Below are positions 1 through 32,174 of a DNA stretch of 32,174 nucleotides, piece after piece; within the stretch, counting starts at the first letter, position 1, and each line of letters begins with the position of its first letter. Under the pieces are notes generated by a model that was given only the letters and a program-made list of their open reading frames with translations, ran no database searches and was not told the origin of the DNA. The translations under genes and the position numbers were made by a program. Origin of the DNA: Phycisphaerae bacterium (GTDB taxonomy: Bacteria > Planctomycetota > Phycisphaerae > UBA1845 > PWPN01); assembly GCA_018003015.1 (NCBI GenBank), contig JAGNEZ010000066.1, positions 1 to 32,174 on the forward strand, given 5' to 3'.

Positions 1-3000
1 CCCGTATCTCGCGTGGCCAGCCGGGGGTGCGACAGCCTGCACATCCGCGGGGAGGTGGGGTGATCGGCTCGTACTTCCGAACGAGCGATCGGTTTGTGTG
101 TACCTCTCGGGGCGCCCGCGCTTGCGGGCTCGGCGTGGAGGCGGGGGCGGAGGCGGGTCGCGATACGACTGGAACAGGGGTGGTGGGCTCGGCGGGCATG
201 CGCTGCTTGACGAAGGCCTGCAGATCTGGATTGTCGGGGAAACGCTGGGTCAGAGCCATCAGAGCGGACTGGAAGCGTCCCGGGTCATCAAGGGCTTTCT
301 CCGCTTCGGCCAGATGGTTCATGGCCGTCAGCGAGTCGCCGATCTCGAGCGAGACGTGGGTAGCCAGCAGGCGGGTGTTGGGCCAGTCGGGAGCCAGTCT
401 CAGGCTCTTCTCCATGGTGTCGGCGAACCACGTGGGGCGATCTTTGGGCGGAAAGAGACTGGCCATCTGTTGACAGAGCTCGCTGTAGCCGAGGCCTACC
501 AGGTAGTTCAGCTCCGCCTCGCTTTTGGCTTCCCGAGTACTCGTCAGTTGCCTGCGGGCCTGCTCCTCGTTGCCGCTGGCCAGCATATAGAAGGCCAGGT
601 TGCGGTTGACGGCTCGGGTGTGATCCGCATCGCCGGTCTTCGGCCACCGCTTGATCGAAGCTTGGCAGGATTCAAGCGCCTTCGCTGGTTCGTTCGGGAA
701 GGCCAGCAGCAGGTACTGGGCCTGGTCGATGAGGGCCAGTGAGACCGCGGCGGGGAATCGCGGCTCGATTTGTTGGGACAGAGCGGTGGCCAGGCCGGCC
801 AGATCCGCCGCTCTGGCGAACTCGCCGTTCAACATATGGGTTCTGGCCGCCAGTCGGACAGACTCGGGGATGTACGTTTCCAGGCAGGCTTTGGGATCGG
901 AGTCCTGCAGGGCGGTTCGGGCGGTCTGGACATACCGGTCGAGCAGCAAGGAGAGACTTTGGTCGTCCATGAGTGACTCGATCGCGGCGTTGAATCCGTC
1001 GATCAGGTCGAGGCCCAGGGGTGAGCCCATCTCGAACGAGGCTGGCCAGAACGGTCCGCTCCGGAGGGGGAGTCTCAGGAAGTCCACGCGGTCGGTCAGG
1101 GGCCTGTCGTCACACGCCCGGAACGCGCGCAGGCCGTGTACCGGATCCAGCCGATCCCGCTGGAACTCGGCCAGGAGCAGGGCCCGGATCTTTGGCAGAT
1201 GGGACTGGGCTTTCTCGATCAGGCCGAGCTTCTCCTGGAGATGCTCGATTTGTTCCTGAATCATCTCAACATCGGCCATTCGCCCCGCCGCGTTCGGGTA
1301 GCCCGGCATCCGCGTCAGGAGCATCTCCCCGTTGGCGAGAGCCTTCTCTCGGTATGCACCGAAGGCCGCCACATCCTCGCGGATCAGATCCAGGACGCCG
1401 ACCGGCAGCCGGTCCGGCCGCTCCTGGCGGACCAGCATTCTCTGGAGCTGTTGCCAGCGATAGCCCGCCGCCTGCGTTGCCGTCATGTTGGCCAGGTTGG
1501 CTGCCGAAAGCCTTGCCTCAACGGACAGGCGGCCGCTCGCGGCGATCTCGGCTTCCTTCAGGGCCGGGTCCCACTCCATCTTGGACGAGTGCCTGGTGAC
1601 CGCGTAGTCGGCTAAGGCGCCCTGCCAGTCCCGCGCCGATATCGCCAGCGTCGCGGCGCAGACCACCACGCCGGCCCCAAGTCCGGCCACCCGAGCCAAT
1701 CCCCCGAATCGCCGGGCAGGCAGGGCGGTGCATTCGCCGCCGCGCGACGCTGCCCAAAGCAGGCCCACGACTGTCCAGTAGATCAAAGGCAAGCCCGGCA
1801 TTCGAAGACCAACGTCGGTGGCTTCACAGGCCACAATCCCCACAAACGAGCCAAGTAGGGCGAAGATCGTCCATCGCTCACAGCCCGTCTTCGCCCGCTG
1901 CAAGGCGACCATGCCTCCCCAGCATGTTGCCGCCAGGGCCAGGGCCGTCAGAATCAGGCCGATCAGCCCCAGGTCGGCCAGAATCTCCAGCCACTCGTTG
2001 TGGGCGTGCCCGAGCATCTCCGCCGGGAAGAGGCTCGGGTTCAACTCCGCTTCGTTCCGTGAGAAGGCTTGAGCCAGAAGCACGTAGCTTCCCTGGCCGT
2101 GTCCGATCAGCGGGCGCTCCATGAAGAGGCTCAGGGCGTACGACCAGCAGTAGAGGCGGAACACGGCCGTATCCGTCCGCCGACTGAGCCAGACGGCGGC
2201 CAGCATGGCCAGAACCACGAGCATGACCACCAGCAGGATGCGCCGTTTCCTGCCCGTCGCCAGGCAGCAGCCGGCAATCATGAGGCCGACGGCCAGTCCC
2301 ATCTGGGGGCCGCGAGAGTCCGCCCAGTAGAAGGCCCATGAGAGGATGATCAACACTACGCCCGAGATGGCCAGGCCCCAGATCAACCGGGTGGCGGCTG
2401 AATCGGAGCTTGACGGACCACTCGAAGCTGCACTGGAACAAGTGATACCTACCAGCCGCAGCCTCGCCCCGACGAGGCCGCCGACGGCCATCATGATCCC
2501 CGGCAGCAGACATGCGGCGAAGAAGATCGGGTTGCCGATTGGGAACTTCAACCGCTGGGCGGGGGCTCGTTCGATGTGGTACCAGATGCCAATGACCGCC
2601 GTCACCACAAGAACCGCGGTGAGTCCGAGGGCCACGTACCGGACGCCGCGGCTGGTCAAGGTGCGGCCAAGGGCAATGGCCCAGAGGACGAAACCCAATT
2701 GGCGCAGCCCCTCGCCCCACGCGACCTCGGGCCAGGGTGACCACCGGTAGCTGAGAATCGACCAGGCGGCCATCAACAGCAGGAACACTTGGGCGAGGTC
2801 TGATGAAGGAATGTCCCGGCGCAAGGCTGCCGAGTCCAGGCCGCGCCCCAGACTCGCCTCCGCGGAGGGGCCTTCTTCGCGGCGCGATCTGCCGAACCAG
2901 GCGATCGCGGCCACCAAAACGACGATGGCCGTACCGATCCCCTGCACCAGCCACTTGATCTCTACGCCCTGACGGGTGGGATACTGGTGGTTGAAGACCA

Positions 3001-3187
3001 TCAGACTGGTCAGGGCTCGCAGGGCCGAACCTGGTTTCCAGGGCTTGTGGCCGACCTCAACTCCCTCACCGGCGCTGATCAGAAGACAGCATGCGGCCAG
3101 AGTCACGATGGCCACCACGACGAGGACCTGTTCCGCAGCGGTCAAGCCCGGCCGGTTGCTCTCTGCGCCCGGCAGCGGCTCGTTCAT
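1..3187 (-). CDS. O-antigen ligase/polymerase-type membrane protein with TPR-like C-terminal region (3' end outside window)
   Basis: The frame is open from an ATG at 3187 to the window edge, giving 1062 codons with no stop, so the C-terminus is missing. The ATG follows an AGGA ribosome binding site about six bases upstream. An in-frame ATG at 3223 is an alternative start. Roughly residues 15-510 hold about a dozen hydrophobic segments. Around residue 385 is the motif GHAHNEWLEILADLGLIG, typical of the Wzy_C / O-antigen ligase superfamily, whose members polymerise glycan units or ligate them to a carrier on the outer face of the inner membrane. From about residue 510 the protein is soluble and helical with TPR-like repeats, then a Pro/Ala/Ser-rich linker (about residues 995-1030). 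This polymerase-plus-TPR layout is common in Planctomycetota. It follows the adenosyltransferase gene on the same strand, with a hairpin in the gap. The substrate is unknown. The family is fairly sure; the choice between ligase and polymerase is open. Confidence 0.8.
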   Translation of the reverse strand, partial: MNEPLPGAESNRPGLTAAEQVLVVVAIVTLAACCLLISAGEGVEVGHKPWKPGSALRALTSLMVFNHQYPTRQGVEIKWLVQGIGTAIVVLVAAIAWFGRSRREEGPSAEASLGRGLDSAALRRDIPSSDLAQVFLLLMAAWSILSYRWSPWPEVAWGEGLRQLGFVLWAIALGRTLTSRGVRYVALGLTAVLVVTAVIGIWYHIERAPAQRLKFPIGNPIFFAACLLPGIMMAVGGLVGARLRLVGITCSSAASSGPSSSDSAATRLIWGLAISGVVLIILSWAFYWADSRGPQMGLAVGLMIAGCCLATGRKRRILLVVMLVVLAMLAAVWLSRRTDTAVFRLYCWSYALSLFMERPLIGHGQGSYVLLAQAFSRNEAELNPSLFPAEMLGHAHNEWLEILADLGLIGLILTALALAATCWGGMVALQRAKTGCERWTIFALLGSFVGIVACEATDVGLRMPGLPLIYWTVVGLLWAASRGGECTALPARRFGGLARVAGLGAGVVVCAATLAISARDWQGALADYAVTRHSSKMEWDPALKEAEIAASGRLSVEARLSAANLANMTATQAAGYRWQQLQRMLVRQERPDRLPVGVLDLIREDVAAFGAYREKALANGEMLLTRMPGYPNAAGRMADVEMIQEQIEHLQEKLGLIEKAQSHLPKIRALLLAEFQRDRLDPVHGLRAFRACDDRPLTDRVDFLRLPLRSGPFWPASFEMGSPLGLDLIDGFNAAIESLMDDQSLSLLLDRYVQTARTALQDSDPKACLETYIPESVRLAARTHMLNGEFARAADLAGLATALSQQIEPRFPAAVSLALIDQAQYLLLAFPNEPAKALESCQASIKRWPKTGDADHTRAVNRNLAFYMLASGNEEQARRQLTSTREAKSEAELNYLVGLGYSELCQQMASLFPPKDRPTWFADTMEKSLRLAPDWPNTRLLATHVSLEIGDSLTAMNHLAEAEKALDDPGRFQSALMALTQRFPDNPDLQAFVKQRMPAEPTTPVPVVSRPASAPASTPSPQARAPREVHTNRSLVRKYEPITPPPRGCAGCRTPGWPREIR

Positions 3188-3243
3188 GGTGATTCCTGTG
3201 TAGTTGATCGGAGATTCGGACATGGTTGTGGTCTCGGATGAGC

Positions 3244-3265
3244 AGCCGGCTTCTCGTTGCCGGCT
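3244..3265 (-). terminator. Hairpin between the adenosyltransferase and the O-antigen ligase-like gene
   Basis: A perfect 7-bp inverted repeat (AGCCGGC / GCCGGCT) with an 8-base loop lies between the stop of the adenosyltransferase (3326) and the start of the next minus-strand gene (3187). No U-run follows it on the minus strand, so it could be an attenuating or RNA-stabilising hairpin rather than a true terminator. Confidence 0.3.
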
Positions 3266-3325
3266 TTCTTCAGTTCGGCCCTTAGTCGGCAGAAGGGGAT
3301 AGCCGTCCGTCGTGCTTCCCCAGTC

Positions 3326-3886
3326 TCACTTCTCATCTTGTCTCCCTGCCCATTCCATGTCGGCCACTCCGGCCTCGCGGTTCGCCTGACGGGCCCAGGC
3401 AAAGAGCAGGTCTCCCAGTCGGTTCAGATAGACGATGATCTCCTCGCGAATCGGCTCCTGCCGGTGGAGGGAGACCACGGTCCGCTCGACCCGCCGGCAG
3501 CAGGTCCGGGCAATGTGCAGTCGGCCGGCCAGTTCGGTGCCCCCGGGCAGGATGAAATGGGCCAGCGGACCGGTCGCCTCGCAAGCCTCGTCGATCCACG
3601 CCTCGAGCCTTCGCACCTCTTCCACGCCCACGTGCTCGGCCCGAGGAACGCTTCGAGCGGCGGGGGGCGTGGCCAGTTCGGCCCCGATCATGAACAGCTC
3701 GCTCTGGACTCGCTGGGCACGCTCGCCGACCACAGTCCCGTCGGCCGCGCATCGGCACCAGCCCAGCAGGCTGTTCAACTCGTCCGCCTCGCCGTACGCC
3801 CAGACCCGCGCATCGCTCTTGGGCACCCTGCTTCCGTCAAAGAGCGACGTTTCTCCATGATCGCCGTCACGTGTATACAGCTTCAT
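3326..3886 (-). CDS. pduO: PduO-type ATP:cob(I)alamin adenosyltransferase
   Basis: 186 residues, the usual length for single-domain PduO/MMAB enzymes, which transfer the adenosyl group of ATP to cob(I)alamin to make coenzyme B12. The start at 3886 gives the family's typical N-terminus: the ATP-binding YTRDGDHGETSLFDG at residues 4-18, followed by VPKSD and AYGEADELNSLLGW. Near the C-terminus is the helix RLGDLLFAWARQANREAG, which carries conserved Arg and Asn residues. An upstream in-frame start at 3997 would add 37 residues with no family character, so I reject it. The gene lies in a minus-strand run with spmA/spmB upstream. A PduS-like cobalamin-reductase homologue lies about 12 kb away, which makes a functional link plausible but unproven. 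No B12 riboswitch is apparent in the 163 bases upstream. Confidence 0.9.
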   Translation of the reverse strand: MKLYTRDGDHGETSLFDGSRVPKSDARVWAYGEADELNSLLGWCRCAADGTVVGERAQRVQSELFMIGAELATPPAARSVPRAEHVGVEEVRRLEAWIDEACEATGPLAHFILPGGTELAGRLHIARTCCRRVERTVVSLHRQEPIREEIIVYLNRLGDLLFAWARQANREAGVADMEWAGRQDEK

Positions 3887-4049
3887 TCCCTGCAAGCTAC
3901 AGAGAGCCCCCCGGTCGGTCAACGCGGGCGGGCTTTGTGAGGGCCGATCATACCGAGAGACAGAGCGCCCACCGGGCTCAAGTCCCAGATGATCCACGCC
4001 CAGGGCGCCGGACAGCGCAGCCCGACGCCACGGAACACGGTGGGTGAAC

Positions 4050-4607
4050 TCACCGGTAAAACGCGGTCGCCAGGACGATAGCCGCGATCACGCCCACCAG
4101 GTCAGCCAGCAGAGCCGCCGCTAGCGTGTGCCGGATTTTCTTGATGCCGATCGACCCGTAGTACACGGTCAGCACGTAGAACGTTGTTTCGGTACTGCCT
4201 TGAATCACTGATGCCGCATACCCGATGAAACTATCCGGGCCGTGAAACTTGAACAGATCAAGCATGACCCCGCGCGCCCCGCTGCCCGACAACGGTCGAA
4301 TCAAGGCCAGCGGCAGCAACTCCAGTTTATCCACGTGCTCGCTCAGGCCAGCCTGGGCCATGAGCCACCCGAGCCCGGTCTTCAGGTCGTCCAGGGCCCC
4401 GCTCGCTCGGAAAACCGCGATCACCGACAGAATCGCTACCAGGTAGGGAATGATCATCACCGCCACGTCGAAACCCTCCTTGGCCCCGGCGACGAAGGTC
4501 TCATACATTGGCACTTTCCTGCCCCAGCCGGCCAGGATGATCGCCAGAAAGATGGCCGGCACCGCCCATTGGCTGACAATCTGGATCTGGTCGAGGAATC
4601 CGGTCAT
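4050..4607 (-). CDS. spmB: Spore maturation protein B-like membrane protein (Gate / nucleoside-recognition domain)
   Basis: 185 residues with about five hydrophobic segments. Family signatures include a P-M-Y-E-x-F-V-x-G-A-K-E-G-F block near residues 33-46, a 'RPLSGSGARG' block near residue 103, and a 'QGSTETTFYVLTVYYG' block near residue 135, all characteristic of SpmB. The ATG at 4607 overlaps the spmA stop in an ATGA arrangement, indicating translational coupling. SpmA and SpmB are needed for spore-core dehydration in Bacillus, but homologues are widespread in bacteria that do not sporulate, where their role is not established. Gate-domain relatives are transport-like proteins. Confidence 0.9.
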   Translation of the reverse strand: MTGFLDQIQIVSQWAVPAIFLAIILAGWGRKVPMYETFVAGAKEGFDVAVMIIPYLVAILSVIAVFRASGALDDLKTGLGWLMAQAGLSEHVDKLELLPLALIRPLSGSGARGVMLDLFKFHGPDSFIGYAASVIQGSTETTFYVLTVYYGSIGIKKIRHTLAAALLADLVGVIAAIVLATAFYR

Positions 4608-5389
4608 GACTTCACCTCCTGGTCGCCGTCGCTCTGGGTTGCGGGCTCGGATTTGTCGAGCGGGGCGTCGACTGGAGAGGCCGGGTGCACGCGTTCTGCG
4701 GCCGCCGGCATCGGGTAGAACCGCTGCAGGAATCGGGCGGCGAAGATGGCCGCCACCGTGGTGCAGAATCCGGCGATCATCATGGCCACGACCGGACTGG
4801 CCGGGTCGTTACTGCCGGTGGCGATGCGGTAGCCGATGATGCTGAACGGGACCAGGGTCAGGCTCCCGGTGTTCATCGCCAGAAACGTCGCCATGCTGTT
4901 GGTGGCCGTGTCATGGGTCGGATTCAACGTCTGCAGCTCCTTCATCGCCTTGAGGCCGAGCGGGGTGGCCGCGTTGTCCAGTCCCAGCATGTTGGCGGCC
5001 ATGTTCATGACGATCGCGCCGCCAGCCGGGTGATCCTTGGGGATGTCCGGGAACAGCCATCTCAGCAGTGGGCGGAGCAGCCGGGCGAGCCCTTCGATGA
5101 GCCCAGCTTGGTGGGCGATCTTCATGAAGCCCAGCCACAAGGCCATGATCGCGATGAAACTGATGCAGATGTCCACGCTTGCCTTGGCCGCGTCCACGGC
5201 CGACGTGGTCAGCTTCTTGCCCATCTCCCTCATCGCCTCCGCTCGGGAGGGCGAAGGCCCCGCGGGCGAGTCCGCCGACGCGGGCGCGGTCGTCGCGGGG
5301 ACGATTCGCGCCGGTGGGGCAAACAGGGCTTTGCCCAGCCCATACAGGAGTCCGATCAGCAGCAACGCGAACCAGATCTTGTTCAGCAT
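4604..5389 (-). CDS. spmA: Spore maturation protein A-like membrane protein (Gate / nucleoside-recognition domain)
   Basis: 261 residues. The ATG at 5389 opens with the typical MLNKIWFALL and has a GGGAG ribosome binding site seven bases upstream; the frame stays open further upstream without family character. A Pro/Ala-rich insert (about residues 27-48) separates the first transmembrane helix from the Gate domain. The signature NMLGLDNAATPLGLKAM (about residue 125) and the later 'MATFLAMNTGSLTLVPFS' identify SpmA. The C-terminal 30 residues are a charged tail. It is the first gene of the spmA-spmB pair (4-bp overlap) and probably forms a complex with SpmB in the inner membrane. Confidence 0.9.
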   Translation of the reverse strand: MLNKIWFALLLIGLLYGLGKALFAPPARIVPATTAPASADSPAGPSPSRAEAMREMGKKLTTSAVDAAKASVDICISFIAIMALWLGFMKIAHQAGLIEGLARLLRPLLRWLFPDIPKDHPAGGAIVMNMAANMLGLDNAATPLGLKAMKELQTLNPTHDTATNSMATFLAMNTGSLTLVPFSIIGYRIATGSNDPASPVVAMMIAGFCTTVAAIFAARFLQRFYPMPAAAERVHPASPVDAPLDKSEPATQSDGDQEVKS

Positions 5390-5905
5390 GAAAACGCTCC
5401 CATGGTGACCGAAATCAGTCCGAGGGGCATGGTAATCCTCTCGGCGCACGCCGCAACGCCGGAGAAGGGAAACTCGGCCGTGCTGTGGCGGCCAGAGGCT
5501 TGTGTCGTGCTGACCTGATCCAAGGCAGGAAGCACGGCCAGGCGAGGCGCCGCCGGTAGGGTAAGCGGTTGATGAACAAAGGACCGTCGCGGTCAGTCCC
5601 GGTCGGGCGTTTGAACACGAAGACCTTCGCCGAAAGACGCCTTTGGGAGAAGCGGCGTGAACCAGCTGCCGCCAAACGCGGGACGGCAGATGAAAAGCGT
5701 TCTTGGGAGTCCGCCGCATCGCCTGGAGTGGCTCGCCGCCGGCCTGTCCGAGGACCTGTGTGCGAGAGGGCGATGGTTCCCTTGCCGGTGACGATCGCCG
5801 GGAACTGGCGCCGATGGGCATTGGCCGTGTCCGTCCGCGCTGGGTTTTTCCTGGGATCGTGTACAATGCGCGCGGTGTTATGTAATTGCAGAACGGGAGC
5901 AAGAT
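5390..5905. other. Intergenic region between divergent spmA and the serine hydrolase-NamZ gene
   Basis: About 515 bases that must hold two divergent promoters. I find no convincing gene. Open frames here are extensions of the flanking genes or antisense shadows and lack family motifs. On the plus strand TACAAT at 5862-5867 is a possible -10 box about 40 bases before the start at 5906, but no good -35 sits at the right distance. Confidence 0.5.
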
Positions 5906-8287
5906 ATGCGTGGCAGGGCACACCTGATCGGCGTAGTGGCGGCTTTCTCAACTCTCTCCGTGGTCCTGGCCGACACGGGCGGATTCGATCTTGCCCGGAT
6001 GGCTTGGGCCGACAAGCACATTGAGGCGGCGATTGGGCGAGGTGAGCTGCCCGGGGCGGTGCTCCTGGTTGGCCGGGGCAGTCAAGTCGTGTACCGCAAG
6101 GCCTACGGCCACAAGGCGGTCAAGCCGGAGAAGGTGGTCATGACGCCGGACACCGTTTTCGACATGGCCTCGGTGTCCAAGCCGGTGGGCTGCGCGACCT
6201 CGATCATGCTGTTGATCGAACGCGGACAGCTCAACTTGAGTGATCGGGTCAGCAGGTACTTCCCCGACTTCGCCGCCAACGGCAAGCGAGACGTAACCGT
6301 GGAGCAATTGCTCCTGCATCGCGGTGGGCTTGTCCCCGACAACTCGCTGAACGATTACAGGGGTACTCCGGCCGAGTCGCTGGCCAAGATCTTCGCTCTG
6401 AAGACGATCTACGATCCGGGTTCCGGTTTCGATTACACCGACGTCGGCTACATCATGCTCGGTGAGTTGGTCAAGGTGGTCGACGGCCGGTCGCTGGATC
6501 AGTTTGCCAGGCAGGAGCTGTTTGAGCCCCTGGGCATGAAGGACACCGGCTACATGCCGTCGAATGAACTCAAGCCGCGATGTGCTCCGACGGAGCAGCG
6601 TGACGGCCACTGGATGATCGGCGAAGTGCACGACCCGCGGGCCTATGCCCTCGGCGGATTCGCCGGCCACGCGGGCTTGTTCAGTACCGCCGATGACATG
6701 GCCAGGTATTGCCGCATGATGCTCAGCGGCGGGACCCTCGATGGCAAGCGAATCCTCTCCGAGCTGGCCGTCCGGGAGATGACCCGCGGGAGGTGCTTGC
6801 CTGATGGCACCGGCTGCCGCGGCTACGGATTCGATGTCAGCACCGGCTTCTCCTCCGCGCGAGGCAATCTGTTCGAGGCGGGTTCGACCTATGGGCACAC
6901 CGGGTTCACCGGCACGATGTTCTGGATCGACCCCAACCATGACTGCTATGTCGTACTGCTGACCAATGCGGTTCATCCGGATGGTAAGGGAACCGTTATT
7001 GATCTCCGCCGGCGGGTGGCGACGGTCGTGGCCAGCGCGTTGATCGAAAGCCCGGCGGAGGGCTATCTGCCGGCGATGGTTCGTCCGCCGGTGGTGGCGG
7101 GCGCCGCATCCAACCCGACGGGCGAAACGCGCAACGCGGTGGGCAAGCCGGCCGAGGTACTCTGCGGGATCGACGTGCTCAAGCGCGACCGCTTCAAGTT
7201 GCTTGAGGGGCGGAAGGTTGCACTGATCACCAACCATACCGGCCTCGACCGTGAGGGCAATCGAACGCTCGATCTGCTCATCGCCGCCCCGAACGTCAAG
7301 GTCGTCAAGCTGTTCTCACCGGAGCACGGCTTCTACGGCAAGCTCGACGAGAAGGTCGGCGACGCGGTAGACGAGAAGACCGGTCTCAAGGTGTACAGCC
7401 TGTACGGCAAGACCAACCGGCCGACGCCGGAGATGCTCGAGGGTGTGGACACAATCGTCTACGACATTCAGGACGTTGGGGCACGTTTCTACACCTACGT
7501 GGCCACCATGGGGTACGCGATGGAGGAGGCCGCCAAGGGCAGGCTCAAGATGATCGTGCTCGACCGGCCGAATCCGATCACCGGCATCCGGGTCGACGGC
7601 CCGATTTACGACAAGCCCAACCGGGCATTCACCGCCTTCGGTCCTCTGCCCGTGGTTCACGGCATGACCGTGGGGGAACTCGCTCAGATGTTCAACGCCG
7701 AATACAAGATTGACTGCGACCTCACCGTGGTGCAGGTGGAGGGCTGGAAACGCACGATGTGGTGGGATGAGACTGGCCTCATGTGGGTCAATCCGTCACC
7801 CAACATGCGCAACCTGACCCAGGCCACGCTGTACCCGGCCATCTGCCTGCTGGAGGCCTGTAACCTCTCGGTTGGCCGGGGGACCGATCAGCCTTTCGAG
7901 TGCTTCGGTGCTCCCTGGATCGACGGCAGGAAGCTGGTCGCCGCTCTGAACGGGGCCAAGCTTCCGGGTGTGCGTTTCGTGCCCATCCAATTCACTCCCG
8001 TCCCGGGCACCAAGCTCGCGGGCAAAGAGTGTCAGGGCATCTACGTCTTGCTGACCGATCGGAACTTGTTTGAGCCGGTTCGCTCGGGCCTGACCATCGG
8101 CTGGCACCTGTCGCGTCTATTTGGCAGTCAGTTCGAGGTGGACAAGATGAACAACCTGGTGGGCAATGCCCAGGTGACCGAGGCAATCAAGGCCGTGGCC
8201 CGTCCGGACGAACTGCCCAAGTGCTGGCGTGAGCCGCTCGACGCGTTCAAGAAGGTGCGAAGCCAGTACCTGATCTACGCCCGCTGA
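5906..8287 (+). CDS. Secreted fusion: beta-lactamase-fold serine hydrolase (AmiE-like) plus NamZ/DUF1343 exo-N-acetylmuramidase
   Basis: 793 residues. The ATG follows GGGAG by six bases and opens with a short signal peptide (about residues 1-22). Residues about 30-375 form a class C beta-lactamase-fold hydrolase: S89-V-S-K92 is the SxxK motif, Y177-T-D the YxN-type motif, and GHTGFTG near residue 330 takes the place of KTG. From about residue 419 to the end is a DUF1343 (NamZ) domain with conserved blocks FSPEHGFYG, YDIQDVGARFYTY and DRPNPITG. In Bacillus subtilis the separate neighbours AmiE (YbbE, removes peptide from MurNAc) and NamZ (YbbC, removes terminal MurNAc) act in peptidoglycan recycling; the fusion suggests both steps occur in one periplasmic enzyme. 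The exact specificity of the hydrolase half is inferred from this pairing. It appears to be a single-gene transcription unit, with a convergent Hsp20 gene downstream. Confidence 0.9.
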   Translation: MRGRAHLIGVVAAFSTLSVVLADTGGFDLARMAWADKHIEAAIGRGELPGAVLLVGRGSQVVYRKAYGHKAVKPEKVVMTPDTVFDMASVSKPVGCATSIMLLIERGQLNLSDRVSRYFPDFAANGKRDVTVEQLLLHRGGLVPDNSLNDYRGTPAESLAKIFALKTIYDPGSGFDYTDVGYIMLGELVKVVDGRSLDQFARQELFEPLGMKDTGYMPSNELKPRCAPTEQRDGHWMIGEVHDPRAYALGGFAGHAGLFSTADDMARYCRMMLSGGTLDGKRILSELAVREMTRGRCLPDGTGCRGYGFDVSTGFSSARGNLFEAGSTYGHTGFTGTMFWIDPNHDCYVVLLTNAVHPDGKGTVIDLRRRVATVVASALIESPAEGYLPAMVRPPVVAGAASNPTGETRNAVGKPAEVLCGIDVLKRDRFKLLEGRKVALITNHTGLDREGNRTLDLLIAAPNVKVVKLFSPEHGFYGKLDEKVGDAVDEKTGLKVYSLYGKTNRPTPEMLEGVDTIVYDIQDVGARFYTYVATMGYAMEEAAKGRLKMIVLDRPNPITGIRVDGPIYDKPNRAFTAFGPLPVVHGMTVGELAQMFNAEYKIDCDLTVVQVEGWKRTMWWDETGLMWVNPSPNMRNLTQATLYPAICLLEACNLSVGRGTDQPFECFGAPWIDGRKLVAALNGAKLPGVRFVPIQFTPVPGTKLAGKECQGIYVLLTDRNLFEPVRSGLTIGWHLSRLFGSQFEVDKMNNLVGNAQVTEAIKAVARPDELPKCWREPLDAFKKVRSQYLIYAR

Positions 8288-8563
8288 GGAACGCGCGGGC
8301 AACCCTTGCCGGCGCGACCTGCCGCAGCACGGCAACCGGGAGCGGGGCGAACGAAAGACCCTGCCGTGCCCCTTCGCCCCCAGGTCGGCCCCACAAACGC
8401 CTCGGCCCCAACAATGGCGTCGTCATCGGTTAGCTCGATGAACCGGCCCGGCTCACCCTTGAAGCCGACACCCCGGCGGTGGTCTCCTTCCGACCATAGC
8501 TGGTGAGGGACGATCAGCGGTGGTGGCGGGCGAGAAGTGTCCGGCCTGGGGCATGGTTGGGCG

Positions 8564-9067
8564 TCAGGTTTGCCCTTCGGTGTGCTTGATGGAGATGCGC
8601 CTGGCGCTGGCTCCCGCTGTCTTGCACAACCGGATCGTCAGGATGCCGTTGCGGTGCTCCGCGTCGACCTTGTCCGGGTCGATTTCAGTGGGCAGTTTGA
8701 CGATGCGATGGAAGGAGCCGAACTTACGTTCGACTTGGTAGTATCCTTTTCTTTTCTCCTCGAACTCGTCCTTCTTCTCGCCCGAAATCCTGAGGCTGTC
8801 GGCCGTGACCTGGATTTCGAGGTCCTTGGGGTCGATGCCGGGGAGCTCAGCTCGGACGGTGATATCCTGCTCGGTTTCCGACACATCCACGGCCGGCCCC
8901 CAGCCGGTGATCGGCGAGAGGAGCCGGTCGAAGCCGCTCTTGCCTTCCTGAAGGAAATTGTCGAAGAGCCGGTCCAGTTCGTGGCGGAACCGTTCAATCG
9001 CGGATTGTGCCGCGGGGTCACGGTTCTCGGTGTCCACCCGCTTCGTGCGCCAGGGTATGAGACTCAT
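8564..9067 (-). CDS. hsp20: Small heat shock protein Hsp20 (third of three tandem copies)
   Basis: 167 residues. An alpha-crystallin domain (about residues 58-150) has 'VDVSETEQDITVRAELPGID' at its start and the C-terminal 'NGILTIRL' strand of the family. Hsp20 proteins are ATP-independent holdases that bind unfolding proteins. The N-terminal arm contains 'ERFRHELDRLFDNF', a common bacterial Hsp20 helix. I chose the ATG at 9067 (MSLIPW) because AGGATGG lies about nine bases upstream; the in-frame ATG at 9079 would overlap its own binding site. It is separated from the middle copy by about 105 bases, so it may have some independent expression. Among the three copies it is the most canonical class A type. 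Confidence 0.92.
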   Translation of the reverse strand: MSLIPWRTKRVDTENRDPAAQSAIERFRHELDRLFDNFLQEGKSGFDRLLSPITGWGPAVDVSETEQDITVRAELPGIDPKDLEIQVTADSLRISGEKKDEFEEKRKGYYQVERKFGSFHRIVKLPTEIDPDKVDAEHRNGILTIRLCKTAGASARRISIKHTEGQT

Positions 9068-9172
9068 GCGTCGAACCATCCTTTCATCCGCAGGCCCGCG
9101 CCTCGCGTGTTCCTGCTGTGCCGCCAGTATCCTCCTCTGGCTGAACGCTGATTATTACCCGCCGAGCACGGC

Positions 9173-9574
9173 CTACAGCATCTTGATTGCGATCTTGCGA
9201 GGCTTCACTGCCTCTACCTTGGGCAGGTGTAGCGTGAGCACGCCATCGGCGTACTCGGCCGTAATCCGAGATGCGTCGATTGCCTCGCTGACTTGGAAGC
9301 TGCGATAGAAATCGCCGACGCCATATTCGCGTAGCAAGTAACGGGTTTCCGGTGTTTGACGCACGGGAACCCGGCCGTGGATCTCCAGTGAGCCGTTCTC
9401 GAACTTCACGTCGATACTGTTGCTGTTCACCCCGGGCATATCGGCCACGACCAGCAACTCCTCCTTGTTCTCGATGATATCCACGTTCGGTCGGTAAGCG
9501 CGTCCGCTACGGGTTCGCTCGGCCTGGGCGACTTCGGCTTCAGTGGTTTTCTTGGCAACGGCACTGTCCACCAT
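9173..9574 (-). CDS. hsp20: Small heat shock protein Hsp20 (second of three tandem copies)
   Basis: 133 residues with a short charged N-terminal arm (residues 1-25) followed directly by the alpha-crystallin domain: 'PNVDIIENKEELLVVADMPG' near residue 29 and 'YADGVLTLHLPK' near residue 108. The start at 9574 has a perfect AAAGGAGG ribosome binding site. The C-terminus ends in a basic KPRKIAIKML; this IxI-type tail is the usual Hsp20 oligomerisation motif. It lies only 34 bases downstream of the first copy, so the two are almost certainly cotranscribed. The short arm suggests smaller oligomers or a co-assembly partner for the other two copies (inference). Confidence 0.92.
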   Translation of the reverse strand: MVDSAVAKKTTEAEVAQAERTRSGRAYRPNVDIIENKEELLVVADMPGVNSNSIDVKFENGSLEIHGRVPVRQTPETRYLLREYGVGDFYRSFQVSEAIDASRITAEYADGVLTLHLPKVEAVKPRKIAIKML

Positions 9575-9608
9575 GGCAATACCTCCTTTCGGTCTACAGC
9601 AGGTACAC

Positions 9609-10058
9609 TCACAGGCACTTGACTTGGATCTTCCGCAGCCTGGCGGCCTCGGCCTTGGGCAGCTTCAGGGTCAACACGCCGGACGCAAGCATGGCCTCGA
9701 CCCGCCCGGAGTCCACATCAACGGGCAGGCGGATCACTCGGCTGAACGGACCCGTGCCTCGCTCGCGACGGTGATAGACCTCGTCGGTGCTATCCCCTTC
9801 CTTACGCTGGCCCTTGACGGTCAGTTCGCGGCCGGAGACCAGAATCTCGATGTCCTCCATCTTCAGACCGGGCATCTCCGCTTCGGCGTACAGACTGCCT
9901 TCGTCCTCCCAGACGTTCAGGGCCGGGAATGCCGAGCTCCCGAACAGGCCGGATCCGACCAGCGGTGCAAGACCCTCCACCCAGTCGCCCAGCAGGCGAT
10001 CCACCTCGCCGCGGAGTTGCTGGATCGGGTTGCCGCCTTCACCCAGTTTTGCGAACAT
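9609..10058 (-). CDS. hsp20: Small heat shock protein Hsp20 (first of three tandem copies)
   Basis: 149 residues with a start at ATG 10058, eight bases after AGGAGG. An in-frame GTG at 10064 is too close to that site. An N-terminal amphipathic helix (about residues 8-30, 'IQQLRGEVDRLLGDWVEG') precedes the alpha-crystallin domain (from 'PALNVWEDEGSLYAEAEMPG'), and the tail 'ASGVLTLKLPKAEAARLRKI' completes it. This is the promoter-proximal gene of the trio and has the leader hairpin described separately. The three proteins are divergent paralogues, not recent duplicates. Confidence 0.92.
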   Translation of the reverse strand: MFAKLGEGGNPIQQLRGEVDRLLGDWVEGLAPLVGSGLFGSSAFPALNVWEDEGSLYAEAEMPGLKMEDIEILVSGRELTVKGQRKEGDSTDEVYHRRERGTGPFSRVIRLPVDVDSGRVEAMLASGVLTLKLPKAEAARLRKIQVKCL

Positions 10059-10066
10059 GTTCACTG

Positions 10067-10083
10067 CCTCCTTTCGGAAAAAA
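10067..10083 (-). promoter_or_regulatory. Candidate RNA thermometer masking the Hsp20 ribosome binding site
   Basis: On the minus strand the leader reads six U, CC, GAAA, GGAGG. The UUUCC can pair with the GGAGG ribosome binding site (two G-C, one U-A, two G-U pairs), closed by a GAAA tetraloop; two further pairs form after one mismatch. A weak U-rich stem over the Shine-Dalgarno is the design of fourU/ROSE-like thermometers that control Hsp20 genes in other bacteria. The pairing is seen in the sequence; the function is inferred. Confidence 0.4.
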
Positions 10084-10141
10084 GCCCATCAAGGAACTCC
10101 CTCAAGACGCCTGCCAGCAGTGCAAAGAGTGTGCCGTGATC

Positions 10142-10170
10142 ATTGTATCCCGTAAATCATTGTCGTTCAA
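10142..10170 (-). promoter_or_regulatory. Promoter of the Hsp20 operon
   Basis: On the minus strand TTGAAC (10165-10170), a 17-base spacer and TACAAT (10142-10147) form a near-consensus housekeeping promoter upstream of the first Hsp20 gene, predicting a leader of about 75 bases. The preceding C gives CTTGAA, the -35 core seen in sigma-32-type heat shock promoters, so dual recognition is possible. No CIRCE element (TTAGCACTC-N9-GAGTGCTAA) is present. Confidence 0.6.
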
Positions 10171-10301
10171 GATTTTACGGTGCCATCCGGTCTCGGCGAT
10201 CATGCCAGATGCCAGATTGGCACGGCAGGATCCGATTTCTGGGGATGACCGCTGGGCCGCTGGCCGATAGTCTTCTCAACGAACTGCGATGCCGAGGGCC
10301 C

Positions 10302-11045
10302 ATGAGCGACCAATTCACAACGCCCCGTACGCCGACGCCGGGCCATGACGCCGGCTGGCTGGCCGAGACCTTGGATACCCGTCCAGAGATTGTCTGGATG
10401 GCCCCATTCATGATGTACCTCATTCTGTTGGGGCTCAATGACAAGGTTCCCGAAGAGTGGATGGCCGTGCCTATCGCCATTCGTGGCCTCGGTGGTCTGG
10501 TCGCGTTCTGGATTGTTCGCCGCAGGTTGCCCTCGCTGGGGAGGCCGCATGTTTTCCTGGCGATCGTCCTCGGCATTCTGGCGGCCGCCGGCTGGGTGCT
10601 CGGCCAGTACGGGTGCAACGCGGTCGGCTTGGGCGGCAGCTGGTTCGGTCTCCGCCCGGGCCCGGACGTTCATGATCCGCGCGTGGACCTGACCACCGCG
10701 GCCTGGGCGTCTCAAGCCGTCCTACGAATCACCGTGGCCACGATCACCGTTCCCGTGGTCGAGGAACTCTTTTGGCGCGGCTTCATGTTGCGTACGCTGG
10801 TCAACTGGCAGCGGTTCGAAACCGTCCCGCTCGGGACGTTCACCTGGCTGTCGTTCTTGGGCACGGCTTTGCTGTCCACCGTGCAGCATCCGGCGAATTG
10901 GGGAGTGAGCATCCTCTGCTGGATGGCTTTCAATGTGTTGTTTTACTGGAAGAAAAGCCTGCTGTTTCTGATGATCGTCCACGGCGTGACCAACCTGGCC
11001 CTCTATCTCTATGTTATCACTCGTCACGACTGGGTCTTCTGGTGA
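10302..11045 (+). CDS. CPBP-family (CAAX prenyl protease-related) membrane protease, PEP-CTERM-associated type
   Basis: 247 residues with about seven hydrophobic segments. The CPBP/Abi signatures are visible: motif 1 E154-E-L-F-W-R159, H196 in STVQHPANWG, and motif 3 H227-G-V-T-N231. The blocks VPLGTFTW and the WVFW terminus match the subtype of CAAX prenyl protease-related proteins found in genomes with PEP-CTERM/exosortase sorting. The ATG at 10302 follows GAGGG closely; the frame extends upstream to 10143 without family character. The 3' end overlaps the end of the convergent DNA glycosylase gene by 29 bases. A PEP-CTERM protein lies 3.2 kb downstream, but no exosortase is in the window. 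The substrate is unknown. Confidence 0.82.
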   Translation: MSDQFTTPRTPTPGHDAGWLAETLDTRPEIVWMAPFMMYLILLGLNDKVPEEWMAVPIAIRGLGGLVAFWIVRRRLPSLGRPHVFLAIVLGILAAAGWVLGQYGCNAVGLGGSWFGLRPGPDVHDPRVDLTTAAWASQAVLRITVATITVPVVEELFWRGFMLRTLVNWQRFETVPLGTFTWLSFLGTALLSTVQHPANWGVSILCWMAFNVLFYWKKSLLFLMIVHGVTNLALYLYVITRHDWVFW

Positions 11046-11703
11046 GATCCTCGTGCTCGAAAGGGTCCAGGGGGCAGCCTTCGCATCTCGGGCGAGGGCG
11101 GCAGTGCAGCTTGCCGACCTGGACCAGCAGGGCATGATACTCGTTGAAGTACGTGGCATCCTCGGGGAGGTTCGATTCGAACAGATCCTTGATCTCGTCG
11201 TAGTCGGCCGAGTCATCCGTGAGGCCGTGCCGGTACAGGATCCGGGCCGTGTAGGCGTCCACCACGAAGCTCGGCATCCCCCCCGCATAGAGCAGAATCG
11301 CATCGGCTGTTTCCCGGCCGATTCCCGACACGCTGAGGAGCTGCTCACGAAGTGCATCAAGCGAGGTGTTGAACATCCGCTTCAGATCACCTTGGTAACG
11401 ATCCCACAGCCACTCGACGAACGACTTGAGCCTGTGGGCCTTGACCTTGTACGTTCCTGCCGGGCGAACCAGCTCTGCCAGCTCTTCGACGGACATCTCG
11501 TGCAGCCGTTTCCAGTCCAGGGCCTTGGCCGCCGCGAGATTGGCGATAGCCCGCTCCACGTTTCGCCATGCGGTGTTCTGCGTGAGGATGGCTCCGATGA
11601 TGACCTCCGTGGAGCTCTTCGCCGGCCACCAGTGTTGTGGTCCGAAGGTCTCGAACATCGCATCGTAGAAGGCCTTGAGGGTCTGCGAGGTGCGGGTACT
11701 CAT
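11017..11703 (-). CDS. Endonuclease III-superfamily DNA glycosylase (MagIII-like)
   Basis: 228 residues with the HhH-GPD fold: helix-hairpin-helix 'SVSGIGRETADAILLYAGG' (residues 124-142) and catalytic Asp149 in FVVDAYTARIL. The Lys that forms the Schiff base in Nth (GRKTA) is Glu131 here, as expected for a monofunctional glycosylase such as the 3-methyladenine MagIII group. The C-terminal iron-sulfur motif is incomplete: C201, C207 and C210 are present but the fourth Cys of the Nth pattern is missing, so a [4Fe-4S] cluster is doubtful. The start at 11703 overlaps the stop of the sulfatase-like gene in an ATGA junction, indicating translational coupling. The enzyme removes damaged bases by family knowledge; its lesion specificity is inferred. 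Confidence 0.85.
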   Translation of the reverse strand: MSTRTSQTLKAFYDAMFETFGPQHWWPAKSSTEVIIGAILTQNTAWRNVERAIANLAAAKALDWKRLHEMSVEELAELVRPAGTYKVKAHRLKSFVEWLWDRYQGDLKRMFNTSLDALREQLLSVSGIGRETADAILLYAGGMPSFVVDAYTARILYRHGLTDDSADYDEIKDLFESNLPEDATYFNEYHALLVQVGKLHCRPRPRCEGCPLDPFEHEDLTRRPSRDE

Positions 11704-13115
11704 TTCCTGAACTCGGAGTCCTTGGTGGCTTCCTGCCATTTCCTGAGGCGGGTCGAGAGCACCTTCACAACCGAGGCGTACTCCATGTCGCCCACGGCGT
11801 TGTGCAGTTCGTCCCCGTCCCGCTTGAGATCGTAGAGCTGGCTCTCGCTCTGCATGTACTCGACGTATTTGAACAGGTCGGTGACGATGGCCCGGGCAAT
11901 ACAGGAAGGCTCGCCGGGTGACGAGGAGTAACTCACGAAGGCTTCGTCACGATGACTAGCTGCCCCCGGATTGCGCAGGACCGGCAGCAGCGATTGACCG
12001 TGCACGATTGGCGGGATTGTCACACCCGCCAGCTCCAGAAAGGTCGGAGCGAGATCGACGAGGCTGACGATCCGCTCGATCTTCGTCCCGGGCTTCGTCA
12101 GGCTCGGATATCGCACCAGCAGTGGCCCGCGGATGAGCTCCTCATAGAACGCCGGGCCCGTCGAGAACAGCTGATGGTCGCCCAAGGCCCATCCACTGTT
12201 TGATGCATACACGACGGCGGTGTTCTCGCGGAGATTCAGGTCATTCATCCGTTTAAGCACGCGGCCGATCTGGGTGTCGGTGTACGTCATCATCGTGTAG
12301 TACTTCGATCGGGCGTTGCGAACCTGGGTTTCATCCATGTGCTGGCCTTTTCTGACCAGGTTCGTGTTGAGCAGTACAGGGGGGCGACGATCGGGGATGG
12401 TCTTGACAGACTTGGGCAGCTCGATGGTGTCCGGGGGGTAGGCATTTTCCACTCCGGGCGGAAGGGTCGGCAACTCGGGTAGCTCGACGAAGTTCACCCA
12501 GAGAAAGAAGGGCTTCTCGTGCGTTCTTGCCAGGTACTCGATCGCCCGGTCGGCGATCCACTCGGTGAGATGCTGGTCGGCTTTGGCCTCCTTGCCTTGG
12601 AACCACACCTGGCGGTCGAGCCACGACGAGGGGGCACAGATCGCCGTGTAGTCGGTGAACCCGTGATCCGGCGTGAACGCCTTCTCCCCGAGCGGCTCCC
12701 ATTGGCCCACGATCGCGCAGACGTAGCCGGCACTGTGTAGGGCCCCGCTGAGAGTCTCCGCCCGCGCTGGCAGGCCGGGTTCATGAGCTGCGGTCTTGAG
12801 GGCATGCGGATACTGGCCGGTCAGGATTGAGGCCCGGCCAGGAGTGCTCTGCAGCGTCGGCGTGTAACATCGCGGGAAGAACGTGCTCTCCTTGGCCAAC
12901 TCGTCCAGGTTGGGCGTCTTGATCTGCCGGTGACCTTCGAAACCGGTCAGCCCCGGTGTCTGGTGATTGGTGGTGAGAAGAACGATGTTCGGTCGATTCG
13001 CCCCATCAGCCGGCCCCGCCGCGAACAGGGCCATGGCAAACGCGAATGCCGCCCGCCGCGACAGGCCATAGGGCGCCGGCCGCCGGGACACCAGGAACTC
13101 AACCGGGCAATTCAT
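11700..13115 (-). CDS. Sulfatase-fold secreted protein with degenerate active site (probable pseudoenzyme)
   Basis: 471 residues. The ATG at 13115 has AGGGG five bases upstream and is followed by an Arg-Arg signal peptide (SRRAAFAFAMALFAA, residues 19-33, possibly Tat). The alkaline-phosphatase/sulfatase fold is clear from RPNIVLL (41-47), TPNLDELAKE (67-76), RASILTGQYPH (94-104), the YYTMMTYTDTQIGRVL region and LVDLAPTFLELAGV. Key residues have changed, however: the first metal-binding Asp pair is T49-N50; GKWHLG is G-Q138-W-E140; the aPHtP His is absent; SDHG is S305-N306-S307-G308; and the Lys after the LGDH block is T319. A Ser-type formylglycine motif, S90-T-P-G-R94, remains. Metal binding and hydrolysis therefore look lost, suggesting a binding or scaffold role. 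It overlaps the glycosylase start by 4 bp. Confidence 0.85.
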   Translation of the reverse strand: MNCPVEFLVSRRPAPYGLSRRAAFAFAMALFAAGPADGANRPNIVLLTTNHQTPGLTGFEGHRQIKTPNLDELAKESTFFPRCYTPTLQSTPGRASILTGQYPHALKTAAHEPGLPARAETLSGALHSAGYVCAIVGQWEPLGEKAFTPDHGFTDYTAICAPSSWLDRQVWFQGKEAKADQHLTEWIADRAIEYLARTHEKPFFLWVNFVELPELPTLPPGVENAYPPDTIELPKSVKTIPDRRPPVLLNTNLVRKGQHMDETQVRNARSKYYTMMTYTDTQIGRVLKRMNDLNLRENTAVVYASNSGWALGDHQLFSTGPAFYEELIRGPLLVRYPSLTKPGTKIERIVSLVDLAPTFLELAGVTIPPIVHGQSLLPVLRNPGAASHRDEAFVSYSSSPGEPSCIARAIVTDLFKYVEYMQSESQLYDLKRDGDELHNAVGDMEYASVVKVLSTRLRKWQEATKDSEFRK

Positions 13116-13291
13116 ACAGGCCCCTCGTTGCCGCATGCGTGCTGTAGTCCGATCATTGATCCCGGTGATCCTACCCATGAGCCGCAGTGAACGCCACATC
13201 TCGACCGGGTGGGACGGCGAGCGACCGATCGTTATCATCATACCCCTTCCGATTCCCGGGGATGCGGATGCGAGAGAAGGAGCCGTCGCAT

Positions 13292-13313
13292 GACCCGCCA
13301 TCGATGGCGGGTC
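13292..13313. repeat. Perfect 22-bp palindrome
   Basis: GACCCGCCATC followed by its exact reverse complement GATGGCGGGTC, about 180 bases upstream of the sulfatase-like start. It can form an 8-bp GC-rich stem with a six-base loop, or act as a dimeric protein-binding site. No T-run follows on either strand, so it is not a classical terminator. Confidence 0.6.
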
Positions 13314-13689
13314 GCTGCACTGCTGGGTGATCTTCTAGGTGGTCTGGGCGTCGCGGAAGCCGTCTGTCCGGCGAGGGTCGAGGGCGGCAAGAGCGAGGAT
13401 GTGGTCACCGCCGTGCCGGGTCGCGTGGACATCGTCCGGTACGAGTGGCCGGATTCCCGACGTCGACGTGCGATCCTCGTTTTCAGGAACTGATCCTGCG
13501 GAGCTCAACCGCTTTCTGGAACGTACACCGCGAAGATGACAAGCGAGCCAAGGCTTGGCTGATTCAAGGGGGATTCGAACATGCACTTGGTAAGGACGGA
13601 TGGTTGGAAAAGCGAACAGCTTGGTCAGCCCCGGCGACTCATCCCGGGTGACGTGTGGGGGCAGCTGGCTTGCGGCTGCGCAAGTCGCG

Positions 13690-13779
13690 TCAGCAGAGTG
13701 CGGCGTAGGTGAGGAACGTCAGAACGATGATCTTGACCTTCCGGGCAAAGAAGTCGAAGATGACCAGCGACATGTCCAT
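13690..13779 (-). CDS. Possible small membrane peptide of 29 residues
   Basis: The ATG at 13779 follows AGGGA by seven bases and opens a 29-codon frame ending in TGA. The peptide is MDMSLVIFDF, then FARKVK, then a hydrophobic stretch IIVLTFLTYAALC, which looks like a single transmembrane helix preceded by basic residues. It is isolated in a gene-poor region. I recognise no family. The only support is the ribosome binding site and the hydrophobic pattern, so it could be chance. The frame stays open upstream for about 30 codons, with a GTG as an alternative start. Confidence 0.28.
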   Translation of the reverse strand: MDMSLVIFDFFARKVKIIVLTFLTYAALC

Positions 13780-14273
13780 GCGTTCTTCCCTGCCTTGTTG
13801 CTTCCACTGGCCGTGTCCCCACACGCCGTGACTCTGGTTTAGGCAAGCCTCATTCCCAGCCCATGTCCATGGCTAAGGCCGCTCTGGAAAGCTGCGATCA
13901 TACGTAACATGTTTATTGACAGTCATTTATAGCTATGCCTGTCCCGCGTCAAAATGGGTTGACTTTAGCGGATGTGACGAATGGCCGCATCAAGGCGACA
14001 GTGTCTTCGCCGCCCTGGGTCTGGGTGCCTACTCTCGCCTGACTTTAGGTTATTGACGGAAAAAAGGTTAGATCAGGAGACGATTCAGCGTCACATGTTC
14101 CGACGTTAAACCGTCTTGATGTCTTGGTAGGCTAGGCGCGAGTGTGGCCGATAGACGGACCTGCTCTTGTTTATGCGTGCCGATCACAGCGCCCATGGTC
14201 GGCCCGGGGGGGAGGGGGAAAGGGCGCCCCAGTTCCGATATCCCGGAAGGCAAGAGGGAGAGAAGAATTGCAG

Positions 14274-14894
14274 ATGAGGGGGAAAGCGGCGGCGATCATC
14301 GTTCTGTTGGCCGGTCCGGTGGTATCCACTGGCGCGGTGATCCATCTTCAGCTCCCCGGGGGTGGGGCGCACGGCCGCGTGTCACCCGGCCGGAGTTTCG
14401 TCGTCGAAGTGGTGTTGGACCTGGAAGGTGCGGAGAAAGTCGCTGGCTTCGAGGCCCAGCTTCGTGACTCGACGGGGAGCGGGAAGCTGACCTGGACCAA
14501 GCGCACCTGGGGTGGCAGTCTTAGCGCCGGGACGGGTCCCATCGCCGATCCCGCCAAGATGCCCTTCAAGACGGGGGGTTTCCCGGCCATGATTCCTGCA
14601 CCAGGTACTGATCCCGAGTCGTCGGCGGGCTTCGCGGTCTCCATCGGCCTTCTTGCCAGTGACGGCTATCCACAGGCGGATATTCAGCCTTGGATCGAGC
14701 AGCTGACGTTGAAGCTGTCTCTTGCTGCGGGTCGGGAACCCTACGTGATCAGCCTCGAGGATGGTCAGATCCTCTTCGAAGAGGACGGCAATGCAGTGCC
14801 CCTCCGAATGGGCACCACCGTGACGATACCGGAACCGTCCAGCCTTCTGCTCTTGGTCTTCGGTAGCCTGCTCGTTTACCGTGGCCGCGGCTGA
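14274..14894 (+). CDS. PEP-CTERM surface protein with a cohesin-like domain
   Basis: 206 residues: a signal peptide (residues 1-20), then a beta-rich domain starting at 'VSPGRSFVVEVVLDLEGAEK' and 'VAGFEAQLRDS', which resembles the opening of cohesin domains (hydrophobic strand, then a 'gF.a.l' strand). The C-terminus is a complete PEP-CTERM sorting tail: IPEPSS, a hydrophobic helix LLLLVFGSLLVY, and RGRG. Exosortase cleaves such tails and releases or anchors the protein at the surface. The ATG at 14274 is preceded by a purine-rich GGGAGAGAAG, and the upstream frame extension carries no signal. A CAAX-type protease of the PEP-CTERM-associated kind lies upstream, and a dockerin-ending protein is encoded about 12 kb downstream. 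The cohesin assignment is by pattern only and is tentative; the PEP-CTERM tail is certain. Confidence 0.85.
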   Translation: MRGKAAAIIVLLAGPVVSTGAVIHLQLPGGGAHGRVSPGRSFVVEVVLDLEGAEKVAGFEAQLRDSTGSGKLTWTKRTWGGSLSAGTGPIADPAKMPFKTGGFPAMIPAPGTDPESSAGFAVSIGLLASDGYPQADIQPWIEQLTLKLSLAAGREPYVISLEDGQILFEEDGNAVPLRMGTTVTIPEPSSLLLLVFGSLLVYRGRG

Positions 14895-14997
14895 TGCAGG
14901 TGCGAAGCTCGGTGGGGGCCCTCGGCTGGGATGGTCAAATACCTGGCCGCGACCGGCAAGTCGGATCGCGAGGAATCAGACCGGTCGTGACCGTTGG

Positions 14998-15552
14998 TCA
15001 GATGTACTCGCGGAACAACTCCTTGCTGGGGCCGGGGATGACCACCGAGGCCACGAGCAGGCCCTTTTCGCGGACCAGCTGAGCCCCGGCATCGACGCCG
15101 GCGCGACAATCGGCCACCGTTCCCGCCATGAGGGCAAAACCCTTGCCGCCCAAGGCCATGGCCAGATGGATGCGGTAGAGCGTGATGGCCGCGGCTTTGG
15201 CGGCGGCGTCGGCCGCTTCGAGAATGCTGGCCGCCGAGAAGGACTCGATGATGCCGACGGCGCCGGGTCGATCGTCATCGAGTTGCACCGATTGCCCGAG
15301 GGCACGGAACACTGACTCGTGGATGTTGGGGATAGTGATGTGGTCAATGACCCCGTCTGGCGCGGCGGCCAGACCGGCGGCCATGCTGGCTCGGACCGCC
15401 GCGATGTTGCCGGTGACCACGTTGATGAACTTGCCCGAGCAGATCGTTCGGCCGAGAACGAGCTCGACATCCGCCGCCTTGAGCATCGCATCCTGGACGG
15501 CCAGCCCAATGGCGACGCTGCTCAGTTCGATCATGCCAATAGCTTCGCGCAT
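14998..15552 (-). CDS. pduT: BMC-T tandem-domain microcompartment shell protein, PduT-like
   Basis: 184 residues with two BMC domains: residues 4-90 (begins AIGMIELSSVAIGL) and about 97-182 (begins AVGIIESFSAASIL). BMC-T proteins form trimers in the shell of bacterial microcompartments. The first-domain pore loop is RTICSGKF with Cys38, the position that in PduT supplies a ligand to a [4Fe-4S] cluster at the three-fold axis, so this shell protein probably carries electrons across the shell. It starts 16 bases after the stop of the PduS-like gene, and the two form an operon. No other shell genes (BMC-H, BMC-P) or enzymes are present within the window, which is unusual for a BMC locus. Confidence 0.9.
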   Translation of the reverse strand: MREAIGMIELSSVAIGLAVQDAMLKAADVELVLGRTICSGKFINVVTGNIAAVRASMAAGLAAAPDGVIDHITIPNIHESVFRALGQSVQLDDDRPGAVGIIESFSAASILEAADAAAKAAAITLYRIHLAMALGGKGFALMAGTVADCRAGVDAGAQLVREKGLLVASVVIPGPSKELFREYI

Positions 15553-15568
15553 AGTCCTCAAATCCTCG

Positions 15569-16873
15569 TCATGCTTCGATCGTCATGGCATCCTTGGCCA
15601 GGTTGACGGTTCCGGTGATGCTGGCGTGGATCACCGCACCCAGCTGCCCCTCGGACGGGCGGGCTACGACGTCTCCGGCCTTGACCCGGTCACCGCTTCG
15701 GACCACCGGCAGGGCAGGGGCGCCCACGTGCTGCTTGAGTGGCAGCTGGACACGTCGCGGCTGGTACGCGCGCTTGAGCATCGGGCCCTGGTTGACAAAA
15801 TCGGTGAGCCCCAGTTTGGTGAGCAGTCGCCGCAAGGGCACACGGCGGTTGTCGAGATGCAGTTTCGGGCGGGCCTCGACCGCGTCGACCTCCCACTTGC
15901 GGCCTTCGGACATCAGCCGACGCTTGTTCTGGCCGCACACATTCTTCGGATCGAGATCCTCCGGGCAGGAGATCATCGTACACAGGTTGCACTCGCAGCA
16001 GAACAGCGTGCCCAGGGTGCTGGCCTCACCGGTCTGGCTGTAGACCAGGGACCGCATGGCCTTGTGTGGCTCGATTGGGTGGCCCAGCAGGTAACGCGGG
16101 CAGAGTTCGGTGCAGAAAGAGCACTGGTCGCAAGCGCTGGCCCCAACCCGCGAAATCGTGGGCCAATCCTTGCGGTAGCGGGCGATGAGCATGTGATCGT
16201 CGGGCAGCACGATCAGGCCGCCGGTCGTCTTGGTGATCGGTTCGTCGAGACTGGTGCACAGCCGGCCCATCATCACCCCGCCCACGAGGGCCGCCGGCCT
16301 GTCCACCGTGGCTCCGCCCGCAAGCTCGATCGCCTCGCGGAAGCTGGTGCCGACCGGGACGCCGATCGTGACTGGATCCCTGACCGCACCGGCCACGGTC
16401 AGGAACTTGTGGGTGACCGGGACGCCTTGGGCGATGTTGCAGGCCGTCTCGACGTTGGTGACGACCGCCCCGACGGCCAGTGGAATCCTACCCGGCGGAA
16501 TGACCCGGCCGGTCACGTCGTAAACCAGGACGAACTCATCCCCGGTGGGATAGCTGTCGGCCAACTCCGCGATCCGCACCGTCGTCGGGAGCTTCGGGGT
16601 GAGCAACTCGATGACGTCGTGGTACTTGTACTTGATGCCGATGACGGCCTCTTTGGCCCCCACCAGCTGCCGGGCCCGCTCCAGTCCCGCGATGACCTGG
16701 TCGGGGAACTCGCGGAGCATCTCCTTGTCCTTGTGCAGCAGCGGTTCGCATTCGGCTGCATTCAGGATGATGATTTCCGCCGCCGCCCGGAGCTTCACAT
16801 GCGTCGGGAATCCGGCCCCGCCGGCCCCGACCACCCCACACGACTGAATGGTGTCAATGGTTATCTCTGCCAT
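15569..16873 (-). CDS. pduS: PduS/RnfC-like flavo-iron-sulfur electron transfer protein (cobalamin-reductase type)
   Basis: 434 residues, close to PduS length. An RnfC-type N-terminus has the Gly-rich GVVGAGGAGFPTHVKL (residues 13-28), which binds flavin/NADH in the family. The central SLBB-type region spans about residues 160-240. Two ferredoxin-like cluster motifs are present: CDQCSFCTELCP (about residue 245) and CCECNLCTMISCP (about residue 293). A lipoyl/RnfC-C-like barrel ends the protein ('VKAGDVVARPSEGQLG'). PduS reduces cobalamin for the diol dehydratase system and interacts with the PduT shell protein, whose gene follows directly. Since the window also has a PduO adenosyltransferase, a B12 reactivation role is possible; general NADH recycling in a microcompartment is the alternative. 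Confidence 0.9.
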   Translation of the reverse strand: MAEITIDTIQSCGVVGAGGAGFPTHVKLRAAAEIIILNAAECEPLLHKDKEMLREFPDQVIAGLERARQLVGAKEAVIGIKYKYHDVIELLTPKLPTTVRIAELADSYPTGDEFVLVYDVTGRVIPPGRIPLAVGAVVTNVETACNIAQGVPVTHKFLTVAGAVRDPVTIGVPVGTSFREAIELAGGATVDRPAALVGGVMMGRLCTSLDEPITKTTGGLIVLPDDHMLIARYRKDWPTISRVGASACDQCSFCTELCPRYLLGHPIEPHKAMRSLVYSQTGEASTLGTLFCCECNLCTMISCPEDLDPKNVCGQNKRRLMSEGRKWEVDAVEARPKLHLDNRRVPLRRLLTKLGLTDFVNQGPMLKRAYQPRRVQLPLKQHVGAPALPVVRSGDRVKAGDVVARPSEGQLGAVIHASITGTVNLAKDAMTIEA

Positions 16874-16987
16874 ATCTACCGCTGAGCCTGCCTTGGGCCG
16901 CCTTCAACCCGGCGGCTGACACCGACAGTGTAGCCGAGAGCTGGACCCGGTTCCAGAACGTGGAAGGTGCCCTGCGGAGACGCCCGG

Positions 16988-17968
16988 CTAGGGCTGGCTT
17001 TCGGCCAGGACGGGCACCAGCTTGAAGGAGATTGGGCCGTTAGAGGTACGAACCTCGATCTGGCCTCCGCCGCCGTTGAGCTCCGCCTCGACGTGGGCGC
17101 TGCTGGTCCGCAGAGCGCCGACCTGGGTCGTTCCGAAATCCGTGGAGACCCGGCCGTTGCTCGTATCCAGCCGCAACTGGGCCGCGACGGTGGAAGGCAA
17201 ATGTACCTTGATACCTCCATTGGCGGATGACACGCGGACCTCCGGCGTGGTAGGCAGCCATCCCGTCTCCAGCTCAACCGGGCTGTTGGTGGTTTCCAGG
17301 CGGATGTTCCCCCGGGTGCTCATGGCCCGAATCCGGCCGTTGCTGGTTCTTGCCTGGACTTGTTTGCTGCCGACCCGCCGGAGCTCCACGGGACCGTTCG
17401 AGGAAATCGCTTCGACATCTCCGGTCACATCCTCGAGCGAGACGGCGCCGTTGCTGGTTGTGGCCTTCACCCGGCCATCGATCCGGGCGGTGCGAATCGG
17501 GCCGTTCGAGGTGTGCAGCTTCAGGTCTCGAGCGGTATCGGTCACTTGGATGCGGCCGTTGCTGGTTCGGATATCCATCGCCATGGCGGGCGGAACGACG
17601 ATCTCGAAACTCGCACCGGCGTTGAGGTTCGGCTCGACCGGAAACTCGGCCACGATGTGCAGCGTGTCCGGCCGGCCGGCTTCACGTTCAGCCCGGATCT
17701 TGATGCGTTCGAGAGCGTCCAGGGCGGCTTCGACGGTTGTGGCCGAGGCGGTCTTGGTGCCCGAGACGCTCGCTTCGCGGACCGCGGGATCGCAGCGGAC
17801 CTCCACGCCGCCGTTCCGCGTCTCGACCACGAGCGAGGACACGCCCTGGATGTCCGCCGTCTGGCGGAACTCCGCTCGTTGGGTCACATAGAAGTGGCCA
17901 TTGTAGGTGCATCCACAGAGGCCGGCTGCAGCCAGGCTGACGATCCACATGCGTCGTTTCGCGATCAT
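16988..17968 (-). CDS. DUF4097-type repeat lipoprotein
   Basis: 326 residues. The ATG at 17968 has GAGGA seven bases upstream. A lipoprotein signal peptide ends in lipobox L17-C-G-C20, so Cys20 is probably lipidated. From about residue 125 onward the sequence is a ladder of short beta repeats with the core TSNG followed by R/P/A and I/V ('RTSNGRIQV', 'HTSNGPIRT', 'TTSNGAVSL', 'ISSNGPVEL' and about six more variants), predicting a right-handed beta-solenoid as in DUF4097 proteins. Function is unknown in the family; putative adhesin is the usual label. It lies on the same strand as the PduS-like gene (114 bases apart) and downstream of the STAS gene, but I see no sign of a shared role. Confidence 0.85.
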   Translation of the reverse strand: MIAKRRMWIVSLAAAGLCGCTYNGHFYVTQRAEFRQTADIQGVSSLVVETRNGGVEVRCDPAVREASVSGTKTASATTVEAALDALERIKIRAEREAGRPDTLHIVAEFPVEPNLNAGASFEIVVPPAMAMDIRTSNGRIQVTDTARDLKLHTSNGPIRTARIDGRVKATTSNGAVSLEDVTGDVEAISSNGPVELRRVGSKQVQARTSNGRIRAMSTRGNIRLETTNSPVELETGWLPTTPEVRVSSANGGIKVHLPSTVAAQLRLDTSNGRVSTDFGTTQVGALRTSSAHVEAELNGGGGQIEVRTSNGPISFKLVPVLAESQP

Positions 17969-18186
17969 GTCGGTTTCCTCATTCCAGGCGGAAGTGTTCG
18001 TTGTCGTCGGCGCGGCGCAGTGCCCTTTCAACATCAGACCCAACTCGCCGTCGGAAGTTGGTGATTAACGCACCTCCTGGCCGACGGGCCTCCGACGTTG
18101 ATCTCGCCGGGGTGCCATCCGCCGGTCACCCGTGGGTCTCGCTTGATCCGGGCATCGGGCCGTGTGCGGCCAATCGCTCCACAGAC

Positions 18187-18558
18187 TCACCCGGCGGACG
18201 TGACCCCGAGCGATAAGAGCGCCTCTTGCTCGGTGGGGTAGATATCGAAGAGCTTGTTCACGCCGGTGATCTTGAAGAGCTGCTGGAGCTCCGTACGCAG
18301 GCCGCACAGGACCAGCCTGCCCTTGATGGCCTGTATTTTTTTGCGCAGTTCAATCAGCGTGCTCATCGCTGAAGAGGACATCGATTTGACCTTGGTGAAG
18401 TCGATGATCAGTTTCTTGCACGCTCGATCGTCCACCAGGGCGAAGAGGCCCGCAGCCATGGCCTCCAACCGTGGCGCGTCCACGACGGCCGTGTCATTGA
18501 TCGTCGCCACGGTCACATCTCTCAGGGTTTGAACGAGCAGTGGTGAAGGAACGGCCAT
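18187..18558 (-). CDS. STAS-domain protein (anti-sigma factor antagonist type)
   Basis: 123 residues covering one STAS domain. The ATG at 18558 has GAGGTG five to six bases upstream. The conserved strand-helix junction reads IIDFTKVKSMSSSAMSTL (residues 51-68), with Ser61/Ser62 at the position phosphorylated in SpoIIAA-type antagonists; the usual Asp before it is Met60 and the usual Gly is Ser63. Such proteins bind anti-sigma kinases in partner-switching control. No kinase, phosphatase or sigma factor gene is adjacent, so its partner is not encoded here. It is divergent from the MarC-family gene (114 bases apart). Confidence 0.88.
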   Translation of the reverse strand: MAVPSPLLVQTLRDVTVATINDTAVVDAPRLEAMAAGLFALVDDRACKKLIIDFTKVKSMSSSAMSTLIELRKKIQAIKGRLVLCGLRTELQQLFKITGVNKLFDIYPTEQEALLSLGVTSAG

Positions 18559-18672
18559 GGAACACCTCGCCTCGACTATGCCAGGAGCGCATTCTACTGC
18601 GGTTCGACCACCTTAGCGAGTCCTGGGGGGCTTTACACGGCGGCATGGAGCGGGGTATTTTGACGCGGCATC

Positions 18673-19284
18673 ATGATCACTATCCTCTCCGCGACCGTAC
18701 TGTTAATCCTGGTCATGGATCCTCTGGGTAACGTCCCCCTCTTCCTGGTCGCGCTTCGGGACGTTGCTCCCGACCGACACCGCCGGGTGGTAACCCGCGA
18801 GCTTTGCATTGCCTTGGTGGTGATGGTGATCTTCCTGTTCTTCGGTCGGCATATCCTTCAGCTGTTCCAGATTTCCCAGCATGCGTTGAGCATCGCCGGC
18901 GGCATCATTCTCTTCCTGATTGCCGTCCGCATGATCTTCCCGTCCACGGGAGGTCCTTTTGGTGATGCTCCGAGCGGCGAGCCGTTCATCGTTCCGCTGG
19001 CCATTCCCCTGGTCGCTGGCCCTTCCACCCTCATCACCCTGACCCTGCTGGTGTCCCGCGAACCGGACCGCTGGCCCGGGTTTCTTCTGGCCCTGATCCT
19101 GGCCTGGCTGGTGTCGGTCGCTGTACTTCTGGCCTCGAACCTGCTCAGTCGGCTCCTGACCGAGAAAGGCCTCATTGCCCTGGAACGTCTGATGGGCATG
19201 ATCCTGACCGCCGTGGCGGTCCAGATGCTCATGACCGGCGTTGGAGAGGCGATCGTCCAGTTTCGCTCGGCTAGCCGCGGGTGA
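18673..19284 (+). CDS. MarC-family (UPF0056) integral membrane protein
   Basis: 203 residues with six hydrophobic segments. Family signatures are 'VMDPLGNVPLFLVAL' near the N-terminus (residues 14-28), 'SIAGGIILFLIAVRMI' (about 73-88) and 'PLAIPLVAGPSTLITLTLL' (about 108-126), plus the C-terminal 'ERLMGMILTAVAVQMLMTGV'. The length is typical of YhgN/MarC proteins. Their transport substrate is not established; the original link to multiple antibiotic resistance was withdrawn for MarC. An in-frame stop just before the ATG fixes the start. The ribosome binding site is weak. Confidence 0.9.
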   Translation: MITILSATVLLILVMDPLGNVPLFLVALRDVAPDRHRRVVTRELCIALVVMVIFLFFGRHILQLFQISQHALSIAGGIILFLIAVRMIFPSTGGPFGDAPSGEPFIVPLAIPLVAGPSTLITLTLLVSREPDRWPGFLLALILAWLVSVAVLLASNLLSRLLTEKGLIALERLMGMILTAVAVQMLMTGVGEAIVQFRSASRG

Positions 19285-19327
19285 TATGCCGATCGCTTCC
19301 GGGCGACTGATACCGAGGTCGACGCGG

Positions 19328-19363
19328 ATGGCCGCCGGGCTGGGCCCCGCGACTCGCGGCCAT
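19328..19363 (+). terminator. Candidate terminator hairpin after the MarC-family gene
   Basis: An 8-bp perfect stem ATGGCCGC / GCGGCCAT encloses a 20-base GC-rich loop, followed by only three T residues. It lies 44 bases after the MarC-family stop and before the DUF4139 gene. Weak as a Rho-independent terminator. Confidence 0.3.
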
Positions 19364-19478
19364 TTCCGCAATGGGTGCTGCGGCTTCGCGTCCGTTGGGG
19401 GATGTGGAACTTCCGCCTTGCTCAGGCGTCCAACGAAGGGGCTTTGGATAATCCGGCCGTCTACGAGAGGAGTATGCT

Positions 19479-21623
19479 ATGAAACCCGCGACCATCGTAT
19501 TGTCTGTCATTGCATTGGCGTGGTTCTTCAGCCTGGCTGCGGCAGCGGAGGAGACTGCGGACCTGAGGGTGACCCGGGTGGCCTTGTTCTCCAGCGGTGT
19601 GGGCTACTTCGAGTGCAACACCAAGGTGAAAGACGTCGCCAACGCCGAGTTGAAGTTCCGCACCGCCCAGGTCAACGACATTCTTAAGTCTTTGGTGGTA
19701 CAGGACTTCGACGGCGGATCGATCAGCACGGTGGGCTACGCATCCCGCGATCCGGTGGAGAAAGCCCTCAAGAGCTTCGGCGTCGACATCACCAGCAAGC
19801 CGACGCTGGCTCAGCTTCTTGATCAACTGCGTGGCGAACCGGTCGTGCTGGCCGGCCCGCGGAACGTCACCGGGGTGATCCTCGGGGTGGAGAAGAGGAA
19901 GATCCAGGTGGAGAAGAACGTGATCGAGGAGGATATGCTTAACCTCCTTACTGAAGCTGGATTACAGCAGATCCAAATCAGCGGTATCGAGCGGCTCAAG
20001 CTCAGCAACGAGAAGATCGACGCCGAGCTGCGTAAGGCTCTGGCGACCCTGGCCTCAAGCCACGACGCCGACAAGAAGGGCGTGGTGATCCATTTTGACG
20101 GCCAGGGCGAGCGGCGGGTGCGGGCCTCATACCTGCTCGAAGCCCCTATCTGGAAGACCAGCTACCGCCTGGTGCTGGCACCGGACAAGAAGCCCTTCAT
20201 TCAGGGCTGGGCAACGGTCGAGAACGCCACCGAGGAGGACTGGAAGAACGTGAAGTTGTCGCTGGTCTCCGGCCGGCCGATTTCCTTCACCATGGATTTG
20301 TACACCCCCCTGTATGTGCCCCGCCCGAAGGAGGAACTCGAGCTGTACGCCTCGTTGCGTCCACCAGAGTTCGAGGCCGGCAAGACTTTGTTGGGTGTCG
20401 CGGTAGCGGATGCCGCTGCCGCGTTGGAGGCCACCCCGCCTGCCTCGGCTGCCCCGCCGGCTCTGGCCCGTGCTGTGGTTAAGGAGGTGCGAAAGGGTCC
20501 AGCCGCCCGACCTTTGGCCCGGGCTCGAGGCTTGGCTGAAGGCGGGCAAGGTATGGCTGGTGGCATGGGAGGCATGGGAGGCGCCGGCTTCGGCGGCCGC
20601 CCCCTGGGGGAAGGCGTTGAAGACCTCGGGGAGGGAGTTCAATCTGTGGCCAGCGCCCAACAGGCGGGCGAACTCTTCGAGTACGTCATTGCGACCCCCG
20701 TCACCATTGCGCGCCAGCATTCGGCCATGCTCCCCATCATCAACGAGGAGATTGGCGGCGAGAAACTCAGCATCTACAACCCGGGGACACATCCCAAGCA
20801 TCCGCTGAACGGCCTGCAAATCGAGAACACGTCGAAACTCAATCTCATGCAGGGGCCGATCACCGTGTTCGATGAAAGTGTCTACGCCGGCGACGCCAAG
20901 CTGCCCGATCTCAAGCCGGGGGAGAAGCGGCTGGTCGCCTATGCCTTGGATCTGGCCGCCGAGGTGACCGTCGATCAGAAGCCTGCGCCGGACGAACTGG
21001 TTAGCTTGCGAATCGCCAAGGGCACACTGCTGCATCGGCACAAGTACGTCGACGAACGCATGTACACCGTCAAGAACAAGGACGTCAAGAAAGCCCGATC
21101 CGTTCTGCTCGAACAACCCGGCACGGGCGACTGGAAGCTGGTCGAACCCAAGGAACCGTTCGAGCGGACCGGGAACCTGTGGCGCTTCAAGGTGTCCGTC
21201 CCGGCGGGCAAGAGCGTCGAGCAGAAGGTGCGCCTGGAGCGGGTGGCGGAGGAGTCCATGGCTTTGACCGACAGCGGTCTGGATCAGATCGACTTCTTCC
21301 TGCGGGCCAGGGTCATTTCGCCTAAGGTCAAGGAGGCCATGCAGAAGGTCGTCGCGCTTCGGACTGCCCTGGATACTTCCACCAACGAACTCGCCCTCCG
21401 CGAACAGGACGTGAACGAGGCCGTTCAGGAGCAAGGGCGGATTCGCGAGAACGTGAAGGTGCTCGAGAAGAGCAGCGACACCTACCAGAAGCAGATCCGC
21501 AAGTTCGACCAGCTCGAGACCCGAATCGAGCAACTCCGCGAAACGGTGACCACCCTTCGGGGGAACACGCAGAAGAATCGCGAGGCCCTGGAGAAGTTCC
21601 TCCTCGAACTGGACGTGGAGTAG
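19479..21623 (+). CDS. Secreted DUF4139-domain protein
   Basis: 714 residues. The ATG at 19479 has GAGAGGAG six bases upstream and a signal peptide (residues 1-23, cleavage near AAA-EE). An N-terminal region (about 27-190) reads 'VTRVALFSSGVGYFE', a signature of bacterial DUF4139/DUF4140 proteins, where the segment promotes beta-strand assembly. The DUF4139 barrel spans about residues 200-590 ('LEAPIWKTSYRLVL', 'VENATEEDWKNVKLSLVSG'). It is interrupted at about 305-395 by a low-complexity Ala/Pro then Gly/Met-rich insert ('MAGGMGGMGGAGFGG'). The last 90 residues (about 625-714) form a coiled coil. The family function is unknown (mucoidy inhibitor A-like). It is flanked by the MarC-family gene upstream and a small lipoprotein-like gene downstream. 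Confidence 0.87.
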   Translation: MKPATIVLSVIALAWFFSLAAAAEETADLRVTRVALFSSGVGYFECNTKVKDVANAELKFRTAQVNDILKSLVVQDFDGGSISTVGYASRDPVEKALKSFGVDITSKPTLAQLLDQLRGEPVVLAGPRNVTGVILGVEKRKIQVEKNVIEEDMLNLLTEAGLQQIQISGIERLKLSNEKIDAELRKALATLASSHDADKKGVVIHFDGQGERRVRASYLLEAPIWKTSYRLVLAPDKKPFIQGWATVENATEEDWKNVKLSLVSGRPISFTMDLYTPLYVPRPKEELELYASLRPPEFEAGKTLLGVAVADAAAALEATPPASAAPPALARAVVKEVRKGPAARPLARARGLAEGGQGMAGGMGGMGGAGFGGRPLGEGVEDLGEGVQSVASAQQAGELFEYVIATPVTIARQHSAMLPIINEEIGGEKLSIYNPGTHPKHPLNGLQIENTSKLNLMQGPITVFDESVYAGDAKLPDLKPGEKRLVAYALDLAAEVTVDQKPAPDELVSLRIAKGTLLHRHKYVDERMYTVKNKDVKKARSVLLEQPGTGDWKLVEPKEPFERTGNLWRFKVSVPAGKSVEQKVRLERVAEESMALTDSGLDQIDFFLRARVISPKVKEAMQKVVALRTALDTSTNELALREQDVNEAVQEQGRIRENVKVLEKSSDTYQKQIRKFDQLETRIEQLRETVTTLRGNTQKNREALEKFLLELDVE

Positions 21624-21986
21624 GTGTCGGCAGCGGCCGGCCTGTCCGCCAGGTTTGGGCGGCGTGGTCCGATCTGCAGGTCCGGCGAAGGTCCGCTATG
21701 GCCTGGTGTGAGCGCGGTGCCGCCGCCGACCCCGTCCGGCGCCAAGGCCCGTGCGCGCCACCACTTCCATGTCTACCCGATTGTGCGGTTTTCTACCCAT
21801 TCGGGGGCCCCTCTTGGGGACTATTGCCCGGTTTGGATGTGTTCATCGGCCTTGGCGATGCCGTCGAGGGCCTTTGGCCGTCTGGCACGGTACGTGAATG
21901 ATCTCCATCCGGTTTGCATGCGACCACAAGTGAAGAGAAGGAGATGGGACCAGAGTCGGTGGTGATTGAACGAAAGGAGATCTATC
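21624..21986. other. Intergenic region upstream of the small lipoprotein-like gene
   Basis: 363 bases without a recognisable gene. Open frames here have no conserved features. It carries a candidate promoter at 21874-21902 and a strong ribosome binding site for the next gene. Confidence 0.45.
21874..21902 (+). promoter_or_regulatory. Candidate promoter of the small lipoprotein-like gene
   Basis: TTGGCC (21874-21879), a 17-base spacer and AATGAT (21897-21902), each matching four of six consensus positions, lie about 85 bases before the ATG at 21987. Confidence 0.3.
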
Positions 21987-22205
21987 ATGACCCGCAAACT
22001 GACCGGTGTGTTGATGGTGCTCGGAATGGCCGGCGGGGCTTTGTTTCAGTCCGGCGGCTGCAATATCGCGATCACGCCCATCGAGCCGCAGGAGGAGGTT
22101 TTTACCTCTGGTGTTCAGGGCGTGTCGAGTGTCACGCCCGTCTGGGGGCAGTATCCCAGCTTCTGGGCGACGAGCTACGTGACGGGGGGGTGGGGCGGCT
22201 ACTGA
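21987..22205 (+). CDS. Small secreted, lipoprotein-like hypothetical protein
   Basis: 72 residues. The ATG at 21987 follows AAAGGAGA by six bases, an excellent ribosome binding site. The N-terminus is a signal peptide (MTRKLTGVLM then a hydrophobic core) ending in FQSGGC, so Cys25 may be a lipidation site although the -3 residue (Ser) is not ideal. The mature part is short and rich in Gly, Ser and aromatics, ending in VTGGWGGY. I recognise no family. A clear hairpin terminator follows within 55 bases, suggesting an independently transcribed gene. Confidence 0.65.
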   Translation: MTRKLTGVLMVLGMAGGALFQSGGCNIAITPIEPQEEVFTSGVQGVSSVTPVWGQYPSFWATSYVTGGWGGY

Positions 22206-22257
22206 GTAGCGAATGGTAAGGGCTGAAAACCGATAAGAACGTTCTTTCGGAGTCCTG

Positions 22258-22287
22258 GAGGGCCCGGCTTATCAGAGCCGGGCTCTC
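22258..22287 (+). terminator. Strong hairpin between convergent genes
   Basis: A 12-bp stem (GAGGGCCCGGCT / AGCCGGGCTCTC, one G-U pair) with loop TATCAG. It sits between the end of the plus-strand small gene (22205) and the end of the minus-strand Nfu gene (22322) and may serve both. No long T-run follows. Confidence 0.65.
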
Positions 22288-22321
22288 TTGCTGTGTGGGG
22301 ATGAGCGGGGCGAAGGTACGA

Positions 22322-22579
22322 TCAGGGGACGCAGACGACCTCCGTGACCTCGGGCACGTGCTCCATCAGGTTTCGCTCGACACCCAGCTTCAACGTCATT
22401 TGGGCTGAGGGGCACCCCCGGCAGGCTCCGTGTAGACGAACCTGGACGACGCCGTCCTGGTCGATGTTTACGAACTCCAAGTCACCGCCGTCGGCCTGGA
22501 TCATCGGCCGGATCTTGGCCACCACTGCCGCCACCCGGTCCTTGACCGATTCTTGTCCCTGGTCCGCTGCCTCAGTCAT
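22322..22579 (-). CDS. Nfu/NifU C-terminal-domain iron-sulfur scaffold protein
   Basis: 85 residues, a stand-alone NifU C-terminal domain. The ATG at 22579 has GAGGTG four to five bases upstream; the frame extends to 22675 without conservation. 'IRPMIQADGGDLEFVNID' (residues 23-40) and the CxxC motif G-A-C53-R-G-C56-P-S-A-Q are diagnostic. The two Cys of a dimer bridge a [4Fe-4S] cluster that is passed to client proteins in the cytoplasm. It lies about 125 bases downstream of smc on the same strand and could be cotranscribed. Possible clients in the window include the PduS-like protein (inference). Confidence 0.93.
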   Translation of the reverse strand: MTEAADQGQESVKDRVAAVVAKIRPMIQADGGDLEFVNIDQDGVVQVRLHGACRGCPSAQMTLKLGVERNLMEHVPEVTEVVCVP

Positions 22580-22705
22580 CTGGCACCTCACCACACAATG
22601 CACGGGCTCCTGCCCCAGACGAGGGTGGTTGTCCCGCCGGTCTGTAAGTCTAGCGGCCCAGCGAGGACAGGACAAGTTGTGCTGGGCTCTGGCGAGGGTC
22701 TGGTT

Positions 22706-25700
22706 CTACGCGACCGCGGCGTTGTTCTCTTCGCCGGGCGATTCGAACTTGACGCTGACCCGTTTGCTGACCCCTGCTTCCTGCATGGTGACGCCGTAGA
22801 GGACGTCGGCCATGCTCATCGTCGGTTTCTGGTGGGTGATCACCAGGAACTGGGTCGTGTCCAGGAACTCGGCGATGATCCGATTGAACCGCTCGTTGTT
22901 GGCCTCGTCGAGGGAGGCGTCGACCTCATCCAGGATGGCGAAGGGGGACGGCCGGCTCCTGAACACAGCCATGAGCAGGGCGATCGCGGTCATCGTCTTC
23001 TCGCCGCCGGAGAGCAGCGAGTTGGTCCGCATTTCCTTGCCGGGCGGGCGAGCGTGGATTTCGATGCCCGCTTCCAGGACGTCGAGCGGCTGGCCTTCGG
23101 GCGGCGTCTCGTAGCTGAGATCGGCTCTCCCGCCGCCGAACAACTTTCGGAACATGTCGTTGAAGTGCCCGCGGACGACCTCGAACGTTTGTGTGAACCG
23201 CTCGCGGCACTCGACATTGAGCTGCTCGATCAGCGTTTCGAGCTGGCCCTTGGCATGGCGGAGGTCGTCGCGCTGCGCGGTCAGGAAACCGGACCGCTCC
23301 TCGAGCTTCTCCTGCTCGGCGATGGCATTGAGGTTGACGTTGCCGAGCCGGCGTATCTTCTCCTTCAGTTCCTCGATCTCGGCCTCCACCGCGGCCCAGT
23401 CCTGGTCCTTGTGCTCATAGCTGGCGTGGGCTTCGGCCAGATCCAGACTCAGTTCCTCGCGTACCCGATTGACCAGGTCCTCCATGCGAATCGTGCATTC
23501 GCGAAAGTCCATCTGGATGGCGTTGAGCCGCTGCTCGGATTGTTCGAGCTCGCCGCGATTGGTCTTCAACTGGACGCCCAGGGCCTCGATTTCGATAGCC
23601 ATCCGTTCTCGGTGGTGGCCGCTGTCGAGAACGGCGTGATCGAGCCGTTCCTTGTCGGCGTAAAGGTCGGCCAGGCGGCTCTGGGCGGCCAGAATGGTTC
23701 GTTCGGCCAGGGTGAGTCGTTGGGCAGCCTGTTGGGCGGCGGCAGCCGCGGTGCGCACCGCCTCCTCACTCTGGTGTCGGGATTCGCGAAGACCACGCAG
23801 TCGGTCGCTGAGCATGCCGCGCTGCTGGCTCATGCGGCCCGCCTCGACCTTGGTGGCCGTGACCCGTTCTGACAACTGGGCCCGCTGCTGCCGGATCAGG
23901 ACGATCTGTACCTGGGACTCCTGGACGCGACGGTGATGCTCCTCACTGGTGGCTTCCAGGTGGGTCAGGGATTCCCGGCTGGCCGACGCCCGCCGGACGG
24001 TTTCGCGGATCTGCAATTGGGCGGACTCGATGTCGCCGGCGACCTGGGGTTGCATGCGACTCAACCGATCGATCGCGTTCTGGTTGGCGCTTTGAGCGGC
24101 GTTGTTCTCCGCCTCGGCGGTTCGGGCCTCGTACCGGGCGTTACGCAAGGCCTGCTGGGCCTGCTGGAGGCGGGCGGCCTCGGCCGAGGTGTGTTCGAGC
24201 CGTTTGGTCATGGCCTCGATCCGGTCATCGACTTCCTGGATCTGGGCGTCAATCTCGCGCAGCTCGCTCTTGCGTGAAATCAGCCCGGCCCGGGCGCCGG
24301 CGGGTCCCAGCTGGCAGATGCCCTGGGGGTCCAGCAGTTCGCCGGTCAATGTGACGTACCGATACATCGGGGGGTTCTGGCGAGCCAGCTGCAGGGCGTC
24401 GGCCATCGTTCGCACAATGATCGTCCGACCGAGCAAGTGCCGCACCAACGGCTCCGCCTCCTGGGGATAGCGCGCCAGATTGATGGCGTAGTTAACGAAA
24501 CCCTCCTGCTGGGTGAAGTCGCGGCCGTCGATGAACGGCGGCAGCAGATCGAGACAGATCGCCGGCACCCGCCCCGGGAAGTCGGCCAGCATGGCGGCAT
24601 CCGCCAGCAGCGGCTGGCTCTGCTCGACAACCAGATACTGGTCGTATTCGCCGAGGGCGGTCTCGATCAATGCCGCGTTGGCCACGTCCGCCGCGATCAG
24701 GTCGGCCACCATGCCCCAGACGTAGGCGAACGTCCGGCCGGTCGCGTCCTGCTCCTTGCGGTGCAGAAGCTCGCGCACCCCTAAGTCCACCCCTTCGAGC
24801 TTGCGGTCCAGGTCGAGCAGGGTCTGCTTGCGACTGACCATGCCGCTGCGGTGCTCCTTTGCGGCTGCCAACTGCTGATTCAACTCGCTCTGGTCGGCAT
24901 CGAGCTGGGCGGCCTCTTGCTGCTTCTCGTCGAGCTGCCTGCCGTGCTCGGCGATGGTTGCGGCCAACTCCCGGCCTCGTTCGTCCAGCCGGCTCTTGTG
25001 CGCAGTCAGCTCGCCCAGTTCGGCCTGTAGTTCTCCCTGGCGGACTTGGAGTCGCTGCTGTTCGGCCTCCAACTTCTGCTTTTCGCGATCCAGCGACTGC
25101 ACTTCGTTGTTCAGCTGCGTGGTCCGCCGCATGACCTCAATGATGTGGGCCTTTTCCTCCTCGCATGCCCGCTCCAGGCCCGCCAGATCACGACCCAGCT
25201 GTCCGTCCTGGCTGGCCAGTTCATCCTCGATGCGGTGCACTTCGCGGAGCCGGTCGTCGACGTACGCGACTTCCGCCTCCACGGATTCGATCGACTGCTG
25301 CAGCCGGATGGTCTTCTGCCGCTCGCCGGCCAGTCGCTCCTGCTCGCGGGAACGTACGCCGCCCAGCATGTCCAACTGTTGCAGCGTTTGTCCGATGCGC
25401 TCCCGCTTCTCCGTAATCTCTGCAGTGTTTGAGAGAACCTGCTGCTGTATATGGTGACGCTCGCCGTCGAGCCGGTCCAGCTCTGTGCGAAGCGCGGCCT
25501 CCCGCGTCTCGGCTTCGGTAATTGCGGTTCGCAGCCGGGTGACTTCGTCGCCGACGGTCTCGGCCTGCGACTTGAGTACCGCGGATTGCTCGTTCAGCCG
25601 GTGATAGTCCGCCAGGGCATACATCGCCCGTTTTTCGCGGAGCTGCTGGTCGTAGATCTGGTAGTTGCGGGCTTTCCCGGCCTGGTACTTGACGCTGCGA

Positions 25701-26305
25701 AGCTGCTTCTCGATCTCGTCTACAATGTCCTCGAGCCGCAGGAGGTTCTGCTCGGCACGCTCCAGCTTGCGCTCGGCTTCCTTCTTGCGGGCCTTGTAGC
25801 GGCTGATGCCTGCCGCCTCCTCGAACACCACCCGTCGCTGAGCGGGGTTCGCCTGGATCAGGTAGGACACTTTGCCCTGCTCGATGATCGAGTAAGCGGT
25901 CACGCCAATCCCGGTATCGAGAAACAACTCCTTGATGTCCTTCAACCGGGCCGGCTCGTTGTTGATCAGATACTCGCTCTCCCCCGTGCGATAGAGCCGC
26001 CGTGTGATCTTGACCTCGTCGGTGTCCACAGGCAGCTTACGGTCCTCGTTGGCAAAGACCAGGTCCACCTGGGCCATGGAGGCACTCTTGCGCGTGCCCG
26101 ACCCGAAGAAGATCACGTCCTGCATCTGCTCGCCGCGCAAGCTCTTGGCGCTCTGGTCGCCCAATGCCCATTTGATGGCGTCGACCACGTTGCTCTTGCC
26201 GCAGCCGTTCGGGCCGACAATGCCGGTGATCCCCGGCAGGAAATCGAAATCGATCTTGTCGGCGAAACTCTTGAAGCCCTGGCAGGTCAGTCGTTTGAGA
26301 AACAT
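22706..26305 (-). CDS. smc: Chromosome partition protein SMC
   Basis: 1199 residues, the usual bacterial SMC length. The start at 26305 gives the canonical MFLKRLTCQGFKSFADK; an AGGAGGT lies about 12 bases upstream, and an in-frame ATG at 26347 would add 14 unrelated residues. Domains: N-terminal ATPase head with Walker A GPNGCGKSN (residues 31-39); coiled coil about 170-500; hinge about 515-650 ('GRTFAYVWGMVADLI', 'ALGEYDQYLVVE'); returning coiled coil about 670-1030; C-terminal head with signature LLSGGEKTMTAIALL (about 1098) and Walker B FAILDEVDASLDEANNERF (about 1120). SMC loads on the chromosome with ScpA/ScpB to align the arms; neither partner gene is in the window. Confidence 0.97.
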   Translation of the reverse strand: MFLKRLTCQGFKSFADKIDFDFLPGITGIVGPNGCGKSNVVDAIKWALGDQSAKSLRGEQMQDVIFFGSGTRKSASMAQVDLVFANEDRKLPVDTDEVKITRRLYRTGESEYLINNEPARLKDIKELFLDTGIGVTAYSIIEQGKVSYLIQANPAQRRVVFEEAAGISRYKARKKEAERKLERAEQNLLRLEDIVDEIEKQLRSVKYQAGKARNYQIYDQQLREKRAMYALADYHRLNEQSAVLKSQAETVGDEVTRLRTAITEAETREAALRTELDRLDGERHHIQQQVLSNTAEITEKRERIGQTLQQLDMLGGVRSREQERLAGERQKTIRLQQSIESVEAEVAYVDDRLREVHRIEDELASQDGQLGRDLAGLERACEEEKAHIIEVMRRTTQLNNEVQSLDREKQKLEAEQQRLQVRQGELQAELGELTAHKSRLDERGRELAATIAEHGRQLDEKQQEAAQLDADQSELNQQLAAAKEHRSGMVSRKQTLLDLDRKLEGVDLGVRELLHRKEQDATGRTFAYVWGMVADLIAADVANAALIETALGEYDQYLVVEQSQPLLADAAMLADFPGRVPAICLDLLPPFIDGRDFTQQEGFVNYAINLARYPQEAEPLVRHLLGRTIIVRTMADALQLARQNPPMYRYVTLTGELLDPQGICQLGPAGARAGLISRKSELREIDAQIQEVDDRIEAMTKRLEHTSAEAARLQQAQQALRNARYEARTAEAENNAAQSANQNAIDRLSRMQPQVAGDIESAQLQIRETVRRASASRESLTHLEATSEEHHRRVQESQVQIVLIRQQRAQLSERVTATKVEAGRMSQQRGMLSDRLRGLRESRHQSEEAVRTAAAAAQQAAQRLTLAERTILAAQSRLADLYADKERLDHAVLDSGHHRERMAIEIEALGVQLKTNRGELEQSEQRLNAIQMDFRECTIRMEDLVNRVREELSLDLAEAHASYEHKDQDWAAVEAEIEELKEKIRRLGNVNLNAIAEQEKLEERSGFLTAQRDDLRHAKGQLETLIEQLNVECRERFTQTFEVVRGHFNDMFRKLFGGGRADLSYETPPEGQPLDVLEAGIEIHARPPGKEMRTNSLLSGGEKTMTAIALLMAVFRSRPSPFAILDEVDASLDEANNERFNRIIAEFLDTTQFLVITHQKPTMSMADVLYGVTMQEAGVSKRVSVKFESPGEENNAAVA

Positions 26306-26440
26306 GAAGTCGCAGGGACCTCCTTGTGCCCAGTCTCTACCGGCCATCCCGGTCGGTTCTGTCTTCGCATACCTCCCCCGTGGCGGCCGTTCGTCACACC
26401 GGGTGCAGACGCACCCTTGGCCCAGCCCGGACGGCTCTCT

Positions 26441-26469
26441 AATCTACCCGCCGAATGGTGTTTTGCCAA
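26441..26469 (-). promoter_or_regulatory. Promoter of smc
   Basis: On the minus strand TTGGCA (26464-26469; five of six consensus bases), a 17-base spacer and TAGATT (26441-26446; four of six). It lies after the terminator of the upstream gene, so smc has its own promoter. Confidence 0.55.
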
Positions 26470-26535
26470 GAAAGAACAACAACATTTTGTGGACTCGCCG
26501 TTCAATCGGGGGGCAGCCCCCCCCGGGGGGTAGGT

Positions 26536-26580
26536 AAAAAACCGCCGGGCCCATCGGACGGCGAGATCCGATGGGCCCGG
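26536..26580 (-). terminator. Rho-independent terminator of the giant secreted-protein gene
   Basis: A perfect 14-bp stem (CCGGGCCCATCGGA and its complement, 26545-26580) with an 8-base loop, followed on the minus strand by CGG and six T residues. This is the best terminator in the window and lies about 75 bases after the stop at 26654. Confidence 0.92.
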
Positions 26581-26653
26581 TTCTTGGGTTGACCCTGTCC
26601 GGGGCCTTGGCGTGGATCGGTGTGAGCCAAGGCCGTCAGGACCGTCGTGGCCC

Positions 26654-29600
26654 CTACGGGCACGGCGGCGGAGGAAGCTTCTGGCCGATGTTGTTGCGCA
26701 CCGCAGTCATGTCCAGGGTGTTGATGCGCCCGTCCATGTTGATGTCGCAACGGTGGTGGACCAGAGGCACCTCCCCGGTGTTGTTCCGAACCGGGGTCAT
26801 GTCCAGCGTGTTGCACCTGCCATCACCGTTGACGTCACCCACGAACGCGACCATACAGATCGAGCTGGTCGTGACGTTGCCGGACAGGTCGGTGATGCCC
26901 GGGAACCGAATCGAGACCCGGCTGACGTCGGCCACGCCGCTCATGTCGATGGTCAGAACCGCGCCGGCGATGGAGACGGAGTTGATGGTGACGGCGCTGC
27001 CGGCGCTGTCGACCACACTGACGTCGGCGGGTAGAGGCGTTCCGCCTGGCCCACTGCCCATGATGGACTCGTCGAAGGTCACCAGGACCAGCGTTGGGCC
27101 GTTCCTGCGGCACTCGACGGCCGCGTCAAAGACGCCCAGGGGACTCAGCAGGTCAATGTCGAACGTGCCCATCGTCCCGTGGGTCTTCCGCGACACGGCG
27201 GCGGTCATCACTGGCGGAACGCGGTCGCGAACCCTGAGGACCACGTTTCGCTTGCCACCCTGGTCGAAGACCTTGATGACCACGTTATCGACGTCGGTAT
27301 CGGCCGAGTTGCCGCCCGCCGCGGAGGTGAACCCGACGTACTTGACGTCCGGGATATTCGCCGCCGGGACGGTGTAGTCCCGGATGGCGTGGATCGGACA
27401 CAGCCCGGGGGGCGTTACCACGACGTTAAGCACGCCGTTCTTGAACCGGACCACCGCGTGCCAGACGCCGGTGTCCTCGAAATCGGGCGAGATCGCCGTC
27501 GTGGTCTTGCTGACCACGCTCCCGCCGACGTCCACGCCCACATGGTTGGAGTCGGGGTCGAAGTTGTTCATGTACCCGTCGAACTCGACCGCGAAGGACT
27601 GGGTGGGGAAGTCGCGGTAACCGATCCCGACACCTTCGGGATAGAACGGTCCGGACGGTGCTCCGCTGACCACCATGGTCAAGCCGTCAGGGTCAATGTT
27701 GCCTGCGGCATCCGCGTAATGACCGGAGACGTTGGCGAGCTTGAAGTCAAAGGAGACCTCGAAGTCGTTGGAGGTGCCGGGCTCGGCTACGGGCGACGGG
27801 CTGTAGAAAGCGGTGCCCGCCTTGGAGATGAACCCGGAGGAAATCAACCGCACCACGCCCTCCGGCAACTGATGATTCGCGAACGGGAAGATCTGCCAGT
27901 CCGCCGGCAGGGCGCCGAAGCCTTCGTTGGTCGCGAGGGTATAGACGTTGCCGTTGGTCGTATTGGCAAAAGTGACCGTGTCGTTGTAGAGGCCGGCCGG
28001 CAACGCATTGGCCAGGGCATTGATGGACACGGTGACGTTGGTTGAAGCTCCCGGAGTCAGAGAGCCGGCCACCGGCGGGGAGAGGGTTACCCACGGCTGG
28101 AGGTTGGCCGCCGACCAGTTGATGGTCTGTCCGCCGGCGTTGGTGAGCGTGTAGCTCTTGCTGCCGGGGACGAACGGCCCGCCCGGATTGCCCGCGCTGT
28201 ACAGATCGTCCGCCGGGTAGACCTCCAGCACGCCGGCAGGAGTCGCCGAGATCTGGACCGTGTAGTCCTCTACCTCACCGTCGCGTGCATGGCCGATGTA
28301 AGAGAGGCCTGCGACCGTACTGAAGCGGAACCGGGCGAAGGTGGTGCCGCCGGCGGCCGTGATTGGAACCGGGAAGACCAGGGAGTTGACGCCCGCCACC
28401 AGAGGCACGTCGGCGAAGATCTGATCCCCGGTATCGGCCCACGAGCCATTGCCGCCGAAGTCGAGCCAGGCACTGAGCAGTCCAGGCGCCGAGGCCGTGA
28501 CGTCCACACAGCCCAGATGACCGGGCGTCAGCGGGGTGTTTCGGAAGACCACGCCGTCCTCGTCGGCCAGGGCGGCCAGATCATCTCCCGTCGCGGTCGG
28601 GTTCGGCTGCCCGTCGCCTTCCGCGTCGATCAACGCACCCAGCATAAGGCCCGGAACCACCGTGTGGCGGGCTCCGTTGTTGCCCAGCAGGGTGGGGTAG
28701 GTGGGGTCAGGCGCGTCGCCGAAGTCATCGGTGGGTTCGACCACTTCGAAAATGCCGGTGAGGGCGAAGGCCAGATCCATGGATTCTCGAGCCATGGGAT
28801 GGTTGCCGCCGTAACGCAGCTCCTTCCAGCCCGGCACCGGTTGGGTGAGATCCATGTAGCAGGCGTCGTCGTTCCAGTGTTCCAGCGAGCTCTTCCAACC
28901 CAAGAGGAAGAGGGCGTCGTCAGCCTTGTACTTCACGCCGAGCCAGTAAATGGTCCCTTCTCGCTGGCGGAAGGCTTCGTCCTTGTTGATGTAGAAGTCG
29001 TACTGGTAGATCTGCGTGTCGCCCGGGAACTGCCATTCCCCGGTCACAGGGTCGTGCCACCATTCAGCTCGTTCGTGGAGACACAGTCCGGCCTTGTACT
29101 CGCCGGGAGCGAAGTGCTTCTTCCACAGCGCGATGCCCGGATGGCTGTACGGCACCAGCGGTGGGGCCGCGGGCACATCCGCGTAGAGGGTCAAGGTGAA
29201 GCCCAGGCTGGCCGGGCCTTCGGGCGGCAGAATGTCGTGGAGGAACGAGGTCCAGATGTGGATGTCGGTGATCGGCCCGCTCATCGTGCACTTGAAGTCG
29301 TCGGCCAGCTCGACCCTCGCGTTGTTCACGTCCACGCCTGTGGTGTGGACGTCGGGCCGCTGCAGCCACTTCACCGGGGCGATCGTGACGAGGTAGTCCT
29401 CCACCTCGCCATTGGGGGCCGGGCCGGTGAAGGACAGTCCCTGCACCAGGCTCAGCCGGAACCGGGTGAACGTCTGGCCCACCGCGGTAATCGCTCCCGG
29501 AACGAACGTCAGGTTGTTGATGCCGTTCGCGACGGGCACGTCGGCGAAGATCTGCTCCCCGGCGTTGGCCCAGGAGCCATTGCCGTCGAAATCAACCCAG

Positions 29601-32065
29601 GCGCTGAGATAGGCCACCGCGGTGGTAAAATTCGTGACCGTCACGGTTACCGTGTTCGGCACCCCGCTGAACATGGCCGTGTGGAAGGTCACACCGTCCT
29701 CGTCGGCCAGATTGGTGATGTCGTCCCCTGTCGCCGTCGGGTTTGGCAGGCCATTGCCCTCGACATCGATGAGCTTGCCGAGCATGAGGGCTTGCGAGGC
29801 GACGTGGCGAGCTCCGTTGGCCGCCAGCAGTGTGGGATACGGGGCTGGAGCGTCGCCGAAGTCGAAGACATCGGGGCCGGCCATGCCGGTCACGGCAAAC
29901 GCCAGGTCAATCGAGTCGGGAGCCATCGGATGGCCGTCGCCATAGCGCAGCTCTCTCCACATGATCGCCGGGCCGGAATTGTCCAGCCAGCAGGCATCGT
30001 CGTTCCAGTGCCGCCGCGAGGTCTTCCATCCCAGGGCGCAGTCGGTACCGATCTCGGACATGTACTTCACGCCCAGCCAGTAGATCGTGCCTTCGAACTG
30101 ATGGAAGGCCTGGTTCTCGTTGATGTAGAAATCGTATTGGTAGATCTGGGTGTCTCCTGGGAAATGCCAGGAATTGGTGGCGGGATCAAACCACCACTCG
30201 CCGGGGACGACGGTGCAGAGTCCCGCTTGGTACTGACCAGGTTCGAAGGTCGCTTCCCAGAGGAGTTCGCCCGGATGGCTGTAAAGGGTGCCGTTCGGGC
30301 CGGCGGGCACGTCCGCGTACAGGTACAGCTTGAAGACCAGGCTGTTCAGGCCGTTGGGCGGCAGCAAGTCGCCGTTGAAGGATGTCCAGATGTGGAAGTC
30401 GGTGATCGGTCCGGTCTGCGTGCACCGGAAGTCGTCAGCCAGCTGCACCCAGAAGTTGTCCACATCCACTCCGGTTATCTCCACGTCCGGGGGTTGGATC
30501 CACTTCACCGGGGCGATCTTGATGAGGTAGTCTTCCACCTCGCCGTTCGGGGCCGGCCCGGTGAATGGCAGCCCCATCACGGTACTCAGCCGGAAGCGGG
30601 CAAAGGTTCGCCCCGTCGCGGTAATGGCCCCCGGCGTGAACGTCAGGATGTTGACGCCGTTCACGACCGGCACGTCGGTGAAGATCTGCTCACCGGCGTC
30701 GGCCCACGAGCCGTTGCCGTCGAAATCGACCCAGGCGTTCAGGTAGGCCACGGCGCTGAACATGTTCGTGACCGTCACGTTGACCGTGTTCGGGACCCCG
30801 GTAAACATGGCGGTCGGGAAGGCCACACCGTCCTCATCCGGGAGATTGTTGAGGTCGTCCCCGGTAGCCGTGCCATTCGGTTGGCCATCGGCCTCGGGAT
30901 CGATCAGATTGCCGAGCATGAGGCCAGGCGTGATCAGGTGATTGGCGCCCATGTTGGCGGCCAGCGTCGGATAAGTCGGATCCGGAGCATCACCCCAGTC
31001 AAGCTCCTCTACGCAAGGCAGGTCGCCCTCGATGGCGAAGGCCAGGTCAATCGGCTCCGGGTACCAGATGTGCCCGTCGGGGTAGGTCAGGGGCCGCCAC
31101 GGGCCAGTGTACGGCTCCGACCCGACACCCACAACCGCGGCGTCATTCCAGTGGTGGTAAGAGGTCTTCCAGCCGAAGTACGCCGGGGTGACCCCGGGCA
31201 TCGTCTGGGCTTGCACGTCCAGCCAGTACACCACTGGCTGCTCAGGGTGACCTTCCTGGCAGAACGCCTCGCTGGCGGGAATCCAGAAATCGTATTGCCA
31301 GCAGACCTTGTCGCCCGGGAAGACCAAACCTTGATCGGCGGTTGGATCCCACCAGTATTCCTCAAGATCCCCCAGGTAGACGCCGACGGTAAACGTGCCC
31401 GGCTGGAAAGTCCTGGTCCACAGGACCTTGCCGGGTCGGCTGAACAGGGCACCCGGAACGGCCGGAATATCAGCGTGCAGGCTCAGCGTGAAAGTCACGT
31501 TGCCCGCGTCCGGTGGTATGCCCGGAAGAATGTCTTGCAGCCACGAGCCCCACACGGTGATGTGCGTAATCAGCGAGCGGCGATCACACTTGAAATCGTC
31601 CGCCAGAATCACCGGGAAGGTCGCCTTCACGTCGATGCCAGTCTTGTTGATGTCCGGCGGCTGAATGAACTTCAGCGGCCCGCCTTCGCACACCTCGTCG
31701 AGCCCGTCGCCGTCTTTGTCACCCAAGCAGACCGTCCCCGGACCCTTGGGCTCTCCGCCCGACGCCCGGCAGTTCTGAGGCAATTCCATGTAACATCGCC
31801 CGTCCGGGGGGCAGCAGGCTTCCGCCAGGGTTGTGATCTCGCAGGCGTCGTCGATCTGGTTGCCGTTGAGATCCCCAAGACACACGCCGCCGGGCGCCAG
31901 GAACCCTCCCGTCGGGACACAGGTGCCTACCGGAACCAGCGCACAAACACCGCCCGGCAGACAACAGGCCTCCAAAAGATCCTGGCCTCTGATCTGGCCA
32001 GGACATAACCACAGCAATGCGCTCAACATTGCTGCCGTTACCAACACGCTTTTCGCAGAACTCAT
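26654..32065 (-). CDS. Giant multimodular secreted protein: GEVEDY modules, BACON-like, L-type lectin-like and dockerin-type repeat
   Basis: 1803 residues. The ATG at 32065 has AGGAGG six bases upstream, then a signal peptide (about 1-27). Modules in order: two Cys-rich repeats (about 30-128; 'EACC..G.C', 'VCLGDLNGNQIDDACE', 'VCLGDKDGDGLDEVCE'); then three copies of a pair made of a beta-rich domain ('PDVEITGVDV', 'LADDF.C', 'YQYDFYIN', 'YWLGVKY', 'GWK.S..HWNDDA') and a GEVEDY-type domain ('GDAP.PTYPTL' to 'NGEVEDY'), about 130-1265; a BACON-like segment (about 1290-1345, 'INWSAANLQPWVTLSPP'); an L-type lectin-like domain (about 1375-1600, 'FAVEFDGYMNNFD'); an Ig-like stretch; and a dockerin-type pair, GDVNGDGRCNTLDM and CDINMDGRINTLDM (about 1742-1790). 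No PEP-CTERM tail is present. It is probably an extracellular glycan-binding or adhesion protein; the role is inferred. Confidence 0.93.
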   Translation of the reverse strand: MSSAKSVLVTAAMLSALLWLCPGQIRGQDLLEACCLPGGVCALVPVGTCVPTGGFLAPGGVCLGDLNGNQIDDACEITTLAEACCPPDGRCYMELPQNCRASGGEPKGPGTVCLGDKDGDGLDEVCEGGPLKFIQPPDINKTGIDVKATFPVILADDFKCDRRSLITHITVWGSWLQDILPGIPPDAGNVTFTLSLHADIPAVPGALFSRPGKVLWTRTFQPGTFTVGVYLGDLEEYWWDPTADQGLVFPGDKVCWQYDFWIPASEAFCQEGHPEQPVVYWLDVQAQTMPGVTPAYFGWKTSYHHWNDAAVVGVGSEPYTGPWRPLTYPDGHIWYPEPIDLAFAIEGDLPCVEELDWGDAPDPTYPTLAANMGANHLITPGLMLGNLIDPEADGQPNGTATGDDLNNLPDEDGVAFPTAMFTGVPNTVNVTVTNMFSAVAYLNAWVDFDGNGSWADAGEQIFTDVPVVNGVNILTFTPGAITATGRTFARFRLSTVMGLPFTGPAPNGEVEDYLIKIAPVKWIQPPDVEITGVDVDNFWVQLADDFRCTQTGPITDFHIWTSFNGDLLPPNGLNSLVFKLYLYADVPAGPNGTLYSHPGELLWEATFEPGQYQAGLCTVVPGEWWFDPATNSWHFPGDTQIYQYDFYINENQAFHQFEGTIYWLGVKYMSEIGTDCALGWKTSRRHWNDDACWLDNSGPAIMWRELRYGDGHPMAPDSIDLAFAVTGMAGPDVFDFGDAPAPYPTLLAANGARHVASQALMLGKLIDVEGNGLPNPTATGDDITNLADEDGVTFHTAMFSGVPNTVTVTVTNFTTAVAYLSAWVDFDGNGSWANAGEQIFADVPVANGINNLTFVPGAITAVGQTFTRFRLSLVQGLSFTGPAPNGEVEDYLVTIAPVKWLQRPDVHTTGVDVNNARVELADDFKCTMSGPITDIHIWTSFLHDILPPEGPASLGFTLTLYADVPAAPPLVPYSHPGIALWKKHFAPGEYKAGLCLHERAEWWHDPVTGEWQFPGDTQIYQYDFYINKDEAFRQREGTIYWLGVKYKADDALFLLGWKSSLEHWNDDACYMDLTQPVPGWKELRYGGNHPMARESMDLAFALTGIFEVVEPTDDFGDAPDPTYPTLLGNNGARHTVVPGLMLGALIDAEGDGQPNPTATGDDLAALADEDGVVFRNTPLTPGHLGCVDVTASAPGLLSAWLDFGGNGSWADTGDQIFADVPLVAGVNSLVFPVPITAAGGTTFARFRFSTVAGLSYIGHARDGEVEDYTVQISATPAGVLEVYPADDLYSAGNPGGPFVPGSKSYTLTNAGGQTINWSAANLQPWVTLSPPVAGSLTPGASTNVTVSINALANALPAGLYNDTVTFANTTNGNVYTLATNEGFGALPADWQIFPFANHQLPEGVVRLISSGFISKAGTAFYSPSPVAEPGTSNDFEVSFDFKLANVSGHYADAAGNIDPDGLTMVVSGAPSGPFYPEGVGIGYRDFPTQSFAVEFDGYMNNFDPDSNHVGVDVGGSVVSKTTTAISPDFEDTGVWHAVVRFKNGVLNVVVTPPGLCPIHAIRDYTVPAANIPDVKYVGFTSAAGGNSADTDVDNVVIKVFDQGGKRNVVLRVRDRVPPVMTAAVSRKTHGTMGTFDIDLLSPLGVFDAAVECRRNGPTLVLVTFDESIMGSGPGGTPLPADVSVVDSAGSAVTINSVSIAGAVLTIDMSGVADVSRVSIRFPGITDLSGNVTTSSICMVAFVGDVNGDGRCNTLDMTPVRNNTGEVPLVHHRCDINMDGRINTLDMTAVRNNIGQKLPPPPCP
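28262..31672 (-). repeat. Threefold tandem duplication of a two-domain module within the giant protein
   Basis: Three copies of about 375 codons (about residues 132-510, 511-890 and 891-1265). Each has a beta-rich domain with a conserved '[FW][IL]Q.PD....GVDV' start and a GEVEDY domain with 'TATGDD..[NA]L.DEDGV' and 'WVDFDGNGSWA.AGEQIF'. Copies 2 and 3 are closest; the third GEVEDY domain is the most divergent ('WLDFGGNGSWADTGDQIF'). This indicates internal duplication followed by drift. Confidence 0.85.
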
Positions 32066-32174
32066 GTTCGTCCTCCTGAGATATGCCGCACTGTCCGAAT
32101 GGACACTCCTATCGACCTGTGCGGCGTTATTCTGCTCTCCGGCTTCAGCCTTGAAGTGACCGATTCCTGTGGGG

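Follow-up and report, generated by a model that had tools for sequence, protein, structure and literature searches.

The window analysed here, a complete contig of 32,174 bases from a 6.9-Mb genome (G000, 99% complete), harbors a gene for a protein related to the S1 (FGly) sulfatases in which the residues that bind calcium and sulfate have been replaced. Together with nine orthologues it forms a clade that genuinely descends from an enzyme and is non-catalytic, rather than representing a copy in decay, as a recognizable enzyme fold is combined with loss of the catalytic residues across orthologues and with purifying selection, the features of a pseudoenzyme. The protein is probably an exported pseudoenzyme that performs a non-hydrolytic job through a working surface away from the old pocket. 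S1 sulfatases form a very large family of medical and ecological importance, and counts of "sulfatases" in Planctomycetota genomes would include non-enzymes such as these; the clade offers a natural system for asking to what use an enzyme fold is put after catalysis.

Active-site residues and fold of the window copy

The pseudo-sulfatase gene is a single stop-free reading frame (Table 1), and a Pfam profile search of its product matched Sulfatase (8.5e-41, residues 42-365) and SGSH_C (4.4e-29). An AlphaFold2 model, based on a 25-sequence alignment, reached a pLDDT of 86.9 and a pTM of 0.87, and S1 sulfatases head its structural matches, namely 6hr5 (Z 47.0), 5g2v/BT4656 (Z 45.8; rmsd 1.9 Å over 423 residues) and 7p24/BT3177 (Z 44.6), hence the S1-sulfatase fold is predicted to be complete, including the C-terminal subdomain, and the intact fold noted in the first-pass annotation is borne out. 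The N-terminus carries a signal-like segment, read from the sequence as RRAAFAFAMALFAAG, and signal-like N-termini are also present in every orthologue in which this part is available; the pseudo-sulfatase is predicted from these N-termini to be exported.

Table 1. Coordinates of the pseudo-sulfatase gene, its altered active-site positions and the partner gene in the window.
Feature	Position	Strand	Remark
Pseudo-sulfatase gene	11700..13115	-	471 aa; predicted full S1-sulfatase fold without a working active site
Putative N-terminal export signal: RR, then hydrophobic AAFAFAMALFAAG, then PADGANR	12999..13115	-	sequence only
N50-H51, replacing the calcium-binding Asp pair (AtsA Asp13-Asp14)	12963..12968	-	alignment with sister sulfatases
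S90-T-P-G-R94, remnant of the C/S-x-P-x-R formylglycine motif	12834..12848	-	unconserved in the clade
Q138-W-E140, replacing K-W-H	12696..12704	-	
L212-P213, replacing the Pro-His motif (AtsA His211)	12477..12482	-	
N306-S307, replacing the second calcium pair (AtsA Asp317-Asn318)	12195..12200	-	
T319, replacing the distal active-site Lys (AtsA Lys375)	12159..12161	-	
Partner gene: HhH-GPD DNA glycosylase, MagIII/monofunctional type	11017..11703	-	228 aa; probably monofunctional
ATGA overlap of pseudo-sulfatase stop and glycosylase start	11700..11703	-	

All four calcium ligands are substituted in the window copy (N50, H51, N306 and S307), and the Lys, His, His and Lys of the sulfate site read Q138, E140, P213 and T319, so that both lysines and both active-site histidines are missing and the canonical set is absent. 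Across the aligned sulfatases of SulfAtlas, Asp13 is conserved in 96%, Asp317 in 99%, His211 in 99% and Lys375 in 96%, while the ligands Asp14 (76%) and Asn318 (61%) are more variable (PMC5066984), and the sulfate site of the S1 family has been described as invariant (PMC10154612). Given these residues and the established S1 chemistry, the window protein should neither bind calcium nor turn over sulfate esters in the S1 manner (PMC5066984; PMC10154612). Within the same genome, 26 other sulfatase-like ORFs were inspected, one of which (L117) is an EptA/LtaS-like membrane protein; the remaining S1-type paralogues (25/25) have retained the Cys nucleophile, along with the Arg and the first Lys, the columns for 213 and 319 being misplaced in this alignment and hence left out. 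Set against both comparisons, the changes in the window copy are more than a chance observation.

The near-total loss of the catalytic centre described in the first-pass annotation is therefore confirmed by the residues, including GQWE at 137-140 (Q138, E140), SNSG at 305-308, T319 and the missing Pro-His motif, whose equivalent pair reads L212-P213. The lost Asp pair, however, is N50-H51 and not T49-N50. The latter register is obtained with phmmer against 5g2v, which opened a gap at the Asp pair, whereas the gap-free alignment with the sister sulfatases (KPNIIFILTDDQ over RPNIVLLTTNHQ) gives N50-H51, and this register is fixed by the orthologues, because L010 retains D50, while L012, L015 and L017 retain D51. 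Nor have all catalytic residues been lost, since S90 and R94 are still present.

The S-T-P-G-R stretch of the window copy still fits the C/S-x-P/A-x-R pattern, yet position 90 reads S, S, W, N, S, S, D, A and A across nine members (L016 is without that part of the protein). As W, N, D or A occupies this position in 5/9 members, formylglycine would not be needed by the clade, and, judged from the aligned sequences, it cannot be one of its conserved features or requirements. The other S1 sulfatases of the window genome are all Cys-type (25 examined), and the genome holds 17 matches to PF03781 (FGE and relatives), a family that is not specific for FGE.

Orthologues, phylogeny and conservation

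Ten orthologues, including the window copy, were found in ten genomes from nine genera of one family of Planctomycetota; the nine others share 34-91% identity with the window copy, and one of their genomes (G009) belongs to the same genus as the window genome. Wherever named records exist for the genomes of these relatives, they are MAGs, labelled Planctomycetota or Phycisphaerae. The full catalytic set is present in 0/10 orthologues: out of ten canonical residues, L012 keeps five, which is the best case, L010 four, L015 three, the window copy, L009, L013 and L017 two each, and L011 none, while L014 keeps one, with one column missing, and L016 none of the six covered. All four calcium ligands occur together in no clade member, and positions 50/51/306/307 read N-H-N-S, D-S-D-G, N-G-N-T, S-D-D-G, S-E-S-H, N-D-N-G or A-D-E-S, depending on the member.

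A tree built after removal of the catalytic columns recovers the ten orthologues as monophyletic (support 100/100), with six canonical sulfatases from other families of the order as nearest relatives (98/97). Close matches outside the family (L028-L033, L119 and L120) are all canonical, the latter two, from the phylum sample, included. No member outside the one family was found among 114 genomes of the order, the overlapping samples of the class (397) and the phylum (392), and a genome_contigs scan; likewise, no description of an S1 pseudo-sulfatase family was found in the literature searched, most subscription papers lying outside its coverage. The orthologues, for which the first-pass annotation had proposed to look, thus share the loss of the site and form a clade of single origin. 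Neither of the two situations that it had named as speaking against a selected loss was encountered, as no conserved replacement ligands were found elsewhere in the subfamily and no orthologue has the full canonical set beside a decayed window copy. The most parsimonious account is that function was lost once, after which the pocket drifted independently in each genus.

Three of the 13 genomes of the family (G006, G007 and G008) are devoid of the gene, so it is dispensable in some of them. In L014 (G012:C368, from a 55% complete MAG), a single in-frame TAG directly follows the residue aligned to G312 in an otherwise intact frame, which is either an error in the sequence or a nonsense mutation of recent date.

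The dN/dS of the window copy against its sister species is 0.196 (NG86 counting, one species pair) and is bracketed by the values of five active sulfatases in this genome pair (0.112, 0.175, 0.205, 0.235 and 0.262; some sulfatase ORFs include untranslated upstream codons), while eight neighbouring genes yielded 0.053-0.222. One-off decay of a single copy is ruled out by this value together with the ten orthologues. Of the columns with strong conservation in active sulfatases, the 57 outside the catalytic set show 79% identity in the clade, as against 16% for the eight catalytic columns (permutation P 5e-5). Over all columns, the clade shows 42% identity and over the ten site columns 17%, whereas the same measures in active sulfatases are 34% and 91%. 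Conservation is thus reversed in the clade, with the scaffold retained and the pocket released, and the earlier view of a well-kept frame under selection holds, given the dN/dS and the structural columns kept across the clade. At about 28 positions the clade, unlike its active relatives, shows complete or almost complete conservation; these positions include W165, W186, R269, S270, R348, E391, R432, Y446 and V452 and are candidates for a new working surface, although they may instead be packing residues.

Under the reading that we favor, the ancestor of the planctomycete family would have carried an active S1-type (FGly) sulfatase, whose sulfate-hydrolysing site would have been lost once in the family ancestor, and the fold would since have been maintained by purifying selection for a non-hydrolytic job, which we infer from the absent features. 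The protein may serve as an envelope binding or scaffold protein, and, because the pocket varies freely, its role would be expected elsewhere on the surface, with the clade-specific invariants as the putative working surface. The first-pass annotation had proposed a selected, non-hydrolytic role such as carbohydrate binding; the selected, non-hydrolytic protein stands, while carbohydrate binding at the old site is not supported, since conservation in the clade is lowest in the pocket columns (0.17 vs 0.42 identity overall), which makes a common ligand at this site unlikely. A lectin-like role, in which a (sulfated) glycan is still held in the old cleft of the active site but no longer cleaved, would fit with an exported protein and with an ancestor that was probably a carbohydrate sulfatase (the nearest solved structures are BT4656 and BT3177, S1_11), and, as S1 sugar-binding subsites vary freely anyway, binding could survive outside the sulfate site (PMC10154612). 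We nevertheless regard it as unlikely, as the sulfate-pocket residues vary more among orthologues than the rest of the protein and the conserved neighbourhood is made up of genes for DNA processing, not for polysaccharide degradation. It is very unlikely that the protein has remained an enzyme of changed chemistry that relies, within the same fold, on other ligands or a different nucleophile: catalytic promiscuity is a feature of the alkaline-phosphatase superfamily, and YejM, at first called non-enzymatic, was later reported to be a Mg-dependent phosphatase (PMC7576196), but no consistent polar substitute for the ligands at 50/51/306/307 occurs among the members.

The glycosylase partner and neighbouring genes

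The glycosylase gene lies directly downstream of the pseudo-sulfatase gene on the same strand in 9/10 genomes, with a spacing that ranges from a 4-nt overlap to ~50 nt in eight genomes and is ~390 nt in G010, while G005 carries an intact pseudo-sulfatase but no glycosylase match at E 1e-40 in the genome. The best profiles for the glycosylase are 3-methyladenine glycosylase (MagIII-type) and monofunctional glycosylase models, with scores below their cut-offs. It carries GIGRETAD where endonuclease III has its catalytic Lys, and for this reason is probably monofunctional; the fourth Cys of the iron-sulfur cysteine pattern is not evident. A gene for a CAAX-protease-related protein of the PEP-CTERM-associated type (TIGR03008, just over the cut-off; 10143-11045, + strand) is convergent with the glycosylase gene and overlaps its end.

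Within the stretches compared, the other window genes tested are common only to the same-genus genome, hence the gene pair is conserved well above the local background. G008 has the glycosylase without the pseudo-sulfatase, G006 and G007 have neither gene, and in four genomes (G003, G004, G011 and G012) dprA is located directly upstream of the pseudo-sulfatase. The glycosylase is widespread among other families of the order, and an older pairing was rejected, as no pseudo-sulfatase relative was present beside any of the glycosylase loci inspected outside the family (20/20). DNA binding, considered because of the DNA-repair neighbours, was likewise rejected, since the mature domains of full-length members have net charges anywhere between -11 and +13 and share no basic character.

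The linkage of the pair probably reflects shared regulation rather than contact between the products, because the pseudo-sulfatase is predicted to be exported, while the glycosylase should act on cytoplasmic DNA. That the two proteins, with DprA in four genomes, work together as a functional unit, with a dead envelope hydrolase tying an envelope signal or incoming DNA to DNA processing and repair, would be striking if true, but appears quite improbable. Least probable of all is slow neutral decay of a gene kept solely for its position upstream of, and overlap with, the glycosylase gene, since the ATGA or near-overlap junctions, the nonsense codon in L014 and the retention of the glycosylase alone in G008 would agree with it, but the dN/dS of 0.196, the many structural columns invariant over nine genera and the intact copy in G005 argue against it.

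Elsewhere in the window, a serine beta-lactamase/esterase domain is fused to a complete NamZ exo-muramidase (NamZ_N and NamZ_C; 5906-8287, + strand), and three Hsp20-like small heat-shock genes form a row (8564-10064, - strand). A bacterial-microcompartment shell protein with two BMC stretches adjoins an RnfC/PduS-like protein (14998-16873, - strand), and a secreted repeat protein of 1803 aa (26654-32065, - strand) contains three GEVEDY-type repeats and a C-terminal dockerin-like pair, GDVNGDGRCNTLDM and CDINMDGRINTLDM.

Comparison with known systems

The whole fold and the C-terminal subdomain are common to the pseudo-sulfatase and the S1 (FGly) sulfatases BT4656 and BT3177 (S1_11) and 6hr5 (S1_25) (Z 44.6-47.0), and the clade descends from within the S1 sulfatases (tree support 98/97). 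Unlike these enzymes, it has lost or no longer conserves the calcium ligands, the sulfate-site Lys and His and the FGly residue. The active sister sulfatases of the same phylum (L028-L033, L119 and L120) share ~29-35% identity with the pseudo-sulfatase as well as common subfamily features, as YVPxPQCxPSR and KGPxFYEE of the sisters correspond to YTPTLQSTPGR and TGPAFYEE, but they differ in having a complete canonical site and no adjoining glycosylase. The N-termini of L028-L031 are lipoprotein-like (e.g., AYGAGCEKE), unlike those of most pseudo-sulfatases, and L028 and L031-L033 lie in two tandem pairs (G043 C1:1663517-1666316 and C1:2182258-2184956).

In YejM (PbgA/LapC), an envelope hydrolase fold has been said to act as a scaffold for recognition (PMC13125744), but whether it is catalytic is disputed (PMC7576196). 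YejM comprises a membrane domain and a Thr centre of the LtaS/EptA type, whereas the window protein would be a soluble descendant of S1 sulfatases, with a single hydrophobic segment, at the N-terminus; the nucleophile position is taken in the clade by Ser, Trp, Asn, Asp or Ala, and the NCBIfam YejM model scores 19 bits on the window protein, against a cut-off of 825. YejM may hence be considered a parallel to the pseudo-sulfatase by analogy, not by membership.
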